Positions 1 through 53,822 of a DNA stretch of 53,822 nt are shown one piece after another. Every line of letters starts with the position of its first letter. The first letter of the stretch is position 1. The stretch is from contig PKTM01000009.1 of assembly GCA_002869145.1 (NCBI GenBank), forward strand, positions 7,614 to 61,435, in the 5' to 3' direction. Position numbers and translations under genes: made by a program. This DNA comes from Denitrovibrio sp. (GTDB lineage Bacteria > Chrysiogenota > Deferribacteres > Deferribacterales > Geovibrionaceae). The notes under the pieces are model-generated. The model made no database searches and had not been told where the DNA came from. It was given only the letters and a program-made list of their open reading frames with translations.

Positions 1-17
1 ATATATTTTTCATTAGT

Positions 18-707
18 ATGAGCGTACATAAAATAATAGTCATTGATGACGACATTGTTCTTTGTGAACTTCTAACAGAATATCTTGAAAAAGAAGGCTA
101 CCAGATAACCACTGTTCATAACGGAAAAGAAGGCGTAAAGGCTGCCCTTAGCGAGGATTTCGATCTAATCATTCTAGACGTAATGCTCCCTGGTATGGGC
201 GGTTTTGATGTGCTTAGAACCATCAGGAAGCAAAAGATGACCCCTACCCTTATGCTTACCGCAAAGGGGGACGACACAGATAAGATTGCAGGGTTTGAAA
301 TGGGTGCAGATGACTATCTTCCAAAACCATATAACCCTAAAGAGCTTCTGGCAAGGATAAGAGCTATTCTCCGCAGATCAACTGATACTTTACAAAAAAA
401 TATACCAGAAATCATCAGCGCAGGCGGTTTCACACTAAACACAGCCAAACTAACAGCAAGCTACAAAGATAATCCGCTGGGACTGACTGTTGTTGAGTTT
501 AAGATACTAGAAATGCTGGTAAGCAACATAGGGAAAGCTGTAAGCAGAGAAGATATTGCCATGAGAGTGCTCGACAGAGAGCTCAGTTCATATGACAGAA
601 GCATTGACGTACACGTAAGTAACATAAGAAAAAAAACAAGTCAGCCTGAAATAATAAAAAGTATCAGAGGAGCAGGATACCAGCTTATTCCTGAAAATGT
701 TTTATGA
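18..707 (+). CDS. OmpR-family response regulator
   Basis: This 229-residue protein is a DNA-binding response regulator. The receiver domain covers about residues 5-118, with the acidic cluster D10-D12, the phospho-acceptor Asp54 in LIILDVMLPG, and the conserved Lys in LPKPY. The C-terminal winged helix covers about residues 130-225 and has the OmpR-type SIDVHVSNIRKK recognition-helix region. The stop codon overlaps the start of the following kinase gene (ATGA), so the two are translationally coupled and form one two-component system. The pairing with a CpxA-like kinase suggests envelope-stress sensing by family analogy, but nothing here identifies the signal. The promoter lies before or at the window edge. 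Function class is certain; target genes are unknown. Confidence 0.93.
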   Translation: MSVHKIIVIDDDIVLCELLTEYLEKEGYQITTVHNGKEGVKAALSEDFDLIILDVMLPGMGGFDVLRTIRKQKMTPTLMLTAKGDDTDKIAGFEMGADDYLPKPYNPKELLARIRAILRRSTDTLQKNIPEIISAGGFTLNTAKLTASYKDNPLGLTVVEFKILEMLVSNIGKAVSREDIAMRVLDRELSSYDRSIDVHVSNIRKKTSQPEIIKSIRGAGYQLIPENVL

Positions 708-2077
708 GAATTAACCGTCACAGTATATTCTTTAAGATATTCTTCGGCCTTTGGCTGACGATGATGATATTTGCTCTTACGCCTCCTCTCATATTTTTGA
801 TGAGCAGTCAGGACAACAGAGATCTTTTTTATAGCCATACCAGAAGAGAGATGGGCAAAAAGGTTGTTTCAGAGATAAGAAACGTTGCAAAAACCGGAAA
901 TATCGAAAAGATACAAAAACTGACTGACTTCGTCGAAAAAACGCTGAAAATAAAAACTTACGTGTTCGACAAAGAACGCAATGAGGTTCTGGGGCAGGAT
1001 TACCCTGCTCAGGCTCTGGAGCTTTTGAATGAAATGGATGGCGGCAAGGTTGTTCTTATTAAACAGTTCTCGAAAGACCCGAAAGACACACGCGTGACAA
1101 GAGTTATCAGAGCCGGAGACTACATGTTCACTGCTATACCTATAAAAGATGAAAACCCCGGTTACATAGCTCTCATCACTGCTTATCATCTGAGAATATT
1201 TTTATACATCCTTCTGCTTTCGTTTCTGGCAAGTATCATAATTTTGAGGTTTCTGACAAAACCGCTCATGACACTCAGGAATGCCGCCGAGAAGATCGCT
1301 AATGGAAACTTCGATGTGCGGGTTTCAGATGAACTGAAACGAAAAGATGAAATGGGGCTTTTGGCTGCTGATTTCGACAAGATGACAGAACGGCTTATTA
1401 AAAACAGACAAGACCAGGAAAATATCCTTAGAAACATCTCACACGAACTAAGGTCACCTCTAACAAGACTAAGGCTGTCTCTGGAACTGGCCCGCGCAAA
1501 AGCTGGCGACAATGCATCAAATGCACTGGACAGGATAGAGTCTGAAACAGAAAAACTGAATGAAATGATAAGCTGGCTTCTGGAGGTGTTCCGCCAAAAA
1601 GACTCAGGAATGGTAAACACCGAGGTTATAACACTTTGTGATGAGCTTAAAGAGATTATAAGCGACGCCGAATTTGAAACATCGGAAAACAACAAAACAC
1701 TCGAAAGCAGTGTAGAATGCACCAGTACTATAAAAACAAACCGTATCTTCATGAAGAGTGCTATGGAAAATATTATACGTAATGCTATAAAATATTCTAA
1801 GACGAAGGTAGATATAAACGCTTATGAAGAAGAAGGGTATTTAATAGTAACAGTATGCGATGATGGTCCGGGTGTTGGCGAAGAACATTTGGATGACATA
1901 TTCTTACCATTTTACAGAGTGGATAAAGACAGAGACAGGAAAACAGGCGGTTCAGGGCTGGGGCTTGCCATTACAAAAGCATTTGTTGATGCAAACAACG
2001 GCAATATCAAAGCTTACAATCTAAGTGAAAATAGCGGTTTCTGCCTTGAGATAACTATACCGGTATTAAAAAAATAA
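704..2077 (+). CDS. CpxA-like sensor histidine kinase
   Basis: This 457-residue membrane kinase is the partner of the preceding regulator and overlaps it by 4 bases. Two transmembrane segments (about 10-33 and 163-183) enclose a periplasmic sensor region of about 130 residues. A HAMP linker follows (184-236), then a HisKA domain with the phospho-acceptor His247 in ISHELRSPLTRL. The ATPase domain carries the N box around NIIRNAIKYS, the G1 box DDGPGV, and the G2 box GGSGLGLAI. This layout and size match the CpxA/EnvZ class. It presumably phosphorylates the regulator in response to a periplasmic or membrane signal. The periplasmic domain has no motif I can name. It ends 3 bases before a convergent gene. 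Confidence 0.92.
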   Translation: MRINRHSIFFKIFFGLWLTMMIFALTPPLIFLMSSQDNRDLFYSHTRREMGKKVVSEIRNVAKTGNIEKIQKLTDFVEKTLKIKTYVFDKERNEVLGQDYPAQALELLNEMDGGKVVLIKQFSKDPKDTRVTRVIRAGDYMFTAIPIKDENPGYIALITAYHLRIFLYILLLSFLASIIILRFLTKPLMTLRNAAEKIANGNFDVRVSDELKRKDEMGLLAADFDKMTERLIKNRQDQENILRNISHELRSPLTRLRLSLELARAKAGDNASNALDRIESETEKLNEMISWLLEVFRQKDSGMVNTEVITLCDELKEIISDAEFETSENNKTLESSVECTSTIKTNRIFMKSAMENIIRNAIKYSKTKVDINAYEEEGYLIVTVCDDGPGVGEEHLDDIFLPFYRVDKDRDRKTGGSGLGLAITKAFVDANNGNIKAYNLSENSGFCLEITIPVLKK

Positions 2078-2080
2078 CAG

Positions 2081-3502
2081 TCAACCTTTCGGAATAGATA
2101 TTTTAAAACTCACCCCGTCATCAATGTTCATGTGGGTCAATTTGCCAGAGAAGTGTTTTTCTACAATAGTTTTACACATATACAAACCGATACCAGTGCC
2201 ATTTATATCCTGTTTTGTAGTAAAGTATGGGTCATATATTTTTTCAGCCAATTCGTCAGGAACACCTCCGCCGTTGTCATATATCTTTATAATGATTTCA
2301 TTTTCGTCATTTTCAATACTCACTTTTATTAAAGCTTTTCCTTGTTCGCAGTAAGCTTTAACTGAATCTCTCGCATTATAAATAAGGTTCATCAAAACCT
2401 GCTTAAACTCATTCTTAAAACCAACAACCATAGGCATGTCGCTTATACACTCTGAAGGATCTTCTATTGAACAGGGCTCCAAGTCCTCACCGTCACAGGC
2501 GCATTGAAATTTTAAAGTTATTCCGCTTTCTTCAATCTGGGTCTGCGTGAGCTTAAGCGCAGTTAGTGTGGCATGGGCAACATTAAACTCAGCTTTTTCT
2601 TTAGTTGGTCTGAAAAAGTCTCTAAAATCTGTTATGGTCTCAGAAAGATAAGTGATCATTTCAAAACCTGTCTTGGCAAGCTCTTCCGTATCTTTATAAT
2701 CAGAAAGATTTTTATCAGCAGAATCATATACTGACTGCAGCACCAGTCCCAAGACATTAAGCGGCTGCCTCCATTGATGAGCAATGGATGAAAGCATCTC
2801 GCCCATATCTGCAAATTTCTTCTGCTCAAAAAGCAGCTGTTCGTGTTTCAGCCTTTGACTAATCTCATCTTCCACACGTCTCTGGAGTGTTTCGTTCATC
2901 ATCTCCAAAGCTTTATTTTTTCTGCTCAGCTCTTCTTCCAGCTCCTTTATTTTTGTTACATCGTTAATAACAATCAGAAGGTCATAACCACTCATATCTT
3001 TAGAGATATTAAGAGCTTCAATGTATTTGTAGCCAGAAATTACAGTATGAACAGTTTTGTTGTTGCTCATAAACCTTAGTTCAAATTTATGCTTATCTGG
3101 ATTCTTATAGAAGGCTTTGAATACTGAGTAGAAAAGGTTTATATCCTCATAGTGGATGTATTCTGTGAGGGATTTCCTCTTTATATCTTCGCCTTCTGAT
3201 ATGCCAACTGTTTCGAAAAATTTATCATTAGCCATCCCTATCTGGCCAAAGTTATTAACGATAATATAAGACACTGGTGCATTTTTATACAGCTTATGAA
3301 ATAGGTTTCGGGATTCGTTATATGCATGGTTAGACTTACGCAGCTCATCATTCTGCATCTCAAGTTCTACCTGATGCACATTAAGCTCGTGCAGAAGCTT
3401 CTCTATGGACTGATTAGATACATTTTCTAGACTTGCTGAAATTTTAGCGAGCTTTTTCTCTGCTTTTTCCCTTAGTTGCTTAAATTTTTCGTCATTAATC
3501 AT
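2081..3502 (-). CDS. PAS sensor histidine kinase, HQWRQPLN type
   Basis: This 473-residue protein has no transmembrane segment and is probably a soluble kinase. An N-terminal coiled coil (residues 1-60, rich in Lys and Glu) precedes a PAS domain (about 65-185), a second coiled coil, a HisKA domain with His242 in AHQWRQPLN, and an ATPase domain with DNGGGVP and GTGIGLYMCK. The upstream CheB-CheR fusion gene ends 9 bases before it, and a GAGGTGA ribosome-binding site overlaps that gene's stop codon, so the two are co-transcribed. It carries no receiver domain, and no dedicated regulator follows in the cluster, so its output may run through one of the orphan CheY-like proteins nearby. That link is inference. 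Confidence 0.9.
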   Translation of the reverse strand: MINDEKFKQLREKAEKKLAKISASLENVSNQSIEKLLHELNVHQVELEMQNDELRKSNHAYNESRNLFHKLYKNAPVSYIIVNNFGQIGMANDKFFETVGISEGEDIKRKSLTEYIHYEDINLFYSVFKAFYKNPDKHKFELRFMSNNKTVHTVISGYKYIEALNISKDMSGYDLLIVINDVTKIKELEEELSRKNKALEMMNETLQRRVEDEISQRLKHEQLLFEQKKFADMGEMLSSIAHQWRQPLNVLGLVLQSVYDSADKNLSDYKDTEELAKTGFEMITYLSETITDFRDFFRPTKEKAEFNVAHATLTALKLTQTQIEESGITLKFQCACDGEDLEPCSIEDPSECISDMPMVVGFKNEFKQVLMNLIYNARDSVKAYCEQGKALIKVSIENDENEIIIKIYDNGGGVPDELAEKIYDPYFTTKQDINGTGIGLYMCKTIVEKHFSGKLTHMNIDDGVSFKISIPKG

Positions 3503-3511
3503 ATCTGCTTT

Positions 3512-6500
3512 TCACCTCGGACTTAAAGTAAAAACAACACCTTTACTTAGGTCATCAGCATCAAGAGGTACAGAACTAAGTGTCACATATATTATGCTGC
3601 CGTCTTTACATTTCCACTTAGTATCCACGCAACCTTTACCTTCATTATCGATCTGCTTATATTTTGCTTTACCAACTCTTTCGTACTCTTTTTTTGATGG
3701 ATATACTATGGAGCTTTTCTTGCCTATAAGTTCCTCCGAGGTATATCCTGTCATACCTTCCAGATAAGGATTAACATAGGTAAACACTCTGTCCTTGACC
3801 ATCCCAATGCCTATTGGAGCGGCAGAATTAAGTGATTCGAGAAACATTAGTTTATCTTCCAGTTCGTCAGAAATACTTACCTTATCAGTAATGTCACGCA
3901 CGACTCCCATCATACGAACTGCTTCTTTACCTTTTCCATACTTTACCTGACCAAACTCATGCACCCACCTAACGTCTCCGTTTTTTGTTACAATGCGGTG
4001 CTCTAAGGAATATTTTTCACTGTTTTCAAGACTATTCCGCACAGCATTTTTAACTTTTTCTTTGTCTTCAGGGTGAACAATTTTTAAGAAATCGTCATAA
4101 GTTCCGCCGAACTCCCCCTCTTTCAAACCAAAAACAGGAGCAACGTTTATCCAGACTATCTCGTCTGTTTTTATATTCCAGTCCCAGTGGCCTATCTTGA
4201 CCTCTTCATCAGTTAAATCACGCATAAACTTTTGTTTATCGAGCTCTTTAGAAACCGCTTTAACATCGTTTATCTCTATAAATGTAACAACGACTCCCGA
4301 AAAGATGGAAGGACCTATCTGGTATGGGAGTATCCTCACAAAATACCAGTTTCCATCAACATCTCTGGTCTCGATCTCCAGTGATTTTGATTCTATGTAT
4401 ACCCTTCTGACAAGAGCCAGAATGTCAATATCTACCATTTTATGTGTAAGGTCAGTCATAGGCCGCCCTTTATCACTTTCCATAATATTCATGACTTTTG
4501 TAACCATAGGTGTAAATTTCCTGATACATAAGTTTTCGTCCAGAAAAAGTGTCCCTATCTGTGTTGAGTTAAGAAGGTTGTCCAGGTCATTATTAAGCTC
4601 TGTCAGCTCGAATATCTTATCCTGATGTTCTGAGTTAACAGTGAAAAGTTCTTCGTTGACAGACTGGAGCTCTTCGTTGGTGCTCTGGAGTTCTTCATTG
4701 CTTGCCAGAAGCTCTTCGTTAGTCGCCTGAAGCTCCTCGTTAGATGTTTCAAGCTCCTCTATTGTCGCCTGCAGGTTCTCTTTGGTAAACTGAAGCTCCT
4801 GCTCCAGATCTATTATTCTCTGCTGAACCTCTTTACCGACATCATAATCATCAGCTTCTGTGACACGTTTACCGATAATCTTCTCACGTTCTTTTTCGAT
4901 AATTATAGCAAGTATTATATGGTTGCCGTTTTTGTTAAAAAGCTGCTTTATGGTCATCTTTACATTTCTTGACTGACCGTTTTCTTTGATGATTATGTTG
5001 GTATATATAGTATCTTCATTTTTTTTCAGAACCCTCTGAACACCTGTTGACAAAGGTATCGCAAGCTCACGCTTAGCCAGCTTAGAAATATCGCTGTTCA
5101 TTTTGCCTATGGGCAGGTCAATGTATGTTGCCACATCTCCAAACAGATGAATGATATCAAGCTGATCGTTAACAACAATAATTGCTGATTCAGACTGGCT
5201 TGTCACTGCTCGCAACAGTTTGTCATAAATTTTTTCATCACCATAACCGTAATATGATGTTTGATCTCTGCCAGACGCCCTGAAATATCGATTGCTATGA
5301 ACAGGCTCATGCATGACACGAAGATCGTGATCAGAGGATATCCTTCTGGTTCGGTTTACGGACTTGAATATTTTATGTTTGTTTTCAACAACTTCGTAGT
5401 TTTCAGACACTTCACCTGTTGCTTCACTGCTTCCTAAAAACAGATATCCACCCATATTCAGTGAAAAGCTGAACATCTCAAGGGCTTTCTTTTGAAGAAC
5501 AGGCTGAAAATATATAAGCAGGTTTCTACAGCTTATAAGATCCATCTTTGTAAAAGGCGGATCTTTTATCAGATTATGCTTGGCAAAGACCACCATCTCT
5601 CTTATGTTTCTTGAGATGATGTAAGTGTTGTCTTGTTTAGTAAAATATCTTGTTAAATAAGAACTGGGGACATCCCCCACTATGCTTTCGTGGTACTGGC
5701 CATTACTAGCTATAAGGATTGCGTCTTCGTCAATGTCTGTGGCAAATATCTTAACCTTGCGTCTCAGATTAAGATCCTGAATACAATCATAAAAAAGGAT
5801 CGCTAAAGAGTATGCTTCCTCTCCAGTGGAACACCCTGAAGTCCATACTCTTATATCTTCAATGCCGTTATTATTATTAATTATCTCCGGTATAACCTTA
5901 GTCTTCAGGTATTCATAGGACTCTTTGTCTCTGAAAAAACTGGTTACACCTATCAAAACATCTTTGTAAAGCAGTGTAACCTCATTCGGACTTTGCTCAA
6001 GCATATCAAGATATTCGTCAAGGCTGTCCAACTTATTTACTGCTATTCTACGCTCAATCCTTCTGAGTATTGTGCTTGGTTTATAATGGGTAAAGTCAAC
6101 TTTAGTCTTCTCTCTTACCATAGCAAGCAGTTTATCCACAGTGCTTTGAGAACCTGCTCTCTTAACTTTTGCTACATATGGGTTTTTAATATAAGACAAA
6201 AGTGATTCAGGCATCTCTTCCGGTGCCAAAACCATGTCCACAGAACCAGACATTATTGCGTTTTTAGGCATGGCGTCAAACTGTGCGGTCTCTTCACTCT
6301 GGGCAATGACCACACCATTTGCCTCTTTTATAGACTTAACGCCTCTAGTTCCGTCACTCCCTGTTCCGGAAAGAACTATACCGACGGATTTTTCACCCTG
6401 ATCTATAGCAAGAGAGTTGAAAAATATATCTATGGGTAAGTTGAGTGAAATCCGGGAGCCTCTATCACTAAGCAGGAGTTTACCGTGAAAAATAGTCAGA

Positions 6501-6772
6501 TTGTGCTTAGGAGGTATCAGATAAACGTTATTCTTTTCTATAAGAACTCCGTCTTCAGCCCTGTGAACGGGCATTTTAGTATGCTTGGAAAGCAACTCAA
6601 CCATCAGACTTTTATAATCTGGTGAAAGATGCTGGATAACGATGAAACTAAGCCCACTGTCATCAGGCATATTGCTGAAGAACTTCTCAATAGCCTCAAG
6701 GCCACCGGCAGAAGCACCAATTGCAACATAATAATCAGGAATTACTTCTGAGCTTTTTGATTGTTTAGACAT
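3512..6772 (-). CDS. CheB-CheR fusion protein with PAS domains
   Basis: This 1086-residue protein joins a CheB-type methylesterase to a CheR-type methyltransferase. The CheB part (about 10-195) keeps the Ser-His-Asp triad: Ser21 in GASAGG, His48 in QHLSP and Asp140 in SGTGSDGTRG. The CheR part (about 215-470) has an Arg-rich N-terminal region and the SAM-binding motif VWTSGCSTGEEAYS. A long heptad coiled coil with repeated EELQSTNEEL-like units (about 650-730) leads to three PAS-like domains, the second starting at GHWDWNIKTDEIVW. There is no CheY-type receiver in front of CheB. Such fusions are linked to non-flagellar signalling, and no chemoreceptor gene lies in the window. It is the first gene of a pair with the downstream PAS kinase. 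Confidence 0.92.
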   Translation of the reverse strand: MSKQSKSSEVIPDYYVAIGASAGGLEAIEKFFSNMPDDSGLSFIVIQHLSPDYKSLMVELLSKHTKMPVHRAEDGVLIEKNNVYLIPPKHNLTIFHGKLLLSDRGSRISLNLPIDIFFNSLAIDQGEKSVGIVLSGTGSDGTRGVKSIKEANGVVIAQSEETAQFDAMPKNAIMSGSVDMVLAPEEMPESLLSYIKNPYVAKVKRAGSQSTVDKLLAMVREKTKVDFTHYKPSTILRRIERRIAVNKLDSLDEYLDMLEQSPNEVTLLYKDVLIGVTSFFRDKESYEYLKTKVIPEIINNNNGIEDIRVWTSGCSTGEEAYSLAILFYDCIQDLNLRRKVKIFATDIDEDAILIASNGQYHESIVGDVPSSYLTRYFTKQDNTYIISRNIREMVVFAKHNLIKDPPFTKMDLISCRNLLIYFQPVLQKKALEMFSFSLNMGGYLFLGSSEATGEVSENYEVVENKHKIFKSVNRTRRISSDHDLRVMHEPVHSNRYFRASGRDQTSYYGYGDEKIYDKLLRAVTSQSESAIIVVNDQLDIIHLFGDVATYIDLPIGKMNSDISKLAKRELAIPLSTGVQRVLKKNEDTIYTNIIIKENGQSRNVKMTIKQLFNKNGNHIILAIIIEKEREKIIGKRVTEADDYDVGKEVQQRIIDLEQELQFTKENLQATIEELETSNEELQATNEELLASNEELQSTNEELQSVNEELFTVNSEHQDKIFELTELNNDLDNLLNSTQIGTLFLDENLCIRKFTPMVTKVMNIMESDKGRPMTDLTHKMVDIDILALVRRVYIESKSLEIETRDVDGNWYFVRILPYQIGPSIFSGVVVTFIEINDVKAVSKELDKQKFMRDLTDEEVKIGHWDWNIKTDEIVWINVAPVFGLKEGEFGGTYDDFLKIVHPEDKEKVKNAVRNSLENSEKYSLEHRIVTKNGDVRWVHEFGQVKYGKGKEAVRMMGVVRDITDKVSISDELEDKLMFLESLNSAAPIGIGMVKDRVFTYVNPYLEGMTGYTSEELIGKKSSIVYPSKKEYERVGKAKYKQIDNEGKGCVDTKWKCKDGSIIYVTLSSVPLDADDLSKGVVFTLSPR

Positions 6773-6778
6773 ATATCA

Positions 6779-6828
6779 CCAAATAATAATAATAATACTC
6801 ATCAAATATATTTTAGCTTATTATTTGG
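6779..6828. repeat. 11-bp inverted repeat between signalling genes
   Basis: CCAAATAATAA at 6779-6789 and its exact reverse complement at 6818-6828 flank a 28-base AT-rich spacer that begins with further AAT triplets. It sits just upstream of the leftward CheB-CheR gene and downstream of the heme-type kinase gene. It could be an operator or a weak transcript structure. There is no U-tract typical of a strong terminator. Confidence 0.45.
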
Positions 6829-6844
6829 ATGTATCAACTAAAAC

Positions 6845-8200
6845 TTATGATTGTTCAGTAAAAAAATTAAACTCCGCTTTAAAGCCATTGTCTCCAATAA
6901 TTGAAACCTCAGCATTAAGCTTCTCTGCCATACTGTCTATAAGTATAAAACCGAGCGAGTCCGGCTTATTCTTTATTGCCTCAGTGTCAAAACCGACTCC
7001 GTTGTCTTTATAAATAAGCGTTGCATTATTTTCAGTTACTTTAAACTCGATACTTATCACAGGTTTTTTATTGTCTTCTTTAAAGGCGTGCTTAAAAGAA
7101 TTAGTCAGAAGTTCATTAACTATAAGACCGCATGATAAGGCCTGAGTAGCTGACATGATAATCGGGTCAGCCTTGAGTTTTATGTTAACATCCGGGGAGC
7201 CCTCTCTTTTATAAGAGACAGAAAACTGAGACACCATCTTTTCCAGATAATCATCAGATTTGACACCAATAAGATCATCTTCGCACTGAAACATACTGTG
7301 CATAGTCGCCATAGACACCAGCCGCCACTGGATATCTTTCAGAAGAGCGTCTTTGTCAACGGAGTTTCCGTTTGCTCTTTGAAGATCTATTATACTGGAT
7401 ATTATCTGAAGATTATTTTTTACCCTGTGGTTAAGCTCTCTGAGGATAATGTCCTTCTCTGAACTAAGCCGTTTCTCCCTTTTCATAAGTGCGCCCAGCT
7501 TTACTAAAGCATAAAAAAGCAATGATCCACCAAAGAGCCAAGATATCAGATTCAGCATAATATATTCGTGAGACTTTTTCTTAAAAGTTTTATAATAATC
7601 TTTCAATGGGACAGAAACGCTGATGCCGCCTCTGATGTCACCAACTTTGTACCCCTGATCCGAATGACACTTCAGACAGCTCTTTTCGGTGACGAATGGT
7701 CTCATGAATCTAAGATATGGCTCACCGTCTATTAAATCAGTCTCTTTAAACTCTTTTGCGCCTGATAATATCGCTTCTAAAGCACGCTCCTCCCATTTGT
7801 CGGGTTTGTTTATAGGGTTTTTAAGTTTGTCACTGGTTAGGTGTGCTTGAATAAAATCTTTGTCTGCCATCTCAAAAACAAGTCTTGTCATGTATGCCGG
7901 GTTTATAAGTGTAAGCTGTTTTCCGTCTGGGGTAGTGATATCTCGATTTTTAATATCTGATAAGTAAGGGTTTGGGGGGGTATGCTCGCTAACAGGAACA
8001 TATATACCGCCATACCTGGACACCCACCTTCTGTATAGGGTGTCTTTCATGAAGGAAAGGTTTGCCTCTTTGGATGCGATCTCGATAATAGCCTTCTTTG
8101 AGTCTAAGTAGTTTGTGATAGAGTTTCCTATCATAAGCATTGTCCAGAAGGAGAACAACACAATAAATATGACATTAAACTCTTTTGTTCTTAAAGCCAT
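6845..8200 (-). CDS. Tll0287-like (DUF3365) sensor kinase, HisKA_2 type, with CxxCH
   Basis: This 451-residue membrane kinase has a transmembrane helix at about 8-28, a periplasmic domain, a second helix at about 213-236 and a cytoplasmic kinase core. The periplasmic part matches the Tll0287-like family and holds the c-type heme attachment motif C175-L-K-C178-H179, so it probably senses redox state, a gas or an electron carrier through covalent heme. The kinase core is the HisKA_2 type (LNHRVKNNLQIISSI, His258) with an ATPase domain containing NELLTNSFKHAF and DNGVGFD. I chose the ATG at 8200, which has a GGGG ribosome-binding site 6 bases upstream, over an upstream ATG at 8224 without one. 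Only 72 bases separate it from the CheB-CheR gene in the same direction. Confidence 0.88.
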   Translation of the reverse strand: MALRTKEFNVIFIVLFSFWTMLMIGNSITNYLDSKKAIIEIASKEANLSFMKDTLYRRWVSRYGGIYVPVSEHTPPNPYLSDIKNRDITTPDGKQLTLINPAYMTRLVFEMADKDFIQAHLTSDKLKNPINKPDKWEERALEAILSGAKEFKETDLIDGEPYLRFMRPFVTEKSCLKCHSDQGYKVGDIRGGISVSVPLKDYYKTFKKKSHEYIMLNLISWLFGGSLLFYALVKLGALMKREKRLSSEKDIILRELNHRVKNNLQIISSIIDLQRANGNSVDKDALLKDIQWRLVSMATMHSMFQCEDDLIGVKSDDYLEKMVSQFSVSYKREGSPDVNIKLKADPIIMSATQALSCGLIVNELLTNSFKHAFKEDNKKPVISIEFKVTENNATLIYKDNGVGFDTEAIKNKPDSLGFILIDSMAEKLNAEVSIIGDNGFKAEFNFFTEQS

Positions 8201-8385
8201 ATCAGCCCCGTAAAAAAATAACATATGTTCAGTTGTGTATACCTTGTGTATATATTAAAATTTTACTACTCTACGATACTTTTGTCTATTCAGATTGCAA
8301 TAAAAGCACAACTGGCCTAAGTTATCGATATATTTTTAGTTTGCGGATATATTAAATCTAACAAACACATAAACGGAGATTAACC

Positions 8386-9093
8386 ATTAAAATTAAGTAT
8401 GGCAACTCTGACATAGAGTTTACCCACATAGTAAAGCCAAAATTAAAGAGAATGTACATCAGTATAGATGCTAAGAATGGAGTTATTGTTAAAACCCCGG
8501 AAGTTTCAAAGGCGATGGTTTTGGAATTGGTATTAAAAAAAGCTGAATGGATATTGAAAAAGAGAAAGCTTGTTCAAAATACTTTTAGTTAGTTAAAATT
8601 TGAGACAGGTTCTACCCTCCTTTACCTTGGTGAAAGGTATTGCCTGAAAATGGAAGAGGACAAAGCTGCTGCTGTCGGCAAAGCTTATCTGAGTTTTGAT
8701 AATACTGAGTTTATTCTGAAATATAACCCTTTTCTTATGAAAGAAGAATATATGCGTAAAGCTCTGGACGAATTTTACAGAGAAAAGGCAAAAGAGCATT
8801 TAGTCAAGCTTACTGAATACTGGGCTGAGAAAATGGGGCTCAGCTACAACAAGATAACTTTCAAAAAAGCAGCCAAAAGATGGGGAAGTTGTTCGTCCAA
8901 AGGGAACATTATGTTCAACTATGAAGCTGTCAAGCTGCCAGTTGAGTGTGTGGAGTATCTTGCAGTTCACGAGCTATCACATCTTATACATCACAACCAC
9001 AGCAAAATTTTCTGGAAACTGGTTGAAAAGAACCTGCCAGACTATAAAGACATAAAGAAAAAAATGCGTCAGTATTTGCCAGAATCGCCGTAG
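8386..9093 (+). pseudogene. YgjP-like metallopeptidase with in-frame TAG
   Basis: A full-length reading frame for a YgjP/M48-type metallopeptidase is interrupted by one in-frame TAG at 8590-8592 (codon 69). The N-terminal part gives the usual basic strand and KKAEWILKKRK segment. After the stop the same frame continues without shift and reaches the zinc site HELSHLIHHNHSKIFW. An intact 147-residue C-terminal piece could start at the ATG at 8650, but it would lack the N-terminal domain. No ATG, GTG or TTG lies at the expected start: a GGAG site at 8375-8378 points to ATT at 8386. Either the gene is decaying, or it uses a rare start codon and readthrough. TAG is a genuine terminator at this gene's own end (9091-9093). 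Confidence 0.8.
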
Positions 9094-9105
9094 TCAAAAA
9101 AATTT

Positions 9106-9510
9106 CTATTGTCTGTTTATGTAGTTTGCAAGTTTTTTATCAGTAGAGCTGATATGGCGCACAAGCCAGTTCTGCATGAACGATACTAATTCAGCTTCTC
9201 TTGCTTCACCTTCTGCATTTTCAAGCTCTGCTACTTTATCGTGGAAATCTATATGAGCATTATGGTGGGAGCCTGATTCAGGATATTCATGTTCTGCCAT
9301 TAAATCTGCTTCGGTCTTAAAATGGTAGTGAGCGTATTCTTTAAGCTCTTTCAATGTGTTAGCTACTGCACTTTGATTGTCAGACAAAATCGCATCAATT
9401 GCATTATTTGTTATGTCTAAGAAGTTTTTATGCTGATCATCTATCTTTTCAATACCAACAGACATTGTAGAGTTCATCCAGTTTACTTTTTTTAATTCTG
9501 ATTTATTCAT
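9106..9510 (-). CDS. Bacteriohemerythrin
   Basis: This 134-residue protein is a single hemerythrin domain, which binds O2 reversibly at a non-heme di-iron centre. The iron ligands are visible along the four-helix bundle: DDQHKNFLD in helix A, HYHFKTEADLMAEH in helix B, HHNAHIDF in helix C and WLVRHISSTDKKL in helix D. The length is typical of bacterial single-domain members. The start at 9510 has a GGAGG site 6-7 bases upstream. The gene stands alone, convergent with the metallopeptidase gene. Its likely role is oxygen scavenging, storage or sensing in an oxygen-sensitive cell; this is known for the family and not shown here. Confidence 0.93.
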   Translation of the reverse strand: MNKSELKKVNWMNSTMSVGIEKIDDQHKNFLDITNNAIDAILSDNQSAVANTLKELKEYAHYHFKTEADLMAEHEYPESGSHHNAHIDFHDKVAELENAEGEAREAELVSFMQNWLVRHISSTDKKLANYINRQ

Positions 9511-9669
9511 TGTTAACCTCCGGATACAAAACACCTAAACTTCAAAAAGTCAGTCTGAATTGCGTTTGAGTTTCTTATTTTTAATTATATTAACATAAAG
9601 ATTATCAAGAAACACATCTTAGTGCCTAAAAAAAAACAAACTTGTGCATCTTTTTAATAATGAGGGTCT

Positions 9670-10890
9670 TTATAATATCATAGAGGTTATGGATTCGAGG
9701 TGTTTAAGGGCATTTGATCTAATGCGGAACATCTCTTCCTTATCGAAGTTTTGTCCGGTAACCACAAGTGCGTCTCTGCCGATTTTATCCAGCTTCTCAG
9801 TATCCAGAAAATGCACCAGACTTTCAGCCAGATGCAGAACCTTTGTCTCTTCCATGTGTTCGTTGGATGCCATTGTGGAGGAGTTCAAAATTGGCTGATA
9901 GTAGGAGGAGGTAAATTTCCACTTTTTCAGCATCATACCGCTAACTGTGTGATAGTTTTTTTCTGCGATTTTAATATACTCTTCGGCATGTTTCCTCTCG
10001 GTTAAACCTTCATCTTGTAGATATCCGGAAATAGCTGAATATATAAATATTTCACCCAATTTACTCAAAAGCCCTATGGAAAACATTATCTCTTTTGATT
10101 TTATTTTGAAAAAGTCTGTCAGCACATAACACAATGACGCGATCTTTAGTGAATTATCTACGCATTCTGATATTTCGGGGCTAAAAATAAGGTTTTTATT
10201 GCTAGCGAGAGACTTATTTATAAAGTTGATAAGAAACACCTTAACATTTACAATACCTACTCTTACTAAAGCTTTTTCTACATTTTGTATTTCGCCGAAA
10301 GAGCCGCTGAAGTAAACAGAGTTTGCCATTTTTATAAGGCTGGAGTGAAGTACTGGGTCAGTTTTTGTCATATTATCTATCTTTTTAAAGCTCACATCAT
10401 CATGGTCGAGAGCTGCAAGGATATTCACAGCGCAATCATTTCTGATAGGCATAATTATGTTTCCTTTGGTCAAAAGATATTTAATATGTTCTATCACCTT
10501 CTGTGGCGATTTGTCCTGTTTCACCTCTTTCATATATGGCTTTGTAAGACCTATTTCAGAAAGAGAGCCAGCGAAAAACTGTGTCACTTCTTTATGGCTG
10601 AAAGTTAATATCTTTGTTGATGTCACCAGTTTCAGAAGGACATCGTTAGTATAAACAATTATGATGTTTTTCTTTGTTTCATCCAGATAAACCCTGAGTT
10701 TACTATACTGCAAGTAGTCATCTTTGGTGGCCAGCACAAGAATGAGATTGGCTATGTCATTATGCATGCATGCACGTTTAACACCATCTGTCACATTGTT
10801 ATAGGCTTCCACTTCCAAACCTAATAAATCAATAAATGAATGGTAAAAAGCCACTAATTTTTCATCAGAGCCAGATATAATTGTATCCAT
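9670..10890 (-). CDS. HDOD-domain signalling protein
   Basis: This 406-residue protein has an HDOD domain at about 140-340, recognisable from the segments around ALDHDDVSFKKIDNMTKTDP and FSGSFGEIQNVEKALVRVG. The first 130 residues alternate strands and helices (for example NLILVLATKDD and KNIIIVYTNDVLLKLV) and could be a degenerate receiver domain without a clear phospho-acceptor; that is inference. HDOD proteins usually act in signalling without known catalysis. A close paralogue of almost the same length lies at 31617-32834. Both are divergent from Cache-domain kinase loci. The start has GGGGA upstream. The protein has no transmembrane segment. Confidence 0.87.
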   Translation of the reverse strand: MDTIISGSDEKLVAFYHSFIDLLGLEVEAYNNVTDGVKRACMHNDIANLILVLATKDDYLQYSKLRVYLDETKKNIIIVYTNDVLLKLVTSTKILTFSHKEVTQFFAGSLSEIGLTKPYMKEVKQDKSPQKVIEHIKYLLTKGNIIMPIRNDCAVNILAALDHDDVSFKKIDNMTKTDPVLHSSLIKMANSVYFSGSFGEIQNVEKALVRVGIVNVKVFLINFINKSLASNKNLIFSPEISECVDNSLKIASLCYVLTDFFKIKSKEIMFSIGLLSKLGEIFIYSAISGYLQDEGLTERKHAEEYIKIAEKNYHTVSGMMLKKWKFTSSYYQPILNSSTMASNEHMEETKVLHLAESLVHFLDTEKLDKIGRDALVVTGQNFDKEEMFRIRSNALKHLESITSMIL

Positions 10891-11111
10891 TCAGGAAAAT
10901 CCCCTTTATATGTATGAAAAAATATCATGCATTTACTAATTATACAACAAAGCATTAACAAAAAACATGTTTTTAAGATTAATTTTTTTAAATACAAACA
11001 AATTACACTTCATATAAAATTCAATTGATAATTTTAGCTAAATAACCATATAATTTTAATATATAATTGAGAATACTCTCTATAATACAGGGACTTTTAA
11101 TTGGTAGCTTT

Positions 11112-13190
11112 ATGAAAAATAAAATCCAGCTTTCTAGCCGCATACATCTTTACGTCTTTGCAGCAATAGTTCTTGTTGCCTCAATATTTATGCTTGCTGA
11201 TATGGTAACAGAGTATCAGGAATACAAAGAGTACGCCAGCAAGCTTCGACATGACTTTTTAACCCATCAAAAAAACCAAGTCAAACAAGAAGTGTTAAAG
11301 ATTAATGAAATGATCGCAAGCGAAAGGGAAATGATGGAGCATCAGATTCTGGAGTCTACCAAACCGATGGTGCTGCAAGCGCACAACATTGCTAGCAATA
11401 TATACAGCACTTACCATAAAACTATGTCTGAAACAGAGGTTAAAGAGCTTATAGTAAATGCACTTAAGCCTATACGGCTAAAGGATGGAACACAGTATCT
11501 CTTCATATTAAATACAAATAAAGGCGAAGTCCTTATAGACAATCAACCTGATATGGGTGAAGTACCTTTCAAAGACTATATAGACCCTCACGGTAACCAC
11601 ATCCTTAAAGACATGACAAACATAGTAAAAGAAGGGGAAGAAGGCTTTTACACTTATTACTGGACAAAACCATTCACGGAAGGAAACGACCATAAAAAAT
11701 CATCATACATCAAAATCTTTAAACCCTACAACTGGATAATAGGGTCAGGAGTTTACTACGAGGATTATAAGAAAGAACTGCAAAAGGCTGTCTTGGAAAA
11801 GATAGGAAAAATAAGATTCGGGCCTGACCTTGAGGGATACATTTTTGTGGTTTCATACGACGGAACCACACTAATGAACGACACCCAGAGGCATCTGATA
11901 GGCACAAACAGCTGGGACCTGGAAGATATGAACGGAGTCAAAGTCATTCAGGAAGAGCGCAAAGCAGCAGAAAACCCCCAGGGCGGATTTATCTCTTACC
12001 ACTGGCCAAACCCAAAAACGGGCGAAATTTCTGAAAAAGTATCTTTCATAAAAGGGTTAGATGATTGGGGATGGATGTTTGGTGCAGGATTTTATTATGA
12101 CGACATAGAGCCAAGAATTAACGAGCTTCACGATGAAATATATAACGACCGGATACAGGAACTTTATGAATATCTTACTATTATCTTCTTTTTATCTGTT
12201 CTTCTGATAGTTTTACGAAATCTGTTTACCCGCAGACTAAAAAATGACTTGGCTAAGATTGTGGATTTCTTTAAAAAAGCAGCCCACGAGGACAGACTTA
12301 TTGACACTGATACCATAAGATATCAGGAGTTCAGTGATCTTGCTGGTTACGCCAACACTATGCTGAAAGAGCGCATTGCAGCTAATAACAGCATGCAGGA
12401 GCTTAATGAACAGCTTAATGACAGGGTGCAGGCAGAGATTAAAAAGAATGAAAAGCACGTCCAGGTTCTTCACGAACAGAAGAAGCTGGCAGACATGGGG
12501 CAGATGATAAACGCAATAGCCCATCAGTGGCGTCAGCCTCTTAATGGTATAAGCCTCATCACACAGACTATCAAAGATATGGACAATGGTATTGAATATC
12601 AGCTCGACAGAGATGAGCTTTATGAAAAGCACGGCAACCTAGTGAAATATATGTCAAACACTATAGATGACTTTCGAAACTATTTTTCTGTAAACAAACA
12701 GAAGCACGACTTCAGCCTGTCCGGAGAGATAAAAAAGACTGCAGACCTTCTCAGCGCACAGCTTAACGCCGCAAAAATAGCAGTTGAAGTAAAACAGATA
12801 AACAGCTCTTCGGATAGTGAGAAAAAAGACATCTTTCACGGTTCCTCAGGTGAATTCCGTCAAGTAATAATGAATCTGCTGTCAAACGCAAAAGATGCAA
12901 TACAAGACAAAAGAATCAGCAGCGGATTGAAAAATGAAGAATATGTCGATATCTCTATAGAAATTAAAGATGATGAATTTGTGGTAAGTATATACAACTC
13001 TGGCGGCTGCATCCCTGACGAGATAATCTCAAAGATATTCAACCCATACTTCACAACAAAAGACGAAGGGAAAGGTACAGGCATAGGGCTTTACCTAACA
13101 AAAACCATCGTAGAAAAAGAACTGAGAGGTAAAATCACTGTAGAGAATAATAAAAGTGGCCCTGTTTTTACTATCACACTCCCACTTTAA
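11112..13190 (+). CDS. Double-Cache sensor histidine kinase, HQWRQPLN type
   Basis: This 692-residue kinase has a transmembrane helix at about 12-30, a large periplasmic region with two Cache-like modules (each ending in a pattern such as NWIIGSGVYYEDYK and DWGWMFGAGFYYDDI), and a second helix at about 355-375. A HAMP-like linker and coiled coil lead to a HisKA domain with His471 in AHQWRQPLNGI and an ATPase domain with GTGIGLYLTK. Cache domains of this class usually bind small organic acids or amino acids. I chose ATG at 11112; an in-frame TTG at 11067 would add 15 residues but has no ribosome-binding site. It has no linked receiver on its own strand. The adjacent HDOD gene is divergent. Confidence 0.88.
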   Translation: MKNKIQLSSRIHLYVFAAIVLVASIFMLADMVTEYQEYKEYASKLRHDFLTHQKNQVKQEVLKINEMIASEREMMEHQILESTKPMVLQAHNIASNIYSTYHKTMSETEVKELIVNALKPIRLKDGTQYLFILNTNKGEVLIDNQPDMGEVPFKDYIDPHGNHILKDMTNIVKEGEEGFYTYYWTKPFTEGNDHKKSSYIKIFKPYNWIIGSGVYYEDYKKELQKAVLEKIGKIRFGPDLEGYIFVVSYDGTTLMNDTQRHLIGTNSWDLEDMNGVKVIQEERKAAENPQGGFISYHWPNPKTGEISEKVSFIKGLDDWGWMFGAGFYYDDIEPRINELHDEIYNDRIQELYEYLTIIFFLSVLLIVLRNLFTRRLKNDLAKIVDFFKKAAHEDRLIDTDTIRYQEFSDLAGYANTMLKERIAANNSMQELNEQLNDRVQAEIKKNEKHVQVLHEQKKLADMGQMINAIAHQWRQPLNGISLITQTIKDMDNGIEYQLDRDELYEKHGNLVKYMSNTIDDFRNYFSVNKQKHDFSLSGEIKKTADLLSAQLNAAKIAVEVKQINSSSDSEKKDIFHGSSGEFRQVIMNLLSNAKDAIQDKRISSGLKNEEYVDISIEIKDDEFVVSIYNSGGCIPDEIISKIFNPYFTTKDEGKGTGIGLYLTKTIVEKELRGKITVENNKSGPVFTITLPL

Positions 13191-13262
13191 AAAAAGATAT
13201 ACGTTTTTTTAAAAACGCTTAACGAAACAGAGAAAGATAAGAGCACAAACAATGGCGTGCTG

Positions 13263-13604
13263 TTATTTGCAGTAAGCCTCTATAAGTTTAATAAACTTAT
13301 CAATATCCAGAGGTTTTTCGATTATTTGCGCCAGATCTTCTATCCCCGAATATTCTTCCCTAAAGGCTGTAGTGACCAAAATAGGCAAGTCAGGATTTGC
13401 CTCTTTTACTTTATAGATAAGCTCAAATCCGCTCATCTTCGGCATTGACAAATCTGTGATAATAAGGTCGAACCCGCCTTTTTTAAATTCTTCCAGAGCT
13501 TCTGCTCCGTTCGAAGTACTTACAACTTCGCAGTAGCCACTTAAAATATCTGCCACAAGCATCCGTGTAATTGGTTCATCTTCTGCGTATAGAACTTTAA
13601 TCAT
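13263..13604 (-). CDS. CheY-like single-domain response regulator
   Basis: This 113-residue protein is a bare receiver domain. It has the acidic pair in YAEDE, the phospho-acceptor Asp at about residue 53 in LIITDLSMPKMSGFE, the switch Thr in LVTTAF and the Lys in IEKPLD. It starts 4 bases after the interrupted PAS-GAF kinase gene ends and is clearly its operon partner. With no output domain, it may act by protein contact or by passing phosphate onward. If the kinase is dead, this receiver may be served by another of the HQWRQP kinases in the window. A related receiver lies at 31071-31442. Confidence 0.9.
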   Translation of the reverse strand: MIKVLYAEDEPITRMLVADILSGYCEVVSTSNGAEALEEFKKGGFDLIITDLSMPKMSGFELIYKVKEANPDLPILVTTAFREEYSGIEDLAQIIEKPLDIDKFIKLIEAYCK

Positions 13605-13608
13605 ATTT

Positions 13609-15663
13609 TCATAATCCCTTTTTTATGTCTTTGGGTATTGACACCACAAACTCCACCCCGTCTGAACGGTTGGCTGCATATATTTTGCCTTTATATCCGT
13701 CTTCTACGAACATTTTAGTCATATAAAGACCAACACAAGTGCCTTTTCCATCCTCTTTAGTTGTGAAGTACGGGTCAAATATCTTTGGCAGTACGTCTTC
13801 AGCGATAGGGTTACCTATGTTTTGAACGGTTATTCTTATAACATCATCTTCCGGCACAACAAAGATATTAACTTCACCTTCCCCTGGGTTGTCAGCTCTG
13901 TATTCCAGAACTGCATCTCTGGCATTACTAAGTATATTCAGTATAATCTGATGAAAACTGCCTATATCTCCATATATTAAATCGTCTAAAGGATCGATAT
14001 CTAAATGCCGATTTACTGTGTCACTTTTTATCGACATATATTTATCTTGGAAATAAAAAGATAAATTTACATTCTGGCTCTGAAACTGGGCTGTTATAAG
14101 ATTTACAGTATCTGCAATGGCTTTTGTCACACTGAACGATGCGTTTTTTGCATCTGAAGTAAGGTAGTCTCTGAAGCTGTCTATGGTGTTAGACATAAAC
14201 TCAACAGTCTCTTTATGAAGCCTTGAAAGCTCTTCGAAATCAAAATTCACCTTTTCGCCTTCATGCAGTTTTTCTATACTGTTCATTATCAGGTGAATAT
14301 TGTTCAGAGGCTGCCGCCATTGATGGGCTATGGCGCTCATCATTTGCCCCATATCCACAAATTTTTTCTGCTCAAAAAGTATCTGTCCCTGCTTTCTATT
14401 AAGCTCCATCTCTTTTAGAAGCTGCTGTCTGAGCTCTTCACGCTTTTCATTGAGCAGTTCTTTAGAAAACTTATCCTCCGTCCAGAACTTTAATATAGGC
14501 CGCATTGTATCAGCTATCATTAAGCCTATGTTAAAGTCACTTTGGTCATAGCCGCCTTTTTTGTTAGCCACTACAAACTGGCCCAAAAGCTTTTCATTAT
14601 CACAAACAACAACAGCCATGGCATTCTTAAGCTTTACATGTCCACTCGGTGAATTGAGGTTTTCGTTTTTATAAATCGAGCGTTTCTCTTTCAGGGATTC
14701 TCCCCATAGTCCGCCCCACATATCAGGAGGGAACTCAAAAGTTTTGTTTTTTATCTAGCACTTATCCCAAACTTCTACTGTCAAAGAAGGACTTATCAAA
14801 ATCCCGTCATTATTAAGATATCCTACATAGCAAAACTCTGAGTCAAATGTTTCTCTTAATATTTTTGATATATCAGCATATATTGCAGTCTCATCATGGC
14901 TTAGAAAAGCATTTGATATGCTATTTTTTATTTGCAGTTTTTTAGCATCAAGTTTTTCCTCAGTAATATCCACAAGAACAAGAGTTACATATCTTTTCTC
15001 GTTTACAACAAATACAGTTGGATAAACCTCAATAGTTTTTATATTATTTGCAAAATCAACAATTTCTGTCTCAAAAGAACTTATATTGCCTTGAACTATC
15101 TGCTCTCTTATCAGCTCAATTTTATCAAATTTTTCTATAGTCAGTTCAATTATATTTTTATTTATCAGGTTTTTATAGTCGGTGGCGTAAAGGCTGCATG
15201 CAGCTATGTTTACATCTATAAGCTCAAGTGTCTCAGGGTCAACAATCACCATAGGGATAGTTGACTGTTCGAAAACGGATTGATGAAAGAGATTACCATA
15301 GCTTTTTTTATCAGATTCGGCACGATGAAATACGCAGTGAGTCCTTTTGAACTCACCTTCCGGAGAATAACCGATCTTGCCGTCAAAATTAACTGCAATA
15401 AGACTTCCGTCTTTCGCTTTAATATTAAATTTAACGTTTTTTATGTATCCTGCATCTTTGAACTTAGGAAAGTTTTTTTTGAAATGAAGTTGTGACTTTT
15501 CTTCCAGAAAATCACCAAACCACTTCCCCTGGACTTCTTCAAGTTCATAGCCCAGTTCATCCAGCCAGAAATTATTAACATCCATGATCATACCGTTGAT
15601 ATTAAGTGACTGGTATGCAATAGGAGCATTCATATATAATTCTTTAAAATAATTTTCTTTCAT
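13609..15663 (-). pseudogene. PAS-PAS-GAF histidine kinase with in-frame TAG
   Basis: One continuous frame of 684 sense codons is interrupted only by TAG at 14755-14757 (codon 303). The N-terminal part has two PAS domains (about 5-120 and 125-240) and the start of a GAF domain. The stop falls inside the GAF domain just after VEVWDKC, where related proteins commonly have a polar residue such as Gln, so CAG to TAG is a simple explanation. The frame then continues with IKNKTFEFPPDMWGGLWGES, typical GAF sequence, a HisKA domain with His447 in AHQWRQPLNN, and an ATPase domain with GTCVGLYMTK. Without readthrough the products are a PAS-only protein of 302 residues and, if reinitiated (ATG at 14721), a 370-residue kinase fragment. 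I placed the start at ATG 15663. Confidence 0.82.
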
Positions 15664-15841
15664 AAACCTCAAACCTTTAATTACATGCGTATCTTGTAAT
15701 TAGATAAATGCCTATATTTTCTTGAATAACTAAAATGGCGAACAGCTTCACAGAAATAGGTCTATTGATAAAATACCACATACTTTAATCAACTGCGAAT
15801 ATTTTTCTATGCAAGTTTAATACAAAATCAAAAATAATTAA

Positions 15842-15955
15842 TACATAGTCTACCTAAACAAACTAATGCTTGAAGAACATTTCAAATTGAGTATAAATGC
15901 AGATAACACTAAAAAAGGTGCTAAGTTTACAATTATTCTCCCAATTACTAAATAA
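15842..15955 (+). pseudogene. 3' relic of a histidine kinase gene
   Basis: The 328-base stretch 15664-15991 has no intact gene, but this end of it encodes the tail of a histidine kinase ATPase domain. In frame it reads about YLNKLMLEEHF, then NADNTKKGAKFTIILPITK and a TAA at 15953-15955, which matches the last strand and helix of the HQWRQP kinases in this window. An in-frame TAA lies immediately upstream and the rest of the gene is gone. The segment 15690-15840 shows nothing I can interpret. It is probably the remains of a deleted kinase gene. Confidence 0.65.
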
Positions 15956-15991
15956 GACGTTTCTTATATTTCAATCTTTTAAAGGCACAAA

Positions 15992-16804
15992 ATGAACAGC
16001 AACTACAGGCTTCTGGACACTGGTAATGAAAAAAGGCTCGAACAGATAGGCAGCTTCCGTGTGGTGAGAAATGCAAAACAAGCTTTCTGGAGACCAGCAC
16101 TGTCAAAACAGGAGTGGGACTCAGCTGATGCTGTTTTTGATGGTGAAAAATGGGAAGGAAGTCTCCCGGAATGCAGAGTTCATTTCGACAAAAAAACTTT
16201 TGACATCTCACTTATGGACGGCGGTCAGTTAGGAATTTTTCCGGAACAGTCGCCAAACTGGGAGTGGTTGGAAAAAGTAACCGCATCCAAAGACCATCTA
16301 ATAATAAATGGTTTTGCCTACACTGGCGCCTCCACCATATTCGCAAGCACTACGACAAATGAAGTAACTCATCTGGATGCATCAAAAACTTCTGTGAAAA
16401 GAGCAAAAATCAACCTAGGACTTTCAGGCAAAGAGGAAAACAGTGTGCGTTTTATTGTAGACGATGTTATCACTTTTCTGGAAAAAGAGGTTAAAAGAGG
16501 CAGGAGATACGATGGGTTCATATTTGACCCGCCCGCCTTCGGCAGAGGTGCTAAAAACAAGATATGGAAGATAGACAGAGACATACCAGTGTTAATAGAG
16601 CTTATAAATCAGCTCTCTGACGGCAGACCCGCCTTTATTCTTCTATCCGCACACGAACCATCTATGGACGAAAACTATCTGGCTGATCTGATAAAAAAAC
16701 TCTGCCCGGCAAATACGCAGATAGAAAAAGGGAGCCTTATAATGAACTGTGAAAGCGGCAGAAACATAGAAAACGGCTACTTTGCCAGATTCGCTGTCAG
16801 TTAA
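15992..16804 (+). CDS. Class I SAM-dependent methyltransferase, RlmI/RlmK-like
   Basis: This 270-residue protein is a SAM-dependent methyltransferase of the family that includes the 23S rRNA enzymes RlmI and RlmK. Visible motifs are the nucleotide-binding strand ending in HLDASKTSVKRAKINLGLSG, an acidic motif in RFIVDDVITFL, and the DPP catalytic-type motif in FIFDPPAFGRG. It lacks the PUA RNA-binding domain found at the N-terminus of RlmI, so the precise base or even RNA target is uncertain. It overlaps the convergent hydroxylase gene by 8 bases at the 3' end. The gene is monocistronic as far as the sequence shows. Confidence 0.82.
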   Translation: MNSNYRLLDTGNEKRLEQIGSFRVVRNAKQAFWRPALSKQEWDSADAVFDGEKWEGSLPECRVHFDKKTFDISLMDGGQLGIFPEQSPNWEWLEKVTASKDHLIINGFAYTGASTIFASTTTNEVTHLDASKTSVKRAKINLGLSGKEENSVRFIVDDVITFLEKEVKRGRRYDGFIFDPPAFGRGAKNKIWKIDRDIPVLIELINQLSDGRPAFILLSAHEPSMDENYLADLIKKLCPANTQIEKGSLIMNCESGRNIENGYFARFAVS

Positions 16805-17546
16805 AAGGGGTTTTTAGAAAACCTGTAAATGTTTGATCATAGTCTGTCCTGTAGTTTTCCAGCCCTATCTTGATATTCTCGATGTCACTTCTGCTGTTAA
16901 AAGTGCCGAATATCCTGTCCCAGAAAGAGAAGAGTGTTCCATAGTTTGAATTAGTCTCTTTAACAAAATGACTGTGATGAACCCGGTGCATTCTGGGGGT
17001 TGGAATAACAAAACTCAAAACATCATCAAGCTTTTGCTTTAAGCTGATATTGCTGTGATGAAAAAATATCACTACTCCTGATAAAATCTCATATATTGCT
17101 ATTATATATACGTTTATCCCCAGCAGCATATAAATCGGCAGTCTGATGCCTGTGGAGAGGATCAGTTCGACAGGGTGAAACCTTAGACCTGTGGTTACAT
17201 CCATTGCAGTGTCTGAGTGATGAGCCTTATGAAAACGCCAGAAGAAAGATATTTCATGATTCATTCTGTGCCATATATACATCCACAAATCAAAAAGGAT
17301 AACAGCGAATATTAGCTTGAAGACATCAGAAGGTATAAGTGATGAAAAACCCTTGTCTATAGCAAGTGCGGACATAACCAGATAGTAAAAAAATACTGTA
17401 GCAAGCAGAAATGATAAAAAACCTGCCCCGATATTCACTATTCCATGCCTAAATCTATTCACATTAAAATGATAAAATGGCGCAGCAGTCTCATAAACAA
17501 AAAGAACAATCAGTGTCAAAGGCAGTATAAAAGTTTTTATATCCAT
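16797..17546 (-). CDS. Sterol desaturase/fatty acid hydroxylase family protein
   Basis: This 249-residue integral membrane protein belongs to the fatty acid hydroxylase superfamily, whose members use a di-iron centre and O2 to oxidise lipids. The histidine clusters are HRMNHE, HKAHHSD, FFHHSN and HRVHH, in the expected order between hydrophobic helices (about 4-22, 35-60, 85-105, 135-160). The length fits the bacterial group. The substrate cannot be read from the sequence; sterols, fatty acids or carotenoids are family possibilities. Its need for O2 is notable beside the oxygen-binding hemerythrin. The gene stands alone. Confidence 0.87.
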   Translation of the reverse strand: MDIKTFILPLTLIVLFVYETAAPFYHFNVNRFRHGIVNIGAGFLSFLLATVFFYYLVMSALAIDKGFSSLIPSDVFKLIFAVILFDLWMYIWHRMNHEISFFWRFHKAHHSDTAMDVTTGLRFHPVELILSTGIRLPIYMLLGINVYIIAIYEILSGVVIFFHHSNISLKQKLDDVLSFVIPTPRMHRVHHSHFVKETNSNYGTLFSFWDRIFGTFNSRSDIENIKIGLENYRTDYDQTFTGFLKTPFN

Positions 17547-17587
17547 ATTTAAATTGTATCAGAAAATACCGAAAGAAGAAGTTAATA

Positions 17588-17640
17588 ACCAAAAAGACTC
17601 CCCTCGCTCTGCACCCGAAGATGCAGAACGATAGGAGTAG
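17588..17640 (-). terminator. Intrinsic terminator of the TRAP operon
   Basis: Read leftward after the TRAP permease gene, CTGCATC and GGTGCAG form a 7-bp stem closed by a TTCG loop. It sits inside a longer stem that brings GACTACTCC near GGGGAGTC, followed directly by TTTTT. This is a strong rho-independent terminator for the leftward operon. Confidence 0.75.
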
Positions 17641-17657
17641 TCGTTTCCTCACGCCTA

Positions 17658-17671
17658 GTCTTAGCTAAGAC
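17658..17671. repeat. 14-bp perfect palindrome
   Basis: GTCTTAGCTAAGAC is a perfect palindrome between the TRAP permease gene and its terminator. CCTC at 17646 and GAGG just after it could extend the hairpin on RNA. It may be part of the 3' end structure of the operon transcript or a protein-binding site. Confidence 0.4.
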
Positions 17672-17693
17672 CAAGGAGAGGATAATTTTATGT

Positions 17694-19736
17694 TTAAGCA
17701 AGAACAGGTTCTTTGGCTTTAGCTATTTTTAGCAAAACAGTCATAACTACAAATAACCCAAAGCCCGCAGCTCCCACATAAAGATTCGGCCAGAACATTG
17801 TGATAGCTATACATGCAAAAAGTGTTCGCATTGGCCAGCTCAGGTTCTTTATATACCAGCCTTCAAAAAAGACTGCAAAAACAAACAGACCAAGTGTCAC
17901 CAGACAAACGGAAACGACTGTCATCCAAAGCTCGCCCTGAAAAAGAATCTCAGGTCTCAGAACAAACATTATAGGTATTATATACAGACCTTTAGCCAGT
18001 TTCCATGACTCCATACCTGTTTCGAGCGGCTTGCTGCCTGCTATGCCTGCAGCGGAATATGCCGCCAAACACACAGGTGGCGTCACGTTCGCATCCTGAG
18101 AATACCAGAATATCAGCAAGTGAGCCGCAAGCAGGCCTCCCTGCGCTACATCTGAAGGCACCAAAGCAATCATATTCTGCAAAATATTTGGATCAGACAG
18201 TATCTCTGCTGTCATCCCCATATTTGATATTAGGTAATCTGTCATCATAAGACCAACCAGTGACGGAGCAGCAAGTACAGCAAGAACAATGTATGACGCT
18301 GTAACAGGCAGACCCATACCAAGTATAAGTGATGCCAGAGCAATTAATATAATAGTGAGCAGAACACTTCCGCCTGCCAGAGTAGAGATCAGCATAGAGA
18401 ATTTAATACCCATGCCAACCATAAGAACCACACCAACAACGATACCTGAGCAAAGAAGGATAACACCTGTGGTAACCATGTTTCTGCCGCCAAGGGCGAG
18501 AGCGTCCAGAATGTCTTTAAAACCCATTCTTGTGTTCTTATTAACCCAGCTGGCAAAAACTATGGAGATAATACCAAGACTAGCTGCATATGTAGGAGTA
18601 AATCCCTTCATCAAAAGTCCCATCAGAACAGCGATAGGTATAAAGAAGTTCCAGCCTTCCTTCATAACTTCTCTGAATTTTGGCAGCTCATCTTTTGGTA
18701 TAGGCATGATATTATGCCTTTTCGCACGAACATGGATGAAAAACGCAACGGATAGAAAATACATAAAAGCTGGAATTGTCGCCACAGCTATTATGGTCAG
18801 ATACGGTATCTGAGTCCACTGAGCCATGATGAATGCACCAGCACCCATAATAGGAGTCATAAGCTGTCCTCCAGTACTAGCAGCAGCTTCCACACCACCT
18901 GCAAATGCAGGTTTGAAACCGATACGCTTCATCATTGGGATGGTTATAGATCCTGTACCAACAGTGTTTGCAACTGCGGAACCGGAAATGGATCCCATAA
19001 GACCGCTGGCGAAAACAGCCATCTTCGCAGGTCCGCCTGTTGTGTGTCCGAGAAGCGATACGGCTAGTTTGATAATAAAATCTCCCGCGCCAGACTTAAT
19101 CAGGAACGCGCCAAACAGCACAAAAAGAAAAACAAATGTAGAAGATATGGTAGCAATTGTTCCGAACAGTCCGTCCGGAGCAAAGTACATTCTGTATAGA
19201 AAACGCTCTATGCTTACGCCAGGGAAATTCCAAACTCCTCCAAAAAGTTTACCCAGAAAAAGGGCATAGGATATAAATGTAAGCGAGAGTGTAGGAATCA
19301 GCCAGCCCGTAGTGCGTCTTGTAATCTCAAGCATTAAGACTACTGCAATACCAGCAGCAATCATGTCCATTAAAATTGGAACTTCATTTCTGTCGTGCAG
19401 TGCATCCTCGAAAAAAACCAGATAAAAACCCGCTGCTACAGATAACAGAGCCAGAAACCAGTCCATAGGAAGGGTTTTCTTCTCAAGTTTTGGATGAATA
19501 GGAAAAAGTAGGTAACCTAAAAAAAGTACAAATGCAAAATGTACAGCATTTCGCTGAATTTCTGGCATAACGCCGATAGTATTTACCCAGAGATGGAATA
19601 GAGACATTGCTATAGCCACCACATAGATCATTTTTGATTGCAAGCCGTCAAACTGTCTCTGAGCAACCGAAACCTCTCCCGTGTCTTCTTCTGGAAGGGG
19701 GTTTACGATTGGGCCCATTTCTTTGTTGTCAGTCAT
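17694..19736 (-). CDS. TRAP transporter fused permease (TAXI type)
   Basis: This 680-residue protein has about 17 hydrophobic segments and fuses the small (DctQ-like) and large (DctM-like) TRAP membrane subunits, as is normal for TAXI-type TRAP systems. The DctM part shows the typical small-residue stretches MGSISGSAVANTVGTGSI and GGQLMTPIMGAGAFIMA. It transports an organic solute inward using an ion gradient, with the binding protein encoded just upstream. The substrate is unknown; TAXI systems are reported to take carboxylates and amino acids. A GGAG site lies 9 bases before the start. A stable hairpin in the 64-base gap from the binding-protein gene probably lowers its expression relative to that gene. 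Confidence 0.92.
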   Translation of the reverse strand: MTDNKEMGPIVNPLPEEDTGEVSVAQRQFDGLQSKMIYVVAIAMSLFHLWVNTIGVMPEIQRNAVHFAFVLFLGYLLFPIHPKLEKKTLPMDWFLALLSVAAGFYLVFFEDALHDRNEVPILMDMIAAGIAVVLMLEITRRTTGWLIPTLSLTFISYALFLGKLFGGVWNFPGVSIERFLYRMYFAPDGLFGTIATISSTFVFLFVLFGAFLIKSGAGDFIIKLAVSLLGHTTGGPAKMAVFASGLMGSISGSAVANTVGTGSITIPMMKRIGFKPAFAGGVEAAASTGGQLMTPIMGAGAFIMAQWTQIPYLTIIAVATIPAFMYFLSVAFFIHVRAKRHNIMPIPKDELPKFREVMKEGWNFFIPIAVLMGLLMKGFTPTYAASLGIISIVFASWVNKNTRMGFKDILDALALGGRNMVTTGVILLCSGIVVGVVLMVGMGIKFSMLISTLAGGSVLLTIILIALASLILGMGLPVTASYIVLAVLAAPSLVGLMMTDYLISNMGMTAEILSDPNILQNMIALVPSDVAQGGLLAAHLLIFWYSQDANVTPPVCLAAYSAAGIAGSKPLETGMESWKLAKGLYIIPIMFVLRPEILFQGELWMTVVSVCLVTLGLFVFAVFFEGWYIKNLSWPMRTLFACIAITMFWPNLYVGAAGFGLFVVMTVLLKIAKAKEPVLA

Positions 19737-19763
19737 GTTAATAAACTCCGTATGTTTTTAAAA

Positions 19764-19782
19764 GGGGGACCGAAGCCCCCCC
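19764..19782 (-). terminator. Attenuator hairpin between TAXI binding protein and permease
   Basis: Read leftward, a run of G, a TTCG tetraloop and a run of C form a stem of about 7 bp followed by TTTTAAAA. It lies between the binding-protein stop and the permease start. It likely stabilises the upstream message or ends part of the transcripts, giving excess binding protein. Confidence 0.6.
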
Positions 19783-19800
19783 TGTAAAACTTTTAAAAAA

Positions 19801-20802
19801 TTACTTTTTAAGATGTGCAGGAACTACAAGTCCCATCTCTTCGTAGTACTTAAGCGCACCAGGGTGAAGAGGAACCGGAAGACCTTTTATAGCGTCTTTA
19901 AGGCTCATAGCTTTTGTAGCCTTGTGGATGTTGTTAAGGAAAGAAAGGTTCTCATAGATAGTCTTTGTAACCTTGTAAACCACTTCATCTGATACATCGT
20001 TGCGAACAACGAGAAGGTTAGGCTGAGCGATAGTGTTGATATCTGTGCTCTGGCCAGGGTATGTACCGGCAGGAATAACTTCACGTGTCCAGATAGGGAA
20101 TGATTTCTGAATTTCAGCCATCTGAGCATCTGTAAAATCAAGAACTTTTACCTTTTTGTCGCCAAGCTGAGCATAAAGCTGAGTGATAGCAGCAGCTGGA
20201 ACACCGGCAGGGATATTAGCAGCAGCAACACGCTTATCCATCATAGCCTGAGCTGAAGGGTTGTAGCCGAGATATTCAAGGTCGAGGCTTTCAGGGTCTA
20301 TGTCAAGAGCAGCAAGAATAGTACGGCCTGAACCTTCTGTACCGGAACCTCTTTTACCTATGGAGAACTTCTTCTCAAGTCCTTTTAGGTCTGTGATAGT
20401 GCCGGATTTCACATAGTCAGCTAGAAGCGGAAAGTGCTCAACATTTTTCCAGAGCATAGTAACGGAGCTGAAGTCTTTTTCAGGTTTGCCTTCATATTTG
20501 CCTTTACCATTATAGGCCTGAAGACCGAAAAGAGCCTGAAGAATACCGAAATCGGCTTCTGAGTTTTTCAGCATCTGGATGTTTTCACCGGAACCCGCTG
20601 AGTTGATAGCTGTGGCAGTGATTTTGTCTTTAGCTGCCAGTTTGATACTGATAAGAGTACCGATGGCAACACCAACTGGATAGTAAGTTCCGCAAGTTGT
20701 CGCTGTAGCGATGATAAGATTTTCATCAGCTTTTGCGTACCTTGGGCCAAAGACAAATACAAATGTCATGGCGAGCATAATAACGATTGCTTTTTTAAAC
20801 AT
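19801..20802 (-). CDS. TAXI-family TRAP solute-binding protein
   Basis: This 333-residue periplasmic protein has a signal peptide (about residues 1-25, ending near ARYAKA-like RYAKA) and the TAXI family signature, including IATATTCGTYYPVGVAIG at the ligand pocket and the conserved FSIGKRGSGTEGSGR segment. It captures the substrate for the fused permease encoded downstream. A GGAGG ribosome-binding site lies 9 bases before the ATG. The gene follows the kinase, regulator and extra binding-protein genes in the same direction, which suggests that the two-component system controls or senses this transporter. Confidence 0.93.
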   Translation of the reverse strand: MFKKAIVIMLAMTFVFVFGPRYAKADENLIIATATTCGTYYPVGVAIGTLISIKLAAKDKITATAINSAGSGENIQMLKNSEADFGILQALFGLQAYNGKGKYEGKPEKDFSSVTMLWKNVEHFPLLADYVKSGTITDLKGLEKKFSIGKRGSGTEGSGRTILAALDIDPESLDLEYLGYNPSAQAMMDKRVAAANIPAGVPAAAITQLYAQLGDKKVKVLDFTDAQMAEIQKSFPIWTREVIPAGTYPGQSTDINTIAQPNLLVVRNDVSDEVVYKVTKTIYENLSFLNNIHKATKAMSLKDAIKGLPVPLHPGALKYYEEMGLVVPAHLKK

Positions 20803-20888
20803 AAAACAAATCCTCCTTTAAATCTAAGAAGACATATTGCAAGCTTTGTGCCAAAAATGCGTTATTGATAAATAAGTCTTTTTTTTAA

Positions 20889-20929
20889 AAAGGTAGGGCG
20901 CGTTGCGCTCAATGAGCGGAAACCGCTCA
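20889..20929 (-). terminator. Tandem hairpins after the extra binding-protein gene
   Basis: Read leftward, TGAGCGG-TTT-CCGCTCA (20913-20929) comes just after the stop codon. A second small GCGC-AAC-GCGC hairpin follows, and then TTTTT. This probably ends transcription before the TAXI binding-protein gene, which would then need its own promoter in the 130-base gap. Confidence 0.5.
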
Positions 20930-20931
20930 CG

Positions 20932-21834
20932 TCAACGGACGATCTGATCGGCAATAATAAGGTAAGGCATCGGGATTTGGACGCCAAGCCTTGATGCTGT
21001 CATCAGGTTCACCACAAATAGAAAATGCTCAATTGAATTTATAGGCTGTTGTGGAATTGTATCTGTTTTAAGAATGTTTACTGCTTTTTTAGCTGCAATA
21101 CGTCCGGCTCTGTAGCCGTCCACCACCAGAGCAAGAAGCGCCCCCCTCTTCAGCACATCCTCTTTGTTTTCTGCTATGGTTGGGATGTTGTGAGCTTTAA
21201 TAATGTCAAATATATTTGGGTCTACCTTGCCATGTGCAGGAATATATACTGCATGGGGTGTCGTCTCTGCCAGCTGAGAGTTTAAAACAAAAAGATCATC
21301 AGTTGAAAGTTCCTCAACTTTAAAATCAAGTTCCGCACTTATCTGCCTCAGTTCTTTGATGCTGTAGTCATAGTTTCTGTTATTATCTGTTTTAAGAACT
21401 CCGAGAATTTTAAAATCTACAACATCTTTCATAGCACTCACAAGCTTTCTGATAGGGATATCAGTCTTTATGCCTGCTGAACCGGCAAAATCCACACCGT
21501 CAAAAAGCTCATCCTGAAATGGATACTGTATAGATACAAAAACAACATTCGGAAGTGTCTTATCACTCAGAAGCTCTTTTGTGGGTACTTGGCCATTTGT
21601 AAAATAAATTTTTGCATCAAACGATCTGGACGCTTTAAGCTGCATGCGGAAAATAGACATGTCGCCGCCTGCACCTGATGTATAAAAACGCGTATCAGGC
21701 ATCTCAGCTATAATTCCATCTCTGAACCCCTGTTCCACTGGTCCATCAGCATTCATACTAAGCATAACGATATTGTCAGCATATAATTGAAAAGAAGTGA
21801 AAAATATTACTAAAAAAAGGCTAGTCCTCATCAT
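20932..21834 (-). CDS. Periplasmic binding protein, ABC_sub_bind-like
   Basis: This 300-residue protein has an N-terminal signal peptide (MMRTSLFLVIFFTSFQLYA) and two Rossmann-like lobes typical of the ABC_sub_bind (TrpX-like) family, for example FKILGVLKTDNNRNYDYS and AVYIPAHGKVDPNIFDIIKAHNIP. No ABC ATPase or permease gene is near. It begins inside the last codons of the interrupted NtrC-type regulator gene (overlap 14 bases), so it is translated with the two-component genes. A reasonable inference is that it works as a periplasmic sensor partner for the kinase, or as an alternative binding protein for the TRAP system. The start at 21834 is chosen because it places a signal peptide at the terminus. 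Confidence 0.78.
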   Translation of the reverse strand: MMRTSLFLVIFFTSFQLYADNIVMLSMNADGPVEQGFRDGIIAEMPDTRFYTSGAGGDMSIFRMQLKASRSFDAKIYFTNGQVPTKELLSDKTLPNVVFVSIQYPFQDELFDGVDFAGSAGIKTDIPIRKLVSAMKDVVDFKILGVLKTDNNRNYDYSIKELRQISAELDFKVEELSTDDLFVLNSQLAETTPHAVYIPAHGKVDPNIFDIIKAHNIPTIAENKEDVLKRGALLALVVDGYRAGRIAAKKAVNILKTDTIPQQPINSIEHFLFVVNLMTASRLGVQIPMPYLIIADQIVR

Positions 21835-23197
21835 TTTCAAGTCTCTGAAGCCTCCTTTTAAGTGAATGCCTGCTGATACCGAGAAGGTCTGCTGCATCAG
21901 ATTTTATCCCTTTCGCCTTAACTATTGCATCCTGTATCAGTTCGTATTCTACCTTTGCCATATAATTATCAAGGTTCATATCTTTTGAAAACTCCGTTTT
22001 TTTCTGTTTCTCAAAAGGATTTTTCTCTGTATGCATTGCTGCCGGTAAGTCATCCTGTGTAACCATATGGTTTGAAGACATAATAACAAGCCGCTCTACA
22101 AGGTTTTTCAACTCTCGCACATTACCCGGCCAGTGATAGTTTTGAAATGCAAGTTTTGTCTGATTGTTTAGTATCAACCTCTCCCTTCCAAACTTCTTCG
22201 AATATCTGTCTATAAAATGTTCTGCAAGAAGCATTGCATCACCACTTCTTTCCCGCAGAGGCGGAATCAGTATAGGGATAACATTGAGTCTATAGTAAAG
22301 ATCCTCTCTGAATCCGCCGCTTTGAACCATAGACTCTAAGTCTCTGTTAGTAGCTGCTATTATACGGACATCCACAGATATCTGAGACTGCCCTCCCACC
22401 CTGCGAAATTTTCTGGTCTCTATAAAACGAAGAAGTTTCGCCTGAAGGTTTACAGGCAGTTCTCCAGCCTCGTCCAAAAAGAGTGTTCAGCCGTCTGCTA
22501 TCTCTACCAAGCCCAGCTTTTTCTGCTTTGCATCAGTAAATGAACCCCGCTCGTGTCCAAACAGCTCACTCTCCAGCAGATGTTCAGGAAAAGCGGAGCA
22601 GTTTATCTCTATAAAAGGTCTTGATTTTTCACCACTCATATTGTGTATAGCCTTTGCTACCAGCTCTTTGCCTGTCCCTGACTCACCCCTTATAAGTATT
22701 GTGCAGTCTGAGATGGCGGAAACTTTTTGAATCTGCTCTATAACCCCATCTATAGCGGCTGATGAACCAATAAGATCGTGATCGCCGTCATATATAAGTA
22801 TCTTTTCTCTGAGGTGCTCCACCTCCCCTTCCAGCTTTAACTCATCCGATGCTTTCTGCACCAGAAGTATCATTTCATCCAGTTCAAAAGGTTTATTTAT
22901 AAAGTCGTAGGCTCCAGATTTCATGGCTTTTATAGCCGTGTCTATGTCTCCATGGGCTGTTATCATAATCGTCTTTGCAGTCAGATTCTTTGATGACATT
23001 CTTCCTAATATCTCTAATCCGCTGATGTCAGGAAGGCGCAGGTCAAGCAGAACTATATCCGGCTGTGAATCCTCTACGGCAGCCAGAAAAGATGATCCGT
23101 CATAAAAGGTCTCTACTTCGTAGCCCTCATCATCAAAAGCCATTGCCAGTGATGTTACCAGTACTTTTTCATCGTCAACTATTGCTATCTTCGCCAC
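21821..23197 (-). pseudogene. NtrC-family response regulator with in-frame TGA
   Basis: One frame of 458 sense codons has a receiver domain (phospho-acceptor Asp in IVLLDLRLPDISG), a sigma-54 AAA+ domain (Walker A GESGTGKE) and a C-terminal Fis-type helix-turn-helix. TGA at 22487-22489 (codon 237) interrupts it in the Walker B region. The frame reads LVEIADG, stop, TLFLDEAGE, and the family sequence there is normally GG, so GGA to TGA is the simple explanation. The GAFTGA loop is GSFTDA. The upstream piece (to 22487) lacks most of the ATPase domain, and the downstream piece (ATG at 22477) would lack the receiver. The GTG start overlaps the kinase gene. Without readthrough this regulator cannot activate transcription. 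Confidence 0.83.
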
Positions 23198-24872
23198 TTT
23201 CTATACCTCTGAAAATAAGTCTGAAACATGTTCCTTGATCCTCTGCACTATGTATCTCATGGTCAATATTGTTGTGTTTTAAAAGCGTAAATACCACCGA
23301 AAGCCCAAGACCGGTACCCCCTGCTGTCATAGAGAAAAACGGGTCAAAAACTTTGTCGAGTTTATCCTCCGGGATGCCTTTACCATTGTCTTTTATCTCC
23401 AGAGTGCATCTCCCCTCCTCATCTATGTCTGTGGAAATTTCTATAACACCTTTGTCTTTACTGACAGCAGAAAGAGCATTTAAAAGCAGATTAAGAGCAA
23501 TCTGCTGCATCTGAGCTGGGTCAACCATCACTCGACAGCTTTGGGTATTATCTATAAGCCTTACATTTTTATCATTCATATCTTTATTCATAAGCTGAAG
23601 ACAGTATGTCAGTATCTTTTTGATATCATATTCAACAATATTTGCTGGACCCGGTCTTGAGAAATTAAGCAGATCAGTCACAATCTTTGTAAGCCTGTCA
23701 ACCTCCTCAAGGATACAGTCTGAAAGCTGCTGACTGGCCTCTGTGCGTACACGTCTTTTGAGAACCTGAATACTGGTTTTGATAGCTGCAAGAGGGTTCT
23801 TTATCTCGTGCGCGATCCCTGCAGACATAAGACCGAGTGAGGCCAGTTTATTCGCCTGAACCAGCTCGCTCTGACGTTTCTGAAGACTTTCGGCCATATT
23901 GTCAAAAGAGTCAGCAAGCATGCGCATCTCTTTTCCGTAGTTCATGTTTATTCTATAATCCAGATCGCCCGCGGAAAATCTCTTTGTTCCTCTTATAATC
24001 TGCCGCACAGGGGTCAGGATTCTTTGTACAAAAAACACTGCAGCTATAAAGGCGATAGTGGCTATAAAAATTGAAAAAAGCAGGCTGGTGTTTCTAAGCA
24101 CCAGAATATCTTTTAAGAGAGCTCTCTCTGGTATTTTTAACTTTATTTTCCAACCCAGCTCCTTAAATAGTGTTTTATACTCTCTATAAACATCATAGTC
24201 TCGTACTGCCAGCGGGTCTTTCTGTTCGTATATGAGCTCGCCCTCGATAGTATGCACCTGTTTTACCATCCCCTCAGCCACATCCACATGCTCTATGAAA
24301 TCTGTAAACACACTGACAGGCATAATAAAAACAAGAACACCAATGGCAACAGCTTCGTCCTCGTAGTCATAAACTCTTTTGAAAAAGATAATCTGTTTCT
24401 TATCTCCTGTCAGATGCTGTTTTATACTGAAATTTGTCTTAAAAGCTTCTCTGATCTCTTCTTTAGTGAGAATGTTATTCAGGTTTTCAATATCAAAAGG
24501 GCTTGATAACACAGTTTCACCTTCAGGCGTAAAAAGCGCAACAACATCAAGCGTGCCTGAGTTAGTCCGGTAAACTGCAAGCCTGTCCTTTAGCGTCTCC
24601 ATACGCTGTCCATAGCTGAACTGGAGAAAAGAGAGCTGGATTATAGGGTTTTGTGAAAGCTGAAACATGTCACCTCTGACCTTTTGAAAAGATGAGCCTG
24701 TCTGCTGTGATATTCTCTCCATCAGCTGGTTCATCTGCCTGCCGGTCATTTGGCCTATAGAATCTGAGGCTATATAATAAGAGATGTACGAAATAGTAAG
24801 CAGCGGCATAAAACCGAATAGGAAATAAAATATTATTATTCGCCATTTCAGCGAGAAAGGCTCTATCTTCAT
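23175..24872 (-). CDS. Membrane sensor kinase for the TRAP locus
   Basis: This 565-residue kinase has a transmembrane helix at about 10-32, a periplasmic sensor region of about 220 residues that resembles a double Cache fold, and a second helix at about 262-285. A HAMP domain follows, then HisKA with IAHEIKNPLAAIK, and an ATPase domain with DNGKGIP and GGTGLGLSV. It is the NtrB/DctB-like partner of the sigma-54-type regulator, which it overlaps by 23 bases. DctB-type kinases control dicarboxylate uptake, and the linked TAXI TRAP genes fit a similar nutrient-sensing circuit. The HEIKNPL motif sets it apart from the HQWRQPL kinases elsewhere in the window. Confidence 0.9.
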   Translation of the reverse strand: MKIEPFSLKWRIIIFYFLFGFMPLLTISYISYYIASDSIGQMTGRQMNQLMERISQQTGSSFQKVRGDMFQLSQNPIIQLSFLQFSYGQRMETLKDRLAVYRTNSGTLDVVALFTPEGETVLSSPFDIENLNNILTKEEIREAFKTNFSIKQHLTGDKKQIIFFKRVYDYEDEAVAIGVLVFIMPVSVFTDFIEHVDVAEGMVKQVHTIEGELIYEQKDPLAVRDYDVYREYKTLFKELGWKIKLKIPERALLKDILVLRNTSLLFSIFIATIAFIAAVFFVQRILTPVRQIIRGTKRFSAGDLDYRINMNYGKEMRMLADSFDNMAESLQKRQSELVQANKLASLGLMSAGIAHEIKNPLAAIKTSIQVLKRRVRTEASQQLSDCILEEVDRLTKIVTDLLNFSRPGPANIVEYDIKKILTYCLQLMNKDMNDKNVRLIDNTQSCRVMVDPAQMQQIALNLLLNALSAVSKDKGVIEISTDIDEEGRCTLEIKDNGKGIPEDKLDKVFDPFFSMTAGGTGLGLSVVFTLLKHNNIDHEIHSAEDQGTCFRLIFRGIESGEDSNS

Positions 24873-24956
24873 ATAAATATATTACACGCTTTTTATCGAA
24901 TATGAAGTACAGAGTTTGTTAAAAATGTTATACTTTTATTTAGAGGTATCGCAAAT

Positions 24957-26417
24957 ATGAACAGACTTTTTTTTCACTATGCTGCGGCATTTTTTGTTCT
25001 CACACTTTACGGTGGACAGGTGTGCCCTTATGTAGAGTCACTTACTCTCACTCAGTGGGGCTCAGAGACTATAATAACTCTTTCAGCTGCATTTGCCATT
25101 CACGCTTTCATTTACCGCAGGCTGACAACTAATAACCCACTGCTTGGTGCTGCTGACATCTTTAAATCTTCTCTTACTATTTTTATCGGGAGCGGGTTCA
25201 TAATAGGCGCAATAAACTTCTTTCTCTGGGGCTTCCCTGTCGCAAGTGCGCTGAAGCTCATTGTAGGCTGGTTTCTGGTAGGTTTTTTTATGTCTCTTGA
25301 CCTAATGCTGGTCAACAGGCAGCAGGTCATCAGATATCTGGCACAAACAGGACAGCACCTTGAACTAAGCATATCCTACGCATCACTCACTAAAAAATTC
25401 CTTATCTTTGCACTTTTCACAAGCCTTTCAGTTCTCGGTGTTATTTACCTTGTAATAATAAAGGACCTGGACTGGATATTCAGCGATACGCCGAATGCGA
25501 TGGTGGCAACAGTCTCTATTCTGAAAGAATTCGCATTCATATTTATAGTAATACTCTCATACACTACTTTAATTATTATCTCTTTTACAAAAAACCTGAA
25601 GTTGTATCTTTTCTATAAGAATTCCGCTCTTTCTGAAGTGGTCAAAGGAAACCTTAATGCCTCAGTTCCTGTTAGCTCAGTGGACGAATTTGGCCATATG
25701 GCAAAATATACCAACGAAATGATAAAGAGCCTAAGAGATCGAACAGAGGCTCTTCAGCTGACTCAGGATGTGTCTATCCTCAGCCTTGCATCACTTGCAG
25801 AAACCAGAGACAACGAAACAGGAGCTCATATCATGAGAACCCAAAGATATGTTCTGGCTCTATGTGAAGAACTGAAGGATAAGCCCTCCTATAACGAAGT
25901 GCTGAGCAAAGAAAACATTGATCTTATATATAAATCCGCACCACTTCACGACATAGGAAAAGTCGGCATACCAGACAAAATACTGCTTAAGCCCGGTAAA
26001 CTTACAGAAGACGAGTTCAAAATCATGCGCAGACATCCTAATTATGGTCGCAAGGCTCTGAATACTTCTGGTAAAATGCTGGGAAATAACTCTTTTCTTA
26101 AATTCGCAGAAGAGATTTCCTTCACTCATCACGAAAAATGGAATGGCACGGGATACCCCAGAAAACTGAAAGGGGATGAAATACCGATTTCCGGCAGAAT
26201 AATGGCTCTGGCTGATGTATATGATGCACTCATATCTAAAAGGGTATACAAGCCGGCTTTCAGCCATGCAAAAGCTAAAGAGATTATTGTGAATGATTCC
26301 GGAACTCATTTTGACCCGGTGCTGGTAGATGCTTTCCTTAATATTGAACATAGATTTACAGAGATAGCCAAAGAGTTTTCTGATGAAAACTACAGGAAAT
26401 CTACTTCTGAAAAATAA
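24957..26417 (+). CDS. Membrane HD-GYP phosphodiesterase-like protein
   Basis: This 486-residue protein has about six hydrophobic helices in its first 215 residues, a HAMP-like linker (about 215-265) and a C-terminal HD-GYP domain. The catalytic signatures are intact: HDIGKVGIPDKILLKPGKL, and HHEKWNGTGYP before ADVYDAL. HD-GYP domains hydrolyse cyclic di-GMP, so this is probably a membrane sensor that lowers the second messenger. The membrane region has no named sensor domain that I can identify. It starts 84 bases from the divergent TRAP-locus kinase and is followed after 17 bases by a NarX-like kinase gene, so it may share an operon with the NarL-type system. Confidence 0.9.
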   Translation: MNRLFFHYAAAFFVLTLYGGQVCPYVESLTLTQWGSETIITLSAAFAIHAFIYRRLTTNNPLLGAADIFKSSLTIFIGSGFIIGAINFFLWGFPVASALKLIVGWFLVGFFMSLDLMLVNRQQVIRYLAQTGQHLELSISYASLTKKFLIFALFTSLSVLGVIYLVIIKDLDWIFSDTPNAMVATVSILKEFAFIFIVILSYTTLIIISFTKNLKLYLFYKNSALSEVVKGNLNASVPVSSVDEFGHMAKYTNEMIKSLRDRTEALQLTQDVSILSLASLAETRDNETGAHIMRTQRYVLALCEELKDKPSYNEVLSKENIDLIYKSAPLHDIGKVGIPDKILLKPGKLTEDEFKIMRRHPNYGRKALNTSGKMLGNNSFLKFAEEISFTHHEKWNGTGYPRKLKGDEIPISGRIMALADVYDALISKRVYKPAFSHAKAKEIIVNDSGTHFDPVLVDAFLNIEHRFTEIAKEFSDENYRKSTSEK

Positions 26418-26434
26418 CTTATTTTGGGTGACAA

Positions 26435-28081
26435 ATGCCTTTGTTTCAATTTCCTCCATATGTTTTGATACTTTTAGTCTCAGCAATAGTAAATTTTGGG
26501 CTTGGTGCTTACGGCTTGAAGTACAAAAGCAATAAGATGTTCTTCTACTTCAGCATATCATTTATCCTAGCTGGCATCTGGCCTCTGCTTTATGGCATTG
26601 AGCTAATGATAGCAGATGTTGGTGTACTTGAGATTATCAGTAACTACAAGCCTGTTACAATGCAGTTTTTCCCGATAACGATACTCTGTTTCTTCTTCCT
26701 TCTGATAAAGCAGAAAATGCCTCCAAAATGGCTGATATTCGCCTTGCTGTCTTTAGCAAGCGTCAACGTTTTCACGTTTATTACAAATGACCTATTCCAC
26801 CTTGCATGGAGTAAAAAACTGAATATAACAACAGCAGAAGGTTATAACCTTATTATCCTCATTCCGAGTTTATGGACAAAATACTCTACCATCATCTACC
26901 ATTTCGGAGTTGATTTTATAGCCTTGTTTTTACTGATCCCTGCTGCAACAAAACACAAAAAGCCTTACAAAACACAGTTCCAGATACTGTCAATTGCTAT
27001 ACTTTTTTCTATGTTTATAGCTGTATTGTACATCATGCAGATTGTGTCTTTCGGACCGTACAACCCTATTCCTGCTTCTTTTGCATTCACAAGCTCACTT
27101 ATAGCTTTTGCTGTTTTCAAGCATAAAATGCTCAATATCTCCCCATACGCCAGAGAAAGCGTGTATGAGGTCATTAACACACCCGTTATAATCGTTGATC
27201 ATTATGAAAGACTAATCGATTTCAACAGTGCCGCAGGAGAAGCTTTCAAGCTGAAGCAGGATTTTATCTCAGACAATATTCATGAAATATTTAATAACAT
27301 AAATCTGGAATGGGAATCCTTAGCTGAAGATGAACATACCATAGTGGAAACTAAATGGGGAGCTGGTAAAAACTACTCTTACAGCGCATATAAAAAAGCG
27401 GTAAACAAAGGAGCACTGAAAGGTCATTTTGTTATTTTTAATGATGTAACAACACAGATGGAAGCTCTAAAAACTGAGCACGAAAAAGAGATAGTTACTT
27501 ATAAAGAATCAATACTCGGCGACATGCACGACGGTATTGGAGGTACGGTGGCAACGGCAGCCATAATTGCCCAGTCTGCTCTGGAAGAAGAAGACCAACA
27601 GACAAAAAACAGAATGATAAGCCAGATAGCAAGCCTTCTGGAAAATGGGAGTTTTGAACTGAGATCCATGCTGAACATATTGGACAAAGAGGTCATCGAC
27701 TGGAAGTCTCTTGTTTTTGACATGAGATCTTATAGTTCCACAGTTTTGGACGCAAAATCCATAAAAAGAGCGTTTAAAACTGAAGGAGAGCCTTACGATT
27801 TCAAAATAGATTTTGACATATACCTCTCAATCTTTCGGCTTTTCAAAGAGACCATCACAAACATTGTAAAACATTCCGAAGCTGAAAACTGTTTAATATC
27901 AATAACATTTCGCGAAAATGCGTTTCATATCAATATAAATGATGACGGAAAAGGGATGGACGAAAAGAGTTCAAACGGATATGGTATTAAAAACATGATA
28001 CGCAGAGCAGAAAAATTAGGTGGCTCGCTTGAGATAACATCCTCTGGCGGGACAAATATAAACATAACAATACCAGTTTAA
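26435..28081 (+). CDS. 7TM-PAS sensor kinase, HisKA_3 (NarX) type
   Basis: This 548-residue kinase begins with about seven transmembrane helices (1-225), followed by a PAS domain (about 235-335) and a HisKA_3 dimerisation domain with the phospho-acceptor His in GDMHDGIGGTVAT. The ATPase domain contains ETITNIVKHSEA, DDGKGMD and NGYGIKNM. The N-terminal part matches the histidine-kinase 7TM type of membrane sensor. The GTG start of its partner NarL-type regulator lies 21 bases downstream. A GGGTGA site precedes the ATG. The signal is unknown. Confidence 0.9.
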   Translation: MPLFQFPPYVLILLVSAIVNFGLGAYGLKYKSNKMFFYFSISFILAGIWPLLYGIELMIADVGVLEIISNYKPVTMQFFPITILCFFFLLIKQKMPPKWLIFALLSLASVNVFTFITNDLFHLAWSKKLNITTAEGYNLIILIPSLWTKYSTIIYHFGVDFIALFLLIPAATKHKKPYKTQFQILSIAILFSMFIAVLYIMQIVSFGPYNPIPASFAFTSSLIAFAVFKHKMLNISPYARESVYEVINTPVIIVDHYERLIDFNSAAGEAFKLKQDFISDNIHEIFNNINLEWESLAEDEHTIVETKWGAGKNYSYSAYKKAVNKGALKGHFVIFNDVTTQMEALKTEHEKEIVTYKESILGDMHDGIGGTVATAAIIAQSALEEEDQQTKNRMISQIASLLENGSFELRSMLNILDKEVIDWKSLVFDMRSYSSTVLDAKSIKRAFKTEGEPYDFKIDFDIYLSIFRLFKETITNIVKHSEAENCLISITFRENAFHININDDGKGMDEKSSNGYGIKNMIRRAEKLGGSLEITSSGGTNINITIPV

Positions 28082-28102
28082 AATTATTAAAAAGGGCTGA
28101 CA

Positions 28103-28741
28103 GTGGAAAAAAATATTAAAATCTCTATTGTCGATTACAATGTGGAGCTTTCAGCAAATCTATGCTCTATTCTCCGTGCAGAACCTGGCATTACTCTTGT
28201 GGAATCATATACCGATGCTGAAACCGCACTTGAAGGAGTTGTAAATAATCACTGCGACATTCTTATCGTGGATATAAATCTCCCAGGTGCAAACGGCATA
28301 GACCTCATAGAGTCTCTTATGGAAAAAAACATAGATACACAGTACATGGTGTACACCATACATGACGGTAACGAATTTCTTTTCAAAGCACTTACAGCAG
28401 GAGCCTCCGGATATGTTCTCAAAGGTACGTCCACGCTTCAGATTATAGAATACATAAAGCTTCTGCACGAAGGCGGCTCGCCTATGACTCCAAGCATAGC
28501 GAGGAAAGTGATAAACTTCTTCAAGGAACAGCAGGCAAATGACACAAAAGATTCACTAACTAGAAGAGAGGTGGAAGTTCTGAAATTTCTCAATCAGGGC
28601 TACACTTATAACGAAGTATCTGAAGAACTAAACATCAGCCGTAACACAGTGCATACTCATATCAAAAAAATATATGAAAAACTTCATGCAACAGGCCGTG
28701 AAGATGCCTTAAAAAAGGCTAAATATAAATCAATTCTATAA
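28103..28741 (+). CDS. NarL/LuxR-family response regulator
   Basis: This 212-residue regulator has a receiver domain (about 5-120) and a LuxR-type helix-turn-helix (about 148-205, with SLTRREVEVLKFLNQGYTY and NISRNTVHTHIKKIYEKL). The phospho-acceptor Asp is present in ILIVDINLPGANG, and Lys in YVLKGT. The acidic pocket is unusual: where most members have DD, this one has DY in SIVDYN, so phosphorylation or metal binding may differ. It starts at GTG and follows the 7TM kinase gene directly, forming a pair. Target genes are unknown; direct repeats just downstream (28761-28803) are a possible binding site. Confidence 0.9.
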   Translation: MEKNIKISIVDYNVELSANLCSILRAEPGITLVESYTDAETALEGVVNNHCDILIVDINLPGANGIDLIESLMEKNIDTQYMVYTIHDGNEFLFKALTAGASGYVLKGTSTLQIIEYIKLLHEGGSPMTPSIARKVINFFKEQQANDTKDSLTRREVEVLKFLNQGYTYNEVSEELNISRNTVHTHIKKIYEKLHATGREDALKKAKYKSIL

Positions 28742-28760
28742 TTTACGATTTTTTTTAAAC

Positions 28761-28803
28761 AATATCACCAGTACTTTACGTCAAATATCACCCAAATATC
28801 ACC
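28761..28803. promoter_or_regulatory. Three AATATCACC direct repeats
   Basis: AATATCACC occurs at 28761-28769, 28784-28792 and 28795-28803. The start-to-start spacing is 23 and 11 bases, close to two and one helical turns, which fits a protein binding one face of the DNA. The repeats sit just upstream of a promoter-like sequence at 28815-28843 and downstream of a NarL-type regulator gene. Confidence 0.5.
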
Positions 28804-28814
28804 CTATATGGCTA

Positions 28815-28843
28815 TTGTCAATGATTTTAATATTTGTTAATAT
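28815..28843 (+). promoter_or_regulatory. Promoter-like sequence for a possible small RNA
   Basis: TTGTCA and TAATAT are separated by exactly 17 bases on the plus strand. The sequence points into a region that holds no gene and ends at a strong terminator, so it could drive a short non-coding transcript. Confidence 0.45.
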
Positions 28844-28849
28844 CAGTTT

Positions 28850-28993
28850 ATAAAATACTTCAGATACACATGTTGTATCTACATAGTCGATGTTTAAAGT
28901 TTTTATAATATTTTTAAAGGATTTTTAAAGCGTAAGCCCTCGGGGGAGGAGATCCTAAAACAAGCCGGAAGCAGCGATGTTTCCGGTTTTTTT
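28850..28993 (+). ncRNA. Candidate small RNA between convergent genes
   Basis: A plus-strand transcript beginning near 28850 would be about 140 bases long and end at the terminator at 28962-28990. It would carry an inverted repeat AGATACA-CATGT-TGTATCT at 28862-28880 near its 5' end. A short CCTC-GGGG-GAGG hairpin containing a ribosome-binding-site-like purine run sits near 28938. No ORF of useful size is present. The two flanking genes are convergent, so neither needs a promoter here. This is inference from promoter, operator-like repeats and terminator. A plain 3' region with a bidirectional terminator is the alternative. Confidence 0.35.
28962..28990. terminator. Bidirectional intrinsic terminator
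   Basis: CCGGAA and TTCCGG form a stem, extended by a G-U and A-T pairs, around a 10-base loop, with eight T on the plus strand after it. On the minus strand the end is also T-rich (CTTGTTTT), so it can also end the Cache kinase gene. Confidence 0.75.
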
Positions 28994-30972
28994 TATACTT
29001 TCGCCACAGATATCTTGAAACAAGCTCCTTTCTGCCCGTTATAAACAGTCAGGCTTCCATGCATGTTCCCCTCTATTATCATCTTTGAAAAGTAAAGCCC
29101 GATACCGGTTCCCTGGCTTATAGGTTTGGTGGTGAAATATGGTTCGAATATCTTTTCAATGATCTCCTCATCCACACCACCTGCGTTATCGCAGATAGTC
29201 ACAACAGATGCCCCGTCCTCTTCACCGCTTTCAATACTTATCTCTGGGTCTTCCACAGACCTCGCAAGAAGGACGTCTTTGGCATTATTAATTATACTGA
29301 CAAGCACTTGAGAATATTCTCCTGCAATGCCGTGAACAATAATGTTTTCGCTCAGTTTTACATTAACCTTTATACGGTTGTTTTCCAGGGTAGCATCTAT
29401 AAGCTGTAGGCTTTTCTCTATCTCATTGTTTACGCTAAAATCAATCTGCTCTTTTGCCGGACTGAAAAAATCCCTGAAATTATCTATAGTTTCAGACATA
29501 TGTCCTATAGTTTTTGTACATTTAACTACAGATGCATTGAGGTATTCATCGTCAAGCTCACCCGTATCTTTGGCTTCCTGTATATCCTGTACAATAAAAG
29601 ATATAGAGCTTAGCGGCTGTCGCCATTGGTGAGCAATATTACCTATCATCTCGCCCATTGCAGCAAGCCTTCCCTGCTTAAACATAATCCTGTCTTTCTC
29701 TCTGTTTTTCGCAACCTCTTCCCTGACCTTCTCCTCCAGAGACTGGTTCAGTTCATTAAGCTCACTTGTCTTTGCACTTACCTTTTCCTCCAAAGACAGA
29801 TTCAGATTTTCAAGTTCTTCATTTTTATTTTTTATCTCTTCGTTATATGCATCAATTATTTTCTGAAGCTTTCCAGACAACAGAAAGATAGCAAAAGCAG
29901 CCAAAGCAAGTATAGACATTACACCTACTAATATAAACGCCATATCTTTTTTAGAAGATTCAGAGAGAGTTTCAAGTCTTTTTTCATACGCGGCCTCTAT
30001 GTCAGTAAGGTACATCCCTGCACCTATGTACCACCCCCATCTTTCTATGGGTGCTGCATAGCTAAGTTTGCTTTCCGGCCTTGCACCTTTGAACGGAGGC
30101 ATCACATAAATAATGAAACCGCCACCCTCTTTTGCTTTTGATATTAGCTCCCTTACAATATATTTCCCGTTCACATCACGAACATCATACATGTTCTTCC
30201 CTTTTGCAGGCTTTGTAAGTGAGTACCCTTCGTATGTTGTAGCAAAGAGATAACCGTCATTTTCGTATGTTACTGCTTCAAGCTGAAGAAGAACATCTTC
30301 CTGAACAGATGTTTGAAATGAGTCTGTGTACTCGCCGTAACCTATGACCCAGTCAAGAGGCTCGAAGTTTTTGACAAATACCCTTTTTTTCTGTGGACCC
30401 CGCTCTTCTTCCCCTGGCTTTACCCAGTATGTGTTCTGATATCCAGCACCTTCATTTCTTGCAATCTCTATTGCATCTTTAAGTATAAAATTACCTTCGG
30501 AATCCGTTTTATCAATAAAGTTTTTCCCTTCGATATGGGGCAGAAATGGTGACGAGACTATGTCGCCTGTGTAGTCTATGCAAAAAATGTAATCTTTGTC
30601 GAATGTCATGGAGGATAAAGCAGACCTTACAGCATTTTTAATCTCATTTTTATTAAATTTACCCTGCATTTCGTTATAAATGCCCATAGATATATTGTAT
30701 GCAGTATTGACTCTATTTTTTAGTTTTTGATCTAGGCTTGCTTCAGATTCACTTATGAGTATTTCGACCTGCTGAGCAAAGCTGTCTACAATACTTTTCA
30801 GAATAGTTTTTTTATTTTCAACATTGGCTATCTTGTCGCTAAGAGCATATTGCTGAATACTTTTGTATTTCTGGCTAACAAAATAGGCCCCCATTCCAAC
30901 AATAATAACGAAGATCAAAGCAAAAGAGGTGATAAAATAATATTTTTTAAACTGCAACTGCTTGTTTTCCAT
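28993..30972 (-). CDS. Double-Cache sensor histidine kinase, HQWRQPLS type
   Basis: This 659-residue kinase has a transmembrane helix at about 12-32, a periplasmic region with two Cache-like modules (FEPLDWVIGYGEYTDSF and ERWGWYIGAGMYLTDIE mark their ends), and a second helix at about 346-366. A long coiled coil with ELNQSLEEKV-type heptads precedes the HisKA domain with AHQWRQPLSSI and the ATPase domain with GTGIGLYFSK. Its plan is the same as that of the kinase at 11112-13190. A receiver gene lies 98 bases upstream in the same direction. The pair is divergent from an HDOD gene, mirroring the first module in the window. Confidence 0.89.
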   Translation of the reverse strand: MENKQLQFKKYYFITSFALIFVIIVGMGAYFVSQKYKSIQQYALSDKIANVENKKTILKSIVDSFAQQVEILISESEASLDQKLKNRVNTAYNISMGIYNEMQGKFNKNEIKNAVRSALSSMTFDKDYIFCIDYTGDIVSSPFLPHIEGKNFIDKTDSEGNFILKDAIEIARNEGAGYQNTYWVKPGEEERGPQKKRVFVKNFEPLDWVIGYGEYTDSFQTSVQEDVLLQLEAVTYENDGYLFATTYEGYSLTKPAKGKNMYDVRDVNGKYIVRELISKAKEGGGFIIYVMPPFKGARPESKLSYAAPIERWGWYIGAGMYLTDIEAAYEKRLETLSESSKKDMAFILVGVMSILALAAFAIFLLSGKLQKIIDAYNEEIKNKNEELENLNLSLEEKVSAKTSELNELNQSLEEKVREEVAKNREKDRIMFKQGRLAAMGEMIGNIAHQWRQPLSSISFIVQDIQEAKDTGELDDEYLNASVVKCTKTIGHMSETIDNFRDFFSPAKEQIDFSVNNEIEKSLQLIDATLENNRIKVNVKLSENIIVHGIAGEYSQVLVSIINNAKDVLLARSVEDPEISIESGEEDGASVVTICDNAGGVDEEIIEKIFEPYFTTKPISQGTGIGLYFSKMIIEGNMHGSLTVYNGQKGACFKISVAKV

Positions 30973-31070
30973 TCAAAAACCTCTAGTGTGCCCATTGAGT
31001 ATATATAAAATAAATAAATGAAAACCACATAAACCCTGATCTATAAACATCAAGGTATTGGGATTTTTGA

Positions 31071-31442
31071 TTAATGTTTTTCAGGAAATATTTTCTTTAT
31101 TGAGTTAACAAGGTCCTCTTTGATAATCGGCTTAAATATACAGTCATTGATCATGCTGTATACTCTTTCGGCCTCTTCACGGTAAGCAGTTGTTATTATG
31201 ATAGGTAAGTCAGCATTTTTCTCACGTATCCTGCTAATCATTTCAAAACCGTCCATCTCCGGCATAGCCAGGTCAGTAATAATCAAGTCAGGTAAAGATT
31301 CATAGAATTTTTTTAAACCGAAAACCCCGTTTGAGGCTTCATTCACCAAAACACCTTCCTTTTCAAGAAGTTTTTTAACTAGCATTCGGGTGAATTTCTC
31401 ATCCTCAACATAAAGAACTTTCAGGTCATTAAAACTACTCAT
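31071..31442 (-). CDS. CheY-like single-domain response regulator
   Basis: This 123-residue receiver has the acidic pair in YVEDEK, the phospho-acceptor Asp in LIITDLAMPEMDGFEM, the switch Thr in IITTAYREE and the Lys in FKPIIKEDL. It resembles the receiver at 13263-13604, including the TTAYRE/TTAFRE segment. I chose the start at 31442 (MSSFND), which fits a single receiver; longer upstream starts add a hydrophobic stretch not seen in the family. It precedes the Cache kinase gene and is probably its substrate. Confidence 0.88.
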   Translation of the reverse strand: MSSFNDLKVLYVEDEKFTRMLVKKLLEKEGVLVNEASNGVFGLKKFYESLPDLIITDLAMPEMDGFEMISRIREKNADLPIIITTAYREEAERVYSMINDCIFKPIIKEDLVNSIKKIFPEKH

Positions 31443-31616
31443 AGATAACCAACTTTTATATGCGTTTATAAGACTATACACTATATATAATATAATTTCA
31501 AACATTTATAAATTAACTAAACATGGATGAATATACGCTTATTGATTAAAGTATAATCAATATTGATATAAACCATTCGTTATGATAAGTTTATTTATAT
31601 AAGCAATAGGTAATAA

Positions 31617-32834
31617 ATGAATAGCATAATTGCAGGTTCCAACAGCCTAATAGTTAACTATTATAGTGCATATTTCGAAATGCTTGAGTTACCAAACGAG
31701 CACTATACCTCTGTATCTATTGGTATTAAAAGAGCCTCTGTAAACAAAGACATCAAAAACATTCTTATAGTTATCGATTCCAGAGAGGACTATCTTGCAT
31801 ATTCGAAATTAAAATCAACTCTGGACATGGATACACAAAACATCATTCTGGTCTGCACTAGCGAGTCTATACAAAAACTTGTAACCGGATCAAAGGTCAT
31901 TATCTTCAATCATAAAGAGCTCACACTGGATTTCACCACTACACTTACCAGAATGCAGATATGTAAGCCTTACATGCAAGAAGTGAAATCTGAGAAGTCA
32001 CCTCAGAAGGTTCTGGATTATATAAAATTCATGCTTGTTAAAGGAAATATCACCCTCCCGATAAGCAGCGAGTGTTCGGTAAATGTTCTTAAGGCACTTG
32101 ATCAGGATGACATCTCTTTCAAAGTCATAGACAACATGACAAAGACTGACCCCGCACTTCATTCAGGAATAATAAAGATGGCAAACTCTGCCTATTTCAG
32201 CGGTGCATTCAGCAAGGTAGAAGATGTTGAACGAGCACTGGTCAGGGTCGGTCTGACAAATGTTAAGGTGTTTCTCATAAACTTCATAAACAAATCACTG
32301 GCGGCTAATAAAAACCTCATTTTTTCCTACGAAATATCAAAAACAATAGACAAATCCGTAATAACTGCCTCCTGCTGCTACACTCTCGCTGAGTTTTATA
32401 AGGTATGCTCACCTGTTACTATGTTTTCCCTGTGTCTGCTTAGCCTTATTGGTGAAATTTTCATGTATGCAGCTATATCTGATTACTTTTCCAGTGACGG
32501 GCTTGCAGGGCAAAAACCTGACGGTTACAAAGTGATGGCGGAACAAAACGGGCGCATGGTCAGCGGGATGCTGCTGAAAAAATGGAAATTCTCCGAAGAG
32601 TACTTTTTTCCTATAATGCACTCCGCTGCGCTTGGTGCAAACAATTATATGAACGAGACAAAACTTCTTCACTTAGGTCAGAACATGCTGAACTATTATG
32701 AAACCGGAGTAGTAGACGACAAACTAAAAAACGCCTTAACTAAGACAGAGTTGAGACTAAGCGAATCTCAACTAGCTAAACTTCGCACAGACATAGACAG
32801 TCATATCAACTCTATAGCTTCGGTGCTTTCCTGA
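31617..32834 (+). CDS. HDOD-domain signalling protein (paralogue)
   Basis: This 405-residue protein is a full-length paralogue of the HDOD protein at 9670-10890. Matching landmarks run through both, including MKEVKQDKSPQKV versus MQEVKSEKSPQKV, IDNMTKTDP, FSG(S/A)F and KVFLINFINKSLA. The HDOD domain covers about 140-340. The first 130 residues may be a degenerate receiver. It is divergent from the receiver/Cache-kinase pair, with a 175-base shared promoter region. The conserved setting suggests that HDOD protein and kinase act in the same pathway. Confidence 0.87.
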   Translation: MNSIIAGSNSLIVNYYSAYFEMLELPNEHYTSVSIGIKRASVNKDIKNILIVIDSREDYLAYSKLKSTLDMDTQNIILVCTSESIQKLVTGSKVIIFNHKELTLDFTTTLTRMQICKPYMQEVKSEKSPQKVLDYIKFMLVKGNITLPISSECSVNVLKALDQDDISFKVIDNMTKTDPALHSGIIKMANSAYFSGAFSKVEDVERALVRVGLTNVKVFLINFINKSLAANKNLIFSYEISKTIDKSVITASCCYTLAEFYKVCSPVTMFSLCLLSLIGEIFMYAAISDYFSSDGLAGQKPDGYKVMAEQNGRMVSGMLLKKWKFSEEYFFPIMHSAALGANNYMNETKLLHLGQNMLNYYETGVVDDKLKNALTKTELRLSESQLAKLRTDIDSHINSIASVLS

Positions 32835-32852
32835 TATTTTTCCTTTAAAACA

Positions 32853-32881
32853 TTGACAAATCATTTTAATTCCTTTATAAA
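32853..32881 (+). promoter_or_regulatory. Promoter of the tRNA-Arg gene
   Basis: TTGACA and TATAAA are separated by exactly 17 bases, placing the transcription start a few bases before the mature tRNA at 32896. This is close to a consensus sigma-70 promoter. Confidence 0.8.
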
Positions 32882-32895
32882 ATTCATCCGAGTGA

Positions 32896-32969
32896 GCGCC
32901 CATAGCTCAACTGGATAGAGTATTTGACTACGGATCAAAAGGTTTGGGGTTCGAATCCCTATGGGCGCG
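32896..32969 (+). tRNA. tRNA-Arg (anticodon ACG)
   Basis: The 74-base sequence folds as a full cloverleaf. The acceptor stem pairs GCGCCCA with TGGGCGC and is followed by a G discriminator. The anticodon stem TTTGA/TCAAA encloses the loop CTACGGA, giving the anticodon ACG at 32930-32932 (read as ICG), and the T-loop is TTCGAAT. The 3' CCA is not encoded. A consensus promoter and a strong terminator flank it, so it is a single-gene unit. A split copy of its 3' end lies 70 bases downstream. Confidence 0.97.
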
Positions 32970-32973
32970 TTTG

Positions 32974-33010
32974 AAAAAGGCTGAGGTGCTTTAGCACTTC
33001 GGCCTTTTTT
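32974..33010 (+). terminator. Terminator of the tRNA-Arg gene
   Basis: A 12-bp stem (GGCTGAGGTGCT with AGCACTTCGGCC, including two G-U pairs) with a two-base loop is followed by six T. It is a classical intrinsic terminator just after the tRNA. Confidence 0.85.
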
Positions 33011-33039
33011 ATTACCCGCACTTGGGTGAGAAGCCCTAA

Positions 33040-33110
33040 GGGGTTCGAAAATAACTGCCATAACTAATGCAGTTATTTCTGCTCCGAGCTAGCTGATATC
33101 CCTATGGGCG
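33040..33110 (+). repeat. Split duplicate of the tRNA-Arg 3' end
   Basis: GGGGTTCGAA at 33040-33049 and ATCCCTATGGGCG at 33098-33110 repeat the two halves of the T-arm and acceptor end of the tRNA-Arg upstream. They are separated by 48 bases that contain a perfect 10-bp inverted repeat (AAATAACTGC at 33049-33058 with its complement at 33069-33078). It looks like an old attachment-site copy interrupted by a small palindromic insertion. Confidence 0.6.
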
Positions 33111-33134
33111 TACTAAGACGGGAACTATAGCTTA

Positions 33135-34199
33135 TTATTTTCCATAAGTAATCCTGTAAATCCTCCCCTGTCTATCGTCAGAGACAAGCATGGAGCCATC
33201 GTTTAACACAAGTATATCAACAGGTCTGCCTGTAACATCGCCATCTTTCAGCCAGCCTTCAGCAAAAGGTTCCTTTTCGCCTTCAGGGGTACCAAACATC
33301 ACTCTGTAACCGACTTTAGTACTTCTGTTCCATGAGCCGTGCTGCGCAATAAACATACCGTTTCTATATTTTTCGGAAAACATCTCTCCATCGTAAAATT
33401 TCATACCCAATGGTGCTGTGTGCGCCTGAAACGTTACTTGTGGTTTTACAAAATCAGCACAGTCAGCTTTATCGCCAAATTCAGGGTCTGAAACTTCTCC
33501 AGCGTGACAGTATGGATATCCAAAATGCTGGTTTCTGCTGTCAATACGGTTCAGCTCTTCCGGCGGGAGATTATCCCCCAGCCAGTCTCTGCCGTTATCT
33601 GTGAACCATAGTTTTTTTGTTTCAGGATCCCAGTCGAACCCAACAGTATTTCTTATGCCCTGAGCCTCGGTTCTAAAGTCCGATCCGTCTGGCTTTATAC
33701 TGTGCAAAGCAGCATAAGGCAGCCCTTCGTCACATATATTGCAAGGGGCACCCACGGGGATATAAAGTCGTCCGTCTGGACCGAAAGCAATATATTTCCA
33801 GCCGTGATGGCCATCATCTGGAAGTTTGTCGAAAACAACTGCTGGACTTTGCGGGTTACTTAGCTCAGAGCCAATATTATCAAATCTTAAAACTCTGCTT
33901 ATCTCAGCCACATACAGCGACCCGTCTCTGAAAGCTACCCCATTGGGAGAATTCAGCTGTTTTGCTATAATCCATCTTCTGTCAGCCACACCGTCATTAT
34001 CTGTGTCACGAACTGCGTAAACATTTCCAGTTGATCTGGTTCCGACATATACTGTCCCATCATCACCCAGAGCCATGCTTCTTGCTCCATGAAGTCTTTC
34101 AGCGTATAAGCTTATAGAAAAACCATCAGGGAGTGCTATCTCTGCGGCAAATCCGTAAACTGCGGTAAACATAAAAATTATCATAAAGCAAAATCTCAT
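33135..34199 (-). CDS. PQQ-type sugar dehydrogenase-like beta-propeller protein
   Basis: This 354-residue secreted protein has a signal peptide (MRFCFMIIFMFTAVYGFA) and a six-bladed beta-propeller of the soluble aldose/L-sorbosone dehydrogenase family. Typical motifs are LNSPNGVAFRDGSLYVAE, the cysteine-bearing PVGAPCNIC, WFTDNGRDWLGD and FIAQHGSWNRS. Family members oxidise sugars with PQQ in the periplasm, but no PQQ biosynthesis gene is in the window. The start at 34199 has a GAGG site 6 bases upstream and gives a proper signal peptide; two more upstream in-frame ATGs do not. It is divergent from the nitroreductase gene. Confidence 0.85.
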   Translation of the reverse strand: MRFCFMIIFMFTAVYGFAAEIALPDGFSISLYAERLHGARSMALGDDGTVYVGTRSTGNVYAVRDTDNDGVADRRWIIAKQLNSPNGVAFRDGSLYVAEISRVLRFDNIGSELSNPQSPAVVFDKLPDDGHHGWKYIAFGPDGRLYIPVGAPCNICDEGLPYAALHSIKPDGSDFRTEAQGIRNTVGFDWDPETKKLWFTDNGRDWLGDNLPPEELNRIDSRNQHFGYPYCHAGEVSDPEFGDKADCADFVKPQVTFQAHTAPLGMKFYDGEMFSEKYRNGMFIAQHGSWNRSTKVGYRVMFGTPEGEKEPFAEGWLKDGDVTGRPVDILVLNDGSMLVSDDRQGRIYRITYGK

Positions 34200-34298
34200 A
34201 ATACACCTCATGAGATAAATATAAGTCATAGGTTTAACTTTTGAAGTGCTCGTTTGACATAAAAACTTAAGCTGATATTATATAAAAAGGAGAGAAGC

Positions 34299-34817
34299 AT
34301 GATAGATATACTAAGAAACAGACGCAGTGTCCGGCAGTTTACCGATCAGGCAATAGAGTTTAATAAGCTTGAGATATTAAAAGAAGCAATACTTTTAGCT
34401 CCGACATCCAGAAATATTGAGCCATGCGAATTCATTGTTGTACAAGATAAAGCAATGCTTAAAAAGCTTTCGACACTAAAGCCTCACGGCGCATCATTTC
34501 TGGCAGACTGCGACACAGCATTTGTCATCTGCGGTGATACGTCAAAGAGCGATGTTTGTGTTGAGGACTGCAGCATCGCCGCCATAATCCTTCAGCTCAC
34601 AGCTGAATCACTAGGTCTTGGAAGCTGCTGGGTTCAGGCCAGACTGAGAGACCACAGCGACAGTGTGAAATCTGAAAAATACATTAAAGAACTTTTTGAC
34701 CTGCCTGAACATATGCTTGCTCCATGCGTTATAGGGCTGGGTTATCCGGCAGCAAAAAAGGAACCTAAAACTAAAGAAGACCTAAAATTTCAAAAAATTC
34801 ATAAAGAGACCTTCTGA
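34299..34817 (+). CDS. Nitroreductase-family flavoprotein
   Basis: This 172-residue protein belongs to the nitroreductase family, FMN-dependent NAD(P)H oxidoreductases. The N-terminal RNRRSVRQF binds the FMN phosphate, followed by LLAPTSRNIEPCEF. The LTAESLGLGSCWVQ segment near the C-terminus and GLGYPAAKKEPK also fit the family. An AGGAGAG-type ribosome-binding site precedes the ATG. It lies 3 bases before the ferredoxin-type gene and so is probably coupled to it, suggesting that the iron-sulfur protein supplies or accepts electrons. The substrate is unknown. Confidence 0.88.
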   Translation: MIDILRNRRSVRQFTDQAIEFNKLEILKEAILLAPTSRNIEPCEFIVVQDKAMLKKLSTLKPHGASFLADCDTAFVICGDTSKSDVCVEDCSIAAIILQLTAESLGLGSCWVQARLRDHSDSVKSEKYIKELFDLPEHMLAPCVIGLGYPAAKKEPKTKEDLKFQKIHKETF

Positions 34818-34820
34818 TAA

Positions 34821-36098
34821 ATGGGTCACATAACAAACCCGCAAAAAGAATATCAGCTCCTCCAGAAAAAGCTGGATAGCTTTGCAACCGGAGCACCCGA
34901 TTCACCCGTATTCCAAAAAATTCTGGAGATAATATATTCACCAGAGGAAGCGTCTATCGCAAGGAAACTCCCCGGCATCCCTGCCCCTTTGTCTAAACTG
35001 GCCAAAAAACTGGACATTGACAAAGACGAGCTGGATGACAAGCTGACCAAGATGGCAAAACGCGGAGCACTACTTGACATGGAGATAAAGGGGGAAAAAC
35101 ATTTCTTTTTACCGCCTGTTGTAATTGGTTTTTTCGAATACACTTTTATGAGGGCAAGGGAAGATGTCCCGCTTAAAGAACTTGCTGAGCTGTTTCACAC
35201 TTACATGTATGAAACAGACTCTTTTGCCCGCTCAGTTTTTCAGAAAACCACTCAGATAGGCAGAACTCTCGTTAATGAAGAGTCACTCCCTGAAGAAACA
35301 GTAACAGAGATACTGGACTGGGAGCGTGCGGTGCATATAGTCGAATCTGCATCCAGTGTGTCAGTATCCGACTGTGCGTGCAGACATAAAATGCAGCATT
35401 TGGACAAAGCGTGCGATGCGCCTATGGCGGTCTGCCTGACACTGAACAACGCCGCAGAAATACTGGTTCGTAACGGACATGCTAAAAAAATAACCAACGA
35501 AGAAGGTTTAAAAATTTTAGATGATTGTAAAAAACTTGGACTGGTTCAAACAGGTGATAACGTCCAGAATGACATCTCTTATATTTGCAACTGCTGCTCA
35601 TGCTGCTGCGGAATGCTTCAGGCCATTAACACACACAACATAAACAACGCCATAGTCAGTTCTAACTGGATAATGGATGTTTTAACCAACTGCAAAGGCT
35701 GCGGTGTGTGTATATCAAAGTGCCCGGTGGATGCTATAGAGTTTTATACTGATGAAGATAATAGAAAACTTGCCAGATGCGTCACAGAAAAATGCATTGG
35801 GTGCGGTGTATGCATCAGCTCCTGCAAATTTGGTGCTATGGAGATGGTTCCCAGACAAAAAAGGGTCTTTACTCCCTATGACGTGATAGATAAAACCATT
35901 GCTATGGCCATTGAAAGAGGAAAGCTTACGGAGCTTGTCTTTGACGACCCTGAAAAAATCAGTCACAAAACAATATCCAGACTTATGTCGGCACTGGAAA
36001 AATCTCCCCCATATAAAGCGCTAATAGCAATTGAGCCTTTAAGGTCTCATTTTTTGAATAAACTGGTGAACTACGCAATAAAGAACACTGACATATAA
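34821..36098 (+). CDS. 4Fe-4S ferredoxin-type protein with winged-helix-like N-terminus
   Basis: This 425-residue cytoplasmic protein has an N-terminal region (about 50-100) that looks like a winged helix, with KLAKKLDIDKDELDDKLTKM. A cysteine-rich middle follows (SDCACRHKM, then CNCCSCCCG). A standard two-cluster ferredoxin domain comes next, CKGCGVCISKCPVDA and CIGCGVCISSCKFGA, which bind two [4Fe-4S] clusters. The middle cysteines may hold another cluster. Similar proteins occur in anaerobes, usually without a known reaction. It is probably an electron carrier for the upstream nitroreductase, or a redox-sensing protein. A terminator follows directly. Confidence 0.82.
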   Translation: MGHITNPQKEYQLLQKKLDSFATGAPDSPVFQKILEIIYSPEEASIARKLPGIPAPLSKLAKKLDIDKDELDDKLTKMAKRGALLDMEIKGEKHFFLPPVVIGFFEYTFMRAREDVPLKELAELFHTYMYETDSFARSVFQKTTQIGRTLVNEESLPEETVTEILDWERAVHIVESASSVSVSDCACRHKMQHLDKACDAPMAVCLTLNNAAEILVRNGHAKKITNEEGLKILDDCKKLGLVQTGDNVQNDISYICNCCSCCCGMLQAINTHNINNAIVSSNWIMDVLTNCKGCGVCISKCPVDAIEFYTDEDNRKLARCVTEKCIGCGVCISSCKFGAMEMVPRQKRVFTPYDVIDKTIAMAIERGKLTELVFDDPEKISHKTISRLMSALEKSPPYKALIAIEPLRSHFLNKLVNYAIKNTDI

Positions 36099-36100
36099 AA

Positions 36101-36128
36101 AAAGCCGGACATTAAGCCCGGCTTTATT
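36101..36128. terminator. Bidirectional terminator between convergent genes
   Basis: AAAGCCGG (36101-36108) pairs with CCGGCTTT (36118-36125), with A- and T-runs on both sides. It ends the ferredoxin operon and the leftward Fur-family gene. Confidence 0.8.
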
Positions 36129-36132
36129 AGTA

Positions 36133-36534
36133 TCAGTTGTTGCATTTAAAACATGACCCTTGAAGCATCACTGCCACTCGAGCATACTTGCGACCAGTCT
36201 GTCTGGTAGCCTCAGCTATAAAAGGCTTGGTGTCAACATCCATCAGATCTTCTACATATCCGCATGTGGGGCATGTAACATGAACATGATCGCCGATATT
36301 AATCTCATACATAGGCTTGCGCCCGTGTACAGGAACCTCTGTGAGTATGTCTTCATCTACCAGGAGATGTATGTTTTTGTAGATGGTAGCCAAACTTACA
36401 GAAGAGTAAAAGTCCTTCACTCTTTCGTGAAGATCCTCAACACTTGCATGACCCATTTTCTTGATCTCCTCAAGAATAAAAATTCTCTGAGGTGTGACCT
36501 TTAGTTCTTTCTCTCTCAATATTTTGTCGTACAT
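36133..36534 (-). CDS. Fur-family regulator (PerR/Fur-like)
   Basis: This 133-residue repressor has a winged-helix DNA-binding domain (VTPQRIFILEEIKKMGHAS, and SLATIYKNIHLL) and a C-terminal dimerisation domain with two CxxC pairs (CPTCG and CFKCNN) that form the structural zinc site. The HVHVTC segment holds regulatory-metal ligands. The size and the two CxxC motifs fit PerR- or Fur-type sensors of iron/manganese or peroxide; I cannot decide between them. A GGAG site lies 6 bases before the ATG at 36534. It is divergent from the Mn/Fe-type ABC operon, which it probably helps to control. Confidence 0.88.
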   Translation of the reverse strand: MYDKILREKELKVTPQRIFILEEIKKMGHASVEDLHERVKDFYSSVSLATIYKNIHLLVDEDILTEVPVHGRKPMYEINIGDHVHVTCPTCGYVEDLMDVDTKPFIAEATRQTGRKYARVAVMLQGSCFKCNN

Positions 36535-36578
36535 AAGCCGCTCCAATAAAAATAACTATTGTTAATACTAAATCAACA

Positions 36579-36602
36579 AATTACTATTGTCTATAAGTAA
36601 TT
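36579..36602. promoter_or_regulatory. Operator-like inverted repeat upstream of the Fur-family gene
   Basis: AATTACT and AGTAATT are 7-bp inverted arms with a 10-base spacer, in the divergent promoter region near the Fur-family start. The size suits a dimeric metalloregulator such as the adjacent gene's product (autoregulation). Confidence 0.45.
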
Positions 36603-36667
36603 AATTTCGATAAAAAAGGTGTAAATAAGGATAAAAAATAATATTTAACAAAAAATTTATAATGCTC

Positions 36668-36690
36668 AATCAATTTGATTAAGTTATAAT
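36668..36690 (+). promoter_or_regulatory. Operator-like palindrome over the metal-operon promoter
   Basis: AATCAA-T-TTGATT (36668-36680) is a perfect 13-base palindrome directly before a TATAAT -10 box at 36685-36690, about 50 bases from the binding-protein start. A repressor bound here would block the promoter. Candidates are the DtxR-like domain encoded in the operon and the divergent Fur-family protein. Confidence 0.5.
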
Positions 36691-36741
36691 AAACATAGGA
36701 TTGTTAAATATCAATATTTATATTTATATAAAAGGATAATA

Positions 36742-37629
36742 ATGTTTAACTATAAGGCTTTAATACTCACATGTCTGTTAATGACTGTCTCTGTTTGCTC
36801 TGCCGAAATAACCGTTGCTGTCTCCACAACACAGATATACAATTTAACTTATAATATAGCTGGAGACGATGCAAAAGTTTTAAGTATATTAGCTCCCGGG
36901 CAAGATCCTCACACATATCAGCCAGTCACAAAGGATATTGAGACTGTTCAAAATGCCGATGTTATCATCGAAAACGGTCTGCACCTGGAAGGTAAAAACT
37001 GGATGAAGACCCTTGCTGAAGATGCCGGCAAACCCCTTATTACAGCTACTGACGGCATTATACCGCTTATTATGGACAAAGACGGGACAAAGGTAAATGA
37101 CCCGCATGCTTGGTTCACCCCCAGAAATGCCGCTGTTTATGTGAATAATATTGCAAAGGCTCTTGTCAAACATGACCCTGACAATAGAGCCAGCTATATA
37201 TCAAGAGCAAAGCTTCTGCTTGCCAGCTTAAAATCACTCGACGGCTGGATTCGCTCGGAAGTATCTGTTATCCCCCCTGAAAAGCGTGTACTGGTTACAA
37301 ATCACGATGCATTTCAGTATTTTGCAACAGAGTATGGATTTATCAATACCGCTCCCATAGGCTGTTCCACAGGAAGCGAAGTAGGCGGAGGGGTTACACC
37401 TCAAAGGCGTGAAATGGTTGTGAACTCAATCAGAGAGATGAACGTCAGATCAATATTTTTTGAAACAACCATAAATCCCAAACTGATCAGAGAGATTGCA
37501 AAAGATGCCGGAATCAGCATTGGCGGTTCACTCTATTCAGATTCAATGGGTGATTCCGGAACCCCCGGAGAAACATACATCGGCATGATGAGAGAGAATG
37601 TGATAAAGATAGTAAGAGGGCTGAAATAA
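36742..37629 (+). CDS. Metal ABC transporter substrate-binding protein (Mn/Fe type)
   Basis: This 295-residue protein has a signal peptide (about 1-20) and the cluster A-I fold of metal-binding proteins. The likely metal ligands are His in GQDPHTYQP, His in NDPHAWFTP, Glu in FFETTINP and Asp in YSDSMG. A His-His-Glu-Asp set is typical of manganese or iron binders such as PsaA and MntC, whereas zinc-specific ZnuA has a third His and often a His-rich loop, which is absent here. The gene heads an operon with an ATPase and a permease. Its TAA overlaps the next start by one base (TAATG). Confidence 0.88.
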   Translation: MFNYKALILTCLLMTVSVCSAEITVAVSTTQIYNLTYNIAGDDAKVLSILAPGQDPHTYQPVTKDIETVQNADVIIENGLHLEGKNWMKTLAEDAGKPLITATDGIIPLIMDKDGTKVNDPHAWFTPRNAAVYVNNIAKALVKHDPDNRASYISRAKLLLASLKSLDGWIRSEVSVIPPEKRVLVTNHDAFQYFATEYGFINTAPIGCSTGSEVGGGVTPQRREMVVNSIREMNVRSIFFETTINPKLIREIAKDAGISIGGSLYSDSMGDSGTPGETYIGMMRENVIKIVRGLK

Positions 37630-38111
37630 TGCGTTTTATCTTAACCGCCGCCGTATGGGCAGTCATACTCGCACTTGTCAGCTTTGTCTTTTCTATCAGA
37701 GGCATGGAGTCTGGGCCTATTGACAAAGAGGTAAAAGAGAAACACGCTGAGGTCTCATTTGAGATAACTGCAACATTCTCTGTAGAGGACGACCCTTTTG
37801 CGCTGAACATAGGCGACAAAAAATCTGCTTTTGAGCTGGTACTAGACGGACAAACTGTCTTTAGTGCTGAAAAAGGTATAAACGACAGGGTAAGCTTCAC
37901 TACTGAAAGTTTTGAACTTTCAACAGGAAAGCATGAGCTTTTTGTAAAAGCAAACCCTTCAGATACAAGAATATCACAGGCTGTGCGTGTGCAGGTGCTT
38001 TTATCAGGAAATCCCATCAGCAGCGAAACTTACTGGTTTAATCCGGGACAGGCTGTGAATGCGGCACATGTTTTTGAAGTAACAGAAAAAGGTAGTCAAA
38101 ATGAGCACTGA
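37629..38111 (+). CDS. Unknown membrane-anchored extracytoplasmic protein of a metal ABC operon
   Basis: I do not recognise this 160-residue protein. It has one N-terminal hydrophobic helix (about 3-23, anchor or uncleaved signal) and a beta-rich extracytoplasmic part with no cysteine and few histidines. The strands around EVSFEITATFSVEDD and GKHELFVKANP suggest an immunoglobulin-like sandwich. The gene overlaps both neighbours (1 base with the binding protein, 11 with the ATPase), so it belongs to the transporter operon. Possible jobs are docking the binding protein or handling metal before transport; this is inference. Confidence 0.75.
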   Translation: MRFILTAAVWAVILALVSFVFSIRGMESGPIDKEVKEKHAEVSFEITATFSVEDDPFALNIGDKKSAFELVLDGQTVFSAEKGINDRVSFTTESFELSTGKHELFVKANPSDTRISQAVRVQVLLSGNPISSETYWFNPGQAVNAAHVFEVTEKGSQNEH

Positions 38112-38847
38112 TTATGCAATACAGGTAAGAAACCTCACGGTGAGCTACGGGCCTAAGCCGGCACTGCTTGACGTGAGTTTTGTAATAAACACAGGGGAAC
38201 TTGTTGGGATAATAGGCCCAAACGGAGCCGGAAAATCCACGCTGATGAAGGCTATACTTGGCTTTGTAAAGCGTGACATCGGCGAAGTTTACATCTTTGG
38301 CAAACCCGTGGAACAGACAAGAGGGTTAGTGGCGTATGTACCTCAGCGTGGAACAGTGGACTGGGACTACCCTGTAACGGTTCACGATGTCGCCATGATG
38401 GGCAGATACGGTCATCTGAAGTGGTGGCAGAACGAGTCCAAAGAGGATCACGAGATTGTTGATGAATGCCTGAAGATGGTTCGGATGTCAGAATTCAGAG
38501 ACAGACAGATAGGCCAGCTCTCCGGTGGACAGCAGCAGAGGGTTTTTATGGCAAGGGCTCTTGCTCAGGGTGCAAAGATACTTCTGCTTGACGAACCTTT
38601 CGCAGGAGTTGATGCCGCTACGGAAAACGCTATTCTGGACGTTTTAACAGAAGCTAAAAAGGCAGGAATAACGCTTGTTGTGGTTCACCATGATTTGGCT
38701 ACGGCCTCGGAGTATTTCGAAAAACTGCTTCTGATCAAACAAAGACTGTATGCAGCAGGCCCCCCTTCCCTTGTTTTCCGTCAGGAACTTCTGACAGAGG
38801 TATACGAAGGGAAGCTAAAGGTCTTCACCGACCTTATAAAGGAATAG
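38101..38847 (+). CDS. Metal ABC transporter ATP-binding protein
   Basis: This 248-residue protein is an ABC ATPase of the manganese/zinc/iron chelate class. It has Walker A GPNGAGKST, the Q-loop in YVPQRGTVDWDYP (a pattern typical of metal transporter ATPases), the signature LSGGQQQR, Walker B ILLLDEPFAGVD and the H-loop His in VVVHHD. It starts within the preceding small membrane gene and ends 2 bases before the permease gene, so the operon is tightly coupled. It powers import of metal by the permease. Confidence 0.93.
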   Translation: MSTDYAIQVRNLTVSYGPKPALLDVSFVINTGELVGIIGPNGAGKSTLMKAILGFVKRDIGEVYIFGKPVEQTRGLVAYVPQRGTVDWDYPVTVHDVAMMGRYGHLKWWQNESKEDHEIVDECLKMVRMSEFRDRQIGQLSGGQQQRVFMARALAQGAKILLLDEPFAGVDAATENAILDVLTEAKKAGITLVVVHHDLATASEYFEKLLLIKQRLYAAGPPSLVFRQELLTEVYEGKLKVFTDLIKE

Positions 38848-38849
38848 AT

Positions 38850-40340
38850 ATGGACGTGTTATTTACACTATTAATAGAACCGATTACAAAGATGTATTTA
38901 CTGAAAGCACTCATAGGCGGCAGTATTGTTGCGGTTGTGTGCGCTGTGGCGGGGTGCCTTGTCATTCTTCAGCGGATGGCGTTTCTGGGTGATGCCCTTT
39001 CCCACGCTATGATAGCCGGTGTTGGGGCTGGATATCTTTTCATGAAGGTCTTTTTCGGTATAGAAGCTGCGGCAGGAGCCATGCTTATTGGTTCGCTCAT
39101 AGCTGCCATGCTGACAGTTTTTATGATTGGTTTTGTGGCGAAAGTCTCCCGTATCAAAGAGGACACCTCCATAGGAATAATGTACACCGGGATATTTGCA
39201 GCAGGTGTTGTGCTTGTGTCGGTTTTCAATAAATACATCCACATAGACATAGTCCACTTCATTATGGGTGACATCTTAGGCATATCCGATACTGATATGA
39301 TCGTGTCATCAATAGTCTCCGCTGTGGTACTTTCCGTAATAATACTCTTTTTCAGATATTTCAAACTAACAAGCTTTGACCCTGTAATGGCTGCCTCCAT
39401 AGGAATACCAGTTTTGTTTTTCAAATACCTATTCACTGGATGCGTTTCACTGGTGGTTGTCTCAGCTGTAAACATGGTCGGTGTTATACTTGTTGTGGGG
39501 CTCCTCATCACACCTGCGGCAACGGCATATCTTCTCACAGACAGACTGGAAAAGATGATGGCGCTTGCTGCGGTATTCGGATTCACCAGCATTTTAGGCG
39601 GACTATACCTTAGCCTGTGGATGAACTCTGCTGGCGGTGGAGCTATTATGCTTTTTTCCACACTGCAGTTTCTCATAGTGCTTATATTTGCACCCAGATA
39701 CGGCATGCTTGCGGATAAGCTCCGTGCTAAGAAAGCTGTGCCGCAACAGATAACAGAAGATATCATAGGCAGCGTTTTCAAGGGCGGCGGTAAACTGAGC
39801 ATGAACGAGCTGACCAGTTATGTCGAGACAACAAAAAAGACCTTTGCCAACGCACTTACCAGCCTTTCAGAAGACGGACTTCTTAATGTTGCTGCAAACA
39901 ATGTAGCTCTCACCGAAAAAGGGAAAGCGGAAGCTCTGAGACTTAAAAAAGCGCACAGAGTTTGGGAAACATATCTGCATCATATGGGCGTGCCGGAAGA
40001 GGAACTACACGAGCAGGCTCATATTCTTGAGCACTACAACGACGCCGAGGCTATTTCATACATACACGAAAAGATGGGATTCCCACAGACAGACCCACAT
40101 GGCGCTGTGATACCGGATATATACGCTGACGGTTCATTTTGTCTGACAAATATGTTTGGCTTTTCCAAAAGCGATGTACAGGTGGTCACCATAAAAACCG
40201 ACAAAGGCATCAAGCCGGGTGACCGTGTAAAGGTAACCCAGACAGAAGACAGCTTTGAGCTTGAGCTGAATGGCCAGATCATAGAGCTTAACGATGCCGA
40301 AGTGGCATCACTTACAGTAAGACTGCCTGATAGTCTTTGA
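38850..40340 (+). CDS. Metal ABC permease fused to a DtxR-type repressor
   Basis: This 496-residue protein joins two functions. Residues 1-280 are an ABC-3 family metal permease with 8-9 transmembrane helices and the typical DALSHAMIAGVG segment. Residues about 290-496 form a DtxR-type metal-dependent regulator. That part has a winged helix (KLSMNELTSYV to TEKGKAEALRL), a dimerisation/metal-binding segment HEQAHILEH in which His replaces the usual Cys, the DPHGAVIPD landmark and a C-terminal FeoA/SH3-like domain (GIKPGDRVKVTQ). The layout recalls chlamydial YtgCR, where the repressor is released from the permease by cleavage. Here the repressor may act from the membrane or after cleavage. Confidence 0.9.
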   Translation: MDVLFTLLIEPITKMYLLKALIGGSIVAVVCAVAGCLVILQRMAFLGDALSHAMIAGVGAGYLFMKVFFGIEAAAGAMLIGSLIAAMLTVFMIGFVAKVSRIKEDTSIGIMYTGIFAAGVVLVSVFNKYIHIDIVHFIMGDILGISDTDMIVSSIVSAVVLSVIILFFRYFKLTSFDPVMAASIGIPVLFFKYLFTGCVSLVVVSAVNMVGVILVVGLLITPAATAYLLTDRLEKMMALAAVFGFTSILGGLYLSLWMNSAGGGAIMLFSTLQFLIVLIFAPRYGMLADKLRAKKAVPQQITEDIIGSVFKGGGKLSMNELTSYVETTKKTFANALTSLSEDGLLNVAANNVALTEKGKAEALRLKKAHRVWETYLHHMGVPEEELHEQAHILEHYNDAEAISYIHEKMGFPQTDPHGAVIPDIYADGSFCLTNMFGFSKSDVQVVTIKTDKGIKPGDRVKVTQTEDSFELELNGQIIELNDAEVASLTVRLPDSL

Positions 40341-40386
40341 TTTCCCCTGCTGTTTCTGTTATTTTCAAAATCTTTACGGAGGCCAG

Positions 40387-40887
40387 ATGAGATACCTGAT
40401 AATAATGCTGACAACTTTAATGCTTTTCGGATGCGGAACAGATTTTTACCTGAACAAAGAACCAATGATGCAGAAAATTATAATCTCTCAGATGGACAAG
40501 TCTCTGACTCTTTCAGCAAAATCACTTATTGAAGACAATATAATAAGAATTCGTCTGGAATCAGAATTTTACCGTGGTAATGCAGAGATAATATATGAGA
40601 ACGGTTATTATCATATGACTTACACTAACCTTCCGCTTGATAGCGAGAAGACAGAAACGCTAAAAGGAGACCTTTACGCTGCGTTTTTTGCCGGAGATTT
40701 TCCATACAGCTCAGATGATAAAATGTTCGGTGATGTCATAATGAAAAACGGAATCAAGCTGGTAAAAGATACAGACGGCTACCTTCTTTACAGAATAACC
40801 TATAACGGAACTGAAATGACTCTCTACAACATTGTAAAAGAGTATAATATCTCAATCTACTCTGAAAAAAGCTTCCGTATAAAATAA
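40387..40887 (+). CDS. Unknown lipoprotein
   Basis: I do not recognise this 166-residue protein. It has a lipoprotein signal peptide with the lipobox LMLFGC (Cys16), so it should be anchored in a membrane facing the periplasm. The mature part is mixed alpha/beta and rich in charged residues, with no cysteine-based or catalytic motif visible. It lies 46 bases after the permease-repressor gene in the same direction with its own GGAGG site, so it may be the last gene of the metal operon. A role in metal uptake would be a guess from position only. Confidence 0.75.
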   Translation: MRYLIIMLTTLMLFGCGTDFYLNKEPMMQKIIISQMDKSLTLSAKSLIEDNIIRIRLESEFYRGNAEIIYENGYYHMTYTNLPLDSEKTETLKGDLYAAFFAGDFPYSSDDKMFGDVIMKNGIKLVKDTDGYLLYRITYNGTEMTLYNIVKEYNISIYSEKSFRIK

Positions 40888-40943
40888 TTGAACATTAGGT
40901 AAAAAACGTCCGAAGATTTGTTAAGAAACGTTTTAAAATCAAA

Positions 40944-40972
40944 TTGACAACGCCCCCCGTCTATACAATAAT
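40944..40972 (+). promoter_or_regulatory. Promoter of the nucleoside-uptake operon
   Basis: TTGACA and AATAAT are separated by 17 bases, with an unusual GC-rich run in the spacer. The start would be near 40980, leaving an untranslated leader of about 85 bases in which GGGGTA occurs twice. I see no purine riboswitch core. Confidence 0.5.
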
Positions 40973-41063
40973 AAGTTGTTAATGAGTTGTATTTATTTTT
41001 TCGAAAAGCCATCTAAAGATTTTCATTTACTTTAGGGGTACTAATACATTAGGGGTATATAGC

Positions 41064-42176
41064 ATGAAGAAACTGTTACTTCTCGCCGTGATCTCGGCAT
41101 TTCTGGTGTTCACTGGATGCACCAATCAACCAAAAGAAGAAGCTAAACCTGAACCAGCTGCAAAAGCTGAAACAGGCAAAGAAGTCAAAGCCGCATTTAT
41201 ATATGTTGGACCTGTGGGCGATGCAGGCTGGACATATGCACACGACATGGGACGCAAAGTTATGGCGGATCTGCCTTTTGTCACAGAAACTAACTACATA
41301 GAATCTGTACCGGAAGGCGCTGAGTCCACAAGACTTATCACAAGCCTTGCACAGAAAGGCTACAATCTCATTTTTACCACTAGCTTCGGCTATATGGACC
41401 CAACGCTTGAGGTTGCAAACAAATTCCCGGAAGTGACATTTATGCACTGCTCCGGATACAAAACAGCGGAAAACATGGGCACATATTTCGGCCGTATGTA
41501 CGAGCCAAGATACCTTGCAGGTGTTGTTGCTGGTAAAATGACAAAATCTAATATAATAGGATATGTTGCAGCTTTTCCTATTCCTGAAGTTATAAGAGGA
41601 ATCAATGCTTTCACACTTGGAGCACGCTCAGTAAACCCTGAAGCTGTTGTTAAAGTTGTCTGGACTCAGACATGGTTTGACCCAGCTAAAGAGAGCGATG
41701 CTGCTGAAGCTGTTCTTGATGTAGGCGCTGATGTTATAACAATGCATCAGGATACACCTGCTCCTCTTCAGGCTGCTGAAAAGCGTGGCGCACTTGCAAT
41801 AGGCTACAACTCAGTAATGTCTGAGCAGGTTCCAGGCGCATGGCTTACAGCTCCTGTTTGGAACTGGGAAGCTGTATATACAAAAATAGCAGAAGAAGTT
41901 CACAACGGTACATGGGAGCCAAGCCAGATATGGTGGGGGATGGAAGAAGGTCTTGTTGACATAGCTCCTCTTAGCGACCTTGTTCCGGAAGACGTGAAAG
42001 CTGTTGTTAACGAGAAGAAAGCTCAGATAATGTCAGGCGAGCTGAAAGTTTTCGCCGGCGAACTGAAAGATAACAAAGGAAACATTGCAGTTGCTGCCGG
42101 AACTGAGATGAGTGACGGCGAAATGCTCGGCATGAACTTCTTTGTAGAAGGTGTTCAAGGCGACACCGGAAACTAG
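41064..42176 (+). CDS. BMP-family nucleoside-binding lipoprotein
   Basis: This 370-residue lipoprotein (lipobox around LVFTGC, Cys about 19) belongs to the BMP/PnrA family, periplasmic proteins that bind purine nucleosides. Landmarks are AFIYVGPVGDAGWTYAHD at the start of the mature domain, the GYNLIFTTSFGYMD strand, NMGTYFGRMYEPRYLAG and the VITMHQDTPAPLQAAEKRG segment. It provides substrate to the ATPase and two permeases downstream. A strong terminator hairpin follows, which probably makes it the most abundant product of the operon. TAG is its stop codon. Confidence 0.92.
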   Translation: MKKLLLLAVISAFLVFTGCTNQPKEEAKPEPAAKAETGKEVKAAFIYVGPVGDAGWTYAHDMGRKVMADLPFVTETNYIESVPEGAESTRLITSLAQKGYNLIFTTSFGYMDPTLEVANKFPEVTFMHCSGYKTAENMGTYFGRMYEPRYLAGVVAGKMTKSNIIGYVAAFPIPEVIRGINAFTLGARSVNPEAVVKVVWTQTWFDPAKESDAAEAVLDVGADVITMHQDTPAPLQAAEKRGALAIGYNSVMSEQVPGAWLTAPVWNWEAVYTKIAEEVHNGTWEPSQIWWGMEEGLVDIAPLSDLVPEDVKAVVNEKKAQIMSGELKVFAGELKDNKGNIAVAAGTEMSDGEMLGMNFFVEGVQGDTGN

Positions 42177-42200
42177 ACCAAACTATACAAAATACAAAAA

Positions 42201-42235
42201 GCCCCCCACAGAAATGCGGGGGGCATATTTTTTTA
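42201..42235 (+). terminator. Attenuating terminator after the binding-protein gene
   Basis: GCCCCCC (42201-42207) pairs with GGGGGGC (42218-42224), followed by a T-rich tract. It ends part of the transcripts, so the binding protein is made in excess over the ATPase and permeases. Confidence 0.8.
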
Positions 42236-42245
42236 AGAGCTAATA

Positions 42246-43754
42246 TTGAAACCTGTACTTGAAATCAAAAAAGTAATCAAAACCTTCCCCGGCGTGAAAG
42301 CTTTGGATAATGTATCACTTAGTATATACGAAGGTGAAATACATACCTTGCTTGGCGAAAACGGAGCCGGAAAAAGTACTCTTATGAATGTACTGAATGG
42401 TCTTTACCAGCCAGACAGCGGCGAGATATTCATCGACGGCAAAGAGAATATGTTCCTCTCACCAAAAGACTCCATAAAAGCGGGAATCGGCATGGTGCAT
42501 CAGCACTTCATGCTGGTGAGAAACCATAATGTACTGGAAAATATCCTCCTTTCTGTCGAAGGGCTGAAATCTGTTCTGAATAAAAAAGCCATCAGAAAAC
42601 AGGTGGAAGAGATACTGCAAAGGTTTGACATGGATATCAATCTTGATGAACCAATGTGGAAACTCTCTATCGGTGCACAGCAGTGGGTAGAGCTTATCAA
42701 ACTGCTGATAAGAGACTGCCGCATACTTATACTTGACGAACCAACAGCTGTTTTGACCCCTCAGGAATCTGAGAAACTTTTCGATTTCTTAGGCAGACTG
42801 CGCTCCGAAGGTAAATCGATAATTTTTATATCTCATAAAATGCGCGAAGTTATGGCTCTCTCCGACAGGGTAACTATACTGAAAAAAGGGACAACCGTGA
42901 AAGAACTCACCAAAGGCAACTTTGATGAAGCACTTCTTGCAAAGCTTATGATAGGCGGCGACGACATCCCTAAGTGGGAGAGACGTGAAAAAAGCATCGG
43001 CGAAGACATACTGACCATATCCAACCTTAGTGTTGATAACGACAAAGGGCTCGCAGATCTGCATGAGTTTTCTATGGAACTAAAAAAAGGCGAGATACTC
43101 GGCGTGGCAGGTGTGGCAGGAAACGGTCAGAAAGCTCTTGCAGAGGTTATCACAGGGCTGAAACTCCCCAAAGACGGCTATATAATGCTCGGCGACTGCG
43201 ATATTACCAAAGCATGCTGCAGAAGGTCTATGATAGCCGGTATAGCACATGTACCCGAAGATAGAAAAAGTATGGGTATTGCCCCTGAAATGTCTGTTGA
43301 CGATAATCTCATACTTAAAAGCTACAAAGACCCAAAGTTTCGTAAAGGCTTTATACAAAACAGAAAAACTATTAAGAAAAACGCTGAAAGGCTTATACAC
43401 GCCTTTGATATAAAAGCTGGTCCACCAGGAAATCCGGTAAGACTGCTTTCCGGAGGAAACATACAGAAAGTTATCATAGCAAGAGAGATGTCTCTGGAGC
43501 CTATTGTGCTGGTAGCACTTTACCCCACAAGAGGACTGGATATAGGCTCTGCTGAATATGTCCATAAGGTCATAGTAGAGGCCAGAGCAAAAGATATGAG
43601 CACTATTCTCATCTCAGAGGATTTGGACGAACTGCTGAAACTTTCAGACAGAATAGCTGTTATGTTCAGAGGGACGCTGACTGGCATAGTCGACCCTGAA
43701 AACACTACCAGAGAAGCTATAGGGTTGCTTATGAGTGGGGAGATGACCGGATGA
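42246..43754 (+). CDS. Nucleoside ABC transporter ATP-binding protein, two ABC domains
   Basis: This 502-residue protein carries two tandem ABC ATPase domains, as in RbsA/YufO-type transporters. The first has Walker A GENGAGKST and Walker B ILILDEPTAVLTP. The second has GVAGNGQKALAEV as a degenerate Walker A and LSGGNIQKVI as signature. The first-domain signature LSIGAQQWVELIK is also altered, typical of this group. The start appears to be TTG at 42246; no ATG fits. It overlaps the first permease gene by 4 bases (ATGA). It energises uptake of nucleosides bound by the BMP lipoprotein. Confidence 0.92.
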   Translation: MKPVLEIKKVIKTFPGVKALDNVSLSIYEGEIHTLLGENGAGKSTLMNVLNGLYQPDSGEIFIDGKENMFLSPKDSIKAGIGMVHQHFMLVRNHNVLENILLSVEGLKSVLNKKAIRKQVEEILQRFDMDINLDEPMWKLSIGAQQWVELIKLLIRDCRILILDEPTAVLTPQESEKLFDFLGRLRSEGKSIIFISHKMREVMALSDRVTILKKGTTVKELTKGNFDEALLAKLMIGGDDIPKWERREKSIGEDILTISNLSVDNDKGLADLHEFSMELKKGEILGVAGVAGNGQKALAEVITGLKLPKDGYIMLGDCDITKACCRRSMIAGIAHVPEDRKSMGIAPEMSVDDNLILKSYKDPKFRKGFIQNRKTIKKNAERLIHAFDIKAGPPGNPVRLLSGGNIQKVIIAREMSLEPIVLVALYPTRGLDIGSAEYVHKVIVEARAKDMSTILISEDLDELLKLSDRIAVMFRGTLTGIVDPENTTREAIGLLMSGEMTG

Positions 43755-44809
43755 TAAAGTTTGAAAAACGTAAAAGTACATCGAAACTTTTCAAAACCTC
43801 AGCTCCATTTCTAGCTGTTCTGCTTGCTCTTATCACAGCAGGTTTTATACTTCTTTTTGCAGGCGTGAACCCCATTAAGGCTTATTCAGGTATGCTTCAG
43901 GAATCACTCGGCTCAGCATTTGGAATCAGCGAAACACTTCTTAAGTCAACACCGCTAATCTTGACAGGGCTTGGCGTTTCACTCGCCTTCCGCATGAAAC
44001 TATGGAATATTGGTGCTGATGGACAGCTTCATATTGGTGCTATCGGTGCCACATGGGTTGCACTGTACTCAGGGCTGCAAGGCGTATTTATGCTTCCCGC
44101 TATGTTCTTAGCCTCTTTTATAATGGGCGGACTATGGGCGGGCGTTGCGGGTGTTTTAAAAGCAAAAATCAGGGTAAATGAAATCATAGTAACTCTTCTC
44201 ATGAACTATATAGCAATATCAATTGTATCTTTTCTGGTGTATGGCCCATGGAAAGACCCCAATGGACACAACTTTCCATTAACAGCTCAGTTTGCTGACT
44301 TTGCAAGGCTCACAAGCTTTTTCAACACAAGGCTCAACACAGGTTTTTTGTTAGCCATAGTTCTTGTTTTTATAATGTATATTTTGATGGAAAAAACCCT
44401 CTGGGGTTATGAGATAAAAGTTATTGGCAACAATCAGAACGCTGCTAAATATGCAGGGATAAAAATTGACCGCTCCATTATAGGCGTACTTTTTCTAAGC
44501 GGAGCTTTAGCTGGTGTTGCAGGGTTTTCTGAGGTGGCAGGGGTACAGTTCCGGCTTCAGGAAGGTGTATCAAGCGGATACGGCTACACGGCTATCATTG
44601 TAGCCTGGCTGGCCGGCAGAAGCGCCATAGGTGTTCTTGTGGTTTCTATCATAATGAGCATAATACTTGTGGGTGGTGACAGCCTTCAGATACTAATGCA
44701 GCTGCCTGTTGCGTTTGTAAACCTATTTCAGGGACTTATTCTCTTTTTCATACTGGCATCCGAATTTTTTATAGCCAACAAGCCTGTGCTATTAAGGAGT
44801 AAACAATGA
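43751..44809 (+). CDS. Nucleoside ABC transporter permease 1 (YufP-like)
   Basis: This 352-residue integral membrane protein has about ten hydrophobic helices and is the first of two permease subunits, as in the B. subtilis YufP/YufQ and S. mutans RnsC/RnsD nucleoside systems. Typical segments are AFRMKLWNIGADGQLHIGAI, VNEIIVTLLMNYIAISIVSF and the GALAGVAGFSEVAGVQ loop. It overlaps the ATPase gene, and its TGA overlaps the ATG of a short 45-codon ORF. In most related operons the second permease follows directly. Confidence 0.92.
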   Translation: MIKFEKRKSTSKLFKTSAPFLAVLLALITAGFILLFAGVNPIKAYSGMLQESLGSAFGISETLLKSTPLILTGLGVSLAFRMKLWNIGADGQLHIGAIGATWVALYSGLQGVFMLPAMFLASFIMGGLWAGVAGVLKAKIRVNEIIVTLLMNYIAISIVSFLVYGPWKDPNGHNFPLTAQFADFARLTSFFNTRLNTGFLLAIVLVFIMYILMEKTLWGYEIKVIGNNQNAAKYAGIKIDRSIIGVLFLSGALAGVAGFSEVAGVQFRLQEGVSSGYGYTAIIVAWLAGRSAIGVLVVSIIMSIILVGGDSLQILMQLPVAFVNLFQGLILFFILASEFFIANKPVLLRSKQ

Positions 44810-44955
44810 TCAAAATACTCCAAACAAATATCCACGGAGGGATATTCGCCGTGCGAAGCGAAGCCGGACTTGTTCGGCGCGAGCGGTTTGAAAATTATCC
44901 ATGGATGGCAGAATTTTCCAAACTAATTGGGAGTAAGCAATGATTGAAATACTCC
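44791..44955 (+). repeat. Imperfect 30-base direct repeats around a 134-base insertion
   Basis: The junction sequence at 44791-44821, with ribosome-binding site GGAGTAA and ATGAT start, recurs at 44926-44955 with about five differences. The two ATGs are 134 bases apart. The sequence between them is richer in G and C than its surroundings (for example CGAAGCCGGACTTG). It looks like an inserted element or local duplication that kept the stop/start junction. Confidence 0.7.
44806..44943 (+). CDS. Small 45-residue ORF inside the permease junction
   Basis: An ATG at 44806 overlaps the TGA of permease 1, and its own TGA at 44941-44943 overlaps the ATG of permease 2. It has a GGAG site. The product begins MIKILQT, similar to the MIEILLF of permease 2, then continues with a basic stretch (VRSEAGLVRRERF) and ends EFSKLIGSKQ. 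It may be a translated piece of an inserted repeat that only maintains coupling, or a real small protein. I know no family for it. Confidence 0.45.
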   Translation: MIKILQTNIHGGIFAVRSEAGLVRRERFENYPWMAEFSKLIGSKQ

Positions 44956-45860
44956 TTTTTGCAACTATAAAAGCGGGAACACCTATACTTTTCGCCACTC
45001 TGGGAGCCATAGTCATGGAGCGCTCAGGCATTATAAACCTTGGTATAGAGGGGTTGATGCTGATCGGTGCATTGTCTGGGTTTGTAACCGCACTTTACAC
45101 CGGCAGCCTGTTTCTTGCTGTTGTTGTTTCTTTCTTTGCCTCTATGGCTGTGGGTTCAATTCATGGAATAATCACTGTTTACCTTCGAGGGAACCAGATT
45201 GTCAGCGGGCTTTCTCTGACAATGTTCGGCATAGGGCTCACTGCTCTTTTCGGAAGAGGTATGGTCGGTAAAACAATATCAGGATTCGATAAATTCCATA
45301 TACCGGGTTTATCTAAAATCCCTGTTATAGGCCCTGCATTGTTCAGGCATGACTTGCTGGTATATCTGAGTGTTTTGATTGTTGTGCTGGTCAGCCTGTT
45401 TTTTTATAAAACTAAATGGGGTCTTTACCTCCGCTCTGTCGGAGAAAACCCTGCCGCAGCAGATACTTCCGGCATAAACGTTCTCAAATACAGAATGATG
45501 GCTGTTCTTGTCGGTTCTGGGCTTGCGGGGCTTGGCGGATGCTACCTCTCGCTTGCCTATACACCTTTCTGGATGGAAAACATGTCCGCAGGAAGGGGCT
45601 GGATAGCTGTTGCCCTTGTCATCTTTGCCCAATGGAACAGCACCAGAGCGCTGGCCGGTGCTTATCTTTTTGGCGGAATAAATGCATTACAGCTGCGTAT
45701 GCAGGCGGTAGGAACAACAATATCCCCTCACCTGCTTGCAATGCTCCCATATATATTCACAATTATTGTGCTTATTATTGCAACAATGAGGCTCGAAAAA
45801 GGATCATCTCCTGAGCCTGAAAGTCTCGGACTTCCATATGACAGAGAGGACAGAAAATGA
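44940..45860 (+). CDS. Nucleoside ABC transporter permease 2 (YufQ-like)
   Basis: This 306-residue membrane protein with about nine helices is the second permease of the nucleoside transporter. Typical segments are GTPILFATLGAIVMERSGII and LGIEGLMLIGALSGF near the start, LRSVGENPAAADTSGINVL in the cytoplasmic loop and GRGWIAVALVIFAQWN. It ends 4 bases into the phosphoribosyltransferase gene (ATGA overlap), which supports joint expression of uptake and salvage. Confidence 0.92.
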   Translation: MIEILLFATIKAGTPILFATLGAIVMERSGIINLGIEGLMLIGALSGFVTALYTGSLFLAVVVSFFASMAVGSIHGIITVYLRGNQIVSGLSLTMFGIGLTALFGRGMVGKTISGFDKFHIPGLSKIPVIGPALFRHDLLVYLSVLIVVLVSLFFYKTKWGLYLRSVGENPAAADTSGINVLKYRMMAVLVGSGLAGLGGCYLSLAYTPFWMENMSAGRGWIAVALVIFAQWNSTRALAGAYLFGGINALQLRMQAVGTTISPHLLAMLPYIFTIIVLIIATMRLEKGSSPEPESLGLPYDREDRK

Positions 45861-46396
45861 GAGAAGCTCAAACCCTGCTTTTGGACAAAATCAGAAAGCA
45901 CGGAGAAGTTGTCGGTGAAATCATTAAAGTTGACCATATTTTGAACCATAAGGTCAGCGGAAAACTTATCAAAGCAATCGGACAAGACATCGCAGAACAC
46001 TTCAAAGACACTGAAGTTGATATTATCCTCACTGTAGAGGCTAGCGGCATACCGCCTGCTCAGACTGTTGCATTCTTTATGAATAAAGACTATATCTTTG
46101 CTAAAAAGAAGAACCCTGTCACAATGAAATACTACTTCTCTGCGGAGAGTTTTTCATTTACCAAAAACGAACACACCACGCTATATGTCTCTAAAGAGGT
46201 GTTGAAAAAAGGCGATAAAGTGCTGTTTGTAGATGATTTTTATGCTAAGGGGAACACCCTTAATGCTATCAAAAACATTATAGAGCAAGCTGAAGCCGAG
46301 CTTGTGGGCTGTGCTGTTATTATTGATAAAATGAACACTAACGGTATCCATAGCATTCTCACAATGGATGAGCTTAAAGCTGGTATGGATAAGTAA
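45857..46396 (+). CDS. Xanthine/adenine-type purine phosphoribosyltransferase
   Basis: This 179-residue enzyme should join a purine base to PRPP, giving the nucleotide. The PRPP-binding loop is VLFVDDFYAKGNT, and the LTVEASGIPPA segment is typical of xanthine phosphoribosyltransferase and its Apt relatives; the VIIDKM strand is also conserved. Xpt-like is the best fit by length and motifs, but adenine or hypoxanthine as substrate cannot be excluded. It overlaps the permease gene and is followed by the split exporter genes. Confidence 0.85.
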   Translation: MREAQTLLLDKIRKHGEVVGEIIKVDHILNHKVSGKLIKAIGQDIAEHFKDTEVDIILTVEASGIPPAQTVAFFMNKDYIFAKKKNPVTMKYYFSAESFSFTKNEHTTLYVSKEVLKKGDKVLFVDDFYAKGNTLNAIKNIIEQAEAELVGCAVIIDKMNTNGIHSILTMDELKAGMDK

Positions 46397-46399
46397 TAT

Positions 46400-46672
46400 A
46401 TGCTTTCATACGTTATTGCTCTGGGTGTTGGTGTAGCTGCTGGTTTTTTTCTTCCCAGTGGATTCATGACAAAACCAAAATCTTTGATATTCAATATCTC
46501 ACTGCTAGGACTTCTTTTTTTTATGGGAGTAAACCTAGGGCGTGACCCGGAACTATTATCTAAACTTTCCAATTTCGGGATAATCTCAGGGATAATGAGT
46601 GTCACTGTTGTTGTTTTCAGTGTGATAGCTGTCATGATACTTATGAGGATTTTCGGAGAGAAAAGCTCATGA
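46400..46672 (+). CDS. lysO: LysO-family exporter, N-terminal half
   Basis: This 90-residue membrane protein matches the first three helices of LysO (DUF340), the L-lysine exporter of E. coli, which is a single protein there. Landmarks are the GFFLPSG turn and LLGLLFFMGVNLGRDPEL. Splitting into two subunits is common in several phyla. Its TGA overlaps the ATG of the second half by 4 bases. The presence of a lysine exporter at the end of a purine operon is unexpected; it may carry another substrate. Confidence 0.82.
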   Translation: MLSYVIALGVGVAAGFFLPSGFMTKPKSLIFNISLLGLLFFMGVNLGRDPELLSKLSNFGIISGIMSVTVVVFSVIAVMILMRIFGEKSS

Positions 46673-47262
46673 TGATTCTGTTGATGATCTCTGCTGTTTT
46701 TGCAGGCACATTTTTCTCTTTTACCCACATTCTCAGCGATCAGCTTATAAGTTCAAGTATTATGATAACAGAGGTCTCTCTGGTGGTGCTCCTGTTTCTT
46801 ATAGGGTTCGATATTGGCAATAACCGAGAATCGCTTAAAACTCTCATCAAGGCTGACAGATACGCCATTATAATCCCTGCTGGAACTATTATCGGCACAA
46901 TATTCGGCGGATATGTGGTCTCGCTCATAACAGATCTTTCAGCAAACGAAAGCATGGCGATCTCTGCCGGATTCGGCTGGCACTCCCTGTCTGCGATACT
47001 TCTTGCAGATTTAAAAGGGAGCGACATAGGTGCCATAGCGTTCATGTCGAACGTTTTCAGGGAATGTATAGCCCTTGTCAGCATACCTTTTCTGGTAAAA
47101 TTTATCGGCCCTTACTCCCCTATCGCAACCGGTGGCGCAACCACAATGGATGTGACACTGCCTGTTATAGAAAAATACTGCGGCAAACGGGCAGCGATAA
47201 TAGGTTTTATTAACGGAGTGATACTTTCTACCCTTGTTCCGATAATCCTTCCACTTTTTTAA
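46669..47262 (+). CDS. lysO: LysO-family exporter, C-terminal half
   Basis: This 197-residue membrane protein matches the rest of LysO. Landmarks are VVLLFLIGFDIGNNRES, SAGFGWHSLSAILL and SPIATGGATTMDVTLP. About six helices are predicted. It is translated together with the N-terminal half and should form a complex with it. It is the last gene of the nucleoside operon; no clear terminator follows. Confidence 0.85.
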   Translation: MMILLMISAVFAGTFFSFTHILSDQLISSSIMITEVSLVVLLFLIGFDIGNNRESLKTLIKADRYAIIIPAGTIIGTIFGGYVVSLITDLSANESMAISAGFGWHSLSAILLADLKGSDIGAIAFMSNVFRECIALVSIPFLVKFIGPYSPIATGGATTMDVTLPVIEKYCGKRAAIIGFINGVILSTLVPIILPLF

Positions 47263-47329
47263 TAAACAATTATTGCCATAAAACATAAGAACAGTGTATA
47301 TTCTCATATAGACAGGTGTGAGGTTTAAA

Positions 47330-47725
47330 ATGAAATTCTTAATTGTGGATGATGATTTGGTCACTAGACACATGCTTTCGAGCATCTTGCAAACCTACGG
47401 AAATACCGCAGAAGCTGTAAATGGAACTGAGGCTATACAGGCTTTCAAGCTGGCAAAAAAAGAAAATATTAGATATGACGCCATCTTTGTGGACATAATG
47501 ATGCCTGAGATGGATGGCCAAACCGCAGTCAGCCACATTAGAGCTCTGGAACGCTCATATGGTGAAAAACCAGAAGACGAAGCTGTAATAATAATGCTTT
47601 CAGCACTCGATGACCCTAAAAACGTTATTAAAAGTTATTATGATTCAGGAGCTTCATCTTACGTTGTTAAACCTGTTACCAGAGACAAAATTGAAGGCGA
47701 ACTTAGAAAACTTAAAGTAATATAA
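47330..47725 (+). CDS. CheY-like single-domain response regulator
   Basis: This 131-residue receiver has the acidic residues in IVDDDLVTR, the phospho-acceptor Asp in AIFVDIMMPEMDGQ, the switch Ser in IIMLSALDD and the Lys in VVKPVTRD. It is an orphan, with no kinase next to it. I chose the ATG at 47330, which has GAGG 7 bases upstream, instead of a GTG 12 bases earlier. It could serve the orphan kinases in the window. Confidence 0.88.
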   Translation: MKFLIVDDDLVTRHMLSSILQTYGNTAEAVNGTEAIQAFKLAKKENIRYDAIFVDIMMPEMDGQTAVSHIRALERSYGEKPEDEAVIIMLSALDDPKNVIKSYYDSGASSYVVKPVTRDKIEGELRKLKVI

Positions 47726-48450
47726 AAGGCAATAAACTGCCATTTTATTACCAGTATTTTGATAATAAAAAACTATGTAGCCCTCGATGTTATTTGTGCT
47801 GAAGCTAAACTAACAGTAAACAGCATATCAATGGTTCTACATGGCTATTTAAAGCAATAAATTATCCCGTTTTCACATAACATTTCAAATCAATCTATCA
47901 AAGGACTCTATTTTATTAACTACGAACCTAACTGGGTATTGGTGCGTTTAAAGCACGGATATGAAAAGGCCGGGGGGAACCGGCCTTAAAAGGGGGGGGT
48001 AGGAGTTTATGTTATCTTGCTTGATTACTCTTTGTTATCAGCAAGTTTTGGCCATCTAGGGCATTTAAATGGATTTACCTGAAAAAGACTTATTAACGTT
48101 TGCGTCTTCAAGGAAGAGTCTGTGTAAATTCATCACTGCTACTGTGAGAACTCTCTTCATTTAATCCTTCGCTTCCGCTGTGTTCTGCATTTCTAAAAGC
48201 ATTCTCTGTGCCAAAAACATCATATATACGTAATTGGCTGGTGATCAAGATTTTATTCCGCACAACACGAAAGCAGTCCCGGAGCATGTCGAAAATAATG
48301 AAGAATATCCAACAGTGATGTGAAGCATTTTCTCTAATAACTAAAAATTCTGATATTTTTACTCTTTACTACAGCTATTTACAAATCGCGACATTTGGTA
48401 TGATTATTGCGTATACGTATGAAAACTATATTATTAAATAGAGGTGTGTA
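47726..48450. other. 725-base stretch without a confident gene
   Basis: A hairpin at 47966-47987 (AAGGCCGG, six-base loop, CCGGCCTT) is preceded by GTGC-GTTTAAA-GCAC and could end a transcript. AGGAG at 48001 precedes an ATG at 48009 opening a 16-codon ORF, a possible leader peptide. On the minus strand 48108-48287 is open for 59 codons, with a Ser/Glu-rich end, but has no ribosome-binding site. A 27-codon open frame follows near 48240. I see no recognisable protein. The region may be a decayed gene remnant. Confidence 0.5.
47966..47987 (+). terminator. GC-rich hairpin in the gene-poor stretch
   Basis: An 8-bp perfect stem AAGGCCGG/CCGGCCTT with a GGGGAA loop is followed by TAAAA, not by a clear T-run. 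It may be a terminator or structural RNA element. Confidence 0.45.
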
Positions 48451-48690
48451 GTGTTTGGTGCTGGCAACGATAACAGTTTTGGCTGCGGAGATTTCTTTGG
48501 AGGTGGGATTATGATGTGGATTTTTTTTGCAATAATTATAGGGCTAATCATTTACTCTTTTAAAAAAGAGGGAAGCAAAGACAACTCTTCTCAATCAGGC
48601 TCAGCTTTGGACATTTTAAACTCAAGGTATGCAAAAGGAGAGATTAACGATGAAGAATACTACAGAATGAAAACAGAGATCGAGAAATAA
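48451..48690 (+). CDS. Small membrane protein with SHOCT domain
   Basis: This 79-residue protein starts at GTG, with GAGG 6 bases upstream. It has one transmembrane helix (about 24-44, [17 protein letters not shown]) and a C-terminal SHOCT motif, LDILNSRYAKGEINDEEYYRMK. SHOCT domains are short helical units found at protein ends and thought to mediate oligomerisation or contact. The next gene (an HD-GYP protein) begins 5 bases later, so it may be an accessory of that membrane sensor. Confidence 0.82.
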   Translation: MFGAGNDNSFGCGDFFGGGIMMWIFFAIIIGLIIYSFKKEGSKDNSSQSGSALDILNSRYAKGEINDEEYYRMKTEIEK

Positions 48691-48695
48691 CAGAA

Positions 48696-49943
48696 ATGGT
48701 ACACTATAGAAGGAAATTATTATTTCAGCTGCTTGCAGTTAGCGTGATAGTCTTTGTAACTATCAGCGGCACTGAGCTGTATTACGCAATATCCAATATT
48801 GAGCAGAAAGTTAAAGATAAAGCAGTATCTGCATCGAGAATACTTGCAAAGGAGCATACTCAGGCATTTAAACCTGAAAGTATGCATAGCAAAAATGAAA
48901 TAGATATACTTAAAAATACCAGTTTCCATCTGTTTACATTAAGTGACTCATCGGGAAAGCCAGTATTCAGCCAGAAATCAGGCAAATACGACAGCATTGT
49001 CAATGATATAAGCAAAAAAAATCACTCTTTCACTCTGCATGATGACAATGAAACAGTAATCTCTATTGCTCATAACCACAACTCAAATGTTTATTATCTG
49101 GATGTATATATCCCCTGGGAATTTAACGGCGAAACCGGAGAGCTGCATACATTTTATGAGGCGACAGAACAGCTTAACATAGTATATGCGGAGTGGAAGA
49201 GCGACATAATACAAATGGGCATCGTGTTTGTAATATTTCTGGCCGGCATATATCCCACAATACTTATACTGCATAAAGGTTTGCTGAAGAAAACAGAGGA
49301 ACTCACACGTGTAAATCTTGAAATTTTGAACGTACTCGGCAGTGCAGTAGCTAAAAGAGATAGCGACACAAATACCCATAATTACAGAGTTACGTTTTAT
49401 GCGGCTCTGCTTGGTGAAAATATAGGATTGCAAAATGACAAGCTTAAATCACTGATTCAAGGCGCGTTTCTTCATGATATCGGTAAAATTGGGATCCCCG
49501 ATGCGATATTGCTGAAGCCGGACAAACTGACCCACGAAGAATTTGAACTTATGAAAAGCCATGTGACAATAGGGAGGGAAATAATTGAAGACAGCTCCCT
49601 TTTGAAGGGCGCCAGAGAGGTTCTGGAGTACCATCATGAAAGATATGACGGCAAAGGATATGTACAAGGGCTGTCAGGAACAAATATACCGGTTAATGCC
49701 CGCATATTTGCTATTGCTGATGTTTTTGATGCGCTCACTTCAAGAAGACCATATAAAGAAGCCTTCAGCTTTGAAAAAGCGAAAGAGATAATGCTTAGAG
49801 AGGCTGGTTCACATTTTGACCCAAAACTTGTTCATCGATTTTTCGAAATAATCAGCGAATGTTATGAAAAAATATCAGAAAAGCAAGATGAAAAAATACT
49901 GAAATCTATGCTCACAGAGAGTATTGAGAAATATTACAGCTGA
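48696..49943 (+). CDS. Membrane HD-GYP phosphodiesterase-like protein
   Basis: This 415-residue protein has a transmembrane helix at about 8-28, a periplasmic domain of about 135 residues, a second helix at about 168-188 and a C-terminal HD-GYP domain. The signatures HDIGKIGIPDAILLKPDKL and HHERYDGKGY, with ADVFDAL, are intact, so cyclic di-GMP hydrolysis is expected. The periplasmic domain probably senses an extracellular signal; I cannot name its type. It follows the SHOCT gene in the same operon. It is separate from the HD-GYP protein at 24957. Confidence 0.9.
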   Translation: MVHYRRKLLFQLLAVSVIVFVTISGTELYYAISNIEQKVKDKAVSASRILAKEHTQAFKPESMHSKNEIDILKNTSFHLFTLSDSSGKPVFSQKSGKYDSIVNDISKKNHSFTLHDDNETVISIAHNHNSNVYYLDVYIPWEFNGETGELHTFYEATEQLNIVYAEWKSDIIQMGIVFVIFLAGIYPTILILHKGLLKKTEELTRVNLEILNVLGSAVAKRDSDTNTHNYRVTFYAALLGENIGLQNDKLKSLIQGAFLHDIGKIGIPDAILLKPDKLTHEEFELMKSHVTIGREIIEDSSLLKGAREVLEYHHERYDGKGYVQGLSGTNIPVNARIFAIADVFDALTSRRPYKEAFSFEKAKEIMLREAGSHFDPKLVHRFFEIISECYEKISEKQDEKILKSMLTESIEKYYS

Positions 49944-49996
49944 TTAAAAATATCATTTCGATTAATTATGTCTGCACTAAAGACACACAGCACGCT

Positions 49997-50461
49997 CTAT
50001 TGCGGTATGCCGTCAACTAACAGTTCAACCGGCTCTCCGGCAGGTATATGGACAACCTTTGAAAGCCCACTGCCAAGATTCATCTTAAGTTCTCCTGGTA
50101 TTCCACAGTTGTTATTACTAATTACACTGCCGCCTATCTGTTTATTAATATTTACTGTTTTATCGCTATTAGAACAAACCAGATTCTCCAGAGTTATGTG
50201 AACCCGCTGATTTGTGTTGTCTCCGAAAGCTTCGCCGGTAATGACACAGCTGACAGTTTCATCATACTGCCCTGTCAGCAGCTGCGTTTGGCCGGTGACT
50301 CTGATACGGACTGTCTGGCTTTTGATATCGTTCATGTTATCTGGTATGGGAGCTTCCACATCTTCCAGAAACACTCCTCTAAGAGCAGGTATATCGAAAA
50401 AACCTGCATTAGCTGTCATGGTAAGTGAAATTAATAATAATGCGATAATTGTTTTTGCCAC
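49997..50461 (-). CDS. Unknown secreted protein
   Basis: I do not recognise this 154-residue protein. It has a signal peptide (about 1-19, VAKTIIALLLISLTMTANA) and a beta-rich mature part with four cysteines, including those in CVITGEAFGD and VCSNSD and one in NNNCGIP. The pairing suggests disulfide bonds in the periplasm or outside. The start is GTG at 50461, with GAGG 8 bases upstream; starting farther out would put a charged tail before the signal peptide. It is convergent with the HD-GYP gene. Possibly a small pilin-like or adhesin-type protein, but that is a guess. Confidence 0.7.
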   Translation of the reverse strand: MAKTIIALLLISLTMTANAGFFDIPALRGVFLEDVEAPIPDNMNDIKSQTVRIRVTGQTQLLTGQYDETVSCVITGEAFGDNTNQRVHITLENLVCSNSDKTVNINKQIGGSVISNNNCGIPGELKMNLGSGLSKVVHIPAGEPVELLVDGIPQ

Positions 50462-50521
50462 GTTTAACGCCTCTGTACTTTGCGAGAATATAAGCCTTCG
50501 CATTCTCAACAGATAAGAAAA

Positions 50522-50550
50522 GGCTCCCTACCGGGAGCCTTTGTAGTTTT
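50522..50550. terminator. Terminator of the amino-acid ABC operon
   Basis: GGCTCCC (50522-50528) pairs with GGGAGCC (50533-50539) around a TACC loop. T-rich tracts lie on both sides, so it works in either direction and ends the leftward transporter operon. Confidence 0.8.
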
Positions 50551-51276
50551 TTAAAGTATCTGGCTTAGGAAAAGTTTCAGTCGTTCACTCTTTGGATTCT
50601 GATAAATCTCCTCTGGAGTGTCCTCTTCTATCTTCATCCCTTCGTCCATAAAGATTATGCGGTCTGCCACTTCTCTGGCAAATCCCATTTCGTGGGTAAC
50701 AACAACCATTGTCATCCCTTCTTTTGCAAGCTCCTTCATAACATCCAGAACCTCACCAATCATTTCTGGGTCAAGAGCTGATGTCGGCTCGTCAAAAAGC
50801 ATAACCTTCGGTTTCATCGCAAGAGCTCTGGCTATAGCCACCCTCTGCTGCTGTCCGCCAGAAAGCTGTCCCGGATAGACATCACGTTTATCAGAAAGCC
50901 CAACCTTTTTCAAAAGATCCTCAGCTACCTGGATAGCTTCGGTTTTTTTCATCTTTTTCACATGGATAGGGGCCATTGTGATGTTTTGCAAAACTGTTTT
51001 ATGTGGAAAGAGGTTGAAAGACTGGAAAACCATCCCTACCTCTTCTCTTATCTTGTTTATGTTTGTTTTCGGATGTGTAAGAGACTCGCCGTCTATTGTT
51101 ATCTCGCCATCTTGAACCTCTTCCAGAAGATTCAATGCACGAAGTATAGTAGACTTGCCGGAACCGGAAGGACCGATAACAACAAGAACCTCTTGCGGCG
51201 CAACCTCAAGCGAAACGCCTTTGAGCGCTTTCACACCATTCGGATATATTTTTACTACGTCTGTTGCTTTTATCAT
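50551..51276 (-). CDS. Polar amino-acid ABC transporter ATP-binding protein (GlnQ-like)
   Basis: This 241-residue protein is an ABC ATPase of the polar amino-acid class. It shows Walker [10 protein letters not shown], the Q-loop in [12 protein letters not shown], the signature LSGGQQQR, Walker [14 protein letters not shown] and the H-loop in VVTHEMGFA. It powers the permease encoded just upstream. A GGGGGA site precedes the ATG at 51276; a longer start would add an unlikely Arg-rich tail. It is the last gene of a three-gene operon, followed by a terminator. Confidence 0.93.
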
Positions 51277-51286
51277 ATCATTCCCC

Positions 51287-52237
51287 CTACTTGTCCTGAG
51301 CCGACATCTTCTTCTCCAGCAGCTGTACAAGGTATGACAGCAGTGATGTCAGTACCAAATAAAGTGCAGCAACGGTAAACCAAACTTCAAACGGGCTGAA
51401 TGTAGAAGCTACAATCTCTCTCCCTGATTTTGTAAGGTCTGTGATGGAGATTACGGAGACAAGTGAAGAGTCTTTGATAAGTGATATGAACTGACCTGCC
51501 ATCGGCGGCAGCGTTCTTCTGAAAGCCTGCGGAAGTATTACAAGCAGCATAGCTACCGTATAGCTCATTCCGAGGCTTCTGGCTGCTTCCATCTGACCTT
51601 TGTGAACAGACTGGATACCAGCTCGCACAATCTCTGCTATATATGCACCTGTGAAGACCGACAGCGCCATAACTCCGGCTGTCATCCTGCCCAGATTAAA
51701 GATCGTACCTATGAAATAATAGAAAATAAATATCTGAACCAAAAGAGGAGTACCCCTGATTAGTTCAATATAAAATATTGCAAGTTTTTTAAGAAACGGA
51801 TTCCTTGATATCCTCGCTAGTCCAGTGCAAACGCCTATGATAATAGCAAAAAATATCGAATATACTGAAATTTCCAGAGTGATAAGAAGGCCCGTAAGCA
51901 ACGGGCCTAATTTATATGATTCATTCTTGGCTAAAACATCGCCTTCGAATACTGTGTCACCGTTTCTAACAGAAATGCCTTTTACATTTTCTAAAAGAAC
52001 AGGTGTGGACCTGCTTCCAGGCGGAGTTATCTTAACAGTTTTACCGCTAACGCTAACAATACCGTCTGAGGGAGCCCTCACTTCCTGAATATCCTTGTAA
52101 ACAACATACTGCGGGAGTCTGTTCCATCTCCAGATGTAGTCTACCTTTTTACTGGATGCATATATCCCCGCAGCAACTGAAAGCAGGAAAACAACCAGAA
52201 AAATATTCCAAAAAAGATCTTTTCGTTTCGAATTCAA
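51287..52237 (-). CDS. Polar amino-acid ABC permease with periplasmic biotinyl-lipoyl-like insert
   Basis: This 316-residue membrane protein is a HisM/GlnP-type permease. The core has five helices and the usual cytoplasmic loop [20 protein letters not shown]. An extra N-terminal helix (about 11-28) is followed by a periplasmic stretch (about 45-105) whose pattern, [11 protein letters not shown] to [16 protein letters not shown], resembles a biotinyl-lipoyl-like barrel without the modified lysine. Such inserts may help dock the binding protein. The gene lies between the binding protein (17 bases) and the ATPase (10 bases). Confidence 0.88.
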
Positions 52238-52253
52238 CGTCTTAACCCCTTAT

Positions 52254-53066
52254 TTACTGCTGGATGTCTTTAAGCCACTCGTCAGTGCAAAACCATTTGT
52301 TATAGATTGCCTGATATCTGCCGTCGCCTCTCATCTGCTTCATGAAGTTGTTAAGGAAGTTCATAAAGTCTGGATCACCTTTTCTGATAGCCCATGCAAG
52401 CGGCTCGTATGTGAAAGGCTCGTCAAGGAAAGCAAGTTTGCTTCCGTTTTGTGAGAAGAAGAGTGCGTTGTAAGGGAGATCGTAAACCATAGCGTCTGCT
52501 CTGCCGTTTATAACTTCCATTGCTGCATCCTGCTCTGTCTCAAAAAGATTTATCTTAGCTTTGCCCATGTACTTTTTAGTTGCGTAATCACCTGTTACAC
52601 CAAGCTTTGTAGCGATAGTGTACTTAGGATCATTAAGGTCTTTATAGCTTTTGATCTTGCCTGCAAGTTCTTTTTTGATAAGGATTGTCTGACCAACAAC
52701 AATGTATGGGTCAGCAAAGTTGATCTGAAGGTTTCTTGAAGCTGTGATTGTCATACCTGACATAATGATGTCATATTTGTCTGTGAGCAAAGAAGAGATG
52801 ATACCATCCCAAGCTGTATTCACAAGTGTGAGCTTAACGCCCATAGCTTTAGCCATCTCATTAGCCATATCTACGTCGAAGCCTACTATTTCGCCTTTTT
52901 TGTTTTTAAGCTCGAACGGCATGTAGCCGGCTTCCATTCCAACTCTCAGCTCACCTCTTTTGATGATCTGGTTGAGTGTTGACTTCTCCCAGAGGGAGTT
53001 GTCGTTCGCAAAAGCTGTTGTGCATGCAAGTGCAAACACAAGCAGGGTAACAATAAGTTTTCTCAT
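52254..53066 (-). CDS. Polar amino-acid ABC substrate-binding protein
   Basis: This 270-residue periplasmic protein has a signal peptide (MRKLIVTLLVFALACTTAFA) and the family 3 binding-protein fold. Typical segments are GELRVGMEAGYMPFELKN, VGFDVDMANEMAKAMG, ITASRNLQINFADPY and WAIRKGDPDF. It probably binds a polar amino acid such as glutamine, glutamate or histidine; the exact ligand cannot be read. The ATG at 53066 has a GGAGG site 9 bases upstream. It is the first transporter gene of the operon and follows a small zinc-ribbon gene by 14 bases. Confidence 0.92.
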   Translation of the reverse strand: MRKLIVTLLVFALACTTAFANDNSLWEKSTLNQIIKRGELRVGMEAGYMPFELKNKKGEIVGFDVDMANEMAKAMGVKLTLVNTAWDGIISSLLTDKYDIIMSGMTITASRNLQINFADPYIVVGQTILIKKELAGKIKSYKDLNDPKYTIATKLGVTGDYATKKYMGKAKINLFETEQDAAMEVINGRADAMVYDLPYNALFFSQNGSKLAFLDEPFTYEPLAWAIRKGDPDFMNFLNNFMKQMRGDGRYQAIYNKWFCTDEWLKDIQQ

Positions 53067-53080
53067 ATTAAAATGCCTCC

Positions 53081-53257
53081 TTAGCATAATTTGCCTTCTT
53101 TAAGAACTTCATGAAGATACATCTTGATCTTGTGATCAGGGCACAAAGGAATCTCTTCCTTTGGAATAACTACGATCTCCGTGTGGTCACATTTAGGACA
53201 TTTAACTTCAATAGTAGTGACATCCGGCTTTTCGTTTTTTGGTGACTTTTTAGACAT
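53081..53257 (-). CDS. Small zinc-ribbon-like protein
   Basis: This 58-residue protein has two metal-binding pairs, VKCPKCD and PLCPDH, plus a final Cys, and fits a small zinc ribbon. The start ATG at 53257 has GGAG upstream. It lies just upstream of the amino-acid binding-protein gene and ends 14 bases before it. I do not know a specific function; many such proteins bind nucleic acid or act as metal stores. It may be the true first gene of the operon. Confidence 0.72.
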   Translation of the reverse strand: MSKKSPKNEKPDVTTIEVKCPKCDHTEIVVIPKEEIPLCPDHKIKMYLHEVLKEGKLC

Positions 53258-53425
53258 AGTTTTTCTCCATTAGTAGATCAAAGAGTAATTATTTGAAAAG
53301 ACCCAAAAAAATAAATGTTCACTATCCCTATATATTACTAAAAAATTTCTCTTTCTACTATAGAAAATTAGCACATAACTCTATAGGTTAACAACAGAAA
53401 TTTAATGGCTTAAATATTACAATGC

Positions 53426-53446
53426 GCATATAGTTCCGCAGAACTA
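53426..53446. repeat. Short inverted repeat in the upstream region
   Basis: ATAGTTC and GAACTAT are separated by four bases (CGCA) in the 237-base gap between the zinc-ribbon gene and the aldolase gene. It may be an operator. There is no T-run, so it does not look like a terminator. The rest of the gap is AT-rich with no other feature visible. Confidence 0.35.
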
Positions 53447-53494
53447 TACATTTATAAAGTTTGTATTAACTTTTCAATGCATTTGGTCATGTTT

Positions 53495-53822
53495 TCATAG
53501 TTTCTTAAGCAGTGCCTCCACATCTTTTTCCTTAGTAGCAAATGAACACATCAGCCTGCAAAGGGAAGTATCCTCGTCCCAAACATAAAATTCAAAATCT
53601 TTTGACAGTCTGCTGATGGTCTTCTGATCGAGATATACAAAAACACCGTTGCTCTCTGGTCTATAAGCAAGTTTAAAACCCGCCTTTTGAAACCCGGAAG
53701 AAAGTTTTGCAGCCATTTTATTCGCATGCTCAGCGTTTTCTTTCCATATGCTCTCTTTCAGATAAGGGATGAACTGTGCCGAAATATAGCGCATCTTTGA
53801 AAAAAGCTGCATCCCCTGCTTT
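53495..53822 (-). CDS. Threonine aldolase-like PLP enzyme, C-terminal part
   Basis: Only the last 109 or so codons lie in the window; the gene continues past the right edge. The sequence KQGMQLFSKMRYISAQF, near the start of the C-terminal domain, and the helix ENAEHANKMAAKL are typical of low-specificity L-threonine aldolase (beta-eliminating lyase family), which splits threonine into glycine and acetaldehyde with PLP. The active-site lysine is outside the window. The stop codon is at 53495. Confidence 0.75.
   Translation of the reverse strand, partial: KQGMQLFSKMRYISAQFIPYLKESIWKENAEHANKMAAKLSSGFQKAGFKLAYRPESNGVFVYLDQKTISRLSKDFEFYVWDEDTSLCRLMCSFATKEKDVEALLKKL

Follow-up and report, generated by a model that had tools for sequence, protein, structure and literature searches.

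The window, a 53,822-nucleotide stretch of a Denitrovibrio sp. contig, carries a four-gene metal ABC importer operon at 36742-40340, which encodes a substrate-binding protein (SBP), a 160-aa protein, an ATPase, and a permease fused to a DtxR-derived tail. An ORF check returned the coordinates that the original prediction had given for these genes. The features of the locus are as follows:

36133-36546, minus strand: Fur-family regulator, PerR-like and divergent from the operon (PF01475; PDB alignments to PerR)
36668-36680, no strand: palindrome AATCAATTTGATT, named in the original prediction; chance-level and not conserved
36685-36719, plus strand: putative TATAAT -10-like hexamer and downstream AAATATCAATA element, read by inspection, without statistics
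36742-37629, plus strand: ZnuA/TroA-type SBP with a signal peptide (PF01297, E=2.7e-77; PDB matches YfeA, PsaA, TroA, and MntC)
37629-38111, plus strand: 160-aa protein with an N-terminal TM helix, a predicted beta-sandwich (AF2), and the motif TFxxExDPFA; no Pfam match above cut-off
38101-38847, plus strand: ABC ATPase, nearest to the ATPases of Mn or Mn/Fe importers (PF00005; NCBIfam)
38850-40340, plus strand: permease-DtxR fusion, 496 aa (Pfam, AF2)
38895-39692, plus strand: ABC-3 permease core of the fusion, residues 16-281, PsaC-like, with D48 and H52 invariant (Pfam, fold match)
39693-39752, plus strand: short linker, residues 282-301 (AF2; helix 286-311 extends into the winged helix)
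39753-39923, plus strand: winged-helix (wHTH) segment, residues 302-358, without a PF01325 match (sequence comparisons)
39924-40118, plus strand: DtxR metal-binding/dimerisation domain, residues 359-423 (PF02742; ligand columns across 77 fusions)
40119-40337, plus strand: SH3/FeoA-like domain, residues 424-496 (weak FeoA match; AF2 strands; DtxR/IdeR fold matches)
40387-40887, plus strand: 166-aa lipoprotein-like protein, present in 8/8 genomes of the two genera g1 and g4

The order SBP, 160-aa protein, ATPase, fusion, and lipoprotein, together with the divergent Fur-family gene (present in 8/8), is kept in eight genomes from the two genera, which indicates that the arrangement is not due to chance. 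Adjoining the Fur-family gene, at 34299-36098, are a nitroreductase-like gene and then a gene for a 425-aa protein with two 4Fe-4S motifs; homologues of both lie near the operon in the congeners G001 and G002. On the other side, window positions 41064-44809 encode a BMP-type lipoprotein, followed by an ATPase and a permease resembling a nucleoside-type ABC importer, and homologues of the BMP-type lipoprotein and its ATPase lie 3' of the metal operon in all eight genomes.

The aligned metal ligands of the SBP are H57, H122, H188, and D267, that is, His-His-His-Asp. A His-His-Glu-Asp set had been predicted, and a Mn/Fe assignment had been based on it; as the third ligand is His188, which aligns with a Glu of YfeA, neither the set nor the assignment drawn from it holds. 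The window ligands are TroA-like, the TroA set being His-His-His-Asp. The third ligand is a histidine in every aligned SBP from a fusion operon, and a search for its covariation with sensor residue 391 of the fusion encountered no variation in the SBP ligand. For the ATPase, the top NCBIfam models are Mn and Mn/Fe, both under the model cut-offs, and a search of the host genome for an Nramp importer gave just one sub-threshold match. Judged by sequence, the operon product would be a high-affinity divalent-metal ABC importer, probably for Mn2+ or Fe2+, with Zn2+ as a possible substrate.

Two extra proteins had been described as unknown, and rightly so, namely the 160-aa and the 166-aa lipoprotein-like proteins. 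Homologues of the former, often with a His-containing tail, sit between SBP and ATPase in Thermodesulfobacteriota, a Nitrospirota MAG, Planctomycetota, and Kiritimatiellota, and since this family accompanies the fusion in several phyla, it is probably an importer accessory. A fold search of its AF2 model against the PDB yielded no confident match (best, MmpS5, E=0.025). The 166-aa protein, sought at the other fusion loci, was found in the window's family only.

Consistent with the predicted permease carrying a DtxR-like C-terminal third in one ORF, the fusion matches ABC-3 at residues 16-280 (E=1.2e-60) and Fe_dep_repr_C at residues 355-423 (E=1e-21), and its AF2 model (mean pLDDT 85; 34-sequence alignment) has a PsaC-like fold in the membrane part and a DtxR/IdeR-like fold, including SH3-like strands, in the tail. 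In the model, TM helix 262-280 is followed by helix 286-311, with no long flexible linker. The predicted metal-site segment HEQAHILEH is present, and the metal-domain ligands are H369, E373, H387, H391, E394, and H395, with D304 in the first wHTH helix as a further ligand position. H369, E373, and H395 do not vary across 77 fusions, and H387, E394, and D304 hardly vary. Fusion length varies: shorter fusions without the SH3/FeoA-like domain occur, whereas those at L157:1732-4047 and L158 are unusually long (∼770 aa). In more distant relatives of the same order (L079:6518-8753, L080:4086-6319, and L078:7238-8386), C-terminal permease extensions align to the wHTH and stop before the metal domain; the extended permeases of L079 and L080 are tandem pairs. 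Such extensions would suit an appendage that has no regulatory effect and serves for folding, stability, or metal buffering, but the near-invariance of the metal ligands across many phyla argues against this, and we consider it very improbable.

The tail had been called a complete DtxR-type regulator. While a wHTH fold, a metal domain, and SH3-like strands are all predicted, the PF01325 match and the standalone-type recognition-helix signature are missing, and comparisons with standalone DtxR proteins from fusion-bearing genomes showed much the same for most other fusions. The PF02742 metal domain was present in all of the standalones and fusions compared, whereas PF01325 matched 31/31 standalones and, weakly (best E 0.0017), 4/34 fusions; it matched 0/8 proteins at E<=0.1 among the window fusion and its seven orthologues, and 0/2 Chlamydiota fusions. 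The ratio of recognition to metal identity was 0.88 in 31 standalones (95% bootstrap 0.80-0.97) and 0.38 in 33 fusions (0.34-0.43), with 0.56 in the window family; when metal-domain identity was matched (0.6-0.7), that of the recognition helix was 0.54 in standalones versus 0.22 in fusions. Against an HMM of the standalone wHTH, held-out standalones scored 41.9 bits or more, fusions no more than 28.1, and the window family no more than 17.1, without overlap. Moreover, a P-A-S-V-T/S-type recognition helix, by a loose pattern composed after inspection of the standalones, occurs in 28/31 standalones, 0/33 fusions, and 0/8 window-family proteins; the separation by PF01325 does not depend on this pattern. 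The standalones were gathered by a PF02742 search and a DtxR-like query, so that strongly atypical ones may be under-represented in these comparisons.

In most comparisons, the wHTH segment is the fastest-diverging part of the fusion; wherever dS was measurable, a dN/dS of about 0.06-0.11 shows purifying selection on it, and the mean charge of the recognition region is +2.9 in fused versus +0.8 in standalone proteins. A metal-domain tree, with the wHTH left out, separates fused from standalone proteins by one branch (SH-aLRT 98); with 71 columns it is poorly resolved inside, and, its root not being known, it allows but does not prove a single origin of the fusion. By these measures, the fused modules keep the metal site and not the DtxR DNA-reading helix signature. 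The same applies in a Chlamydiaceae genome (G343, reached via the MOMP family), where the single PF02742 protein is a permease fusion (L206) that retains the metal ligands, has no PF01325 match, scores 4.3 bits against the standalone-wHTH HMM, and by sequence belongs to the class of the other fusions. Its identical domain order and its status as sole PF02742 match make the originally drawn comparison with YtgCR an apt one. Since the wHTH of this fusion is aberrant and YtgR is nevertheless reported to bind DNA, loss of the canonical helix is not proof of lost DNA binding.

The proposed survey across phyla was carried out as a search of genome contigs seeded by the window fusion, and a fusion was present at 71 of the best 80 loci, which, being the top matches of such a search, are not a census. 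Among these best 80 loci, fusions occur in Thermodesulfobacteriota, Nitrospirota, Planctomycetota, Kiritimatiellota, Verrucomicrobiota, Bacteroidota, Ignavibacteriota, Chlorobiota, Gemmatimonadota, Latescibacterota, Actinomycetota, and one Gammaproteobacteria MAG. The genomes are mostly MAGs, in which binning errors may misplace single rows but do not create joined ORFs, and some contigs end near the fusion gene, so that missing neighbours in such rows mean little. The YtgCR design is present in a free-living bacterium, as had been stated, but its layout is of a known kind, permease-DtxR fusions outside Chlamydia having been reported in 11 phyla, according to PMC5599777, citing Thompson 2012. 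Within the best 80 loci, a single permease is present at 58/71 fusion loci, and 8/13 two-permease loci carry the metal module on both permeases; some two-permease operons have one module only. At 17/71 fusion loci of this set, the operon contains or adjoins a gene for a standalone DtxR, and a standalone is found somewhere in 35/40 fusion-bearing genomes, with a fragment in one more. At L094, the standalone DtxR and the SBP are separated by a second DtxR-related ORF (1038-2096, 352 aa), and at L102 and other Saprospiraceae loci neither an SBP nor an ATPase homologue was detected near the fused permease. A search for plasmid-borne fusions saw none; three records covered at least 80% of the query, and the top one was rejected as a read-through of two adjacent permease genes.

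In the host genome (2.88 Mb, 99.4% complete), a genome-wide search found the fusion to be the sole PF02742 match, and no standalone DtxR was found in the window's two genera, so the fusion could still be a DtxR-type regulator there. Four genomes of the sister genera g2 and g3 have no fusion and one or two standalone DtxR-family proteins each; at two loci, judged visually from where the ORFs start, no recognisable metal importer adjoins the standalone gene. As the only DtxR-family protein of its genome, with a wHTH fold predicted intact, metal ligands present, and a basic recognition region, the fusion might act as a YtgCR-like repressor, with its C-terminal part cleaved or tethered, dimerising with metal, and repressing its own operon. 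For this there is a precedent in Chlamydia, where YtgR is reported (PMC5599777, PMC7755916) to show metal-dependent promoter binding, repression, and cleavage from the permease.

The promoter region, however, does not favour such a repressor. The palindrome AATCAATTTGATT does exist, once in the host genome, and is unique to it among the family genomes searched; it is missing from G001 and G002, and when the 15% GC spacer is shuffled, 29% of the shuffled sequences contain a perfect 6-1-6 repeat. It was accordingly rejected as a DtxR operator, and a conserved palindromic operator was not found at the operon promoter. An element similar to AAATATCAATA, with the core TCAA, lies upstream of the operon in the other genomes (by inspection, without statistics), and a Fur-like TGATA-N5-TATCA is located upstream in some g4 genomes; neither element has an assigned regulator. 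The nearest PDB matches of the divergent Fur-family protein include PerR, to which a His, a His, and an Asp104-type position align, with Glu at the Asp85 position (PerR numbering), and this protein is perhaps the regulator of the operon. Together with the absent PF01325 match and standalone-type recognition helix, the separate standalone DtxR at 17 of the relatives' 71 loci, and the short helical linker in the AF2 model, the lack of conservation of the palindrome makes the repressor reading rather unlikely, and the repression step of the predicted coupling to metal transport gained no support.

A dual role, in which the module would bind DNA in addition to gating the importer, with DNA binding kept only where a standalone DtxR is absent (the window family and Chlamydiaceae), would agree with the finding that the window genome and the Chlamydiaceae genome have a single PF02742 match each, as opposed to the standalones in 35-36/40 other fusion genomes. 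The wHTH of the window family does not, however, resemble that of DtxR more closely than do the wHTHs of fusions that coexist with a standalone, and we regard this dual role as improbable, more so than the repressor.

We lean, with modest confidence, towards the DtxR-derived tail being a metal-sensing gate on the importer. The single permease would form a homodimer, as in PsaC, so that each importer would have a pair of C-terminal modules of DtxR origin facing the cytoplasm. When cytosolic metal is sufficient, it would be bound by the metal/dimerisation domains, which would lock together and, through the short helical linker, restrain the permease, resulting in feedback shut-off of uptake. Transcription would be controlled elsewhere: the regulator here is perhaps the divergent PerR-like Fur protein, and many other phyla would use a separate standalone DtxR. 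The dimer within the importer, the metal-driven gating, the PerR control, and the identity of the metal are our inferences. Several lines of evidence favour the gate. Two modules per importer would fit the prevalence of single permeases and the two-permease loci at which both permeases carry a module (8 of 13), and the standalones at 17 fusion loci fit a separate repressor. Furthermore, the metal ligands are near-invariant while the recognition helix diverges, the metal-domain tree is split, and the modelled linker is short and helical; the transinhibition of MetNI and ModABC offers a precedent. Against the gate stand, above all, the reported DNA binding and cleavage of YtgR, the wHTH of the examined Chlamydiaceae fusion being equally aberrant, and also the lack of a standalone DtxR match in the window's two genera, the purifying selection on the wHTH, the more basic fused recognition region, and the two-permease operons with only one module.

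More broadly, the fused modules may constitute a separate, widespread class of metal gates on ABC-3 importers, which have lost DNA reading, coexist with standalone DtxR, and include YtgCR; we put the chances of this as even. If it is true, the main role of Chlamydia YtgCR may need re-examination. The literature raises the prospect that all such fusions follow the cleavage-repressor model of Chlamydia; the sequence evidence here points elsewhere, and what is newly offered is the mechanism, through the lost DNA-reading signature, and not the fusion layout. On this reading, free-living bacteria related to Denitrovibrio and Desulfofustis would use a recycled repressor domain for direct feedback on metal import, and, if so, a permease-borne, DtxR-derived mode would join the known transinhibition of ABC importers.

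Among known systems, Chlamydia YtgCR (CT069, ytgABCD operon) shares with the window fusion the ABC-3 permease, wHTH, and DtxR metal domain, and the Chlamydiaceae fusion is likewise the only PF02742 match in its genome, with a wHTH equally unlike standalone DtxR. It differs in having a Glu at the position of H391 and, per the Chlamydia papers, a second permease, YtgD, where the window has one; the SH3-like domain, the 160-aa protein, and the divergent PerR-like gene are window features. DtxR, MntR, and IdeR have the metal-binding/dimerisation domain, ligand pattern, and predicted fold (including SH3) of the window tail, which is, in contrast, membrane-fused, with no PF01325 match and a divergent recognition helix. 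The SBP, ATPase, and permease of PsaBCA-, TroABCD-, and YfeABCD-type importers are homologous to those of the window, which differs by the DtxR-derived module on the permease C-terminus and, with respect to PsaA and YfeA, by its His-His-His-Asp SBP ligands. Finally, MetNI and ModABC are ABC importers subject to substrate transinhibition via added regulatory domains (PMC10710835); their likeness to the window lies in the proposed logic, whereby cytosolic substrate sensing halts uptake, whereas the window module is DtxR-derived and borne on the permease, and its gating is our proposal.
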